NCBI GenBank assembly: GCA_017532155.1 | Contig: JAFXJP010000045.1 | Coordinates: 1 to 40,329, forward strand | Direction of reading: 5' to 3' | Source: Clostridia bacterium | Lineage (GTDB): Bacteria; Bacillota; Clostridia; Christensenellales; Aristaeellaceae | DNA: 40,329 nucleotides | Shown: one piece after another, positions 1 to 40,329 of the stretch | Numbering within the stretch: the stretch's first letter is position 1 | How the letters are laid out: the number at the start of each line of letters is the position of its first letter | The notes under the pieces: model-generated | What the model saw: the letters and a program-made list of their open reading frames with translations, nothing else | Database searches by the model: none | Told to the model about the DNA's origin: nothing | Position numbers and translations under genes: made by a program

Positions 1-207
1 CCAGGGGCTTTCGGTGATACCTTTGCGGACCTTGAACTTCTTAAAGGCGATCTGCAGGCCATAGAAGGGCGCGTACTTATATACGCAATAGAAGAGAATG
101 CCCGGAATCATCATCAGGTACAGCGGCCAGAAGCGCTGCAAGGCTCTGATGAAGCGTTTCCTGCGGGACGGCGCGTTAATGACGCGCGGCGCGGTTGCTT
201 GCGACAT
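1..207 (-). CDS. LplB-type carbohydrate ABC transporter permease, N-terminal part
   Basis: Only the first 69 residues are in the window; the gene continues past position 1. A short basic N-terminus is followed by a first membrane segment (YLMMIPGILFYCVYKY) and the APFYGLQIAFKKF stretch, which is typical of LplB/YteP-type permeases for oligosaccharides. The start at 207 has an AAAGGA ribosome binding site. It lies 36 bases after the FAD oxidoreductase gene on the same strand, so it is probably the next gene in that operon. From the family, it forms half of an inner-membrane channel with a YtcP-type partner. The partner, binding protein and substrate lie outside the window. Confidence 0.8.
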   Translation of the reverse strand, partial: MSQATAPRVINAPSRRKRFIRALQRFWPLYLMMIPGILFYCVYKYAPFYGLQIAFKKFKVRKGITESPW

Positions 208-243
208 TTGATCAGTCCTTTCGCTTGAGTTTATCTCGTGCGC

Positions 244-2118
244 TTACTGATAAGCGCGGACTTCGAATACAGTTACGTCCTTGGAGCCGTTGGTGGAAAT
301 GACGTGCACATCCACGCTGTCGCAGGAAACGGGCGCAAACTTAACGATGTTGAGACGCTGATGGTTATCGCGGATCTCCTCCACATGCACCACCTTGCCG
401 TCCTTCTTGAATACCAGGTCGTAGTCCTTCACCAGCTCGGCGGGCACGCCGTCGCGCTGCTGGCGCTGACGGTTGGGCGCCATGGTGACGCGGATGGGAT
501 AATTGAAATCGGAATGGAACACAAAGCGCATTTCGGAAAGCTGCACATCCTTGCCAAAGTCAAGGGAGAGCGTTTCGCCGCCTTCGGAGATGCCGTCGCT
601 CGTCCAGCCGTTGAGGGTTTCTTCGATCTTGCGGGATACGCCGTTGATGACGTCGCAGGCGCACCAGCCTTCCTTGGTAGAGGAAGCGGTCACCTTGGCC
701 GTGCGGGCAAGGTCTTTTTCATCCTCATTCTTAAAGCCGGGCAGCCAGCCGCCGTCAGCGAGAATCTCCTGCTGCACTTCGCCGATGTAGGGCGCAAGCT
801 CTCTGGGGAGCAGGCCCTTCTTGGCGCACTTGGCAGCGGCAATGCCCACCGCCTCGCCGCCCAGCGCGCAGCAGCCGATGATGCGGGTGGAGGCCAGGCC
901 CATGCGGCTGGTGGAAATATCGCGGCCGGCCATCATGAGGTTCTTGATATTCTTGGAATAATAGCTGCGCCACGGAATGGTATACACGCCGTGATAGTAG
1001 AAGCAGTCGGAGGGCAGGCGATCCTCATCCTCTACGCCGAAGGGCGCGTGCAGGTCCATGCACCAGCCGCCGTAGCAAATGGCGTCGTCAAAGATCTTGT
1101 GGTCGAGGATGTCGGCCTCGTTGAGGATATAGTCGCCCATCAGGCGGCGGCTTTCGCGCATGCCGGGCAGCGCGCCAACCCATTCGAGCTCGAAATTCTC
1201 CGCGCCATGGGCGTGAACGCCTTCCTGATTGTTCTTGATATGATCCCAGATGCCGTAGGCGTAAGCCATCAGGTCATCGCGGATTTCTTCAAATTCGGGG
1301 ATGATGTCATCGCCCTTGCCCATCAGTTCGCACCACCAGTAGCCGTAGTCATTGGCGGCGGAGGAGATCATGGAAGTGCGCTTGTACTCTTCCGGATCCT
1401 CCAGATGGCTTAGGTCGATCGTCTCTCTCATCTGCGGGCAGTGGATGCGGTTGCGCAGCTGATGTTCAGAGAGCGTCTTGGCAAAGGCGGGCTTAACGAA
1501 GGGCACGGGATGGCCCTGATCCTTGGCCAGCATCATGATGGTGTTGCCCATGCGGTAGTTATTGGGCTCTTCGGGCGCATGGGGCTCGTTGAATTCCGCC
1601 TGCGCTTCGCTGCCCATGCGGTATTCGGCGCCGGCGTAATAGCCCAGCGTGCCGTTGCCCGTGCAGTCGATAAACAAAGGAGAGGTCAGCTTCAGACGCA
1701 TTTCGGTGGTTTCCTGCACGCACAGGATAGATGTAACCTGATCGTCTTCCACTTCGCAGTCATACATGACGGTGTTGTGATAGCAGGTGAGGTTCTCCTG
1801 CTTCTTGGCCGCCTCAAAGAGAATCATATCCCAGGTGGTATAGCTGAAATTATGGTTGCGGGCCTTGTTTTCGAGCATCAGCTCATACACCAGGCCGCCC
1901 TCGGCGTAATCCGCCTGCTTCATGCCCTGGTCCGCGCCGGAAATGTGAATGCGGATTTCACTGGAGGCATTGCCGCCGAGCATCGGACGGGCATTGACCA
2001 GCGCGGTATTGGCGCCGTGACGCGCCGCTGCCAGCGCAGCGCAGGTGCCGGCCATACCGCCGCCAACGACAATCACATCATAATTAGCTTCGATGAAACG
2101 TTCCTTTTGTCTTCTCAT
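244..2118 (-). CDS. FAD-dependent oxidoreductase with galactose-binding-like C-terminal domain
   Basis: A 624-residue flavoprotein. Residues 14-40 hold the dinucleotide fold (DVIVVGGGMAGT, then a conserved NARPMLGGNASSE stretch), as in the FAD_oxidored family. The middle (to about residue 470) contains FIDCTGNGTLG and the second FAD-contacting region with MMAGRDIS. The last ~150 residues (ARTAKVTASS, WTSDG, LSLDFGKDVQLSEMRFVF) resemble an F5/8 type C (discoidin) beta-sandwich, which would bind sugar. The upstream in-frame ATG at 2196 is rejected because the ATG at 2118 has an AGGAG site nine bases ahead. Inferred role: oxidation of a carbohydrate hydroxyl, with the two neighbouring isomerase-like genes acting on the product. 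No signal peptide is seen. Substrate unknown. Confidence 0.82.
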   Translation of the reverse strand: MRRQKERFIEANYDVIVVGGGMAGTCAALAAARHGANTALVNARPMLGGNASSEIRIHISGADQGMKQADYAEGGLVYELMLENKARNHNFSYTTWDMILFEAAKKQENLTCYHNTVMYDCEVEDDQVTSILCVQETTEMRLKLTSPLFIDCTGNGTLGYYAGAEYRMGSEAQAEFNEPHAPEEPNNYRMGNTIMMLAKDQGHPVPFVKPAFAKTLSEHQLRNRIHCPQMRETIDLSHLEDPEEYKRTSMISSAANDYGYWWCELMGKGDDIIPEFEEIRDDLMAYAYGIWDHIKNNQEGVHAHGAENFELEWVGALPGMRESRRLMGDYILNEADILDHKIFDDAICYGGWCMDLHAPFGVEDEDRLPSDCFYYHGVYTIPWRSYYSKNIKNLMMAGRDISTSRMGLASTRIIGCCALGGEAVGIAAAKCAKKGLLPRELAPYIGEVQQEILADGGWLPGFKNEDEKDLARTAKVTASSTKEGWCACDVINGVSRKIEETLNGWTSDGISEGGETLSLDFGKDVQLSEMRFVFHSDFNYPIRVTMAPNRQRQQRDGVPAELVKDYDLVFKKDGKVVHVEEIRDNHQRLNIVKFAPVSCDSVDVHVISTNGSKDVTVFEVRAYQ

Positions 2119-2229
2119 GACTGTTTCTCCTGAAATATCTGTCATTATATCAATTGAACAATTGCTTGTAAAATATGACTTGGCGTATGCCGGCATATTT
2201 TGACGTCTATGCCGAAACTGCCCTGCGGT

Positions 2230-3117
2230 TTATTGATAGAGAGAAACCAGGTGCTTGCAGATGCTTACCAGCATTTTCTGCTCTTCGTCTCTGAGGTGGT
2301 CGGGCATGCGGGAGCCCGTCGTCTCCAGCACCAGATCGGCCTTGCAGCCGCTCTCGTACAGCGCGTTCATCACGCTTTCCCACTTAACCGTGCCGGTGAA
2401 GGGGAATACGTGCAGATCGTCCCGGCCGTTGTTATCGTGGATGTGCAGCGCCTTAATGTGATCGCCCAGCACACGGATGGCGGCGGACTGATCCTCGGTG
2501 GTAATATTGCCGTGGCCCACGTCCCAGCAGGCCTGGATGAGCGGATCATGGCAGTAATCGATCAGCTGCTTGAGTTCCAGCGCGCGCATGCCAAAACGGC
2601 GCAGGTGGTACTGGTCAAAAATGTTTTCAAAGGCAAGGCCCACATTCAGCTTGTGGCAAAGCTCGATCTCGCGGTCGAGGATGCGCAGGTTATACTGGAT
2701 GTGCGCTTCGTTATCGCCCACCACGGCCTCGCGGTCGTTCATGGGGTGGATCACCGCCCACTTGCCGCCGAGAATGTGCGTAATTTCAATGGCGCGAAGC
2801 GAAAGCTCGCGGTATTTTTCCGCGCCTTCCGGGGTGCTGAACAACTCAACGTCGGGCTTCATGCTCATGGAGCGGTAGGGCAGGTGGCTTTGCACAAAGC
2901 TGACGCCGCACTTTTCGGCCTCGTTGCGCAGCTCCTCCGCCGCCTTCCGCCAGCCTTCGCCGCGGAACATGCCCGGGCCGCGGTGCAATCCGCAGAGGTT
3001 GATATCCATTACCTCAAAGCCGTCGGCGGCACAGCGGCGCACCACTTCGGCCGGTTGAATTCTTTCGCCCGTTTCACGGCGCACGCCCAGCGCCGAGGTC
3101 ATATTACCAATGCGCAT
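2230..3117 (-). CDS. Sugar phosphate isomerase/epimerase family TIM-barrel protein
   Basis: A 295-residue AP-endonuclease-2/xylose-isomerase-like TIM barrel. Metal-site motifs are visible: LAFENIFD (Glu near residue 165), CWDVGHGN (Asp and His), ALHIHDNNGRDDLH (His) and VLETTG (Glu near the C-terminus). Such proteins epimerise or isomerise sugars, or act on 3-keto sugars and inositols. It is paralogous to the next gene upstream (3133-4017), with which it shares the MR-G-MTS start and the DDLHV-PFTG block; the two are separated by 15 bases. The start at 3117 has an AAGGAG site. It lies between that paralogue and the FAD oxidoreductase, which suggests one pathway. Substrate not deducible. Confidence 0.82.
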   Translation of the reverse strand: MRIGNMTSALGVRRETGERIQPAEVVRRCAADGFEVMDINLCGLHRGPGMFRGEGWRKAAEELRNEAEKCGVSFVQSHLPYRSMSMKPDVELFSTPEGAEKYRELSLRAIEITHILGGKWAVIHPMNDREAVVGDNEAHIQYNLRILDREIELCHKLNVGLAFENIFDQYHLRRFGMRALELKQLIDYCHDPLIQACWDVGHGNITTEDQSAAIRVLGDHIKALHIHDNNGRDDLHVFPFTGTVKWESVMNALYESGCKADLVLETTGSRMPDHLRDEEQKMLVSICKHLVSLYQ

Positions 3118-3132
3118 TTCGATAACTCCTTC

Positions 3133-4017
3133 TTATTTGTAAAGAGATACCAGATGCTCGCCCACCTTGTAGCAAAGCCTGGCTGCTTCATCCTTGAGGC
3201 ACTCGGGCATCTTATCGCCGCAGGTGCCAATTTCAAAGATGAGATCGGCCTTGCAGCCGCCAACGTACAGCGCGTGCATTACTTCTTCCCACGGAATAAA
3301 ACCGGTGAAGGGCAGCACATGCAGGTCGTCCTTGCCGCGGTTATCGTCAATATGCAGCGCCTTGATGCGATCACCCAGCTTCAGCAGCGAGGGAATCTGA
3401 TTATCCATCATGCGGTTGGCGTGGCCTACATCCCAGCAGATGCCCACATATTCGGAGTTGCAGCTATCCATCAGCGCGATCAGCTCATCTGCCGTCACGC
3501 AGAACTTGCGGCGGTTGCCGGCGTCGCACATATTTTCAAAGGCCAGGCCCACGCCGATCTTGGCGGAAAGCTCCAGCTCCTTGGCAAAAATCTTCTTATT
3601 ATATTCGATCTGCGCTTCGATATCGCCCGTTTCCACCGTCAGATCGGTCGCGGGATGCATCACGCACCACTTGCCGCCCAGCATCTTGGTGATTTCGATG
3701 GCGCGCAGCATCATATTTTCAAAAAACTCCGCGCCCTCGGGCGTGCTCATCAGCTCCAGATCCAGCCTTCCGCGGTACGGCGGATGAGACTGCACAAATT
3801 CCATGCCCAGCCTGGCCGCTTCATTGGCGATTTCATCCACCTGCTGCTTCCAGTCATCCTGATGGAGTGTCGTCTGGCGGCGGCTCAGCGCGCACATATT
3901 CATATCCAGCACACGGAAGCCAGCCTGATGACAACGGCGGATCGATTCAATATAGCCGATGTATTCAGGACTTTCGCGGCGACCACGAAACAGAGACGTC
4001 ATAGTTCCGACTCGCAT
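3133..4017 (-). CDS. Sugar phosphate isomerase/epimerase family TIM-barrel protein (paralogue)
   Basis: First gene of the leftward operon, 294 residues. It has the same metal-site architecture as its downstream paralogue: LAFENMCDAG, ICWDVGHANR, ALHIDDNRGKDDLH, and LIFEIGTCGD near the end. The start at 4017 has a GGAGG site, and a good minus-strand promoter lies at 4075-4103. Two paralogues in one operon suggest sequential or differently stereospecific steps, or a hetero-oligomer; this is inference. Oxidoreductase plus xylose-isomerase-like pairs occur in 3-keto sugar and inositol pathways, which makes those plausible, but nothing here fixes the substrate. Confidence 0.82.
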   Translation of the reverse strand: MRVGTMTSLFRGRRESPEYIGYIESIRRCHQAGFRVLDMNMCALSRRQTTLHQDDWKQQVDEIANEAARLGMEFVQSHPPYRGRLDLELMSTPEGAEFFENMMLRAIEITKMLGGKWCVMHPATDLTVETGDIEAQIEYNKKIFAKELELSAKIGVGLAFENMCDAGNRRKFCVTADELIALMDSCNSEYVGICWDVGHANRMMDNQIPSLLKLGDRIKALHIDDNRGKDDLHVLPFTGFIPWEEVMHALYVGGCKADLIFEIGTCGDKMPECLKDEAARLCYKVGEHLVSLYK

Positions 4018-4074
4018 AATATCCTCCGCAGTTTTCAGTTGAAGTTTATGGGATCATGCCCTTGGAATGTATAT

Positions 4075-4103
4075 ATTATAACGAAACAGGAACAAAAAAT
4101 CAA
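4075..4103 (-). promoter_or_regulatory. Promoter of the leftward isomerase/oxidoreductase operon
   Basis: On the minus strand TTGATT (4098-4103) and TATAAT (4075-4080) are separated by 17 bases, 58 bases upstream of the first start codon. Two inverted repeats lie further upstream (4176-4190, 4215-4237). Confidence 0.6.
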
Positions 4104-4175
4104 TCCGGAGCGGAAAGATTGACTATTCTTCCAAAAAACGTGCAGAACGTGTTCAAAGTTGCACGAAAGTTAATC

Positions 4176-4237
4176 ATGCTATCATAGCATACAGGGACTA
4201 TCGCCAATATTCCAATACATACTTATATATTATGTAT
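4176..4237. promoter_or_regulatory. Two inverted repeats in the divergent control region
   Basis: The 423-base gap 4018-4440 has no gene. It holds promoters for both directions and two dyads: ATGCTA-TCA-TAGCAT at 4176-4190 and ATACATA-(9 bases)-TATGTAT at 4215-4237. They lie about 75 to 130 bases upstream of the leftward promoter and upstream of the rpsF promoter, as expected for an activator site of the sugar operon. No regulator gene is adjacent, so the assignment is inference. Confidence 0.4.
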
Positions 4238-4343
4238 GCTGTTCTATTCGTTTTGCTCAAGTCTTTGTGCGGTTGGTTGATTGTTTCCTGCAGAAACAGA
4301 TTCCCTTTCCCATAAAATGCACGTTATTTTGCAGAAAAAGCCC

Positions 4344-4372
4344 TTGCATTTTTATTGTTCCTCCTTTATAAT
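4344..4372 (+). promoter_or_regulatory. rpsF-ssb-rpsR promoter
   Basis: TTGCAT (4344-4349), a 17-base spacer and a perfect TATAAT (4367-4372), 68 bases upstream of the rpsF start, leaving a short leader before the AGGAGGTG ribosome binding site. Confidence 0.72.
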
Positions 4373-4440
4373 ACCATATTGGCACATCCTTGCGCTGTGC
4401 AAAGTGACACAGTGCCATAAGTCCATGAGGAGGTGAAAGT

Positions 4441-4821
4441 ATGAACAAGTACGAACTGATCTACGTCATCGACACCGCGATGGAAGAGACTGCCCGCAAC
4501 GAGCTGATCGCCCGTTTCAACGGCATGATCGAAGAGAACGGCGGCAAGGTGGAAAAGGTTGAAGAGTGGGGCAAGCGTCGTCTGGCCTACACCATCAACT
4601 ACAAGACCGAGGGCTACTACGTCCTGGTTAACTTCACCGCGAACGCCGAACTGCCCCGCGAGATCGAGCGCGTCATGCAGATCAACGAGAGCATCCTTCG
4701 TTACCTGACCGTGAAGGTGGAAGAGAAGCGCAGCAACGTTAAGCCCCGTCCCGTGCGCGTAGCGCCCGTTGCCGAGGAAGCGCCCGCTGCCGAAGCTGCT
4801 GCTCCCGCGGTAGCCGAATAA
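4441..4821 (+). CDS. rpsF: 30S ribosomal protein S6
   Basis: A 126-residue S6 protein that binds 16S rRNA with S18 in the platform of the small subunit. The N-terminus YELIYVIDT, the WGKRRLAYTI block and the LRYLTVKVEE end of the ferredoxin-like fold are clear. The last ~25 residues form an Ala/Glu/Pro-rich tail (AEEAPAAEAAAPAVAE), a common unstructured extension. AGGAGG lies directly upstream. It is first in the conserved rpsF-ssb-rpsR operon, with ssb 17 bases downstream. In some bacteria S6/S18 bind their own leader; no clear structure of that kind was recognised here. Confidence 0.97.
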   Translation: MNKYELIYVIDTAMEETARNELIARFNGMIEENGGKVEKVEEWGKRRLAYTINYKTEGYYVLVNFTANAELPREIERVMQINESILRYLTVKVEEKRSNVKPRPVRVAPVAEEAPAAEAAAPAVAE

Positions 4822-4838
4822 TCAGGAGGGATTAACCA

Positions 4839-5267
4839 ATGAATAAGGTTTTCATCGTAGGAAACCTCACCAGGGATCCCGAACTGCGCTCCACCCGTGA
4901 TGGCATTCCCGTATGCTCCTTCACCGTGGCAGTCAACCGCCGTCAGCGCAATGCTGAAGCCGGCCAGCCCGAAGCGGATTTCTTCCGCGTAACGGCGTGG
5001 CGCGGCCTGGGCGAAAACTGCTCTAAGTACCTGGCCAAGGGCCGCAAGGTAGCCGTGACCGGCGCCGTGAGCGTATCTACGTACACCGGCAACGACGGCG
5101 CTTTCCGCGCGAGCCTGGAGGTAACGGCCGACGACGTTGAGTTCCTCACGCCCCGCGGCGAAGCTGGCGAAATGCCCGCCTCTGCCCCCCGCGCGATGGC
5201 TCCCGCCCCCGCCGCTCCCCAGAATAATGGCTTTGTACAGGTGGACGACGACGAACTGCCGTTCTAA
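4839..5267 (+). CDS. ssb: Single-stranded DNA-binding protein
   Basis: A 142-residue SSB. An OB-fold occupies residues 1-105 (MNKVFIVGNLTRDPELR, FFRVTAWRGLGENCSKYL, KVAVTGAVSV). A short Pro/Ala-rich linker follows, then the acidic tail DDDELPF, which recruits replication and repair partners. It coats single-stranded DNA as a tetramer during replication. The start at 4839 has a CAGGAGG site. Its position between rpsF and rpsR is the usual Firmicutes arrangement. Confidence 0.97.
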   Translation: MNKVFIVGNLTRDPELRSTRDGIPVCSFTVAVNRRQRNAEAGQPEADFFRVTAWRGLGENCSKYLAKGRKVAVTGAVSVSTYTGNDGAFRASLEVTADDVEFLTPRGEAGEMPASAPRAMAPAPAAPQNNGFVQVDDDELPF

Positions 5268-5306
5268 CAACAGTCAACATTCATTAGTAATAGGAGGAAG
5301 CTAACC

Positions 5307-5561
5307 ATGTCTGAAGATCGTGGCGAAAGAAAGCAGCGTCCGCGTGGCCGCAAGCCGCGCCGCAAGGTCTGCGATTTCTGCGTAAATAAGGTCGCTTATA
5401 TCGACTACAAGGACGTGAACCGTCTGCGCCGTTACATCAACGAGCGCGGCAAGATCATGCCCCGCCGTATGACTGGCACCTGTGCCAAGCATCAGCGTCA
5501 GCTGTCTGAGGCCATCAAGCGCGCCCGTGCCATCGCGCTGCTGCCCTACACTGTCGATTAA
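5307..5561 (+). CDS. rpsR: 30S ribosomal protein S18
   Basis: An 84-residue S18. A basic N-terminal extension ([12 protein letters not shown]) precedes the canonical core: [38 protein letters not shown] and the Arg/Ala helix to the end. The C-x-x-C pair CDFC plus CAKH suggests a zinc-binding (C+) form. AGGAGG precedes the start. It is last in the operon, followed within 30 bases by a strong terminator. Confidence 0.97.
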
Positions 5562-5586
5562 TGCGATAAGCATACATCACTCACAT

Positions 5587-5618
5587 AAGACCGCTCTGTA
5601 AAGAGCGGTCTTTTTTCT
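5587..5618 (+). terminator. Rho-independent terminator of the rpsF operon
   Basis: Ten-base-pair stem AAGACCGCTC / GAGCGGTCTT with a six-base loop, followed by a T-run. Confidence 0.9.
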
Positions 5619-5651
5619 TATTAATAATATTGGATTGTATACATTTAAAGG

Positions 5652-5680
5652 TAGTTTTTTCCTCAAATATATGTTACAAT
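5652..5680 (+). promoter_or_regulatory. Putative extended -10 promoter of the Cys-rich repeat protein gene
   Basis: TGTTACAAT (5672-5680) reads as an extended -10 element; the -35 region is weak. It lies 50 bases upstream of the start codon and 54 bases after the previous terminator. Confidence 0.4.
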
Positions 5681-5729
5681 GTAATTAATATCCGAATACG
5701 GAAAACATAGTGAGAGGAAGCGATCATAA

Positions 5730-8480
5730 ATGAAAAGAACGCTTTTCGTCATCGTCATGCTGCTGTGCGTGGCGCTATTTGCGCTGCCGGCATTGGCGGA
5801 AGATTGTGAGCACTGGGCTGCCTGGTGTGACGGCAAATGCATCGATTGCGGTACCGCGGACGTCAACGTCGATGAGATTTGGCACAAATATGAAAAGTAC
5901 GAGTATTACGATGAAACCGGTCACTGGGCTATTTGCACGCTCTGTGGCCAAAAGGACACTGATCTTTGGGAACATAACGCGCTCTGCAACGGCACGTGTG
6001 CGGATTGCGGCGCAGAAGGTTTGCCCGCCAATGCGGAAAACCACGATTATAAGCCTGTATACTACGATGAGACTTTTCATTGGGATACGTGCACAATTTG
6101 TGGCGCAACGAGCGAGGAGCCCAGTAATCATTCGGTGTCTTGCATGGCGTCTGATACCAGTATATGCGAAGGCTGCGGCTCCGCAGCGTCGGATATTTGG
6201 ATCAGCCATGTTGATGATATGATAGACGATCATGATGCAACCCATCACTGGACCTACTGGCCTACTTGCGGCATGACCGGCACCAAGGAAGAGCATTATG
6301 TAAACTGCAGTAATCCTGGCGTATGCGATATTTGCGGTCGCAGCGGTTTGGATCTTCCTGTTAATCATACCGGAACCCGTATGACCGGCAGCAATGAAAC
6401 GGAGCACTGGGAATATTGCGGCAGCTGCGATGCAGAATATGCCGATACCCGCGCTGCGCATACTGTTCTGTGCACCAATCCCGGCGTGTGCACGGTATGC
6501 AGCGCGGCAGATTGCACGAACACGGCCGAGCACGTAGGCTCTACGGACGGTCAGTGGCAGTATGATGATAACGGACACTGGCTGCTGTGTGCCTGCGGCG
6601 TTAAGATCAATGAAGGCACGCACGCAGAGGGCACGCTGTCCGGCGACGAATACGAGCATTGGTATATTTGCGCTTGCGGCGCTGAGTATGGCCGCGGCTG
6701 GCATGAGCAGTATTGCGATGCAATGGGCACCTGCATTTACTGCGGCGTTACGACGCTGCCGGAAGATGCTGAGGTGCGACATAAAGAGCTTCCGGACTAT
6801 GCCTATGATGCGCAGGGCCATTGGTATCCCTGTGAGAGCTGCGATACGAAAAATATTGAAGGCGGCCCCCATCGCATTGATTGTACCACCAATGCTTGCA
6901 TAACCTGCGGCTATAATGGTGCAGATATTGTTGGAGACATTGAGCATCAGGGTAATATTTCCGATACATGGATGATTGACGGTATTTCGCATTGGCATAC
7001 GTGCGATGCCTGTAACGGCCGCGTCGATGAAGATGAGCATTACAGTGAATCGGGTAATTATCAGACCAGTAATACATATTGCTGGCTGATCTGCGATGAG
7101 TGCGATAACCAATTCAATGTGCAGGAGCATCATGTGATTTGCCCGGATAACGGCAAATGCAGCAACTGCGGCATGGAATATGCCGGCGAGGTGGAGCATT
7201 GGATCGACAGCGAGCCTGAGTACTTCCACGATAATGATCAGCATTGGTATTTCTGCGATGCTGACTGCGGTACGCAGCTGGGCCTTGATTTTCATGATAT
7301 TTCCTGTAAGGATTCTACGGTCTGTCTTACTTGCGGTGCGACAGGCTTGACTGGCCAGTCTGCGCCGCCCCACACTCGCGGTACATACGAGAAAAATGAT
7401 ACGGAGTGCTGGGTCAATTGCACCGTTTGCGGCGAAGAGATTGAACGTCAGAAGCATGAAGGCTTCTGCGCGGAAGGATATGCCTGCAGATTCTGCGGCA
7501 CCACGACCGGCACCATCAAGATTTATCATGAAGATGACGATACATACTTTGGCGATGAAACCAAGCACTGGCAGAAGTGCATGCATTGCTCTGAGATTTT
7601 CTACGAGCGCGAGCATACAGTCTATTGCACCAAACCAGGCGTATGCGCAGATTGTTATAGAGAGGGCTGCACCAATGAGCCTGTGCACACGGGTGAGTTT
7701 GAAGTCGTTTATAATGAAACGCATCACTGGGAGGAGTATTCCTGCTGCGGTGAAATCGGCTGGGAAGGCGGCGAGCATTACAATGTCTGCATCAGCGGTT
7801 TGCCTGTTGGCCGTTGTGTGGAGTGCGCTTATGATCAGGTGACGACCTTCTATCACATTCATGATGGCGGCACACCTGGCGAGCCTCCTGAAACCACCAC
7901 GAAATACAGCGAAACCGAGCATTGGGAAGAATGCAACGGCTGCAATACCGAACTTGCTGATACTCGCGTTTCTCATACCGTTACCTGCGCCAATCCCGGC
8001 GTGTGTACCGAATGCGGCGCGACGGGCTGCACCAATGAAGCATCCCATCTTGCGTTGGGCGAATATCAATACGACGAAAGCAGCCATTGGCGTGTTTGTA
8101 CTGATTGTGGAAACACCTTCACCGATATGCATTTAGTTACCGATAACTTTTTGTATGACGCTACCCACTGTTGGATCGAATGTACGGAGTGCGGCGTTGA
8201 ATTGTCAAAATTCATGCATGAAGCTGCCTGCAATACGCCCGGTTATTGCAACCGCTGCGGTGCAGACTGGGATGGTGAAGGTCAGCATGTGCCTTTGGAG
8301 GATTCGCTGACCTATAATGAAACGCACTGCTGGTATCTCTGCGCCTATTGCGGCGAAGAAATTGAAAAGAGCAAGCACTTTGTTTACTGTGATAATCCGA
8401 ATGCATGCGATCGCTGCGGCGCGACCGTTGGAGATGACGCAGTGGTGCAGCATGACTTCAATTACGATACCCGCGTATAA
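5730..8480 (+). CDS. Secreted Cys/His/Trp-repeat protein, first part up to an in-frame TAA
   Basis: A 916-residue protein with a signal peptide (MKRTLFVIVMLLCVALFALP-ALA). After it comes an array of about 18 degenerate units of 40-55 residues, pattern Y(D/N)ET-(H)HW-x2-C-x2-CG then H-x3-C-NPG-x-C-x2-CG. Each unit offers two Cys pairs plus His, suggesting zinc-ribbon-like or disulfide knuckles. Clear units include YDETGHWAICTLCG and YNETHCWYLCAYCGEE. The start at 5730 has a GAGGAAG site. The frame is closed by TAA at 8478, but the same frame stays open and repetitive to 10307, so this is the front 60% of one ancestral gene. No known enzyme domain or sortase signal is seen. Function unknown; cell-surface or extracellular binding is a guess. 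Confidence 0.75.
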   Translation: MKRTLFVIVMLLCVALFALPALAEDCEHWAAWCDGKCIDCGTADVNVDEIWHKYEKYEYYDETGHWAICTLCGQKDTDLWEHNALCNGTCADCGAEGLPANAENHDYKPVYYDETFHWDTCTICGATSEEPSNHSVSCMASDTSICEGCGSAASDIWISHVDDMIDDHDATHHWTYWPTCGMTGTKEEHYVNCSNPGVCDICGRSGLDLPVNHTGTRMTGSNETEHWEYCGSCDAEYADTRAAHTVLCTNPGVCTVCSAADCTNTAEHVGSTDGQWQYDDNGHWLLCACGVKINEGTHAEGTLSGDEYEHWYICACGAEYGRGWHEQYCDAMGTCIYCGVTTLPEDAEVRHKELPDYAYDAQGHWYPCESCDTKNIEGGPHRIDCTTNACITCGYNGADIVGDIEHQGNISDTWMIDGISHWHTCDACNGRVDEDEHYSESGNYQTSNTYCWLICDECDNQFNVQEHHVICPDNGKCSNCGMEYAGEVEHWIDSEPEYFHDNDQHWYFCDADCGTQLGLDFHDISCKDSTVCLTCGATGLTGQSAPPHTRGTYEKNDTECWVNCTVCGEEIERQKHEGFCAEGYACRFCGTTTGTIKIYHEDDDTYFGDETKHWQKCMHCSEIFYEREHTVYCTKPGVCADCYREGCTNEPVHTGEFEVVYNETHHWEEYSCCGEIGWEGGEHYNVCISGLPVGRCVECAYDQVTTFYHIHDGGTPGEPPETTTKYSETEHWEECNGCNTELADTRVSHTVTCANPGVCTECGATGCTNEASHLALGEYQYDESSHWRVCTDCGNTFTDMHLVTDNFLYDATHCWIECTECGVELSKFMHEAACNTPGYCNRCGADWDGEGQHVPLEDSLTYNETHCWYLCAYCGEEIEKSKHFVYCDNPNACDRCGATVGDDAVVQHDFNYDTRV
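8478..8480 (+). other. In-frame nonsense codon inside the repeat array
   Basis: The TAA falls where the first Tyr of the Y-(D/N)-E/D-T-x-(H/C)W motif is expected: other units read YNETHCW or YDATHCW and this one reads stop-DDTYCW. One third-position change of a TAT or TAC codon explains it. No frameshift is involved; both sides are in the same frame. Confidence 0.85.
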
Positions 8481-8498
8481 GATGATACCTATTGCTGG

Positions 8499-10307
8499 GT
8501 GGAGTGCAGGAACGAAAACTGTGATGAAATTACGAATAAATGGAGACATTCCGTAACCTGCACTTCTCCTGATACATGTATAGACTGCGGCGCTTCGTAT
8601 AGCGGCGGTGAAGCGGGACATGACTGGGAGAATAGCACAATCCATTCCAATGCGGAAGAGCACTGGTACGTTTGCAACGCTTGCGGAGAAGCGTGGAATT
8701 ACGGTAGCCATTATGCCTTGTGTATCAATCCGGGCAAATGCGATATCTGTGGTATTGAGTACAACGGAGAAGTCGAACATTACACCAATTCGGATACTGC
8801 CTATGAAGGCGATGACAAATATCACTGGTGCAACTGTGCTGGCTGTGGCGTGAAACTTGAGGCAGAAGAGCACCGTTCTTCCTGTGAAAATCCTGGCGTA
8901 TGTGCCCAGTGTGGCATGGAAGTAGGCGATGATGTAGAAGTGATGCACTATCGCTATGCTGATACCCCCTATGAGTACGACGAAACGCACCATTGGTTCA
9001 TCTGCATTGAGTGTAATGAGCCGGCCCTTAAGAGGGAGCATAAATTTGCAGAGACTGAGCGCGACGAGAGCAAGGTAGTATATACTTGTGGCTGTGGTGC
9101 AACGAAGGAAGAAATTCTGCACACTGAATGCATCTTTGTGGAAAGCAGCAGGGTAGAGGCTTCCTGCGGTGTAGCGGGAAAAATTGTTTATTCCTGTGAG
9201 TGCGGCGAAATCAAAACTGAGGAAATTCCCGCTCTGACGCATAAGTATGCTACTGCCGAGACGCCCGCGACGTGCGAGGAAGACGGCAAGAAGGTTATGA
9301 CCTGCGCCAATTGCGGCGATGAAAAGACCGAAGTAATTCCTGCAATTGGTCATAAATATGATACCGTCGAGACGCCCGCGACATGTTGGAAAGAAGGTAA
9401 AAAGGTAACAACCTGCGCCAACTGCGGCGAAAAGACCACCGAAGTGTTGCCCATTACAAAGCATGTATATAAAACCATTGCCAATACGGCTGCCAAGTGT
9501 ACTGTGGATGGCGAGCGCGTGATTCAGTGCACGGGATGCGGGAAAGAAATTGCGAGTGTCATACCTGCGACAGGGCATAAGTATGAGTTGGTTTCTGATA
9601 CAGCTCCCACCTGTGAATCTGAGGGTGAAACGCTTTCTGTGTGCAGCGCCTGCGGTTTCGAGCTGGCTGAAATTTCGCCTGCCACCGGTCATGCTTATGG
9701 CAGTTATACAGCTCAGGGCGATGGTACGCATGTGGCGGAATGCGCGGTCTGCGGCAACGAACGACAGCGGGACTGCAGCTATCAAAATGTGACCACCAAT
9801 GGCATTACGCTGACTGTTTGTACGGTTTGCGGTTATACGCGTTTTGCACATATCGACATTGCGCCGGTTGCTGATTTGACACCCGATGCTGCAAAAGCGC
9901 CTGCCGAGGAAGCGGATTCTGTAACACCTGACACATTGTTTGTCCCTGAAAAGGTGGAAAATATCATTGTGAAATCCGTAAAGGGTGAGCAGGAAGAAGC
10001 TCTTCCCGCTGGGGTGCAGCTGGTTGTATACGATCAATCCGCCATGCTGCAGGAGGATTCGCCCATTCTGGCACTGTACACAATTGGCTTGGAAAGCGAT
10101 GGCTATGCGCGTGATTCCGAAGCGATTCTGCATATCGAACTGCCTCTTGCAGAGAATCAAACAGCCGCAGATTTTGCGCAGTATAAGCTCGTCGTCATTC
10201 ATGCAGATGGTACGCTGACCGAAATTGAATATGTGATCGAAGAAGGTAAGATCATTTTTGAAACGAATATGGTTGGCGTATTCGCTTTCCTGCCCATCGA
10301 AGAATAA
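8499..10307 (+). CDS. Continuation of the Cys/His/Trp-repeat protein after the nonsense codon
   Basis: It is in the same frame as 5730-8480 and completes the unit split by the TAA. About four more HW/CW units come first (EHWYVCNACG, YHWCNCAGCG, HHWFICIECN). A second repeat type follows at 9200-9700: TC-EDGKKVMTCANCG-KTEVIPA-GHKY, about five copies, a motif common in clostridial surface proteins. A Pro/Ala/Asp linker and a ~120-residue beta-rich domain (from LFVPEKVENIIVKSV to VFAFLPIEE) end it. No credible start exists: the GTG at 8499 lacks a ribosome binding site and the next in-frame ATG is far inside. It is therefore either silent, reached by readthrough, or joined in unmutated relatives. 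No LPxTG or membrane anchor is seen. Confidence 0.7.
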   Translation: MECRNENCDEITNKWRHSVTCTSPDTCIDCGASYSGGEAGHDWENSTIHSNAEEHWYVCNACGEAWNYGSHYALCINPGKCDICGIEYNGEVEHYTNSDTAYEGDDKYHWCNCAGCGVKLEAEEHRSSCENPGVCAQCGMEVGDDVEVMHYRYADTPYEYDETHHWFICIECNEPALKREHKFAETERDESKVVYTCGCGATKEEILHTECIFVESSRVEASCGVAGKIVYSCECGEIKTEEIPALTHKYATAETPATCEEDGKKVMTCANCGDEKTEVIPAIGHKYDTVETPATCWKEGKKVTTCANCGEKTTEVLPITKHVYKTIANTAAKCTVDGERVIQCTGCGKEIASVIPATGHKYELVSDTAPTCESEGETLSVCSACGFELAEISPATGHAYGSYTAQGDGTHVAECAVCGNERQRDCSYQNVTTNGITLTVCTVCGYTRFAHIDIAPVADLTPDAAKAPAEEADSVTPDTLFVPEKVENIIVKSVKGEQEEALPAGVQLVVYDQSAMLQEDSPILALYTIGLESDGYARDSEAILHIELPLAENQTAADFAQYKLVVIHADGTLTEIEYVIEEGKIIFETNMVGVFAFLPIEE

Positions 10308-10322
10308 CTCCTTTATCTTTAA

Positions 10323-10356
10323 AACGGCGTGATGAAAAATCACGCCGTTGTTTTTT
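10323..10356 (+). terminator. Terminator of the Cys-rich repeat protein gene
   Basis: Stem AACGGCGTGA / TCACGCCGTT (10 bp), loop TGAAAAA, then G and six T. An intact terminator behind the second half fits a single transcription unit from 5730. Confidence 0.88.
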
Positions 10357-10360
10357 GTAT

Positions 10361-10387
10361 AAAAAGGCCACCAGATCAACTGGTGGC
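10361..10387 (-). terminator. Terminator of the PHP-domain gene
   Basis: Minus strand: stem GCCACCAG / CTGGTGGC (8 bp), five-base loop, then CTTTTT. It lies back to back with the plus-strand terminator at 10323-10356. Confidence 0.82.
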
Positions 10388-10413
10388 TAAGACATGAAGC
10401 TGCAGGCGATGAA

Positions 10414-11250
10414 TTACCAGAGGTCTTCTTCTTTGAGTTCTACAATATCGCCATCTTTGAAGCCGGCGGCGGTCAGGTATTTTTCAGCCAGCAGATGGCC
10501 GTCCTTATATTCGCTGTGCGAATCCGAGCCGTAGGTGACGGGGATGCCCATTTCATGCAGCTCGCGCAGGAATTCGGCGTACTGGCAGCGGAATTTTTCG
10601 GTTTTCTTGGTTGGACGGAAGAAATGCGCGTTGCACTCCACATATTTGTGGTTTTCCTTGAGCGCGGCGGCGATATCCATGTTCATGCTGCGGGGGATGA
10701 CGGAGAAATCTTCGTACCACAAGCCTTTGCTGCTCCACCAGGGGTGGCCCAGGATGGTGACGCGCTCGTCGCAGGCCAGATACATTTGCTGGCGATACCA
10801 CTCTTTGATGCACGCATCACGGTCAGGTTCCAGGGCTTTGGCGTTTGGCACGTCCACGCGCCAATGCGCCGCGCCGATGGCATAGCGCACGCCCTGGGCC
10901 ATCAGCTCTTGCTTTGTCTGGCCCAGCTCAATGGCGTAGGGGGCAGACTGCACGGGCGCGATATAACCTTCGCGCGTGCCGGTTTTGGCGATATGATCAA
11001 ACTCCGGCTTTTCGATGGGCGTCAGCTCTACGCCCTGGATCATGAAAGAGCAATTTTTTTGAAACTCGCGTACGATTTTAACAGAGGTTTTCAGATCGTT
11101 GCGAAATTTTTCATCGTTAAAATTGAGATGGTCGGTGATGCCGACCTTGCGGAAGCCGTATTTCTGGGCGCTGTCGGCGATCTGCTGGAGGGTGAGGGTT
11201 GCATCGTAGGAGGCTTCGCTGTGGATGTGCCAGTCGGAGTGAATCAGCAT
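10414..11250 (-). CDS. PHP-domain metal-dependent phosphoesterase (histidinol-phosphatase-like)
   Basis: A 278-residue PHP-fold protein. The N-terminal metal motif DWHIHSEASYD (His8, His10), the second block GITDHLNF (Asp40, His41), GVELTP, GHPWW and GSDSHS near the C-terminus give the usual trinuclear metal site. The family hydrolyses phosphate esters (histidinol phosphate, nucleotides or unknown). No histidine biosynthesis genes are nearby, so histidinol phosphatase activity is not supported by context. The start at 11250 has a GAGGTAA site. The yerC terminator at 11313-11340 lies upstream, so it is probably transcribed separately. Confidence 0.82.
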   Translation of the reverse strand: MLIHSDWHIHSEASYDATLTLQQIADSAQKYGFRKVGITDHLNFNDEKFRNDLKTSVKIVREFQKNCSFMIQGVELTPIEKPEFDHIAKTGTREGYIAPVQSAPYAIELGQTKQELMAQGVRYAIGAAHWRVDVPNAKALEPDRDACIKEWYRQQMYLACDERVTILGHPWWSSKGLWYEDFSVIPRSMNMDIAAALKENHKYVECNAHFFRPTKKTEKFRCQYAEFLRELHEMGIPVTYGSDSHSEYKDGHLLAEKYLTAAGFKDGDIVELKEEDLW

Positions 11251-11312
11251 GACGGTTACCTCGCTTTGCTTATATTATCTGTATCATACTGCACGGCACG
11301 GAAAAAGTAAAG

Positions 11313-11340
11313 AAAAAAGCCGATGGAGAATCCACGGCTT
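11313..11340 (-). terminator. Terminator overlapping the end of the YerC-like gene
   Basis: Minus strand: AAGCCG-TGG / CCA-CGGCTT with one bulged base and a five-base loop, followed by a T-run. The stem overlaps the stop codon at 11339. Confidence 0.7.
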
Positions 11341-11638
11341 ATTTATCCGGTACGGGAGAAACGGTGCTTTGCAGCAGCCTGGAATAGCCCTTGCCGTACT
11401 GCACGCAGCGGGAAACGCGGCTTAATGTGGCGGAGGAGATATTGGCTTTTTCCATCACCTGCGCGTAGGTATCGCCCTGCATCAGCAGCTTGGCGGCATG
11501 GCAGCGCTCGGCCATGTTATCTATTTCTTTGATCGTGCACATATCCTCAAACAGCGCGCGGCAGTCTTCGGCATTGTCAAGCGATGCAATAAACTCGTAC
11601 AGCGCCTGGATTTTTTGCTGTTTTGTGATCTGTGACAT
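11339..11638 (-). CDS. YerC/YecD-family TrpR-like DNA-binding protein
   Basis: A 99-residue protein of the TrpR-related YerC/YecD family. After a short N-terminal helix (KQQKIQALYEFIASL) come the LFEDMCTIKEIDNMAERCHAAKLL region and the helix-turn-helix TYAQVMEKANISSATLSRVSRCVQYG, as in TrpR. The family is usually a small transcriptional repressor of unknown ligand. It starts 12 bases after the amino-acid ABC ATPase gene, so it is probably last in that operon and may regulate it (inference). The start at 11638 follows a GGAGA site. Confidence 0.9.
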   Translation of the reverse strand: MSQITKQQKIQALYEFIASLDNAEDCRALFEDMCTIKEIDNMAERCHAAKLLMQGDTYAQVMEKANISSATLSRVSRCVQYGKGYSRLLQSTVSPVPDK

Positions 11639-11650
11639 AGGGCAGTCTCC

Positions 11651-12403
11651 TTAATATTTTTCGCTGGCGCCGCGCAGGAAGGCGCGGGTACGTTCGCTTT
11701 GCGGGTGATCGATCACGCGCTCGGGCGCGCCCATTTCCTCAATCACACCATCTGCCATATATATTATCACATCTGCCACGTTTTTAGCAAATTCGATTTC
11801 ATGCGTCACAACGATCATGGTATGGCCTTCATCCTTGAGTGAGCGAATGACGCGCAGCACCTCGCCCGTGAGCTCGGGATCCAGTGCGCTGGTGGGCTCG
11901 TCAAAGCAGAGGATATCGGGACTGAGCGCCAGGGCGCGGGCGATGGCTACGCGCTGCTGCTGGCCGCCGGACAGCTGATAGGGATAGGACTGGGCGCGGT
12001 TTTCAAGACCTACCTGCCGCAAAAGGGAGAGCGCTTTTTCGCTGATTTCCTTTTCCGTGCCGCGCTTTAAAAGCCTGGGCGCCAGGGCGACATTCTGCAG
12101 CGCGGTGTACTGCGGAAAGAGATTGAAGGACTGGAAGACCAGGCCGAAATGCAGCCGGTTTTGCTGCAGCTGCGTTTCCGTCAGCGGCCGGCCGGCCTGG
12201 AAGATGGGCATGCCATCCACATAAATGGTGCCCTGATCGGGCGTCTCCAGAAAATTGAGGCAGCGCAAAAGCGTGGTTTTACCACTGCCCGAGGAGCCGA
12301 TGATGGCTGCCACCTGGCCCTTTTCCAGCGAAAAGGAAATGCCCTTGAGCACTTCGATATCGCCAAAGTTTTTTTGAATTCCTTCTACTTGCAGTACTGG
12401 CAT
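11651..12403 (-). CDS. Polar amino-acid ABC transporter ATP-binding protein
   Basis: A 250-residue ATPase of the GlnQ/HisP type. Walker A GSSGSGKT is at residues 36-43, the signature LSGGQQQ at 144-150 and Walker B ILCFDEP at 164-170, followed by TSALDPE and the switch His in VVTHE. It powers uptake of an amino acid through the permease encoded just upstream. The start at 12403 is preferred over the in-frame ATG at 12445 because it has an AGAGG site and directly follows the permease stop codon. The alternative would overlap the permease by 41 bases. Confidence 0.93.
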   Translation of the reverse strand: MPVLQVEGIQKNFGDIEVLKGISFSLEKGQVAAIIGSSGSGKTTLLRCLNFLETPDQGTIYVDGMPIFQAGRPLTETQLQQNRLHFGLVFQSFNLFPQYTALQNVALAPRLLKRGTEKEISEKALSLLRQVGLENRAQSYPYQLSGGQQQRVAIARALALSPDILCFDEPTSALDPELTGEVLRVIRSLKDEGHTMIVVTHEIEFAKNVADVIIYMADGVIEEMGAPERVIDHPQSERTRAFLRGASEKY

Positions 12404-12404
12404 A

Positions 12405-13046
12405 TTAACCTCTGAAATAATCAAGCTTCTTTTCGATGCGGGCAAAGAGCACGGTGAGCAAACCGTTGAAAATCAGGAAGAATGCGCCCGTGTAGAACAG
12501 CGGCCAGATGAGGCCTTTTTTGATGAAGTTCTGGCCCATGTAGATGACCTCGTACACGGCAATGATGCGCGAAAGCGAGGTGTCCTTCACCAGCGTGATC
12601 ACTTCGTTGCTCATGGGCGCCAGGATGCGCTTGACCACCTGCAGCAGCACCACGCGGAAGAAGATCTGCGTTTTGGACATGCCCAGCACCTGCCCGGCCT
12701 CAAACTGTCCCTTGGGGATGCTCTCAATGCCGCCGCGGTAAATCTCCGAAAAATAGCAGGCGTAATTGATGGCAAAGGCCACGATGACGGCGGTGAAGCG
12801 ATCCAGCGAGGGCAGGCCGAACATCAGCCCGGGGCCGTAGAAGATGATGATGAGCTGCAGCATCAGCGGCGAGCCGCGGATAATCCACACGAACGTGCGC
12901 ACGGCCCATTTCAGCGGGGTGAAACGACTCATGGATCCAAAACACACCACAAGCCCCAGCGGCAGGGCAAAGAGCAGCGTGAGACAGAAAATCTGGATGT
13001 TTTCCCAGAAGCCGCGCAGAAGTTCGTTGGTAACGGTGAGGAACAT
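12405..13046 (-). CDS. Amino-acid ABC transporter permease
   Basis: A 213-residue HisM/GlnP-type permease with about five membrane segments: IFCLTLLFALPLGLVVCFG, LMLQLIIIFYGPGLMFG, FTAVIVAFAINYACYF, the region before VYEVIYM, and FFLIFNGLLTVLFA. The RGSPLMLQL motif and the EAA-loop EAGQVLGMSKTQIFFRVVL, which docks the ATPase, are intact. AAGGAG precedes the start. It lies between the ATPase gene and, across a 330-base repeat-filled gap, the binding-protein gene. Confidence 0.93.
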   Translation of the reverse strand: MFLTVTNELLRGFWENIQIFCLTLLFALPLGLVVCFGSMSRFTPLKWAVRTFVWIIRGSPLMLQLIIIFYGPGLMFGLPSLDRFTAVIVAFAINYACYFSEIYRGGIESIPKGQFEAGQVLGMSKTQIFFRVVLLQVVKRILAPMSNEVITLVKDTSLSRIIAVYEVIYMGQNFIKKGLIWPLFYTGAFFLIFNGLLTVLFARIEKKLDYFRG

Positions 13047-13376
13047 GGCGGGCGCTCCTTGTATAGTTAATCGAGTTTTGAGAAGGACAACGCCAGCTGC
13101 GGCTGGCTACACATCATCCGGCGCACGATGCTCGCCGCCTTCCTCTTGAGGGGAAGCTGTCACGGCTTGCTGTGACTGTTGAAGTGTAGTCGCCGCAGCG
13201 GCGTTATCTGGATCTTGTTTGTCCGCGTGGGACGGCTGGTGCCAACACACAACGTGATCGGCATAGGCTCCGGGCACTGCCCGGTGACAGCGGCGTTATC
13301 TGGATCTTGTTTGTCCACGTGGGACGGCTGGTGCCAACACACAACATGATCGGCACAGGCTCCGGGCACTGCCCGG
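13047..13376. other. Repeat-filled gap between binding protein and permease genes
   Basis: No gene is supported. The gap holds a short copy of the TIR element (13106-13190) and two tandem 92-base repeats (13196-13379). It separates genes that are usually nearly adjacent, so the elements were probably inserted into the operon. Confidence 0.7.
13106..13190 (+). repeat. Short degenerate copy of the GCTACACCTCAT-type inverted-end element
   Basis: It begins GCTACACATCATCCGG and ends GAAGTGTAG, with the diagnostic TTGAGGGGAAGCTGTC core inside. It resembles the longer copies at 21152 and 34916 but lacks their first CTTCCCCTCAAGGGGAAG arm. The flanking hairpin GCCAGC-TGC-GGCTGGC matches the one beside the 35-kb copy. 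Confidence 0.75.
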
Positions 13377-13379
13377 TTA
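13196..13379. repeat. Two tandem 92-base direct repeats
   Basis: Copy 1 spans 13196-13287 and copy 2 13288-13379, with four differences (for example CCGCGTGG/CCACGTGG and AACGTGAT/AACATGAT). Each ends in the palindrome CCGGGCACTGCCCGG. Copy 2 ends exactly at the stop codon of the binding-protein gene, so that stop is part of the repeat. Confidence 0.9.
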
Positions 13380-14153
13380 CTTGACTTCCGCCAGCGTCAG
13401 CTGATACTTATCCGCCAGCTGCTGCAGCCAGCCGCTGTTGCGCTGCACCTGCATGAAGTCGTTGAACTTTTCAACCAGATCGGAGCCCTTGCGGAAGCCA
13501 ACGCCATATTCCTCGCTGGTGAGCGCCAGGCCTACGCCCAGATCGGCATAGCTGGTGTTTTCGCCCGTCATGGCGTTGGCCATGGTGATGTCAATCACGC
13601 AGGCGTCGGCAGTGCCGGCAGCCACTTCCATCAGCGCCGCGGTCTGATCCTGCAGCGCCACGTATTCGGTGATGCCGATGCCCTTGAGCGCATCCTCGCC
13701 TACCGAGCCGCTTTCCACAGCGAAATTCAGGCTCTTGAGGCTTTCGACGTCAGGATAATTGGCCAAAGCATCCTGCTTCATGACCACGACCTGCGCATTG
13801 ACAACATAGGGATTAGAGCAGGAGGTGTTGTTGAGCACATCCTCGCTGATGGTCATGCCGTTCCAGATGACGTCGATGTTCTTGGTGTCCAGTTCGAAGA
13901 ACTTCATGCCCCAGTCGGACAGAACGAAGAACTCGATCTCCACGCCCAAATCCTTGGCAAATTCGCGGGCGAACTCGGCGTCAAAGCCCGTCCATTCGCC
14001 GTCTTCGAGATAATCCATCGGCGCGTAATCCGTGATGCCGACGATCAGCTTGCCCTTGTTCTGGATGTAGGCCAGATCAGAATCCTCCGCTAGCGCGGGG
14101 ATCATGGTGCACAGGAGGACGAGGGAGATGAGAATGGACAGCAGCTTTTTCAT
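13377..14153 (-). CDS. Amino-acid ABC transporter substrate-binding protein
   Basis: A 258-residue family-3 solute-binding protein. The signal peptide is MKKLLSILISLVLLCTMIPALA; the Cys in it is not in a good lipobox, so cleavage by signal peptidase I after ALA is favoured. Hallmarks are KGKLIVGITDYAPMDY, WTGFDAEFAREFAKDLG, the IDVIWNGMTIS block and YGVGFRKGSDL near the end. It captures a polar amino acid outside the membrane and delivers it to the permease at 12405. First gene of the operon, with a strong promoter at 14203-14231. Ligand not deducible. The stop codon lies at the edge of a tandem repeat. Confidence 0.93.
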   Translation of the reverse strand: MKKLLSILISLVLLCTMIPALAEDSDLAYIQNKGKLIVGITDYAPMDYLEDGEWTGFDAEFAREFAKDLGVEIEFFVLSDWGMKFFELDTKNIDVIWNGMTISEDVLNNTSCSNPYVVNAQVVVMKQDALANYPDVESLKSLNFAVESGSVGEDALKGIGITEYVALQDQTAALMEVAAGTADACVIDITMANAMTGENTSYADLGVGLALTSEEYGVGFRKGSDLVEKFNDFMQVQRNSGWLQQLADKYQLTLAEVK

Positions 14154-14202
14154 GGTGATAAATTCCTTTCAAAAAATAATAGTTTTCTAAGGGGATGAAT
14201 GC

Positions 14203-14231
14203 ATTATACTTTATCACACTAAAGTTGTAAA
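14203..14231 (-). promoter_or_regulatory. Promoter of the amino-acid ABC transporter operon
   Basis: Minus strand: TTTACA (14226-14231), 17-base spacer, perfect TATAAT (14203-14208), 50 bases upstream of the start codon. Confidence 0.75.
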
Positions 14232-14341
14232 GAGGAAAAAAAGCAAAATGGAGGATTTCGGCGGAACTGATATAATTTAGCGCTTTAGTTTGGTGAAGTG
14301 ATACAAAAGTATAAGGCAGAAACTGGTGTTGAAAACGAAAA

Positions 14342-14371
14342 AGAGCCGTTCTGTTTGCACAGAACGGCTCT
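14342..14371 (-). terminator. Second terminator hairpin between the ECF gene and the ABC operon
   Basis: Perfect 12-base-pair stem AGAGCCGTTCTG / CAGAACGGCTCT; on the minus strand it is followed by TTTTTC. It lies 70 bases beyond the ECF-gene terminator, so it acts as a backup or ends a short unseen transcript. The rest of the 312-base gap 14154-14465 holds only the ABC promoter and nothing else recognised. Confidence 0.75.
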
Positions 14372-14437
14372 GATTGGATGATTGTATGCTTATCGCATTA
14401 ATCGAAGAAGATTTGTGGTAACAATAAAAAAGCATGC

Positions 14438-14467
14438 AAAAAGAGCCTCCGGAGAGGCTCTTTTTTT
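14438..14467 (-). terminator. Terminator of the ECF S-component gene
   Basis: Stem AGAGCCTC / GAGGCTCT flanked by A-run and T-run, so it can work on both strands. It abuts the stop codon at 14466. Confidence 0.85.
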
Positions 14468-15011
14468 ACTTGCGCGCGGTCATCCACGGCAGCGCCTTTT
14501 GCAGCGCCAGCACGATCGCGGGGATCAGCACGATGTGCAGAATCATGCCGGGAATCGCCTGCGTGAGCGCGCCCGACAGGAAGGCGGCCCAGGTGAACGC
14601 CGTGCCGCTTACGCCCGAAAGCACCAGGCGCACCACGCCCCACACCACGCGGCCGGCAACCATGGCCGACAAGAGGCTGACGTACACATACATCGGCTTG
14701 CGGGGCAGCGCATGATAGAGCAGGCCGGAAACGGCACCGTAGGTGGCCAGCTCCACGCACATGGCCACGCCCACCGGGAAAAGCGGCGGCATGCCAAAGA
14801 TCATAAAGCGTAGCAGCGGCGCCACCGCGCCCACAACCGCCGCCCAGGCGGGGCCGCACAAAAAGCCGCACAGCAGCACCGGAATGTGCATCGGGCAGAG
14901 CATGCTGCCGATCTCCGGGATCTGCCCTGTGAGGAAAGGCAGTATCATGCAAAGCGCCAGACATACCGCTGCCAGCGTCAGCTTTTGAATACGAACAGAG
15001 TGCATGTTCAT
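14466..15011 (-). CDS. ECF-type transporter substrate-binding (S) component
   Basis: A 181-residue integral membrane protein with about six segments: LTLAAVCLALCMILPFL, HIPVLLCGFLCGPAWAAVVGAVAPLLRF, VGVAMCVELATYGAVSGLLY, VYVSLLSAMVAGRVVWGVV, AFLSGALTQAIPGMILHIVLIPAIVLAL. GSMLCPMHIPVLLCGF and the Gly/Ala-rich helices are typical of ECF S components that bind vitamins and pair with a shared EcfT/EcfA module encoded elsewhere. The start at 15011 (MNMHSV) is chosen because AAGGAG lies seven bases ahead; an upstream ATG would place the 15031-15067 hairpin inside the coding region. The substrate is not clear. Confidence 0.8.
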   Translation of the reverse strand: MNMHSVRIQKLTLAAVCLALCMILPFLTGQIPEIGSMLCPMHIPVLLCGFLCGPAWAAVVGAVAPLLRFMIFGMPPLFPVGVAMCVELATYGAVSGLLYHALPRKPMYVYVSLLSAMVAGRVVWGVVRLVLSGVSGTAFTWAAFLSGALTQAIPGMILHIVLIPAIVLALQKALPWMTARK

Positions 15012-15030
15012 GGATTTCTCCTTTTGCTGC

Positions 15031-15067
15031 CAATGAAAAGAGCCTCGAAAGAGGCTCTTTTTCATTG
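15031..15067 (-). terminator. Intercistronic terminator/attenuator between yhbY and the ECF gene
   Basis: A 16-base-pair near-perfect inverted repeat, CAATGAAAAGAGCCTC-GAAA-GAGGCTC..CATTG with one extra T. The A/T-rich outer stem provides a T-run within the arm. It lies directly after the yhbY stop and 19 bases before the ECF start, so it may lower ECF expression. Confidence 0.7.
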
Positions 15068-15070
15068 CAA

Positions 15071-15361
15071 TCAGAACTCAATCTTGGGTTCTTTTTCGTT
15101 GCGGCGATAGATCGAGAACTTGCGGCCGATGCACTGCACGGGCTGGGCGCCCAGCTTTTCGCACAGGATCTGGCACGCTTCGCGGGCGGTGTGAGGCGCC
15201 GTGTCCTGCACGGTGCACTTGATCAGCTCGCGGGCTTCGATCGCATCATAGGCTTCCTTCACGGTCGCCTCGGTCACGCCTTCCTTGCCGATGTACAGTA
15301 CAGGCTGAAGCGTATTGCACATGGAGCGAAGGGCGGCGCGCTGCTTACCAGTCAGTTCCAT
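15071..15361 (-). CDS. yhbY: YhbY-family (CRM domain) RNA-binding protein
   Basis: A 96-residue single CRM-domain protein. It begins LTGKQRAALRSMCNTLQPVLYIGKEGVT, contains the LIKCTVQD strand and ends with CIGRKFSIYRR. Family members bind pre-50S ribosomes and 23S rRNA. AAGGAG precedes the start. It lies 16 bases after tpiA in the same direction, so it is probably co-transcribed. A strong hairpin follows its stop codon. Confidence 0.95.
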   Translation of the reverse strand: MELTGKQRAALRSMCNTLQPVLYIGKEGVTEATVKEAYDAIEARELIKCTVQDTAPHTAREACQILCEKLGAQPVQCIGRKFSIYRRNEKEPKIEF

Positions 15362-15377
15362 TATAACTCCTTCGGGA

Positions 15378-16124
15378 TTAGAAATTGACGACCTTGGAGA
15401 AGTCCTCGGCCTTCAGGGACGCGCCGCCGATCAGGCCGCCGTCGATTTCGGGCTGCGCCATCAGGCCGGAAGCGTTCTTGGGATTCATGCTGCCGCCGTA
15501 CTGGATGCGGACCTTATCGGCCACGCGCTTGCCGTACTTGCGGGCGATGGCGGCGCGGATCACGCCGATGGTCTCGTTGGCCTGCTCATCGGTAGCGGTC
15601 AGGCCCGTGCCGATGGCCCAAACGGGCTCGTAGGCGATAACGACCTTCTTCACTTCGTCAGCGGTCATGCCGTTGAGGGCGGTGAGGGTCTGGTACTCCA
15701 TCAGGCTGTTGGTGTAGCCGCCTTCGCGCTGCTCCTTGCGCTCGCCCACGCAGATGATGGGGGTGATGCCATTGCGGATGGCAGCCAGGGAGCGGAGGTT
15801 GACGGTTTCGTCGGTTTCGCCAAAGTACTGGCGGCGCTCGCTGTGGCCAATGATGGCGTAATCAACGCCGCAGGCCTTGAGCATATCGGCGGAGAGCTCG
15901 CCCGTGTAGGCGCCACTTTCCTTCCAATGCATGTTCTGCACGCCGATCTTGATCTTGCTGCCGCGGGCAGCCTGCTTGGCAGCATGCACCAGCAGCGCGG
16001 GCACGCACAGAACGACGGTGCACTTGGCTTCCTTCACCAGGGGCTTGAGGGCCTGGATCATTTCGGTGGCTTCGGCGGGGGTCTTATTCATTTTCCAGTT
16101 GCCGGCGATAATGGGAGTACGCAT
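15378..16124 (-). CDS. tpiA: Triosephosphate isomerase
   Basis: A full-length 248-residue TIM. Catalytic residues are present: Lys11 in AGNWKMN, His94 in IIGHSERR and Glu166 in AYEPVWAIGTG (flexible loop 6). The phosphate-binding YGGSMNPKNA and GGLIGGASL motifs follow. It interconverts dihydroxyacetone phosphate and glyceraldehyde 3-phosphate in the cytoplasm. AAAGGAGA precedes the start. It is downstream of pgk on the same strand but separated by a 221-base gap filled by a structured repeat element (16165-16336), which may uncouple the two genes. Confidence 0.98.
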   Translation of the reverse strand: MRTPIIAGNWKMNKTPAEATEMIQALKPLVKEAKCTVVLCVPALLVHAAKQAARGSKIKIGVQNMHWKESGAYTGELSADMLKACGVDYAIIGHSERRQYFGETDETVNLRSLAAIRNGITPIICVGERKEQREGGYTNSLMEYQTLTALNGMTADEVKKVVIAYEPVWAIGTGLTATDEQANETIGVIRAAIARKYGKRVADKVRIQYGGSMNPKNASGLMAQPEIDGGLIGGASLKAEDFSKVVNF

Positions 16125-16164
16125 TGGTACAATCTCCTTTCAAAGTAGAGGTAATAACAAAATC

Positions 16165-16336
16165 GCGGGATGCATCGAAGGGCGCAGCGCCTTCGATTGA
16201 AACCCGCAGCGGCGGCATGTACGCCGCGAGGAGCAGCTGAAAGCTGCTTCCTATATCATTTTCTGGCCGTGCAGCGCAGCTGCACAAGAAAATGATGCAC
16301 CCCATAGGGAGACGGATTTATTCCGTCTCCCTATGG
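16165..16336 (-). repeat. Multi-hairpin 3' element, copy A (after pgk)
   Basis: Read on the minus strand from 16336: a 15-bp hairpin (GGGAGACGGA / TCCGTCTCCC), then GCATCATTTTC, a GTGCAGC-TGC-GCTGCAC hairpin closed by GAAAATGAT, a conserved AGCAGCT-TTC-AGCTGCT hairpin, and a terminal ATCGAAGG-CGCTGCGC-CCTTCGAT hairpin. Copy B follows pgi at 25886-26045. About 95 central bases are close to 87% identical by eye, and differing stem bases stay paired. Confidence 0.8.
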
Positions 16337-16345
16337 ATACTTTTA

Positions 16346-17644
16346 TTACTTGTCGTTCAGCGCAGCAACGCCGGGCAGGGTCTTGCCTTCGAGGAACTCG
16401 AGGGAAGCGCCGCCGCCGGTGGAGATGTGGTCGATCTTGTCAGCGTAGCCCAGCTGGGTCACAGCCGCAGCGCTGTCGCCGCCGCCCACGATGGTGATGG
16501 CGTCGCTGTCAGCCAGAGCCTGCGCCACGGCGATGGTGCCCTTGGCGAAGTTGGCAAACTCGAACACGCCCATGGGGCCGTTCCAAACAACGGTCTTGGC
16601 GTTCTTCACGGTCTCGGCGAAGAGCTCCTGGGTCTTGGGGCCGATGTCCAAGCCTTCCCAGCCCTCGGGAATGCAGCCGGCTTCGACAACCTGGGTGTTG
16701 GCGTCGTTGGAGAAATCGTCAGCGCAAACGGTGTCGATGGGCAGCAGGAACTTCACGCCCTTATCGGCAGCCTTCGCCATGATTTCCTTGGCCAGGTCGA
16801 TCTTGTCTTCTTCCAGCAGGCTGTTGCCGACATTGCCGCCCATGGCCTTGGAGAAGGTGTAGGCCATGCCGCCGCCGATGATCAGCGCGTCAACCTTGTC
16901 AATCAGGTTGGTGATAACGCCGATCTTGGAAGAAACCTTGGCGCCGCCCAGAACGGCGACGAAGGGACGAGCGGGATTCTCCAGCGCGCCGCCCATGAAC
17001 TTCAGTTCCTTTTCAATCAGGAAACCGGAGACGGCGGGCAGATAATCGGCAACGCCGGCAGTGGAGGCATGCGCACGGTGCGCGGTGCCGAAAGCGTCGT
17101 TCACGTACAGCTCGGCATAGGAAGCCAGGGCCTTGGCGAACTCGGGATCATTCTTTTCTTCTTCCTGATGGAAGCGCAGGTTTTCAAGCACCATGACCTG
17201 GCCGGGCTTGAGAGCGGCGGCCTTCGCCTTGGCGTCCTCGCCGATAACGTCCTTGGCCATGATCACTTCCTGGCCGAGCAGCTCAGACAGGCGGGCGGCA
17301 ACGGGAGCCAGAGACAGCTTCTTGACGTCCTTCTTGGCCTTTTCGAGGGCGGCGGCGGTGGCAGCTTCCTGCTCTTCGGCGGGCAGGGCTTCGATCTTGG
17401 CCTTTTCCTTCTTGTTCAGCTTCAGCTTCTCATTGAAAACATTGTGGGGCTTGCCCATATGGGAGCACAGGATGACAGCCGCGCCTTCGTCCACCAGATA
17501 CTTGATGGTGGGCAGCGCGCCGAGGATGCGGTTTTCGTCGGTGATCTTGGTGCCGGTTTCCTTGTCCATGGGAACGTTGAAGTCCACGCGCACGAGGACT
17601 TTCTTACCCTTGACGTTTACGTCTTTGATGGTCTGCTTGCTCAT
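16346..17644 (-). CDS. pgk: Phosphoglycerate kinase
   Basis: A 432-residue PGK. The N-domain has [11 protein letters not shown] (17-27), LCSHMGKP (59-66) and LENLRFH; the C-domain has [21 protein letters not shown] and the nucleotide-binding GGGDSAAAV, then [13 protein letters not shown]. It makes ATP and 3-phosphoglycerate from 1,3-bisphosphoglycerate. It is about 35 residues longer than the usual ~395 because of a Lys/Glu/Ala-rich insertion at residues ~68-107, directly after SHMGKP. AAGGAG precedes the start and a promoter lies at 17727-17755. No gap gene is adjacent. The stop codon is followed by the structured element 16165-16336. Confidence 0.98.
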
Positions 17645-17726
17645 AATTCATTCTCCTTTTTAAAAAAGATTGGAATGAGGAATCGCTCTTTTTTCTGCGG
17701 TTTTCAAAAAATCCGCAAACACATTC

Positions 17727-17755
17727 ATTATATACCAATCATTCCCGCAGCACAA
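17727..17755 (-). promoter_or_regulatory. pgk promoter
   Basis: Minus strand: TTGTGC (17750-17755), 17-base spacer, TATAAT (17727-17732), about 80 bases upstream of the start codon. Confidence 0.68.
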
Positions 17756-17768
17756 GCGTTTTCGATAT

Positions 17769-17809
17769 AAAAAGGACGATTTTTTGCAAAAAAAGCGCAA
17801 ATCGTCCTT
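17769..17809 (-). terminator. Terminator of the ATP-grasp gene pair
   Basis: Minus strand: AAGGACGAT / ATCGTCCTT stem enclosing an A/T-rich loop, then TTTTTAT, just after the stop codon at 17829. Confidence 0.72.
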
Positions 17810-17828
17810 GTTTATGCTCTTTCCGGTC

Positions 17829-18659
17829 TTACAGTCTTGCCAGGATATAATCCATGTACATCGGCACGATGTCCATATCGGTATACTGATAGAGCATGCG
17901 CGTGCCCACCACATCCTCCGCTTCGTTAAACAGCGCGCGGCCGTGGTCAAAAATAAAGTCCACGCCCACCAGGCCAAAGTCGAAGCGATCGGCGGCTTCC
18001 AGCGCCATGCGGCGGATGTCATCGGGAATATCGATGGGCCTGGCGCAGTGGTGCAGGCCAAAGTTCGCGCGGAAATCCTCGGTATCAGAATACCGCAGCA
18101 TGCACTGCAATATCTTTTTGCCCAGCATGTATACGCGCACATCGCGGCCAGGCGTATCGCACAGGGGCTGCACCACGGCGGAGTATGCAAAGTCTTTCAG
18201 CGCCTGGTAGTAGCTTTCCTCATTGTCGCACAGCCGCACCTCGCGCCCGCCGCAGCCGCCGGAGGATTTCACCACTACGGGATACGGGAAGGGCGAGGGC
18301 GATTCGCCCTCCACAAAGGCTGTGTCCATCATGGGAAAATCATCCTGGAACAGCGCGTGCGTTTTGCGCTTGTCATTGAGAATTTCGCTGACGTGCGCGG
18401 GATTGAACACCGCAATGCCCATCTTTTCCAGATGATGCGAAAGCAGGGGCTTCTTGGCGCGCACGACGGCAAAATCCGCCGTCACATTTTCGCCGTTCAC
18501 CACCAGGAAGGGCTTGTTATCGCGCAGGCCAAAGGACATTTCCTCGATCAGCACCAGCTTGAGATCGACATTTTTCACCCTGGCCGTATCCAGCCAGTAT
18601 TCAATAAACCGATGATTGCGGATGGATTCATGGCGCTCGTAAATCAGTAATCCCTTCAT
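17829..18659 (-). CDS. ATP-grasp domain protein, RimK-like, divergent metal site
   Basis: A 276-residue ATP-grasp protein. The nucleotide-binding loop is VVVKSSGGCGGREVRL (~residues 128-143), then VVQPLCDTPGRDVRVYMLG. The metal-binding end reads GVDFIFDHGRALFNEAEDVVGTRML, so the usual E-V-N triad is replaced by N-E-A-E. RimK-like enzymes join a carboxylate to an amine using ATP. Its ATG overlaps the stop of the preceding ATP-grasp gene (ATGA), so the two are translationally coupled and probably work together. No peptide precursor or peptidoglycan gene is adjacent. Substrate unknown. Confidence 0.78.
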   Translation of the reverse strand: MKGLLIYERHESIRNHRFIEYWLDTARVKNVDLKLVLIEEMSFGLRDNKPFLVVNGENVTADFAVVRAKKPLLSHHLEKMGIAVFNPAHVSEILNDKRKTHALFQDDFPMMDTAFVEGESPSPFPYPVVVKSSGGCGGREVRLCDNEESYYQALKDFAYSAVVQPLCDTPGRDVRVYMLGKKILQCMLRYSDTEDFRANFGLHHCARPIDIPDDIRRMALEAADRFDFGLVGVDFIFDHGRALFNEAEDVVGTRMLYQYTDMDIVPMYMDYILARL

Positions 18660-19507
18660 ACGCTCCTCCGGATATAGGAAATAATATGGTCAGCAGGATT
18701 GACGCCGGTAATCTGCATCAGCCCGGCAAAATGCGCGTTGCTGTTCACCTCGCACAGCAGCGGGCCCTCCCTGGCAGACAGGATATCCACGCCCGCAAAA
18801 TCAAGCGAAAGCGCGCGGCAGGCCGCCACCGCCAGATCGCATTCCTCTTTTGTCGGCGTATAAGCCACCGGATCGCCGCCGTTTTCGATATTCGCCCGGA
18901 AATCGCCCTTGCGGTTTTCGCGCACGATGGCGGCAATCACTTGCCCGTCCACCACAAACAGCCTTTCATCCCGTCCGGCGCACTCGCGGATAAACTGCTG
19001 AAAAACAATGGGCTTTGCGCCGATGCGCGCGACGATCTCCTTCGCCTGCGCCGCATCCTGCGCCAGATACACCTGCTGACCAAACGAGCCGCAGCCCTCC
19101 TTGATCACCAGGGGAAAGCCCAGCGCTTCGCCCGCCTGCGAAACAAACTGCATATCGCCGTAGCCCACGCCCGGAAAGGTATGCGGGCAGAGCAGATACG
19201 CGGGCTGGGGCAGCTGCGCCTTTTCAAGCGCCAGATGCGTGAGCGTTTTGTCATCGCACACAGCAATGGCGTCGGCGCTGTTGAACACGCGCAGGCCGTG
19301 CATTTCCAGCCTTTTTGCCAGGCGGATATCCTTATCATAAAACAAGGCAAAATCCGCCTCGCCCGCGGGCACGCCGCGCATAAAGTCGGCATTGGTGCGG
19401 CTGAGGAGCTCTACGCCCTGCTTTTGCGCCGCTTCCATAAACAGCTTTCGCATTTTTTCAAAGCTGCCGCCGCGCATAAACGCGTTGGTGATGAGATATC
19501 CGCGCAT
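18656..19507 (-). CDS. ATP-grasp domain protein, RimK-like, canonical metal site
   Basis: A 283-residue ATP-grasp ligase. The N-terminal domain (MRGYLITNAFMRGGS) leads into LVIKEGCGSFGQQVYLA, VFQQFIRECAGRDERLFVVDG and the canonical metal motif LLCEVNSNAHF. That is a complete RimK-type active site, unlike its partner. The start at 19507 is chosen over 19537 because AGGAGG lies seven bases ahead. First gene of a two-gene unit with an extended -10 promoter at 19542. Possible roles are amino-acid tailoring of a protein, a small peptide or a cofactor; nothing here decides between them. Confidence 0.8.
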   Translation of the reverse strand: MRGYLITNAFMRGGSFEKMRKLFMEAAQKQGVELLSRTNADFMRGVPAGEADFALFYDKDIRLAKRLEMHGLRVFNSADAIAVCDDKTLTHLALEKAQLPQPAYLLCPHTFPGVGYGDMQFVSQAGEALGFPLVIKEGCGSFGQQVYLAQDAAQAKEIVARIGAKPIVFQQFIRECAGRDERLFVVDGQVIAAIVRENRKGDFRANIENGGDPVAYTPTKEECDLAVAACRALSLDFAGVDILSAREGPLLCEVNSNAHFAGLMQITGVNPADHIISYIRRSV

Positions 19508-19541
19508 GCCGCCGCCTCCTGATTTCAGATGATGCAATGTG

Positions 19542-19570
19542 ATTGTACCACGTTGCGCTAAAAAAGGGAA
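19542..19570 (-). promoter_or_regulatory. Promoter of the ATP-grasp pair
   Basis: Minus strand: TTCCCT, 17-base spacer and TACAAT (19542-19547) preceded by TGG, an extended -10. It lies 35 bases upstream of the start and is divergent from the promoter at 19584. Confidence 0.5.
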
Positions 19571-19583
19571 TCATTTTATATAG

Positions 19584-19612
19584 TTGACAAAGATTTCCAT
19601 ATACGGTATGAT
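19584..19612 (+). promoter_or_regulatory. Promoter of the secreted split-barrel gene
   Basis: Consensus TTGACA (19584-19589), 17-base spacer, TATGAT (19607-19612). A small dyad CGATAC-TTTT-GTATCG at 19625-19640 lies in the leader just before the ribosome binding site. Confidence 0.75.
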
Positions 19613-19662
19613 ATGAGAAGAATCCGATACTTTTGTATCGAAAAAGAAAGGAAGTAATTCCC

Positions 19663-20154
19663 ATGATCAAGCGCATTGCCGCCCTGCTGCTGGCCCTCGT
19701 GATGATGAACTGCGTGGCCCTGGCCGAAGCGCCCGACGCTGTGACCAGCGCTTCCACCTCCGATTCCTTCGCCGCCTACGCTCTGACCGGCGACGAGCTG
19801 ATGAACGCCATCAATGCCTTCTCCGGCACTTATCTGGTGGCTACCGTCAACCCCGACGGCACCCCCAACGTGGCGTACTTCATCTTCTCCATGGTAAAGC
19901 ATGAGGACAAGTACTACTTGCAGCTGGGCCTGGCTCCCAACCAGTCTCAGGCCAACCTCCAGGCCAACCCCAACGGCGTGGCCGTGTATGCCGCCAATCC
20001 CTCCGGCGCTGAAGGTGCTCCCGCCTACACCGTGTCCGGCGCCCGCATCTGGTTTGACGCCATCGAAGACCAGGCTGTCATCGACGCCCTGACCGCCAAC
20101 GCCCGCCCCGGCGCTGCTTTCTACGAGATCACCCTGATCCGTCCGCTGGGCTAA
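19663..20154 (+). CDS. Secreted small protein with pyridoxamine-phosphate-oxidase-like split barrel
   Basis: A 163-residue protein with a signal peptide (MIKRIAALLLALVMMNCVALA-EA). The mature part resembles a minimal FMN-binding split beta-barrel: ALTGDELMNAINAF, TYLVATVNPDGTPNVAYFIFSM (the typical strand with the NPDGTPN turn), then YYLQLGLAPNQSQANLQANPNGVAVYA and ARIWFDAI. Most PNPOx-like proteins are cytoplasmic, so a secreted one is unusual. FMN binding is not certain. The start at 19663 has an AAAGGAAG site; an upstream in-frame start would overlap it. Own promoter (19584) and terminator (20172). Confidence 0.7.
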   Translation: MIKRIAALLLALVMMNCVALAEAPDAVTSASTSDSFAAYALTGDELMNAINAFSGTYLVATVNPDGTPNVAYFIFSMVKHEDKYYLQLGLAPNQSQANLQANPNGVAVYAANPSGAEGAPAYTVSGARIWFDAIEDQAVIDALTANARPGAAFYEITLIRPLG

Positions 20155-20171
20155 TCGCCAAAAAAATAAAA

Positions 20172-20197
20172 CGCCGTCCGCAAGGACGGTTTTTTTT
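20172..20197 (+). terminator. Terminator of the split-barrel gene
   Basis: CCGTCC-GCAA-GGACGG stem-loop followed by eight T. Confidence 0.88.
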
Positions 20198-20237
20198 ACG
20201 TCAAAATCGAACCACATCTGTTTTTTATAACGGTTTG

Positions 20238-20840
20238 TCAGACGGAACGAAAGCTGGCCGGCTGCTCTTTTTTGCTGTAATGCATACCCCACACAATGAA
20301 CCACACCAGCAACACAGCGCCCGCCGCAGTTGAAAACAGCGCTCCCGGCAAGCTTATCTCCTTGAAAAAACCAAAGCCGATCATGTTGTAGACTGCATAC
20401 GCGATCATGCTGCCCAAGAGCATTGACGTGCTGTACGTAGCCAGAAGCGAAAGGCTTATCATGATGAGATTTGCCGCCAGCAGTATGCCGGTCATTTCGC
20501 CCGCGCTCATTGGAGCAGAAAGGAAAACCTGCGCGAGGAAGAGCACGCTCCCGAGAATCAGCAGCGCACTACCGATAAAGACACGCGGCGGAAGCGGCTT
20601 TTTCAAAGGCTCCGGCGCCTTCTCGATTCTGTTCCTTGGCAAAGCGCCGCCATATACCAGTTCGTCCAGCGTTACCCCGAACAGCGCGCTCATTTTGCAC
20701 AGTTTGTCAAGCTCGGGCTGTGCGAAGTTGTTTTCCCACTTGGATACCGACTGGCGCGATACCTCCAGCGCACTGGCCAAATCACCTTGAGACATACTGC
20801 TTAATGCACGGTACTTATGAATGTTTTCGCCTATGTTCAT
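20238..20840 (-). CDS. XRE-family regulator with four membrane segments
   Basis: A 200-residue protein. Residues 1-65 form a Cro/CI-type helix-turn-helix (IGENIHKYRALSSMSQGDLASALEVSRQSVSKWENN, then PELDKLCKMSALFGVTLDELVYG). After a basic Pro-rich linker, four hydrophobic helices follow (IGSALLILGSVLFLAQVFL, GILLAANLIMISLSLLATY, MLLGSMIAYAVYNMIGFGFF, AGAVLLVWFIVWGMHY). This is a membrane-tethered one-component regulator; the signal sensed is unknown. AGGAGG precedes the start. Possible promoter at 21001-21030. Confidence 0.85.
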   Translation of the reverse strand: MNIGENIHKYRALSSMSQGDLASALEVSRQSVSKWENNFAQPELDKLCKMSALFGVTLDELVYGGALPRNRIEKAPEPLKKPLPPRVFIGSALLILGSVLFLAQVFLSAPMSAGEMTGILLAANLIMISLSLLATYSTSMLLGSMIAYAVYNMIGFGFFKEISLPGALFSTAAGAVLLVWFIVWGMHYSKKEQPASFRSV

Positions 20841-21151
20841 TTAATCCCTCCTTTTAGAAAAAATGCCATGGGAATTTGCAGCCGATTTGTGCTGCAGAAA
20901 GATGTGGAGCGATTACGGAGAGTTTCTTCGCCGGAGAGCTGCTGTGGGGCGCGCGCTTTCGGCGAAGCAGGATAAAGCACTGAATTCTCTCCCGATGAAA
21001 ATAATAGCATCTTGAACAAAATAAAGTCCAGCATCTTTTGTTAAAAACTTAGCAACCAACGGTTGCATTTCTGTATTTTCAATGTATTTTCACCGGGCAG
21101 TGCCCATCTCCCGTGCCTGCAAACACACAAAAATAACGCCGCCTGCGGGCG
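20841..21151. other. Leader and spacer upstream of the membrane-bound XRE gene
   Basis: No gene is supported. The minus-strand leader contains an eight-base inverted repeat, CTTCGCCG...CGGCGAAG (20930-20970 region), and a likely promoter at 21001. Beyond 21060 there is only spacer with a CCGGGCAGTGCCC fragment that recalls the end of the 92-base repeats at 13196. Confidence 0.4.
21001..21030 (-). promoter_or_regulatory. Possible promoter of the membrane-bound XRE gene
   Basis: Minus strand: TGGACT (21025-21030), 18-base spacer, TATTAT (21001-21006). It would give a leader of about 150 bases. Confidence 0.38.
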
Positions 21152-21280
21152 GCTACACCTCATCCGAGGCGCTTCGCACCCCACCTTCCCCTCAAGGGGA
21201 AGGCTTTATTATTGCCGACTATCCAAAAGGCTTCCCCTTGAGGGGAAGCTGTCGCCAAAAGGCGACTGATGAGGTGTAGC
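21152..21280 (+). repeat. Inverted-end element (MITE/REP-like), full copy 1
   Basis: A 129-base element with 12-base perfect terminal inverted repeats GCTACACCTCAT / ATGAGGTGTAGC. Inside are two facing copies of CTTCCCCT-CAAGGGGAAG and a GTCGCC..AAAGGCGAC hairpin. It has no open frame. The flanking hairpin is GCCGCC-TGC-GGGCGGC. Confidence 0.85.
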
Positions 21281-21295
21281 GCTCTGCAGAGCGCG

Positions 21296-21420
21296 TTTCC
21301 TTTCCCGTCACGCTGCGCGTGATCGCATCGGCGAAGCGGATAGAAAAAGACCCCGGCAGCGAGGGAAAAGCTTGCTTTTCCATTCGATGACCGGAGTCTT
21401 TTTCGTATAGCCTGCCGAAA
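21296..21420 (-). repeat. Hairpin-chain terminator element, copy T1 (after the PAP2 gene)
   Basis: Minus strand from 21420: CGGCAGGCTATACGAAAAAG, a long terminator-like hairpin (21344-21403; apical GGAAAAGC-AA-GCTTTTCC, ending in a T-run), a CCGC-TTC-GCCG hairpin and a TCACGC-GCA-GCGTGA hairpin. It then runs into the inverted-end element at 21280. It starts about 37 bases after the PAP2 stop codon and probably ends that operon's transcript. Confidence 0.75.
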
Positions 21421-21456
21421 CAACCCAACCCAAAGATCGGTTTTCGAAGGAGGCTT

Positions 21457-22149
21457 TTACCTTAAGCCGTCCCTCGATCGTCCCCTCCATTTCGCCTTCC
21501 AGTAGCCGCCGTAGGCGATGACCTCCGCCAGGATGCCCAGCGGAATGGCCGCGAAGAAATCCACCGCCGAATGCTGCTTGATGAACATCGTGGACAGGCA
21601 GATCATAATGACCGCGAACACCACAAACGCGCGCCAGAGCGGATGCGCGGATTTATCCTTCAGCCAGGTGGACATGATGCCAAAGGAATATGCGCAGTGC
21701 AGCGAGGGGCATACGCCGGTGTTGGTGTCAAACACATACATAAAGCCGATCACACGCGTGAAGAAATTGTCGTTTGCAAAGCTTTCCGGGCGCAGATCCT
21801 GGCGGGTGGGATAGAGAATGTACACCGCCATGGCCACAAACTGCGTGACCATGATATAGATCTGCAGACCGCGGAACTTGGGAATGTCATACAGTGCGAA
21901 ATAGCCCAGGGAAATAACAATCAGCAGATACCAGAAGGTGTACGGGATGACAAAATACCCGTTAAAGGGGATCACGTCATCCAGCCACATGTGCACGGAA
22001 TGGCAATTTTCCACAGGGATGAGATTTTCCGTCAGGAAATACAGGGCAAAATAGACCACCCAGCCCAGCAGGAGCTTTAAATGGGAAAAGCGCGGCTCAT
22101 TCAGCCGCGACAGGCGAAATTCGCGATAATCAACCACAGGCTGTCTCAT
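21457..22149 (-). CDS. PAP2-superfamily membrane phosphatase
   Basis: A 230-residue membrane protein with about six helices. PAP2 signatures are present: TRQDLRP (115-121), CPSLHCAYS (147-155) with the first catalytic His, and KQHSAVDFFAAIPLG (191-205) with the second His and its Asp. The family dephosphorylates lipid phosphates such as phosphatidate, diacylglycerol pyrophosphate or undecaprenyl pyrophosphate at the membrane. It starts 11 bases after the PlsC-like gene, so the pair is an operon for phospholipid turnover (inference). AGAGG precedes the start. Confidence 0.88.
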   Translation of the reverse strand: MRQPVVDYREFRLSRLNEPRFSHLKLLLGWVVYFALYFLTENLIPVENCHSVHMWLDDVIPFNGYFVIPYTFWYLLIVISLGYFALYDIPKFRGLQIYIMVTQFVAMAVYILYPTRQDLRPESFANDNFFTRVIGFMYVFDTNTGVCPSLHCAYSFGIMSTWLKDKSAHPLWRAFVVFAVIMICLSTMFIKQHSAVDFFAAIPLGILAEVIAYGGYWKAKWRGRSRDGLR

Positions 22150-22160
22150 ACATCAACCTC

Positions 22161-22904
22161 TTATTTACTCAGGGGATACTCTTTTTTCGATACGTTCATG
22201 TAGGGCGTGACGATGTGCTGCGGCTGCGCCTTGGCCAGCGCCGTGATGGCGGCGGTCATTTCCGCGCAGATGCGGCTGCGCTCATCCTCCAGCGCATTTT
22301 CTTCATTAAAATAAACCGGCGCGCCGTAAATGACCTTCCGCAGGCTGGGCGCGATATACATGGGCACAAAGGCCGCACGGCAGCCCGTGCGCTTGTGATA
22401 CAGCTTGGCCGTATCCACAAAGCCCTCCTGGAACCGGCAGAGAATAGCGTTGTTCGCCTCCGCCTTTTCCGGGAAGATGACGATGTGATTGCCCTCCTGC
22501 ATGCGGCGGATGGTCTCACGGAAGGTGCTCATCACCCGATAATCGTGATACACGCCGATCGTGCGCGCATTCACATGGATGTACACCAGCAGCGGCGCGA
22601 CGACATACGAAATGAGTTTGAACAGCCAGCGGATATTCTTCGGCTTGCCGCTCCAGAAATCCTGATAGGCGTAGGGCTGCGCTTTCTTGATATCCTTCAC
22701 TTCCGCCGCGCACCAGGTGTAACTGTTCTCCGGCACATAAAACTGCGCCACCAGCGGCCCGTGGATCTGCGCATGGTTGCCGATGATAAAGCACGGCTCC
22801 TTGGGCAGATTTTCCTCGCCCTCCACGGTGTAGGTCATGTACACCCGCTTTACCAGGCGGAACAGATACGGAAAAATACGCGACGGTTTCTTTTCTTTAG
22901 GCAT
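22161..22904 (-). CDS. PlsC-like acyltransferase with altered catalytic motif
   Basis: A 247-residue protein of the lysophospholipid/glycerolphosphate acyltransferase fold. Motif I, usually N-H-x4-D, reads NHAQIHG, so the Asp is a Gly. Motif III, usually FPEGTRS, reads FPEKAEANN. The FVDTAKLYHKRTG and VPMYIAP stretches fit motif IV. It may be a divergent but conserved branch rather than a dead enzyme. The start at 22904 has a GAGGA site; longer in-frame starts lack one. It is first in an operon with the PAP2 gene, under the promoter at 22936. Confidence 0.75.
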   Translation of the reverse strand: MPKEKKPSRIFPYLFRLVKRVYMTYTVEGEENLPKEPCFIIGNHAQIHGPLVAQFYVPENSYTWCAAEVKDIKKAQPYAYQDFWSGKPKNIRWLFKLISYVVAPLLVYIHVNARTIGVYHDYRVMSTFRETIRRMQEGNHIVIFPEKAEANNAILCRFQEGFVDTAKLYHKRTGCRAAFVPMYIAPSLRKVIYGAPVYFNEENALEDERSRICAEMTAAITALAKAQPQHIVTPYMNVSKKEYPLSK

Positions 22905-22935
22905 AGCAATTCCTCGCATTTCTGAAAACAGCAAT

Positions 22936-22964
22936 ACTGTATCACTTTACATCGGAAATATCAA
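22936..22964 (-). promoter_or_regulatory. Promoter of the PlsC-like/PAP2 operon
   Basis: Minus strand: TTGATA (22959-22964), 17-base spacer, TACAGT (22936-22941), 31 bases upstream of the start. Confidence 0.55.
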
Positions 22965-23013
22965 TACGAGATCAAATGATTTAATGTGATTATAATTTGA
23001 TACGACAGAAGCG

Positions 23014-23217
23014 TTAATCCTCTAATCCAAGAACATAATCTGCGCTGACATGATAATACTGGCAAAGGGTACGCAAATGCCGAATGGGCATTTCATTAAT
23101 ACCGTTTTCATAGCGGGAATAAACCTGTTGTGTTGTTTTAAGGAGCGCAGCAATTTCGGATTGCTTGATATCGCGGTCTTCTCGTAATTCACGAAGAATT
23201 TCATAGTACTCTTTCAT
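23014..23217 (-). CDS. Small XRE-family transcriptional regulator
   Basis: A 67-residue Cro/CI-type repressor: YYEILRELREDRDIKQSEIAALLKTTQQVYSRYENG, then PIRHLRTLCQYYHVSADYVLGLED. It is a single helix-turn-helix domain without a sensor. The ATG at 23217 is chosen because GAGGTGA lies five bases ahead; the GTG at 23226 is part of that site. It is divergent from the DUF1413 gene, with two palindromic operators between them. It probably represses its neighbour and itself (inference). Confidence 0.88.
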   Translation of the reverse strand: MKEYYEILRELREDRDIKQSEIAALLKTTQQVYSRYENGINEMPIRHLRTLCQYYHVSADYVLGLED

Positions 23218-23243
23218 ATTGATCACCTCGTGAAAGAGTATAA

Positions 23244-23263
23244 ATACATCATAAATGATGTAT
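23244..23263. promoter_or_regulatory. Operator O1, perfect 20-base palindrome
   Basis: ATACATCA-TAAA-TGATGTAT lies between the divergent XRE and DUF1413 genes and touches the TTGACA -35 box of the rightward promoter. It is the likely binding site of the XRE protein. Confidence 0.7.
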
Positions 23264-23292
23264 TGACATATACACCTGATATAGTGTATTAT
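23263..23292 (+). promoter_or_regulatory. Promoter of the DUF1413/secreted protein pair with operator O2
   Basis: TTGACA (23263-23268), 18-base spacer, TATTAT (23287-23292). The spacer and -10 are covered by a second 20-base dyad, ATACACCT-GATA-TAGTGTAT (23270-23289), related to O1 and centred 26 bases from it. Binding there would block RNA polymerase. The transcript would start only a few bases before the AGGAGG site. Confidence 0.65.
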
Positions 23293-23312
23293 TGACTAAA
23301 GGAGGGAAGAAT

Positions 23313-23552
23313 ATGTGCTTTGAAAAAATGCTGCAATTGGCGATTGATAGAATGTGCGACATGCCGCTAAACGCGCGAGCATTTGAATTCAAAGAATTAT
23401 TCACTGCCGACGAATGGCAACAACTATCTAACGGAGAAAAGCGTCGCTATGGCGCCAAATTCGCACGCGTAATACGAAGTGGCGATTTAGAGGGCGTGCG
23501 CGTACGCGAAATCGACCCCAACAGCCGTCATAACAAGTACCAAGTTTACTAA
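23313..23552 (+). CDS. DUF1413-like small protein
   Basis: A 79-residue acidic/basic protein. The pattern EFKELF-x4-EWQQLSNGEKRRYGAKFARVI, then DPNSRHNKYQVY, matches my recollection of the DUF1413 family, which has no known function. The ATG at 23313 has AGGAGG seven bases upstream. It sits between the divergent XRE repressor and a secreted protein 22 bases downstream, under a doubly operated promoter. A winged-helix-like or nucleic-acid role is possible from the basic centre, but this is only a guess. Confidence 0.65.
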   Translation: MCFEKMLQLAIDRMCDMPLNARAFEFKELFTADEWQQLSNGEKRRYGAKFARVIRSGDLEGVRVREIDPNSRHNKYQVY

Positions 23553-23574
23553 TTCGGTAAAGGAGATACGAAAA

Positions 23575-24423
23575 ATGAAAAGAATTCTTTCCTTACTCTT
23601 GATTGCAAGTCTTTTACTGACTTCTTCCGTCTACTCTGTCGCGGCACAAACAGAGATCATAAAGGATAAAAATGAGATTATCTCTTTTTCCAAAACACTT
23701 GACGAAGCCTCTTCATACGCAGATTTATGGCGTTGCTATGATAGTATACAAAAATACTCGGGTTACCGGCAGGATGCTTCTTTGATGCAGATTCGCAGAG
23801 ATCTAATGGAACTCATGCTCCTTGGATATTGGGGGCAAGGTGAAATCTACATTAAAAACTATTGTTATTATAACGATTATAATAATACTAACTTAGTATC
23901 AAGCTTGGGCATAGGGATTCCTACCAGCAAAGAATCGGGACAGAGTTACTATTACTATAAAGAGTCTACGGATGAAGGTTTGGTCATCGGCTACGAGAGC
24001 ATTATTACAGAAGATCAAACCGATAATTTCTTGATCAATTTCAAAGAAAACGAAATTACTGTTTTCAGCTATGTTGAAAACAAAACATATAACATGAAAA
24101 GGTCTACTACATATACTCCACCGGCGCTCAAAGACAATGCAAAAAATGCATATATATATCTTGCCAATGTCATCTCCAATTTTTATGATCCTCGTTCTGT
24201 TGTCGTTAATCAGTGCGAATATAATGCGCTTGCGGAATCCTGCTATGTTAGCATCAGCGCAGCAAACAGAGTAGGAGGTACGCTAGCAAAAACTTACTGG
24301 ATTGATAAATTTAATGGCTCCTATACTATACACGAATGGCCTTATGGTGTAGATTCTTCTAATGTTGACATCAACGAACTCAATCAAAAGCTTCAAGAGT
24401 ACATTAATCGCATATACAACTAA
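23575..24423 (+). CDS. Secreted protein of unknown function in an AT-rich cassette
   Basis: A 282-residue protein with a signal peptide (MKRILSLLLIASLLLTSSVYSVAA-QT). No family was recognised. The mature part starts with a helical stretch (EIISFSKTLDEASSYADLWRCY), a Tyr/Asn-rich region (YCYYNDYNNTN), beta-rich segments and a helical C-terminus (INELNQKLQEYINRIYN). Its codons are clearly more AT-rich than those of neighbouring genes, as is the whole 22.9-24.5 kb stretch, which suggests acquisition from elsewhere. AAGGAG precedes the start. It is co-transcribed with the DUF1413 gene and ends at the terminator 24427-24460. Confidence 0.7.
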   Translation: MKRILSLLLIASLLLTSSVYSVAAQTEIIKDKNEIISFSKTLDEASSYADLWRCYDSIQKYSGYRQDASLMQIRRDLMELMLLGYWGQGEIYIKNYCYYNDYNNTNLVSSLGIGIPTSKESGQSYYYYKESTDEGLVIGYESIITEDQTDNFLINFKENEITVFSYVENKTYNMKRSTTYTPPALKDNAKNAYIYLANVISNFYDPRSVVVNQCEYNALAESCYVSISAANRVGGTLAKTYWIDKFNGSYTIHEWPYGVDSSNVDINELNQKLQEYINRIYN

Positions 24424-24426
24424 TTA

Positions 24427-24460
24427 GGAAAGGCAGCAAAAGCTGCCTTTCTTAATTTTT
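24427..24460 (+). terminator. Terminator of the AT-rich cassette
   Basis: AAAGGCAGC-AAAA-GCTGCCTTT stem-loop followed by CTTAATTTTT. Confidence 0.82.
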
Positions 24461-24463
24461 CCC

Positions 24464-24492
24464 TTGTATTCTTTTCCACATCGATTTATAAT
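24464..24492 (+). promoter_or_regulatory. pgi promoter
   Basis: TTGTAT (24464-24469), 17-base spacer, perfect TATAAT (24487-24492), 50 bases upstream of the start codon. Confidence 0.7.
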
Positions 24493-24542
24493 AAGCTTGT
24501 GTGCTGTGCGCACTTTATCATGAAAGGAAACGGTGATTCATT

Positions 24543-25880
24543 ATGGCAATGACACTTAAAATGACCGGCGTGAAGGGCTTTGTGGAACAGCGCGAACTGG
24601 ATAACATGAACTCCCTCATGCATTGTGTAAATGAACAGCTGCTGGCGCATACCGGCGCGGGCAATGATTTCCTGGGCTGGATCGATCTGCCCGTCAACTA
24701 CGACAAGGACGAGTTCGCCCGCATCCAGAAGGCCGCCAAGAAGATTCAGTCCGACAGCGACGTGCTGGTCGTCATCGGCATCGGCGGCAGCTACCTGGGT
24801 GCGCGCGCTGCCATCGAATTCTGCAAGGGCCAGATGTACAACGCCGTGCGCGAAGAGGGCATCCCCGAGGTGTACTTCGCCGGCAACAACATCTCCTCTT
24901 CCTACCTGAATGATATCATCAAGATCATCGGCGACCGTGATTTCTCGGTCAACATCATCTCCAAGTCCGGCACCACCACCGAGCCCGCCATCGCCTTCCG
25001 CGTGTTCAAGAAGATGCTGGAAGAAAAGTACGGCAAGGAAGGCGCCAAGGGCCGCATCTACGCCACCACCGATAAGGCGCGCGGCGCGCTGAAGGCGCTT
25101 GCCACCGCCGAGGGCTATGAGACCTTCGTGGTTCCGGACGACGTGGGCGGCCGCTTCTCGGTGCTTACGGCTGTGGGCCTGCTGCCCATTGCTGCTGCCG
25201 GCGTGAACATCGAAGAAATGATGAAGGGCGCGCAGGACAGCCGCGAAGCTTGCACCGCGGGCGACGTCAACACCAACCCCGCCATGCAGTACGCGGCGCT
25301 TCGCAACATCCTCTACCGCAAGGGCAAGGTGACCGAAATTCTGGTCAACTACGAGCCCGCGCTGATGATGATGGGCGAATGGTTCAAGCAGCTGTACGCC
25401 GAAAGCGAAGGCAAGGATCTCAAGGGCATTTTCCCCACCGCCGCCAACTTCTCCACCGACCTGCACTCCATCGGTCAGTTCATCCAGGACGGCACCCGCA
25501 ATCTGTTTGAGACGGTGCTGTGGGTGAACACCCCCGTCAGCGAAGCGTACCTCGAAGCTGCGGAAGAGGACATCGACGGCCTCAATTACCTGGCCGGCAA
25601 GAGCGTGCAGTTTGTGAACTCCAAGGCCTATCAGGGCACGCTGATGGCGCACATGGACGGCGGCACGCCCAACATCATCGTGGAAATCGACAAGGCCGAC
25701 GCCTATCACTTTGGTTATCTGGCCTACTTCTTTGAAAAGGCCTGCGGCCTCAGTGGCTATCTGCTGGGCGTCAATCCCTTCGATCAGCCCGGCGTTGAAG
25801 CCTACAAGAAGAATATGTTTGCATTGCTTGGCAAGCCCGGCTTTGAAGATCGCAAAGCGGAACTCGAAAAGCGCCTGTAA
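24543..25880 (+). CDS. pgi: Glucose-6-phosphate isomerase
   Basis: A 445-residue PGI, the usual length for Firmicutes. Two SIS domains are recognisable: [15 protein letters not shown] (~residues 78-92) and [14 protein letters not shown] (~140-153). The active-site segment [21 protein letters not shown] and the C-terminal [17 protein letters not shown] with its catalytic Lys follow. It interconverts glucose 6-phosphate and fructose 6-phosphate. The start at 24543 has a GGTGAT site nine bases ahead. It has its own promoter, and a strong hairpin plus structured element copy B follow. Confidence 0.97.
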
Positions 25881-25885
25881 GGCGC

Positions 25886-26045
25886 TCAAAAGGGAACGGA
25901 TGAATCCGTTCCCTTTTGAATTGCATCATTTTCCTGTGCGGCTACGCCGCACGGCCGGAAAATGATAGAGGAAGCAGCTTTCAGCTGCTCCTCGCACCGC
26001 ACATGTCGCTGCTGCGGATGAGAAAAGAGGACGCTGCGCTCCTCT
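25886..26045 (+). repeat. Multi-hairpin 3' element, copy B (after pgi)
   Basis: It begins five bases after the pgi stop codon. A 15-bp terminator-like hairpin TCAAAAGGGAACGGA / TCCGTTCCCTTTTGA (25886-25919) is followed by GCATCATTTTCC, a GTGCGGC-TAC-GCCGCAC hairpin closed by GGAAAATGAT, the conserved AGCAGCT-TTC-AGCTGCT hairpin, and AAAGAGGA-CGCTGCGC-TCCTCTTT. It has the same order and spacing as copy A after pgk, with compensated stem changes. The rest of the gap to 26128 holds only the next promoter. Confidence 0.8.
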
Positions 26046-26069
26046 TTACTCCTCGCTGATATAGTTTTA

Positions 26070-26098
26070 TTGCCATAGTGTGTTGCTTATTGTACAAT
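26070..26098 (+). promoter_or_regulatory. Promoter of the lipoprotein gene
   Basis: TTGCCA (26070-26075), 17-base spacer, TACAAT (26093-26098), 30 bases before the start codon. Confidence 0.65.
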
Positions 26099-26128
26099 AT
26101 AACCAGATCAAAAAAGGAGGCATATAAT

Positions 26129-26728
26129 ATGAAACGACTGTTACTGACCGCCCTTTCCTGTCTAATCATATTCACCCTGCTTGGCTGCTCGGCGAAAAAG
26201 GCCTCCGCGCTTGAAATGTACATAGAGCCTGCGCAGCTGAGCAAGGAAGAGCAAGCCATCGTCAATCTGCTGGATGCCAGCCGCGCACGCATTTTTGATC
26301 TCAAGCTGACCGACGAATTAAAGAGCGCGCACATCAAGGTGTACCGCCTGGAAGACGGCGCCTGGGTTCCCGCCTCAGGCGGCGGCTCCATGAGAATCGA
26401 AGGGAAAAAGAGCCGTCTGGCGCTGGATTTTGACGTGCTGGCTGACGATCTGTACGTCGCCCTGCAGGGAACGGAAAGCAGCGCCGTCAAGCGCATTGCG
26501 CCGGAGAAGATGGACAGGGGCAAAATGAGCGTCACCACCACCTCGCTTGCCAACCGCATAGAAATGCAGTATGAGCAGGAAGTCCCGTTGATCGTGCAGA
26601 TTATCAGCGAGAAAGACGTAATCATGAGCTACGGCCCGGAGATTTTTTCCGATCCCGCCCGCCTTCAGCAATACGGCTACGAATATGTGTACGCCGTCAC
26701 GGTGATGTTCAGCAAAAATCCGCTGTAA
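26129..26728 (+). CDS. Lipoprotein of unknown function
   Basis: A 199-residue protein with a lipoprotein signal peptide: MKRLLLTALSCLIIFTLLGC, where LLGC is the lipobox and Cys20 would be lipidated. No family was recognised in the mature domain. It looks mixed alpha/beta, with strands such as AHIKVYRLEDGAWVPASGGG and LALDFDVLADDLYVALQG and the end YEYVYAVTVMFSK. The start at 26129 has an AGGAGG site. It is a monocistronic unit with its own promoter and terminator, anchored outside the cytoplasmic membrane. Confidence 0.75.
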   Translation: MKRLLLTALSCLIIFTLLGCSAKKASALEMYIEPAQLSKEEQAIVNLLDASRARIFDLKLTDELKSAHIKVYRLEDGAWVPASGGGSMRIEGKKSRLALDFDVLADDLYVALQGTESSAVKRIAPEKMDRGKMSVTTTSLANRIEMQYEQEVPLIVQIISEKDVIMSYGPEIFSDPARLQQYGYEYVYAVTVMFSKNPL

Positions 26729-26741
26729 ACCTTCATTTTTT

Positions 26742-26771
26742 GCCGGATGATGTTTTCATCCGGCTTTTTTT
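26742..26771 (+). terminator. Terminator of the lipoprotein gene
   Basis: GCCGGATGA / TCATCCGGC stem (9 bp) with a five-base loop, followed by seven T. Confidence 0.9.
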
Positions 26772-26773
26772 AC

Positions 26774-26802
26774 TTTACGTTGGAATTAATCCATGCTATA
26801 AT
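26774..26802 (+). promoter_or_regulatory. Promoter of the phosphodiester glycosidase-family gene
   Basis: TTTACG (26774-26779), 17-base spacer, perfect TATAAT (26797-26802), starting right after the previous terminator. Confidence 0.65.
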
Positions 26803-26848
26803 TATTCTGCGTTCGTATGCGATACGAGCGGGAAAGGGTTACACAAAG

Positions 26849-27790
26849 ATGAAAAAAGCTATCAAGATTATTGCCATTGCGCTGCTGCTGGCGCTGCTGC
26901 TGGTGCTGGTGCCTTCGCCCATCTCCACCTACGACGCCTTCGCCGAAATCATCGAGCTGCCCATCGATACCAAGGACGGCGGCCCGGCATACAGCTGGGA
27001 TAACTATCTGTCCGAAACCCAGTACGAAGATCCCTCCCTGAAGGTGGACATCACCTGGGGCGGTCGTATTTACGATACCAATTACGTGTACGCTGTCATC
27101 AAGATTGCCAATCCCACCCAGCTGCGCACGGCCATGGCGTATCGCTACGGCAGCGATTACATCATCCAGGGCCATAAGATGGCCGAGGCCAACAACGCGG
27201 TCTTCGCCATCAACGGCGACTATTTCAACTACTACGATCACGGCTATCTGGTGCGCCACACCCAGCGCTTCCGCAATCGTCCCAACAAGATCTGGGATAT
27301 GCTGATCCTCGACCAGCACGGCAACTTCAACGTGATCATGGAACCCACCAAGGCGAAGATCGAAGAGTGGCAGGCTGCGCATCCCGACCTGACGATGGTC
27401 AACACTTTCAACTTCGGCCCCGTCATCCTGCTGGACGGCCAGCCCGCTTACGAGGACTTTGACAAGACCCTCAACCACGATTTCATCGGCGCGCACAAGC
27501 TGTGCCAGCGCATGGCCTTTGCCCAACTGGATGAATTGACCTACCTGGCCGTCACCAGCGAAGGCCCGGAAGATCAGGGCAGCGCCGGCCTGACGATGGA
27601 TCAGTTCGCCGAATGCCTGATGGAGATTGACGAAAAGCTGACCGACTACACCATCAAGGTGGCCTATAACCTGGACGGCGGCTCCTCCTCCACCATGGTC
27701 TTCCAGAACAGAAAAATCAACGCGCCCACCAATCCCAAGGTGCGCTACCTGTGCGATATCATCTATTTCGCCAGCGCCTGGCAGGAATAA
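26849..27790 (+). CDS. Phosphodiester glycosidase (NAGPA-domain) family protein, membrane-anchored
   Basis: A 313-residue protein. An N-terminal hydrophobic segment (IKIIAIALLLALLLVLVPSP) acts as a signal anchor. The rest matches the NAGPA/exopolysaccharide-associated domain: AVFAINGDYFNYYDHGYLVRH, FNFGPVILLDGQPAYEDF, RMAFAQLDELTYLAVTSEG, and AYNLDGGSSSTMVF near the end with the DGGSS signature. Such proteins cleave or trim sugar-phosphodiester linkages in cell-surface polymers; the exact substrate is unknown. The start at 26849 is favoured over longer in-frame starts, which would run back into the previous terminator. The AAAGGG ribosome binding site is weak. Confidence 0.85.
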   Translation: MKKAIKIIAIALLLALLLVLVPSPISTYDAFAEIIELPIDTKDGGPAYSWDNYLSETQYEDPSLKVDITWGGRIYDTNYVYAVIKIANPTQLRTAMAYRYGSDYIIQGHKMAEANNAVFAINGDYFNYYDHGYLVRHTQRFRNRPNKIWDMLILDQHGNFNVIMEPTKAKIEEWQAAHPDLTMVNTFNFGPVILLDGQPAYEDFDKTLNHDFIGAHKLCQRMAFAQLDELTYLAVTSEGPEDQGSAGLTMDQFAECLMEIDEKLTDYTIKVAYNLDGGSSSTMVFQNRKINAPTNPKVRYLCDIIYFASAWQE

Positions 27791-27805
27791 CGCTTTCATG
27801 CATAT

Positions 27806-27833
27806 AAGGGAACGCTTTGGCGTTCCCTTTTTT
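27806..27833 (+). terminator. Terminator between the NAGPA-family gene and trmO
   Basis: AAGGGAACGC-TTTG-GCGTTCCCTT stem-loop followed by TTTT. The AGGAGG ribosome binding site of trmO begins one base after the T-run, so trmO must be expressed by readthrough or from a promoter inside the upstream gene. Confidence 0.82.
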
Positions 27834-27851
27834 CAGGAGGGAACAAGGGAA

Positions 27852-28544
27852 ATGGCCGAGATCATCATCCGTCCGGTGGCGCATATTTACACCGATTTTG
27901 CCGAGAAATTCGGCATTCCGCGTCAGAGCGGGCTGGTGGAGGACTTGTGCGGCCGGGTGGTATTTGAAGAGGAATTCCGCAGGCCCGAGGCGCTGCGCCG
28001 CATAGAGGAATTTTCGCACCTGTGGCTGATCTGGCAGTTTTCCAAGGCCGTGACGAAGGACTTTCATCCCACCGTGCGCCCGCCGCGCCTGGGCGGCAAT
28101 GAGCGCGTAGGGGTCTTCGCCTCGCGCGCGCCGTATCGGCCCAACGCGCTGGCCATGTCCTGCGTCAAGCTCCTCCGGGTTGAGTGGGATGCTAAAGACG
28201 GCCCGGCACTGATCGTCGGCGGCGTGGACATGCTCTCAGGCACGCCGATCTTTGACGTAAAGCCCTACATTCCCGTGGCAGACTGCCATCCCGAGGCCAC
28301 GCAGGGCTACACCGCGCAGACGCGCGAGCATCTTTTGCAGGTGGAAATCGGCGAAGAATTTTTATCCCGGATCCCGGAAAATAAGCTCTCCGCCCTGCGC
28401 GGCGTGCTCGCCCGCGATCCGCGCCCCGGCTATCAGGATGACCCCGACGCCGTGTATGGCATGGATTTTGCCGGAATGGACGTGGGCTTCACCGTGAATC
28501 AGAACACTTTGCGCGTGGTACGCATTACATTTGAGGAGGACTGA
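27852..28544 (+). CDS. trmO: tRNA (N6-threonylcarbamoyladenosine(37)-N6)-methyltransferase TrmO
   Basis: A 230-residue protein of the TrmO (YaeB/VirR) family: IIIRPVAHIYTDFAEKFGIPRQSG, FEEEFRRPEALRRIEEFSHLWLIWQF, VRPPRLGGNERVGVFASRAPYRPNALAMSCVKL and the C-terminal VYGMDFAGMDVGFTV. It uses S-adenosylmethionine to methylate t6A37 in tRNAs that read ACY codons. The start at 27852 is preferred; an earlier ATG would place the terminator inside the gene. The Dabb gene follows so closely that they are probably co-transcribed. Confidence 0.93.
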   Translation: MAEIIIRPVAHIYTDFAEKFGIPRQSGLVEDLCGRVVFEEEFRRPEALRRIEEFSHLWLIWQFSKAVTKDFHPTVRPPRLGGNERVGVFASRAPYRPNALAMSCVKLLRVEWDAKDGPALIVGGVDMLSGTPIFDVKPYIPVADCHPEATQGYTAQTREHLLQVEIGEEFLSRIPENKLSALRGVLARDPRPGYQDDPDAVYGMDFAGMDVGFTVNQNTLRVVRITFEED

Positions 28545-28562
28545 AAAACGGTCTGTCACATC

Positions 28563-28826
28563 GTGATGTGGAACCTCAAGGACGAAAACAAGGAAGAAAA
28601 TGCCCTTCATATCAAGCGCGCGCTGGAAGACCTGAACGGCAAAATTCCCGGCCTGCTCCGTCTCACCGTCAACCGCGCTTACAATGGCTTTGATCTGTGC
28701 CTGTACTCCGAATTTGAGACGCGCGCGGACGTGCTCAGCTACCGCGACAATCCCCTGCACGTGGCCTGCCAGCAGATTGTGCACGCGGCGATGAGCGAGA
28801 GAGTTGTGTGCAATTACGAGGGGTAA
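28563..28826 (+). CDS. Stress-responsive alpha/beta-barrel (Dabb) domain protein
   Basis: A small Dabb protein (87 residues from GTG 28563). Dabb proteins normally begin M-V-x-H-I-V-M-W-x-L-K-D. Here the codons before GTG read ACG-GTC-TGT-CAC-ATC, that is (T)VCHIV, then MWNLKDE, so the conserved first strand lies upstream of any ATG or GTG. AGGAGG (28534-28539) is eight bases from the ACG at 28548 but over 20 from the GTG. Either ACG is the start, or the start codon was lost. The rest (IPGLLRLTVNRAYNGFDLCLYSEFETRADVLSYRDNPLH) is intact. Function of the family is poorly known. Confidence 0.75.
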   Translation: MMWNLKDENKEENALHIKRALEDLNGKIPGLLRLTVNRAYNGFDLCLYSEFETRADVLSYRDNPLHVACQQIVHAAMSERVVCNYEG

Positions 28827-28860
28827 GGGGGACGGCTGCCGCAGGCAGCGTCCCTCATTA
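28827..28860 (+). terminator. Hairpin after the Dabb gene
   Basis: GGGACGGCTGCC-GCA-GGCAGC.GTCCC stem-loop directly after the stop codon. The T-run is poor, so termination strength is uncertain. Confidence 0.5.
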
Positions 28861-29165
28861 TCGCGCTGCCCGCAGGCGGCGTTACCCCATCCCGCGCCGC
28901 AGCGCGAAACCCGCTCGTTTTTCCCGCAGAAAAAACGGCGTCAGCCAAACGCACGCCGCACCACAGCGGCAGTCCGCGGAGCACAGCTCCGCGAGCGCGC
29001 AAAGCGCGCAGAAAAAGGGGCTTGGAAGCGTGGGGAAAGCTTGCTTTCCCAAACGATTCCAAACCCCTTTTTCATACAGACTGCCGCGGCAAAGGATCCA
29101 CCCAAGCCCCGGCACAAACGCAGGTTCTTTGGTACTTTCTTGACGCAAGAAAGTACCGTCCTCCC
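28861..29165 (-). repeat. Hairpin-chain terminator element, copy T3 (after uxaC)
   Basis: The 345-base gap 28827-29171 holds no gene. On the minus strand after the uxaC stop: GGTACTTTCTTG-CGT-CAAGAAAGTACC hairpin, CGGCAGTCTGTATGAAAAAG, long terminator hairpin (29011-29073; apical GGGAAAGC-AA-GCTTTCCC), GCGCGC-TTT-GCGCGC, GCGGAGC-TGT-GCTCCGC, a linker with GTGCGTTTGGCTGACGCC, and CGTTTTTTC-TGC-GGGAAAAACG. It matches copy T4 at 35050-35345 along its whole length. Confidence 0.75.
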
Positions 29166-29171
29166 CCGTCC

Positions 29172-30566
29172 TTACAGCCCGAAATACCGCTTGGTATTGT
29201 AATACGAAATGTTCTCCACAATCTCGCCCAGCGTCTTCATATCGGCAGGATACATGCCCTCTTCCACCCACTGGCCGATGATGCGGCAGAGAATCCGGCG
29301 GAAGTACTCGTGGCGCGTGTAGGAGAGGAAGGAGCGGCTGTCGGTGAGCATGCCGATGAAATTGCCCAGCAGGCCCACTTCGGCAAGTGTCTTAATCTGA
29401 TTGGTCATGCCCTCCATGGTGTCGTTGAGCCACCAGGCAGAGCCGTGCTGGATCTTGCCCAGGCACTCGGGGCCCTGGAAGGACTGCGCGATGGACACCA
29501 GCATGGCGTTGTCGCCGGAGTTCAGGGAATAGAGGATGGTCTTGGGCAGTTCGCCGGTCTTTTCGAAGCTGTCCAGGAAGCGCGTGATATCAAAAGGATT
29601 GCCCGTCGCGCCCATGCAGTCGTAGCCCGTATCGGGGCCCAGCTGCTCAAAACGGCGGGTGTTGCTGTTGCGCACAGCGCCGTAATGCATCTGCATGGCC
29701 CAGCCGCGGCGCGCGTACTCGCGGCCGAGGAACTGCATCATGTAGAACTGATAGGCAGCCACTTCGCCGTTCGTCAGCTTTTCGCCGTTCATGCCCTTGT
29801 CGAAGATGGCCTTGATGTCAACGCCGTCAAGATCGGCATAGGGAATGGTGTCAATGCCGTGGTCGCTGGCGCAGCAGCCCATCTCGTCAAAGTAATCCAT
29901 GCGCTTTTTCAGCGCCTTCTTCACGCAGTTGGGGCAGTGGATTTCGATCTCCGCCACTTCGCCCAGCTTTTTGATATACTCCGCAAAGCCCGCCTTGTGG
30001 ATGTTGAGCGCCTTGTCGGGACGCCAGGCAGGGATCACGCGGGTCTTGAAGGAGGTATCGGCGGCAATCGCCTTGTGCGCGGCAAGGTCGTCAATGGGAT
30101 CATCGGTGGTGGCGATGCACTCAACGTTCGCCATTTCGATCATCTTGCGAACGGTGAGGGTCTTGAGTTTTTCGTTGCACAGATCCCACACTTCCTGGGC
30201 GGTTTCGCCGTTCAGGATGCCCTCATAGCCGAAGAAGCGCTTGAGCTCCAGGTGCGTCCAGTGATACATGGGATTGCCAATCGCCTTGGGCAGCATTTCG
30301 GCAAACTGCTGGAAGCGCTCGCGGTCGGAGGCCGGGCCAGTAACAAGCTTTTCGTCCACGCCGTTACTGCGGATCAGGCGCCACTTGTAGTGATCGCCGC
30401 CCAGCCACAGCTGGGTGATATTGTCATACTGCCTGTCATCGGCAATTTCCTGGGGGGAAATGTGGCAGTGGTAGTCAATGATGGGCATTTTTTCGGCGTG
30501 CTCATGATAAAGCACCTTTGCCGTTTCAGTATTGAGAAGGAAATCCTTCGTCATGAATTCCTGCAT
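29172..30566 (-). CDS. uxaC: Glucuronate/galacturonate isomerase (uronate isomerase)
   Basis: A 464-residue UxaC of the amidohydrolase-like fold. The metal motif IIDYHCHISPQEI lies near residue 30; other landmarks are HWTHLELKRFFGYEG, WRPDKALNI, RGWAMQMHYGAVRN, DTGYDCMG and the C-terminal GMLTDSRSFLSYTRHEYFRRILC. It isomerises D-galacturonate to D-tagaturonate (and glucuronate to fructuronate), the first step of pectin monomer catabolism. The ATG at 30566 is chosen because the AAAGGAAG site overlaps the alternative ATG at 30572. It is divergent from uxaB, the next enzyme of the pathway, with facing promoters in a 138-base gap. Confidence 0.96.
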   Translation of the reverse strand: MQEFMTKDFLLNTETAKVLYHEHAEKMPIIDYHCHISPQEIADDRQYDNITQLWLGGDHYKWRLIRSNGVDEKLVTGPASDRERFQQFAEMLPKAIGNPMYHWTHLELKRFFGYEGILNGETAQEVWDLCNEKLKTLTVRKMIEMANVECIATTDDPIDDLAAHKAIAADTSFKTRVIPAWRPDKALNIHKAGFAEYIKKLGEVAEIEIHCPNCVKKALKKRMDYFDEMGCCASDHGIDTIPYADLDGVDIKAIFDKGMNGEKLTNGEVAAYQFYMMQFLGREYARRGWAMQMHYGAVRNSNTRRFEQLGPDTGYDCMGATGNPFDITRFLDSFEKTGELPKTILYSLNSGDNAMLVSIAQSFQGPECLGKIQHGSAWWLNDTMEGMTNQIKTLAEVGLLGNFIGMLTDSRSFLSYTRHEYFRRILCRIIGQWVEEGMYPADMKTLGEIVENISYYNTKRYFGL

Positions 30567-30606
30567 GGTCATCTTCCTTTCGTTATATCCGGATGTCTCT
30601 TATTTT

Positions 30607-30634
30607 ATTATAGCGAGGATTTTCAATTTTGCAA
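30607..30634 (-). promoter_or_regulatory. uxaC promoter
   Basis: Minus strand: TTGCAA (30629-30634), 16-base spacer, perfect TATAAT (30607-30612). Confidence 0.62.
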
Positions 30635-30640
30635 GTCCTA

Positions 30641-30669
30641 TTGACATTCAGGCCAATTGTGATTAAAGT
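30641..30669 (+). promoter_or_regulatory. uxaB-uxaA operon promoter
   Basis: Perfect TTGACA (30641-30646), 17-base spacer, TAAAGT (30664-30669). It lies back to back with the uxaC promoter, only six bases between the -35 boxes, so one regulator could control both. Confidence 0.58.
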
Positions 30670-30704
30670 AAATAAAAAAGCGACTGAAAAAGCGAGGTAT
30701 GCGT

Positions 30705-32192
30705 ATGGAACGGCTGAACTATACCACCCTGAAAAATAACGGATATACCGGCTATGTGCTGGAAAATGCCCCCGAAAAAGTGCTGCAGTTCGGCGAAGGC
30801 GGCTTTTTGCGCGCGTTTGTCGATTATTTCTTTGATCTGAGCAACGAGCGTCACGGCTTTAACGGCAAGGTGGTGCTCGTGCAGCCCATCGCCCAGGGCC
30901 TGACGGAAATGGTAAACGATCAGCAGGGCCTGTATACCCTGTACCTGCGCGGCTTCCAGGATGGAAAGACCGTCAATGACAAGCGCGTGATCTCCTGCGT
31001 CAGCCGCTGCATCAATCCCTACCAGGATCATGCAGCCTTCCTGCAGTGCGCGCATAACCCCGATTTGCGCTATATTGTATCTAACACCACCGAGGCGGGC
31101 ATTGCCTATGATCCTGCCTGCGGGTTTGACGATGCGCCGCAGTCCTCCTTCCCGGGCAAGCTCACGCGCTTCCTCTATGAGCGCTACCTGGCCTTTGGCA
31201 AGGAGCACGGCCGCGGCATGGTGATCCTCTCCTGCGAGCTGATTGACAACAACGGCAAAGAGCTCAAAAAATGCGTGGACAAATACGTGGAGCAGTGGAA
31301 TCTGCCCGAGGATTTCCGCACATGGCTCGACAGCGAAAACCTCTTCTGCTCCTCGCTCGTTGACCGCATCGTAACGGGCTATCCGCGAAATGAGGCCGAC
31401 AGGCTGAACGCAGAAAACGGCTACATCGATACGCTGATCGATACCGGCGAAGTCTTCGGCGCGTGGGTCATCGAAGGCCCCGAATGGCTTAAAAAAGAGC
31501 TGCCCTTCTGTGACGGCGAGCTTCCCGTCATCGTCACCCCCGATCACAAGCCCTACAAGCAGCGCAAGGTCCGCATCCTCAACGGCGCGCATACCACCAT
31601 GGTGCTGGGCGCGTACCTCAGCGGCCAGGATATCGTGCGCGACTGCATGCAGGATGAAGTGATCTCCTCCTACATGGACAAGGCGCTCTACGATGAAATC
31701 ATCCCCACGCTGACGCTGCCCAAGGACGAGCTCACCGCCTTTGCCGCCTCCGTGCGCGAAAGATTTGCCAATCCCTTCATCGACCATCTGCTGCTGAGCA
31801 TTTCTCTGAACTCCACCAGCAAGTGGCGCGCGCGCTGCATGCCGAGTCTGAAGGCATACATGGAAAAATTCCAGGCTGTTCCCGCCTGCCTGTCGCTGGG
31901 CCTGGCCTCGCTCCTTGCCTTCTATCACGGCGAGCGCATGGAGGGCACGGCGCTTGTAGGCCGCCGCGCCAAGGGCAACGAATACGAAATCCACGATGAC
32001 GAAAGCGCGCTGCGCTTCTTCCTCAGCCACAAGGACGACGCGCCGGCAGCTTATGTGCATGCGGCGCTCACAAATACCGATTTCTGGGGCGAGGATCTAA
32101 CGCTTCTGCCCGGTCTTGAAAGCGCTGTGCTCGCGCACTACGAATTGATCCTGCGCGAGGGTGCCTACGCCGCCATGAAAAACGTGCTGTAA
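30705..32192 (+). CDS. uxaB: Tagaturonate reductase (altronate oxidoreductase)
   Basis: A 495-residue member of the mannitol dehydrogenase family. The N-terminal Rossmann region has LQFGEGGFLRAFVDYFFD and VVLVQPIAQG; the conserved catalytic segment is KVRILNGAHTTMVLGAYLSG (K-x3-L-N-x2-H). It reduces D-tagaturonate to D-altronate with NADH. The ATG at 30705 is preferred because GAGG lies seven bases ahead and the ATG at 30699 touches it. It is first of uxaB-uxaA-isomerase, with uxaA starting 10 bases after its stop. Confidence 0.95.
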   Translation: MERLNYTTLKNNGYTGYVLENAPEKVLQFGEGGFLRAFVDYFFDLSNERHGFNGKVVLVQPIAQGLTEMVNDQQGLYTLYLRGFQDGKTVNDKRVISCVSRCINPYQDHAAFLQCAHNPDLRYIVSNTTEAGIAYDPACGFDDAPQSSFPGKLTRFLYERYLAFGKEHGRGMVILSCELIDNNGKELKKCVDKYVEQWNLPEDFRTWLDSENLFCSSLVDRIVTGYPRNEADRLNAENGYIDTLIDTGEVFGAWVIEGPEWLKKELPFCDGELPVIVTPDHKPYKQRKVRILNGAHTTMVLGAYLSGQDIVRDCMQDEVISSYMDKALYDEIIPTLTLPKDELTAFAASVRERFANPFIDHLLLSISLNSTSKWRARCMPSLKAYMEKFQAVPACLSLGLASLLAFYHGERMEGTALVGRRAKGNEYEIHDDESALRFFLSHKDDAPAAYVHAALTNTDFWGEDLTLLPGLESAVLAHYELILREGAYAAMKNVL

Positions 32193-32202
32193 GAGGTAAT
32201 TT

Positions 32203-33672
32203 ATGAAAAGCATTCAGATTCACCCGCAGGACAATGTGCTGGTAGCGCTCTCTCCCCTCGAAAAGGGCGAAACGCTGCAGGGCGTGACGGCGCTTGAAAA
32301 CGTGCCGCAGGGCCACAAAATGGCGCTGCGCGACATCCGCGCGGGCGAAAACGTGATCAAATACGGCTTCCCGATCGGCCACGCGCTGCAGGATATCCCC
32401 GCCGGCAGCTGGGTGCACACGCATAACGTAAAGACCAACCTGGCGGGCGAGATGGATTACACCTACCAGCCGGCGGATGCGCCCCTGCTGACAGCTGGAG
32501 AAAAGCGCACCTTCCGGGGCTTTATGCGTCCTGACGGCCGCGCCGCCATCCGCAACGAAATCTGGATCATCCCCACCGTCGGCTGCGTGAATTCCGTGGC
32601 CGAAAAGCTGGTGCGCGACAATCAGCACCTCGTTTCGGGCAGTGTGGAAGGCCTTTACACCTTCACCCATCCCTACGGCTGCAGCCAGATGGGCGAGGAT
32701 CACGAGAATACCCGCAAGCTCCTCGCCGCGCTGTGCCGCCATCCCAATGCCGGCGGCGTGCTGGTGCTGTCCCTCGGCTGCGAAAATCTGACGCTTGCGC
32801 AATTCCAATCTGAGCTTGGCCAGTGGGATGATAACCGCGTCAAATTCCTCGTCTGCCAGGACGTGGAGGACGAATACGAAGAGGGCGCGAAGCTGCTGAA
32901 AGAATTGGCGGAATACGCCGGGCAGTTTACGCGCGAGGAAATCCCCGCCGGCAAGCTCGTCATCGGCATGAAGTGCGGCGGCTCGGACGGCCTCTCCGGC
33001 GTCACCGCCAACCCCACCGTCGGCGCGTTCAGCGATCTGATGATCGCGCAGGGCGGCACGACCATTCTGACCGAAGTGCCCGAGATGTTCGGCGCGGAAA
33101 CGCTGCTCATGAACCGCTGCGAAAACAAGCAGATTTTTGACAAAACCGTTGATATGATCAACGATTTCAAGCAATATTTCATCAGCCACAATCAGGTGGT
33201 GTACGAAAATCCCTCGCCCGGCAACAAAGCCGGCGGCATCACGACGCTGGAGGACAAATCCCTTGGCTGCGTGCAAAAGGGCGGCAGCGCAAAGGTGGTG
33301 GACGTGATCGGCTATGCTGAACAGGTGACGGTGCCGGGGCTCAATCTCCTCACGGGGCCCGGCAACGATCTGGTCAGCGCCACGGCGCTCACGGCAGCCG
33401 GCGCGCACCTGATTCTCTTTACCACCGGCCGCGGAACGCCCTTTGGCGCGCCCGCGCCCACGGTGAAAATCGCCACCAACAACCGCCTTTTCAATCATAA
33501 AAAGGGCTGGATTGACTTTAACGCCGGCCCCATCGCCGAGGGCGAGAGCATTCCCGCGGCAGGCCAGCGCCTGTTTGACGCGGTCATCGAATACGCTTCC
33601 GGCAAACAGACCCAGAGCGAGATGACCGGCTGCCGCTCCATCGCCATTTTCAAGGGCGGCGTGACGCTGTAA
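32203..33672 (+). CDS. uxaA: Altronate dehydratase
   Basis: A 489-residue full-length UxaA. The N-terminal SAF-like domain (to about residue 85) ends with the HTHNVKTNL region. The C-terminal catalytic domain includes GFMRPDGRAAIRNEIWIIPTVGCVN, HPYGCSQMGEDHENTRK, VLSLGCENL, MKCGGSDGLSGVTANP and FTTGRGTPFGAPAPTVKIATN. Cysteines in these blocks fit the iron-dependent site. It dehydrates D-altronate to 2-keto-3-deoxygluconate. kdgK and kdgA are not in the window. An AGAGG site precedes the start. Confidence 0.96.
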   Translation: MKSIQIHPQDNVLVALSPLEKGETLQGVTALENVPQGHKMALRDIRAGENVIKYGFPIGHALQDIPAGSWVHTHNVKTNLAGEMDYTYQPADAPLLTAGEKRTFRGFMRPDGRAAIRNEIWIIPTVGCVNSVAEKLVRDNQHLVSGSVEGLYTFTHPYGCSQMGEDHENTRKLLAALCRHPNAGGVLVLSLGCENLTLAQFQSELGQWDDNRVKFLVCQDVEDEYEEGAKLLKELAEYAGQFTREEIPAGKLVIGMKCGGSDGLSGVTANPTVGAFSDLMIAQGGTTILTEVPEMFGAETLLMNRCENKQIFDKTVDMINDFKQYFISHNQVVYENPSPGNKAGGITTLEDKSLGCVQKGGSAKVVDVIGYAEQVTVPGLNLLTGPGNDLVSATALTAAGAHLILFTTGRGTPFGAPAPTVKIATNNRLFNHKKGWIDFNAGPIAEGESIPAAGQRLFDAVIEYASGKQTQSEMTGCRSIAIFKGGVTL

Positions 33673-33683
33673 AAGGAGGCATT

Positions 33684-34541
33684 ATGCTGCAAATCGGCAT
33701 TCGTCTGCACGATGTGAACACCGCCTGCGCGCCCGAAATGCAGACCCTTGAATCGCGCGCAAAGACCGCCCGCGAGGAGGGCTTTTGCTGCGTGCATCTG
33801 GCGCCGCAAAAGGTGATGAAGGGCGTCGCCTTTGAAGAAAAGGCTTTCACCGAGGGCCTGGGGCATTATTTCCACCGCGTTTTCGGCAAAAATGATCTGG
33901 ATATCGCCGTGCTCGGCTGCTATATGAACCTTGCCACGCCCGATCCTGCGCAGCTGCGCACCTTCCAGGGCCGCTACTATGGCTCCATCCGCACCGCCGC
34001 GCGCTGCAACTGCGGCATGGTGGGCACCGAAACCGGCGCGCCCAACCGCGAGTACAAGCCCGACCGCATGACGCGCTCGGACGAGGCGCTGGATACCTTC
34101 ATCCGCAACCTCGCGCCCGTGGTGGAATGCGCCGAAAATTACGGCGTGACGCTCGCTATCGAGCCCGTGCTCAAGCACATTGTATACAACGCCGACCGCG
34201 CGCTGCAGGTGATCCGCAGTATCGGCAGCCGCAATCTGCGCATCATTTTCGATCCCGTCAATCTGCTGGGCAGCGAAAATGTCGATCGCCGCGATGACGT
34301 CATCCGCGACGCCATGGACAAGCTGTGCGATCACATCGCGATGGTGCATTTAAAGGATTTCGTGCGCGGCGAGAATGACCTTATCAGCGTGGCTGCCGGC
34401 GAGGGCGAGATGGATTACCGCGAAATCCTCCGCTTCCTCAAGGCGAACAAGCCCTGCATTCAGGCGACGCTGGAGAACACCGTGAACGAGAATGCGGTAA
34501 GGTCGCGGATGCTGATTGAGAGGATTTACGAGGAAGTGTAA
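33684..34541 (+). CDS. Sugar phosphate isomerase/epimerase family TIM-barrel protein in the uxa operon
   Basis: A 285-residue xylose-isomerase-like TIM barrel. Visible motifs: the start LQIGIRLHD, LAIEPVLKHIVYN (metal Glu), IIFDPVNLLG (Asp), IAMVHLKDFVRGEND (His, Asp) and IQATLENTVNE (second Glu). It follows uxaA by 11 bases with an AAGGAGG site, so it is part of the galacturonate operon. A role in converting another uronate or a side product into the pathway is plausible, but the substrate cannot be read from the sequence. It is not closely alike to the pair at 2230-4017. Confidence 0.82.
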   Translation: MLQIGIRLHDVNTACAPEMQTLESRAKTAREEGFCCVHLAPQKVMKGVAFEEKAFTEGLGHYFHRVFGKNDLDIAVLGCYMNLATPDPAQLRTFQGRYYGSIRTAARCNCGMVGTETGAPNREYKPDRMTRSDEALDTFIRNLAPVVECAENYGVTLAIEPVLKHIVYNADRALQVIRSIGSRNLRIIFDPVNLLGSENVDRRDDVIRDAMDKLCDHIAMVHLKDFVRGENDLISVAAGEGEMDYREILRFLKANKPCIQATLENTVNENAVRSRMLIERIYEEV

Positions 34542-34730
34542 GGAACGATAGGGAGGCAGCTTTGGAGCCCAAAAGCCAGTCCACAATTCGGCATTGTCGT
34601 AAAGTGAACGAGAGTTCACTTTACTCTGTGCCTCATTGGAACTTCATCCGCCTTTATCTGCCAAAGGGCAGCGGCGGATTCCGTTCCCCTAAAACCCTCC
34701 CGAAAGGCAGTTTTATTGCCGTAAATGTTG
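34542..34730 (+). other. Spacer after the uxa operon with two hairpins
   Basis: No gene. AAAGTGAAC-GAGA-GTTCACTTT (34601-34622) and TCCGCC...GGCGGA (34648-34680) are stem-loops without clear T-runs. They precede the terminator-like element T2. Confidence 0.5.
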
Positions 34731-34915
34731 CGGCAGGCTATACGAAAAAAGACTGAATCCGAATGTACGAGCAAGCTCGTCCCTCGGCTTCAGTCCTTTT
34801 TTCTATCCGCTTCGCGGATGCGATTGCTGCGCAATCGGCCTGCTGCATAAATCGCCCGCGGGGGAACGCCGTTTCGCTTCGGCGAAACGAGCGGAAGAAA
34901 CGCGCGTTGCGACGC
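34731..34915 (+). repeat. Hairpin-chain terminator element, copy T2 (after the uxa operon)
   Basis: Plus strand: CGGCAGGCTATACGAAAAAA, long terminator hairpin 34745-34802 (GACTGAA-TCCGA / TCGG-CTTCAGTC, apical ACGAGC-AA-GCTCGT, T-run), ATCCGC-TTC-GCGGAT, GCGATTGC-TGC-GCAATCG, and a shortened copy of the CGCCGTTT..AAACGAGCGG hairpin. It then joins the inverted-end element at 34916 through GCGCGT-TGC-GACGCGC. Confidence 0.75.
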
Positions 34916-35049
34916 GCTACACCTCATCCGTCACGGCTATGCCGTGACACCTTCCCCTCAAGGGGAAGGCTCTCGCTTGGTTGCAATCCACCAAAAGGCT
35001 TCCCCTTGAGGGGAAGCTGTCGCCTGAAAGGCGACTGATGAGGTGTAGC
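34916..35049 (+). repeat. Inverted-end element (MITE/REP-like), full copy 2
   Basis: A 134-base element with the same 12-base ends GCTACACCTCAT / ATGAGGTGTAGC and the same two CTTCCCCT / AGGGGAAG arms as the copy at 21152. The left variable hairpin here is GTCACGGC-TAT-GCCGTGAC. It lies exactly between hairpin-chain copies T2 (plus) and T4 (minus). Confidence 0.85.
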
Positions 35050-35345
35050 CAGCCGCAGCTGGCGTTATTTCCTGCGCCGCAGCGCGAAACCCGCTCGTTT
35101 TTGCCGCAGCAAAAACGGCGCCAGCCAAACGCACCCCGTACCAAAGCGGCAGTCCGCGGAGCTGTGCTCCGCGGGTTTGCGAAGCAAACTGAAAAAGGGC
35201 TTGGAAGCCGAGCGCGAGCTTGCTCGCAGATCGGATTCCAAACCCTTTTTCATAAAACTGCCGCGCCAATAACGCAGCCAGCAAACATAAACGACTGGTT
35301 TCTTTGTTACTTTCTTTGACGCAAAGAAAGTAACGTTCCCCTTCC
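35050..35345 (-). repeat. Hairpin-chain terminator element, copy T4 (after the pectinesterase gene)
   Basis: Minus strand after the pectinesterase stop: GTTACTTTCTTTG-CGT-CAAAGAAAGTAAC hairpin, GGCAGTTTTATGAAAAAG, long terminator hairpin 35191-35251 (AGGG-TTGGAA..., apical GCGAGC-AA-GCTCGC, T-run), GTTTGC-TTC-GCAAAC, GCGGAGC-ACA-GCTCCGC, the GTGCGTTTGGCTGGCGCC linker and CGTTTTTGC-TGC-GGCAAAAACG. It is collinear with copy T3. Confidence 0.75.
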
Positions 35346-35347
35346 CG

Positions 35348-36211
35348 TCACCGGTTAATCCACTGAACGCGCCCCTCCACCGCCGGCGTTTCATAAAACC
35401 GCGCCGTCTTGTCGCGCTCGGTGTCGTTCCACTTGTCAAAGCCGTCGGGGTGAATGTGCGCGCCAAGCGCGCAGTTTTCAAAGCGGCACAAGCCGTAATC
35501 TCGCCACGGACGGGCAAGGAAAATGCTGCCCTTTGCCACCTTGTCTTCGTGCGTCAGGCGGCAATTGCGGAAAAGAAAGCCCCTTTCCTGCTCCAAGGCA
35601 TGCGCAGGCGCGGCAATGAACCCGCCCGTGCGGCCGTCGTAAATATTGCGGATCTCGCAATCCTCAAACAGCGCGTCCGCACAGCCGAAAATGTAATCCA
35701 CCGAGCCCTCGATCAGGCAATTTCTGTATACCTGTCGGCCCGGGCCCTTGGCGCGCAGCTCGTCGCGCAGAAAGCCGTCGTAGCGCGCAATCAGATCATC
35801 CGGCAAAGGCCCTGCAAAGAGCGTGTCCTGCGTGGACGAAAGACGGCAGTTTTCCATCAGAAAGCCGTCGCCCAGTACGCTCAGCGCCACCTCCTGGCCC
35901 TTCTCGCGGGGATTGAGCGCATCATTGACAATGGCGAGATCGCACATCGTCACCTGATCTGCGCACACCGCCATCGTGTAGGTGCGGAAGGTGTTGTACT
36001 CGCGGCCCAGTTCATCCTTTTTCAGGGCATAGTCATCATATATGATCACCGTCTTATCCGCGCCCGCGCCGATGAGCGTGATCCCCGGCGTTTTGAGCAG
36101 CGTTTTTTGCCGGTAAAGGCCGGGAGAAAGCTGCAGCACATCGCCCGGCTGCGCGCTGTCAAATATTTTCTGCAAATCATCCGCAGGCTGTACATATATT
36201 CTTTCAGGCAT
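35348..36211 (-). CDS. Pectinesterase, cytoplasmic form
   Basis: A 287-residue family-8 carbohydrate esterase with a right-handed beta-helix. Active-site motifs: SSTQDTLFA (Gln-Asp), GSVDYIFGCADALFEDC (catalytic Asp) and IFLARPWRDYG (Arg/Trp). It removes methyl esters from polygalacturonate. There is no signal peptide, so it should act on imported oligogalacturonides, consistent with the ABC importer operon starting 250 bases away on the other strand. AAGGAGG precedes the start at 36211. It is a monocistronic unit ended by element T4. Confidence 0.93.
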   Translation of the reverse strand: MPERIYVQPADDLQKIFDSAQPGDVLQLSPGLYRQKTLLKTPGITLIGAGADKTVIIYDDYALKKDELGREYNTFRTYTMAVCADQVTMCDLAIVNDALNPREKGQEVALSVLGDGFLMENCRLSSTQDTLFAGPLPDDLIARYDGFLRDELRAKGPGRQVYRNCLIEGSVDYIFGCADALFEDCEIRNIYDGRTGGFIAAPAHALEQERGFLFRNCRLTHEDKVAKGSIFLARPWRDYGLCRFENCALGAHIHPDGFDKWNDTERDKTARFYETPAVEGRVQWINR

Positions 36212-36461
36212 TTCGTTGCCTCCTTTGGCGCTTTATTTCTTCTGTTATACCACAAAGCAGCCGTGCATGCATATAAAATAATCCAAAATGTCGATTTTGT
36301 ACATAAATTCATTTGATTTTGCTATGTACTGGATTCGCAAATAAATGTAGAATAAGGTTGAAAATATCCGTTTATTTAACCTTTTCGTCCGTTTTCCTGG
36401 ATTCTCCGGAAAAACACCCGGTCGGAAATGTTCATTTATCCCATATTCAGGAAGAAAAAGC
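36212..36461. promoter_or_regulatory. Divergent control region between pectinesterase and ABC importer operons
   Basis: An AT-rich 250-base gap. It contains an inverted repeat GTACATA (36299-36305) and TATGTAC (36323-36329) spaced by 17 bases, a candidate operator. The half-site resembles ATACATA/TATGTAT at 4215-4237. No confident -35/-10 pair was identified for either direction. Confidence 0.4.
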
Positions 36462-37043
36462 ATGAAGCACGCCATTTCCTTTAAGCAGTATCGCGGCATG
36501 GACGTATTCTTTTTCACATCGCTTTTGTGCATCTGTGAAGGGCTGATCATCCTGGCCGCCACGCGCTGGTTTCCATCGCAGCCCTACACGCTGTCGCTGG
36601 TGCCCGCCATTGTCGCCATTGTGATGGTCCGCTGGGGCGCGTTTGCCGCCATCCCCGCCGCCGCAGGCGCGCTGATCTACTGCCTGCTGTCAGGCGCGGG
36701 CGCGCATCACTACGTTATCTACCTGTGCGGCAATCTTGCCGCGCTGGCGCTTTTGCCCTTCATCCGGCGCGTGACCTGGCAAAAAATCCACGATAACGTG
36801 CTTTTGTGCATGCTCTACGGCCTGATGACCGCGCTGCTCATGCAGCTCATCCGCGCGGCGCTCTCGCTTCTCTTTGGCAGCGGGCTGACAGGGGCGCTGG
36901 GCTTTATCACCACCGATATTCTCTCCACGCTCTTTTCGGTGCTGCTGTGCTGGATGATGCGCCGGACGGACGGCATGCTCGAGGATCAGATTCATTATCT
37001 CCATCGCATACAGAAAGAACAAGAACAAGGCAAGGGGGTATAA
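36462..37043 (+). CDS. Six-helix membrane protein, possibly ECF S-component-like
   Basis: A 193-residue membrane protein with six predicted helices: FFFTSLLCICEGLIILAATR, YTLSLVPAIVAIVMVRWGAF, PAAAGALIYCLLSG, YVIYLCGNLAALALLPFI, LLCMLYGLMTALLMQLIRAAL and DILSTLFSVLLCWMM, then a charged Gln/Glu/Lys tail. Size and helix layout fit ECF S components, but no family motif was recognised. It is first in an operon with two polysaccharide ABC permeases (three bases before the next start), so it may help import or sensing. An AGGAAG site precedes the start. Confidence 0.7.
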   Translation: MKHAISFKQYRGMDVFFFTSLLCICEGLIILAATRWFPSQPYTLSLVPAIVAIVMVRWGAFAAIPAAAGALIYCLLSGAGAHHYVIYLCGNLAALALLPFIRRVTWQKIHDNVLLCMLYGLMTALLMQLIRAALSLLFGSGLTGALGFITTDILSTLFSVLLCWMMRRTDGMLEDQIHYLHRIQKEQEQGKGV

Positions 37044-37046
37044 CCC

Positions 37047-38099
37047 ATGAAAGCAAACGCAGCGGATTTCCTCATCTATGACGAGGCGGCAGGCGTATAC
37101 CGCGCAAATCCCGAGCAGCTGGTGCGCGACGATGTGGAAAAGCACCAGTGGAAGCACGTGGCGCTGACCATCGCGAAGGACTGGCGGCTGTACCTGATGC
37201 TCGTGCCCATGCTGCTGGTGTTCCTCTTCTGGCGTTATCTGCCCATGTATGAGCTGCTCGGCTGCTTTAAGGTGTCCGATGAGGTCAAGCCCGTAGCGGA
37301 TCAGCTCTTCAGCGGCTTTTCGTATTTCAAGCGCCTGCTGGTGGGCGGCGACAGCATGTCCACAGAGTTCTGGCGCGCGCTGCGCAACACCTTCCTGCTG
37401 AGTTTCTACGGCCTGTGCTTCGGTTTCCCGATGCCCATCATCCTGGCGCTGTTCTTCAATGAGATCCGCTCGAACCTCGTGCGCTCCACCTGCCAGGTGC
37501 TGACTTACCTGCCCAAGTTCATGTCCACCGTTATCATGACCTCGCTGGTGACGATGCTCGTCAAGCAGGGGTCGCTTACCACGGGCATGGGCATCATCAG
37601 CCAGGCGCTGCATTCGCTGGGGTTGGTATCGTATGACGTGGCCAACGCAGGCCTGCTCAATAATCCCGATTTCTTCCGTGCCATTTATCAGATTTCCGGC
37701 ATCTGGGAGGGCGCAGGCTACGACAGCATCGTGTACTTCGCAGCCATCATCGCCATTTCGCCCACCAGCTATGAAGCAGCGCAGATTGACGGCGCGGGCA
37801 AGATGGCGCAGATGCGCTATGTGGTGCTGCCGGGCATCCTCTCGACGATCGTCATCATGCTCATCACCCGCATCGGCTCGCTGCTGAACATCGGCTACGA
37901 AAAGGTGCTGCTGCTGTACAACACCAACACCTACGTCACGGCCGACGTTGTCTCCACCTTCGCGCAGCGCTACGGCCTGCAGGGTTCGCAAAAGGGCCTG
38001 GCCGCCGCTGCAGAAATGATGAACAACGTCATCAGCATGCTGCTGGTCATCTCCGCCAACACCATCGCCCGCAAGGCCAGCGATACGTCGCTTTATTAA
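37047..38099 (+). CDS. LplB-type polysaccharide ABC transporter permease
   Basis: A 350-residue permease. A ~45-residue hydrophilic N-terminal extension (NAADFLIYDEAAGVYRANPEQL) precedes helix 1 (LYLMLVPMLLVFLFWRYLPMY). The ATPase-docking EAA loop is YEAAQIDGAGKMAQMRYVVLPGI (~residues 235-257). Homologues such as LplB and YteP import complex or pectin-derived oligosaccharides together with a YtcP-type partner, which follows 12 bases later. The ATPase is usually a shared MsmX-type subunit encoded elsewhere, and none is seen here. Confidence 0.93.
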   Translation: MKANAADFLIYDEAAGVYRANPEQLVRDDVEKHQWKHVALTIAKDWRLYLMLVPMLLVFLFWRYLPMYELLGCFKVSDEVKPVADQLFSGFSYFKRLLVGGDSMSTEFWRALRNTFLLSFYGLCFGFPMPIILALFFNEIRSNLVRSTCQVLTYLPKFMSTVIMTSLVTMLVKQGSLTTGMGIISQALHSLGLVSYDVANAGLLNNPDFFRAIYQISGIWEGAGYDSIVYFAAIIAISPTSYEAAQIDGAGKMAQMRYVVLPGILSTIVIMLITRIGSLLNIGYEKVLLLYNTNTYVTADVVSTFAQRYGLQGSQKGLAAAAEMMNNVISMLLVISANTIARKASDTSLY

Positions 38100-38111
38100 G
38101 GAGGGAATAAA

Positions 38112-39002
38112 ATGAAAAGAAAGCTTGAAACCTCCGAGATGATCTTCAAGGTCATCAGCTACACCTTCCTGTCGATCTTCGCGCTCGCCTGCCTGTATCC
38201 CTTCCTGTATGCCGTGTCCGCCTCCATCAGCGGCGGCCATGCGGTGGATTACGGCGAGGTGGTGCTCTTCCCCAAGGACGTGCAGTTTGAAGCCTTCGCG
38301 CGCATGTTCAACGACAACATGTTCTGGAATGCCTATTCCAACACGCTGTTCCTCACCTTCTACGGCACCATCTGGGCGCTGTTTGTGGCCATTCTGGGCG
38401 GCTACGCGCTGTCGAAAAAGAGATTGCTCTTCCGCCGCTTCTTTAATTTCTTCCTGGTGTTCACGATGCTCTTCTCTGCCGGTCTTGTGCCGCAGTACTT
38501 AAACTACCTCGATACCAAGGCCGTCTTCAATGCCATGGGCATTACCGACGACAAGTGGCTGGTCGTCATCGCCATGGGTATGGCGGCGATGAACATCATC
38601 CTCCTGCGCAACGCCTTTGAGGGCGTGCCCAGCGAGATTGAAGAGGCCGCGATCGTGGACGGCGCGACGGAATTCCAGGTGCTCAAGAAAGTTTACATCC
38701 CCATGTGTAAATCGACCATCGCCACCGTGGCGCTGTTCTTTGCCATCTCCCGCTGGAACGGCTACTTCTGGGCCAGGCAGATGATCTCTAACTCCAACGA
38801 GCATCCCCTGCAGGTGTTCATCCGCCTGCGCCTGGAGGAGTTCACTGATCCCGAGGCCATGACGGGCTGGAACGAGATCTATTCTTCCGACTCGGTCATC
38901 TACGCGCTGATCGTCTGCTCCATCGTGCCAATTCTGATTATCTACCCCTTCATTCAGAAGTACTTCGCCAAGGGCGTCAACGCCGGCGGCGTCAAGGAGT
39001 AA
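38112..39002 (+). CDS. YtcP-type carbohydrate ABC transporter permease
   Basis: A 296-residue MalG/YtcP-like permease with six helices: YTFLSIFALACLYPFLYAVSAS at the N-terminus, then TLFLTFYGTIWALFVAILGGYAL, FFNFFLVFTMLFSAGLVPQYL and so on. The ATPase-docking loop reads EEAAIVDGATEFQVLKKVYIPMC. It pairs with the LplB-type protein encoded upstream. AGGAGG precedes the start. A hairpin in the 80-base gap before the binding-protein gene may set relative expression. Confidence 0.93.
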   Translation: MKRKLETSEMIFKVISYTFLSIFALACLYPFLYAVSASISGGHAVDYGEVVLFPKDVQFEAFARMFNDNMFWNAYSNTLFLTFYGTIWALFVAILGGYALSKKRLLFRRFFNFFLVFTMLFSAGLVPQYLNYLDTKAVFNAMGITDDKWLVVIAMGMAAMNIILLRNAFEGVPSEIEEAAIVDGATEFQVLKKVYIPMCKSTIATVALFFAISRWNGYFWARQMISNSNEHPLQVFIRLRLEEFTDPEAMTGWNEIYSSDSVIYALIVCSIVPILIIYPFIQKYFAKGVNAGGVKE

Positions 39003-39032
39003 GCACTGATGCGCTCCGAGGCAAAACATCGT

Positions 39033-39064
39033 TATTTTTCCGGACTTTATCCGGTAAAAAATAG
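39033..39064 (+). terminator. Intercistronic hairpin before the binding-protein gene
   Basis: CCGGA-CTTTA-TCCGG flanked by T- and A-runs that extend the stem. It could stabilise or attenuate mRNA between permease and binding-protein genes; the stem is short. Confidence 0.4.
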
Positions 39065-39082
39065 AGAAAGAGAGGAAACAAA

Positions 39083-40329
39083 ATGAAAACCAATCGCATC
39101 CTTTCCTGGCTGCTGGTCGTGATGATGATCATGACCATGGGCTCTTTCGCCATGGCGGATGAGCTGACCTACGCCGAAGGCACCGTGCTTCGCATGGCTA
39201 CCGGCTACAACAGCACCAAGACCGGTCTGTCCCTGGAAGCCAGCGTTGCTGGCGAGGGCATCACCCTGGCCGACGGCGTCACCTACCATGCCGGCGATCT
39301 GAAGCCCACCTGGGTTGAGGTCGAGAATGTTCTGAAGGTGAAGTTCGAAGACCTGTATCAGGGCAACAGCGCCACCAAGGAATTCGACTTCTGGAAAGAA
39401 CGCCTGAACGAAGTGGACATGGTCTCCGGTACCGCTGCCAAGCTGACCGAGTACGGCGAAGCCGGCTCCATCGTCAACATCGCGGAATACCTGGACATGA
39501 TGCCCAACTTCAAGGCTTATCTGGAAGCCAACCCCATCGTGCGCCTGTCCATCACCGGTAACACCGACACCGGCGCCATCTACTTCTCCCCCTACTTTGA
39601 CGGCGTAAACGACATCGAGCGTATGCCTCTGATGCGCGTTGACTGGGTTGTAAAGCTCCTGGACGGCGAAGGCGAATTCACCGCCGAAGCTTCCAAGGAT
39701 CTGGCCGCTGCCGTTTACACTCCCTTCATGCCCACCGAAGGCAAGGTTGAAATCGACGTTGTGAACCTGGAAGGCACCGCCGTTGAAACCATCGCCAAGG
39801 ACTATGACAAGGCTGGCAACATCGTTGCCAAGATGAACGCTGCCGGCGCTCTCAATGGTGTTCAGGCTGTCAACATGCTGCGCACCTACATCGACGAAGC
39901 TTACAACGGCTACTACGGCACCGCTCGCTCCAACCTCTTCATCGGCCAGAACGCCGCTTGGGACGTGGACGAACTCGTTGCCCTGCTGCGCTGCGTCGTA
40001 GCCAACCCCCAGACCCTCAACGGCACCGACTCCGTGCAGGGCCTGTTCTCCCGCGAGGATGACAACAACCAGCGTCGTGTTGACATGTTCCGCTTCGCCG
40101 GCACCCTGTTTGGCGTTCGCGGCCTGGAATCCCGTCAGGACTTCCTGTGGATCGACGAAACCGGCGCTCTGCGCGACGCCCGTCAGGATGCCGCTGCTTA
40201 CGCCGCCATGGAAAAGATGAACGAAATGGCCAAGGAAGGCCTGATCTCCAAGGCGTTCATGGATTCCTCCGCTGAAAAGACCCAGACCTACCTGGAAAAC
40301 GACCTGGGCTTCATGCACTATGACTACAA
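39083..40329 (+). CDS. Extracellular solute-binding protein of the LplA/YtcQ type (3' end outside window)
   Basis: 415 residues are visible and the frame runs off the window. The signal peptide is MKTNRILSWLLVVMMIMTMGSFAMA-DE; it lacks a lipobox Cys, although this class is usually a lipoprotein. The mature part has LRMATGYNSTKTGLS, then WVEVENVLKVKFEDLYQGNSATKEFDFWKERLNEVDMV, SIVNIAEYLDMMPNFKAYL, and an inserted module with YFSPYFDGVNDIERMPLMRVDW. This fits large (~550 residue) binding proteins for oligosaccharides. A GAGAGG site precedes the start. It is last visible gene of the importer operon, which probably serves pectin fragments. Confidence 0.9.
   Translation, partial: MKTNRILSWLLVVMMIMTMGSFAMADELTYAEGTVLRMATGYNSTKTGLSLEASVAGEGITLADGVTYHAGDLKPTWVEVENVLKVKFEDLYQGNSATKEFDFWKERLNEVDMVSGTAAKLTEYGEAGSIVNIAEYLDMMPNFKAYLEANPIVRLSITGNTDTGAIYFSPYFDGVNDIERMPLMRVDWVVKLLDGEGEFTAEASKDLAAAVYTPFMPTEGKVEIDVVNLEGTAVETIAKDYDKAGNIVAKMNAAGALNGVQAVNMLRTYIDEAYNGYYGTARSNLFIGQNAAWDVDELVALLRCVVANPQTLNGTDSVQGLFSREDDNNQRRVDMFRFAGTLFGVRGLESRQDFLWIDETGALRDARQDAAAYAAMEKMNEMAKEGLISKAFMDSSAEKTQTYLENDLGFMHYDY

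What the first reader, a model, noticed from the sequence alone, without database searches (positions are those of the whole stretch)
28861..35345. Family of hairpin-chain elements at operon 3' ends with compensatory stem changes
Four copies (T1 21296-21420 minus, T2 34731-34915 plus, T3 28861-29165 minus, T4 35050-35345 minus) share one order: CGGCAG.CT.TA.GAAAAA, a long terminator-like hairpin, then several small hairpins. Apical stems differ yet pair (GGAAAAGC/GCTTTTCC, ACGAGC/GCTCGT, GGGAAAGC/GCTTTCCC, GCGAGC/GCTCGC), all around AGC-AA-GCT. The next hairpin reads ATCCGC-TTC-GCGGAT, GCGCGC-TTT-GCGCGC or GTTTGC-TTC-GCAAAC. All copies are in sense orientation just after a gene: PAP2, uxa operon, uxaC, pectinesterase. 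Conserved loops with covarying stems point to selection on RNA structure, or to a mobile terminator family not covered by known REP types as far as I can tell.
Basis: partly seen in the sequence, partly recalled or inferred. Interest (0 to 1): 0.78.

Follow-up and report, generated by a model that had tools for sequence, protein, structure and literature searches.

The report
Paired cloverleaf repeats between bacterial genes
A bacterium that looks like a relative of gut Clostridia carries about a hundred copies of a non-coding DNA element that folds into a four-armed cloverleaf and mostly sits, in facing pairs, where two genes run towards each other; the fold stays the same while its letters change, which marks a structured repeat family whose job at gene ends can now be tested.

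Summary
T2, T3 and T4 are complete ~120-nt cloverleafs (closing stem P1; long A/T-tract arm P2; arms P3, P4); T1 is decayed. About 105 copies lie in this 2.0-Mb MAG. Copies occur in 7 of 11 genomes of the genus (own included) and in a second genus. The fold is kept while helix letters change: across 7 genomes 31 of 34 pairs changed on both sides and 97.6% of cells pair. No Rfam family matches at gathering score.

Two types, A and B, face each other in 38 of 41 pairs. Copies start about 88 nt after a stop codon, mostly between convergent genes, where 'always sense' is automatic. Between two species 16 of 18 testable sites are shared, yet the cores there are less alike (70%) than each is to its best match in its own genome (91-96%): concerted evolution. 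RAYT-type transposase is absent in 6 of 7 bearer genomes of the genus.

Best reading: a two-headed structured repeat of the MITE/BIME/BOX kind, homogenised within genomes and used as a bidirectional 3'-end terminator or insulator. Terminator action, mobility, and RNA versus DNA remain inferred.

The parts
28967..29086 (-). T3 core, type B cloverleaf: P1 29079-29086/28967-28974, P2 29011-29073, P3 28995-29009, P4 28975-28993
   Evidence: CM hit 120.5 bits with R1, 107.1 with R2; RNA MFE -80.2, z -11.5
29131..29157 (-). T3 H0 hairpin (GGTACTTTC..GAAAGTACC) between the uxaC stop and the cloverleaf; the usual 5' module of type B
   Evidence: sequence; the same module before most B copies
34731..34845 (+). 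T2 core, type A cloverleaf: P1 34731-34738/34838-34845, P2 34744-34803, P3 34804-34820, P4 34821-34837
   Evidence: CM hits 105.3 bits (R1) and 89.9 (R2); RNA MFE -56.7, z -7.9
34542..34730 (+). T2 5' part: purine tract, remnant of an H0 hairpin and the longer alternative hairpin module (..CATCCGCC..GGCGGATT..)
   Evidence: 190 nt from stop to core; the same module in several other copies
35147..35263 (-). T4 core, type B cloverleaf, facing T2: P1 35257-35263/35147-35153, P2 35190-35252, P3 35175-35189, P4 35154-35174
   Evidence: CM hits 100.3 bits (R1) and 96.1 (R2); RNA MFE -74.1, z -9.7
35306..35334 (-). T4 H0 hairpin (GTTACTTTCTTTGCGTCAAAGAAAGTAAC) after the pectinesterase stop
   Evidence: sequence
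34846..35146 (.). Interior of the T2-T4 unit, including another repeat family (CACCTCATC..ATGAGGTG, about 34917-35046)
21306..21417 (-). T1 core: decayed type A copy (P2 intact, P3 mispaired, P1 3' strand not found), with a truncated H0 just upstream (21418-21456)
   Evidence: 63.4 bits with R1, 52.7 with R2; minimum-energy fold not the cloverleaf; no P1 3' strand

Best explanation
This is a family of non-coding intergenic repeats whose core is a ~120-nt cloverleaf (four-way junction). The usual unit is two-headed: a type A and a type B cloverleaf face each other between two genes, each preceded by a ~88-nt 5' part (purine tract, H0 hairpin, linker) that begins about at a stop codon. Shown: the fold, the covariation, the A-B pairing, the fixed stop distance, the bias to convergent gaps, and conserved position with replaced sequence between two species (concerted evolution). 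Inferred: the copies form a repeat population of the MITE/BIME kind that is homogenised within each genome by recombination or copying, and is kept at gene 3' ends because it ends transcription from both sides. In that model P2, with an A tract before and a T tract after it and about 100 nt past the stop, acts as an intrinsic terminator for each gene, and the whole unit insulates the two convergent genes. Not explained by this: why P1, P3 and P4, which lie partly downstream of the T tract, are also kept.
For: Copies and spread. Covariation: A2 (57 own copies, MAFFT) 96.5% paired, 21 of 34 pairs with double-sided change, 328 such cells vs 100.5 in shuffles; A4 (53 copies, 7 genomes, aligned to the model) 97.6%, 31 of 34, 475 vs 123.9, slid controls at most 47.2% paired. 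A-B in 38 of 41 facing pairs, A-A 1, one end untyped 2, B-B 0; 38 of 39 typed, p 1.5e-10. Stop to core 75-105 nt in 65 of 86 sense copies. Held gaps with an element: 34 convergent, 17 tandem, 2 divergent; without: 7, 78, 17; Fisher p 4e-14. Concerted evolution in 16 of 16 orthologous copies. Terminator role: T run of 4 or more near the P2 3' base in 101 of 104 own copies; uxaC homologs of three relatives have no model match nearby and, by eye, an ordinary hairpin plus T run after the stop; a terminator works poorly within a few bp of a gene and better further away (PMC4824070, start of abstract in the listing).
Against: Only 11 of 23 copies of the second genus have a T run of 4 or more, and in G006 the base of P2 reads TTGTT, the counted run lying inside the stem, so a T tract at the base is not invariant. 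P3, P4 and the P1 3' strand lie beyond the T tract. Five own copies sit beyond what looks by eye like an ordinary terminator, where they could not be needed for termination. The simple terminator scan did not list the P2 arms of T2, T3 or T4 (its rule allows no bulges). In 100 kb of control stretches, which I chose for having few copies, 0 of 15 convergent gaps held a full element by the hit list (gaps), so not every convergent gap has one. The gap statistics come from segments chosen round copies. No clean empty site was found, so insertion itself is not shown. No expression data.
Confidence: 0.5

Rival explanations
1. DNA-level element: the cloverleaf matters, or merely persists, as folded DNA (cruciform or single-stranded hairpins). 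Perfect arms are kept by template switching or hairpin resolution and by gene conversion, not by selection on RNA. It may be selfish.
For: Concerted evolution at fixed positions. Triloops occur with their reverse complements on the same arms: 16 of 75 distinct loops vs 5.4 expected, p 0.0025. In the own genome P3 and P4 show no excess of G-U over A-C (3 vs 10 by distinct arm pairs). Both strands of T2 and T3 fold as the same cloverleaf as DNA. Template switching can create and maintain hairpins (PMC8794818, abstract and outline seen).
Against: G-U exceeds A-C overall (70:27 own, 34:18 relatives by distinct arm pairs), and in relatives P3 and P4 give 7 G-U to 4 A-C. P1 arms lie ~100 nt apart with three hairpins between, an unlikely template-switch target. 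A fixed stop distance and 3' location are not predicted by pure DNA maintenance. The loop test is a single test with a simple null on related copies.
Confidence: 0.25
2. Structured RNA in mRNA 3' UTRs: the cloverleaf is transcribed whole and protects or processes the mRNA 3' end (RNase III- or RNase P-like recognition).
For: Covariation covers the whole cloverleaf, beyond the T tract. Location ~88 nt after stop codons. G-U over A-C excess, mainly in P1 and P2.
Against: Orientation to genes is not clearly constrained in tandem gaps (17 sense to 11 antisense own; 2 to 7 second genus). P3 and P4 of the own genome lack the wobble bias. P2 carries a T tract before P3 and P4 in 101 of 104 own copies.
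Confidence: 0.17
3. REP/REPIN-type family moved by a RAYT (Y1 transposase).
For: Palindromic, multicopy, at 3' ends and between convergent genes like REPs (recalled; PMC1525189 and PMC8049555 seen only in the listing).
Against: PF01797 absent in 6 of 7 bearer genomes of the genus, present in 1 (G008), and present in 9 of the 29 other genomes searched. The assemblies are incomplete, and the bearers of the second genus were not searched for it.
Confidence: 0.04
4. Ordinary independent terminators that look alike by chance.
For: P2 is terminator-like.
Against: 19-nt start motif 74 vs 3 in the reversed control; CM hits down to E 3e-27; same cloverleaf in several species.
Confidence: 0.01

Closest known systems
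BOX elements of Streptococcus pneumoniae (with RUP and SPRITE)
   Same: Modular, highly folded intergenic repeats, over-represented between convergent genes; SPRITE resembles a Rho-independent terminator (PMC3049150, passages seen).
   Different: BOX is built of boxA, boxB and boxC modules; here the core is a closed four-way junction in two facing types with a fixed distance to the stop codon, and the sequence differs by species while the fold is kept. No sequence relation was tested.
REP / BIME / REPIN with RAYT
   Same: Palindromes at gene 3' ends, multicopy (recalled).
   Different: ~120-nt cloverleaf instead of a ~20-40 nt hairpin (recalled); RAYT-type transposase absent in 6 of 7 bearers of the genus.
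Terminators made of DNA uptake sequences (Neisseria, Haemophilus; genera recalled)
   Same: A repeated sequence embedded in terminator hairpins (PMC1852404, listing only; cited in a passage of PMC2267715).
   Different: No one word is shared between species here; P1 and P2 letters change almost completely.
MITEs
   Same: Non-coding, multicopy, base-paired, with paired ends.
   Different: No target-site duplication, empty site or source transposon was shown; core GC mostly 50-66% in the own genome rather than AT-rich (AT-rich, TIR and TSD criteria as given in PMC3049150).

Membership tests
REP/RAYT | Y1 transposase (RAYT) in the genome | tested here: not met
   PF01797 absent in 6 of 7 bearer genomes of genus g1, present in G008; second genus not searched
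REP/RAYT | short palindrome with GTAG/GGAG-type foot | not tested
   motif recalled; no systematic test made
MITE | terminal inverted repeats | tested here: inconclusive
   A and B ends are similar inverted cloverleafs with H0 hairpins, but they are two distinct types
MITE | target-site duplication / empty site | tested here: inconclusive
   three tries gave no clean empty site: G007 flanking genes not found in the own genome, rearranged site, uxaC 3' ends without element
MITE | parental transposon with the same ends | not tested
   no search for a longer coding copy was made
Intrinsic (Rho-independent) terminator | hairpin followed by T tract | tested here: met
   own genome: P2 with T run of 4 or more in 101 of 104 copies; only 11 of 23 in genus g54, and base TTGTT in G006
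Intrinsic (Rho-independent) terminator | RNA 3' ends at the T tract | not testable with these tools
   no expression data
Rfam family | match at gathering score | tested here: not met
   0 matches in the window; in six loci 12 matches at E up to 1, all below the family's gathering score
BOX-type modular repeats | modules in variable combination | tested here: met
   P3 and P4 types reassort; H0 has alternative modules

The most novel reading that the evidence does not exclude
A two-headed mobile or gene-conversion element whose recognised form is a DNA four-way junction (a built-in Holliday-junction-like fold). Copies at fixed places are continually overwritten by other copies, arms are repaired by template switching with loop inversion, and rearrangement breakpoints fall between the two heads; the unit thereby serves as both a bidirectional terminator and a recombination joint between convergent genes.
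Probability: 0.2. Interest if true: 0.82.

Novelty: new variant of a known kind. Interest (0 to 1): 0.62.

Why it matters
A ~120-nt cloverleaf kept at about 100 places in one genome, with nearly every base pair replaced between species, is textbook covariation; yet the copies evolve in concert and show a loop-inversion signature. This makes a good natural test of whether covariation reports RNA selection or DNA-level palindrome repair. It could also be a ready-made set of bidirectional terminators or insulators, and it suggests that relatives of gut Clostridia carry structured repeats that Rfam-based annotation misses.

Tried and rejected
Rfam: nothing above gathering score. RAYT/Y1 transposase as driver: not consistent. 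Spread beyond the family: 80 named uxaC loci gave 0 hits with R1 at E up to 1; 291 genomes of the class gave own plus 7 genomes with weak hits of 27-40 bits; the two of these that I folded (L278, L279) do not show the full arrangement; judged chance. Matches in g4 (G151) are short (65-74 nt) and weak (28-43 bits) and were not examined. Viral contigs: 0 exact matches to one long pattern. Empty sites: G007 flanking genes not found in the own genome; site rearranged; no clean insertion boundary. G003: 7 of 42 called proteins matched own-genome segments; no shared site was established. Wobble test for RNA versus DNA: inconclusive. 'Sense orientation' as evidence for RNA: rejected because convergent gaps make it automatic. 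Two notebook entries are corrected here: 17 of 20 shared sites should read 16 of 18, and 108 places should read 107. No paper describing this family was seen in 7 full-text searches; subscription papers are mostly not held and no bioRxiv preprints.

Rows dropped: of 74 pattern matches, 68 were parsed by the tip motif; of the other six, four read as coding sequence and two are copies whose tip differs. A2 used 57 of these 68 (those with a found P1 3' strand at 112 nt or more). Of 120 R1 matches in the own genome I used the 107 with E below 1e-8; two of these (C22:31872, C58:13726) look doubtful. One search gave 104 matches from 58 sources; L209 and L211, holding the two doubtful hits, were left out. 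37 G007 copies were placed in context of 49 matches counted. Searches over many genomes score a capped number of candidates per genome (60, 24 or 12), so their counts are lower bounds. Gene calls come from my own codon-model script, not from an annotation; some of the 9 short stop distances are doubtful calls that run into H0. The stop codons printed are shifted by one base.
Full report
CHECK OF THE OBSERVATION. The four copies are present. Aligned, they share CGGCAG.CT.TA.GAAAAA (with a deletion in T4), a long hairpin with AGCAAGCT at the tip and small hairpins after it. The start motif occurs 3 times in the window (shuffle mean 0.33) and, with up to 2 mismatches, 74 times in the 2.02-Mb, 82.5%-complete genome the window belongs to, against 3 for the reversed pattern. 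In type A, P1 is CGGCAGGC/GCCTGCCG; in type B it is CGGCAGTC/GACTGCCG. T2, T3 and T4 fold this way with z-scores of -7.9, -11.5 and -9.7; T1 lacks the P1 3' strand and folds otherwise.

COPIES AND COVARIATION. A covariance model R1 from 57 own copies finds 107 places with E below 1e-8 in the own genome (one search lists 120 matches; most of the weaker ones are re-hits on the other strand). On the MAFFT alignment of the 57 copies 96.5% of cells pair (shuffled 81.8%), 21 of 34 pairs change on both sides, and 328 cells do so against 100.5 in shuffles; the number of further pair types did not exceed shuffles (42 vs 45.7). R1 also found the element in six further genomes of the same genus. There the helices are different sequences (for example P1 CTCCCGGGCA/TGCCCGGGAG, TCCCGGGCA/TGCCCGGGA, GTCTGGGG/CCCCAGAC) but the cloverleaf is the same; in one closer relative, G007, they are similar. 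On 53 copies from 7 genomes, 97.6% of cells pair (shuffled 69.8%; slid versions 36-47%), 31 of 34 pairs change on both sides, 475 cells against 123.9. That alignment was fitted to the model, so it leans towards it. The arm-swap test does not depend on it: own P2 arms have a median duplex energy of -34.5 against -18.6 kcal/mol for swapped arms (90 of 104 copies parsed; 48 of 90 beat all 40 random partners and 76 beat at least 38).

SPREAD. Four genus-1 genomes (G001, G005, G009, G010) have none with either model, and G008 has 56 matches with R2. In 291 genomes of the class only weak matches of 27-40 bits appear outside the own genome. The g54 and g10 copies that I folded have the same cloverleaf. 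So the family reaches at least two genera of one bacterial family but is patchy. The nearest named homologs of the window's uxaC (up to 75% identity) are MAGs labelled Clostridiales, Lachnospiraceae or Clostridia; none of the 80 loci has an R1 match.

ANATOMY AND POSITION. In the own genome 86 of 102 copies with a called 5' neighbour are sense to it and start a median of 88.5 nt after its stop; 65 of 86 lie at 75-105 nt, 9 nearer and 12 beyond 130. In G007 31 of 36 are sense, again mostly at 84-98 nt. Between stop and core lie a purine-rich tract (47% G and 33% A in the 15 nt counted, which begin with the last base of the stop), an H0 hairpin (mostly different for A and B, with exchanges) and a linker. 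The larger distances belong to a longer alternative module or to five copies that sit beyond what looks by eye like an ordinary terminator. With a G007 unit as query, DNA similarity to the own genome runs from about the stop codon to a little beyond the P1 3' strand, about 200-235 nt per half. Copies face each other in 41 pairs: 38 A-B, 1 A-A, 2 with one untyped end, 0 B-B (p 1.5e-10 for 38 of 39 typed). Of the gaps in the held segments, 34 convergent, 17 tandem and 2 divergent ones hold an element; 7, 78 and 17 do not (Fisher p 4e-14). These segments were chosen round copies. In the window 3 of 6 convergent gaps hold one. In 100 kb of control stretches, which I chose for few copies, none of 15 convergent gaps holds a full element by the hit list; 13 of the 15 are 172 nt or shorter, and one (C11:30599-30772) holds two H0 modules and linkers without cloverleafs.

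ORIENTATION. In tandem gaps of the own genome 17 copies are sense and 11 antisense, the single ones 6 of 6 sense (p 0.34 and 0.03). In g54, of 20 copies examined, 10 lie in convergent gaps, 2 are sense and 7 antisense in tandem gaps, and 1 lacks a 5' neighbour (p 0.18). Orientation therefore does not prove an RNA role.

CONCERTED EVOLUTION. Between the own genome and G007 (34 of 52 matched flanking proteins at 80-98% identity), 18 of the 31 sense G007 copies have an ortholog of their 5' gene in the held own-genome segments, and 16 of these 18 have an own-genome copy at the same place. The segments were chosen round copies, so sites without one are under-sampled. At these 16 sites the two cores are on average 70% identical, whereas the best match within the same genome is 96% (G007) or 91% (own); 16 of 16 sites show this, and 5 of 16 have switched between A and B. 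The gene on the far side of several units differs between the species, so rearrangement breakpoints lie between the two heads. P3 and P4 types reassort. Position is thus kept while sequence is overwritten by other copies. At greater distance, for uxaC, the one gene tested, it is not kept: homologs of G003, G004 and G006 (54-56% identity) have no R1 match within the ~1.5 kb held and carry, by eye, an ordinary hairpin plus T run instead.

RNA OR DNA. Counting distinct arm pairs, G-U exceeds A-C in the own genome (70:27) and in relatives (34:18), mainly in P1 and P2; P3 plus P4 give 3 G-U to 10 A-C in the own genome and 7 to 4 in relatives. This is inconclusive, since the alignments are model-fitted and copies are related. 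Among distinct triloops (the best 3-nt-loop hairpin in the last 45 nt of each copy, mostly P4 and some P3), 16 of 75 occur with their reverse complement on the same arms, against 5.4 in a simple null (p 0.0025); this is what loop inversion by template switching or hairpin resolution would leave. Template switching is reported to create and maintain hairpins (PMC8794818, abstract and outline seen). So the covariation is real but is not by itself proof of RNA selection.

MECHANISM. The best-supported working model is a two-headed repeat unit that ends transcription from both sides. P2 has a T run of 4 or more in 101 of 104 own copies and in 68 of 71 copies of the other genus-1 genomes by the same count, though in the four G006 copies that run lies inside the stem and the base reads TTGTT; in g54 it is 11 of 23. 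In uxaC it stands where relatives have a plain terminator. Its distance from the stop fits the finding that a terminator works poorly right behind a gene (PMC4824070, start of abstract seen in the listing). That P1, P3 and P4 are also kept, although they lie beyond the T tract, is not explained by termination; it points to a DNA role, to read-through RNA, or to copying of the unit as a whole.

NOVELTY. By kind it belongs with small interspersed folded repeats (BOX, RUP, SPRITE, BIME, MITE). PMC3049150 reports such repeats over-represented between convergent genes and a terminator-like one, SPRITE (passages). PMC8040213 lists 250 palindromic structured candidates in human microbiomes, 230 with predicted terminators; the four named in its text are mostly or wholly from Bacteroidetes (passages). 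The closed cloverleaf core, the A-B heterodimer, the fixed stop distance and the fold-kept, sequence-replaced evolution make it a new variant. Seven searches of the open library showed no paper on it.

Noticed in passing
window 13089-13166, 21131-21297, 34899-35072: A second repeat family (CTACACCTCATCCGTC..hairpins..CTTCCCCTCAAGGGGAAG..GATGAGGTGTAGC) lies inside or beside the cloverleaf units, in places as an inverted pair.
   Followed up: no
G000:C11:30599-30772 (in L325): Convergent gap with two type-B H0 modules and complementary linkers but no cloverleafs: looks like a deletion scar of a unit.
   Followed up: no
G000:C11:28159-28295 (in L325): Stand-alone terminator-like hairpin whose arms resemble by eye the P2 arm of the copy at C31:69292; P2 arms may be exchanged with ordinary terminators.
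   Followed up: no
window 5554-5576 and 14383-14405: Perfect 23-nt inverted repeat pair (TCGATTAATGCGATAAGCATACA) 8.8 kb apart.
   Followed up: no
window 13196-13379: Two tandem copies of a 92-nt sequence (96% alike).
   Followed up: no
window 16177-16321 and 25900-26044: 145-nt stretches, 80% reverse-complementary, in the gaps between called genes 15378-16124 and 16346-17644 (both minus) and between 24561-25880 and 26129-26728 (both plus): possibly duplicated operon gaps.
   Followed up: no
contig ends of G000 (e.g. C5, C9, C17, C28, C30, C53, C54, C62): Many copies lie within a few hundred bases of contig ends: the repeats probably break this assembly.
   Followed up: partly
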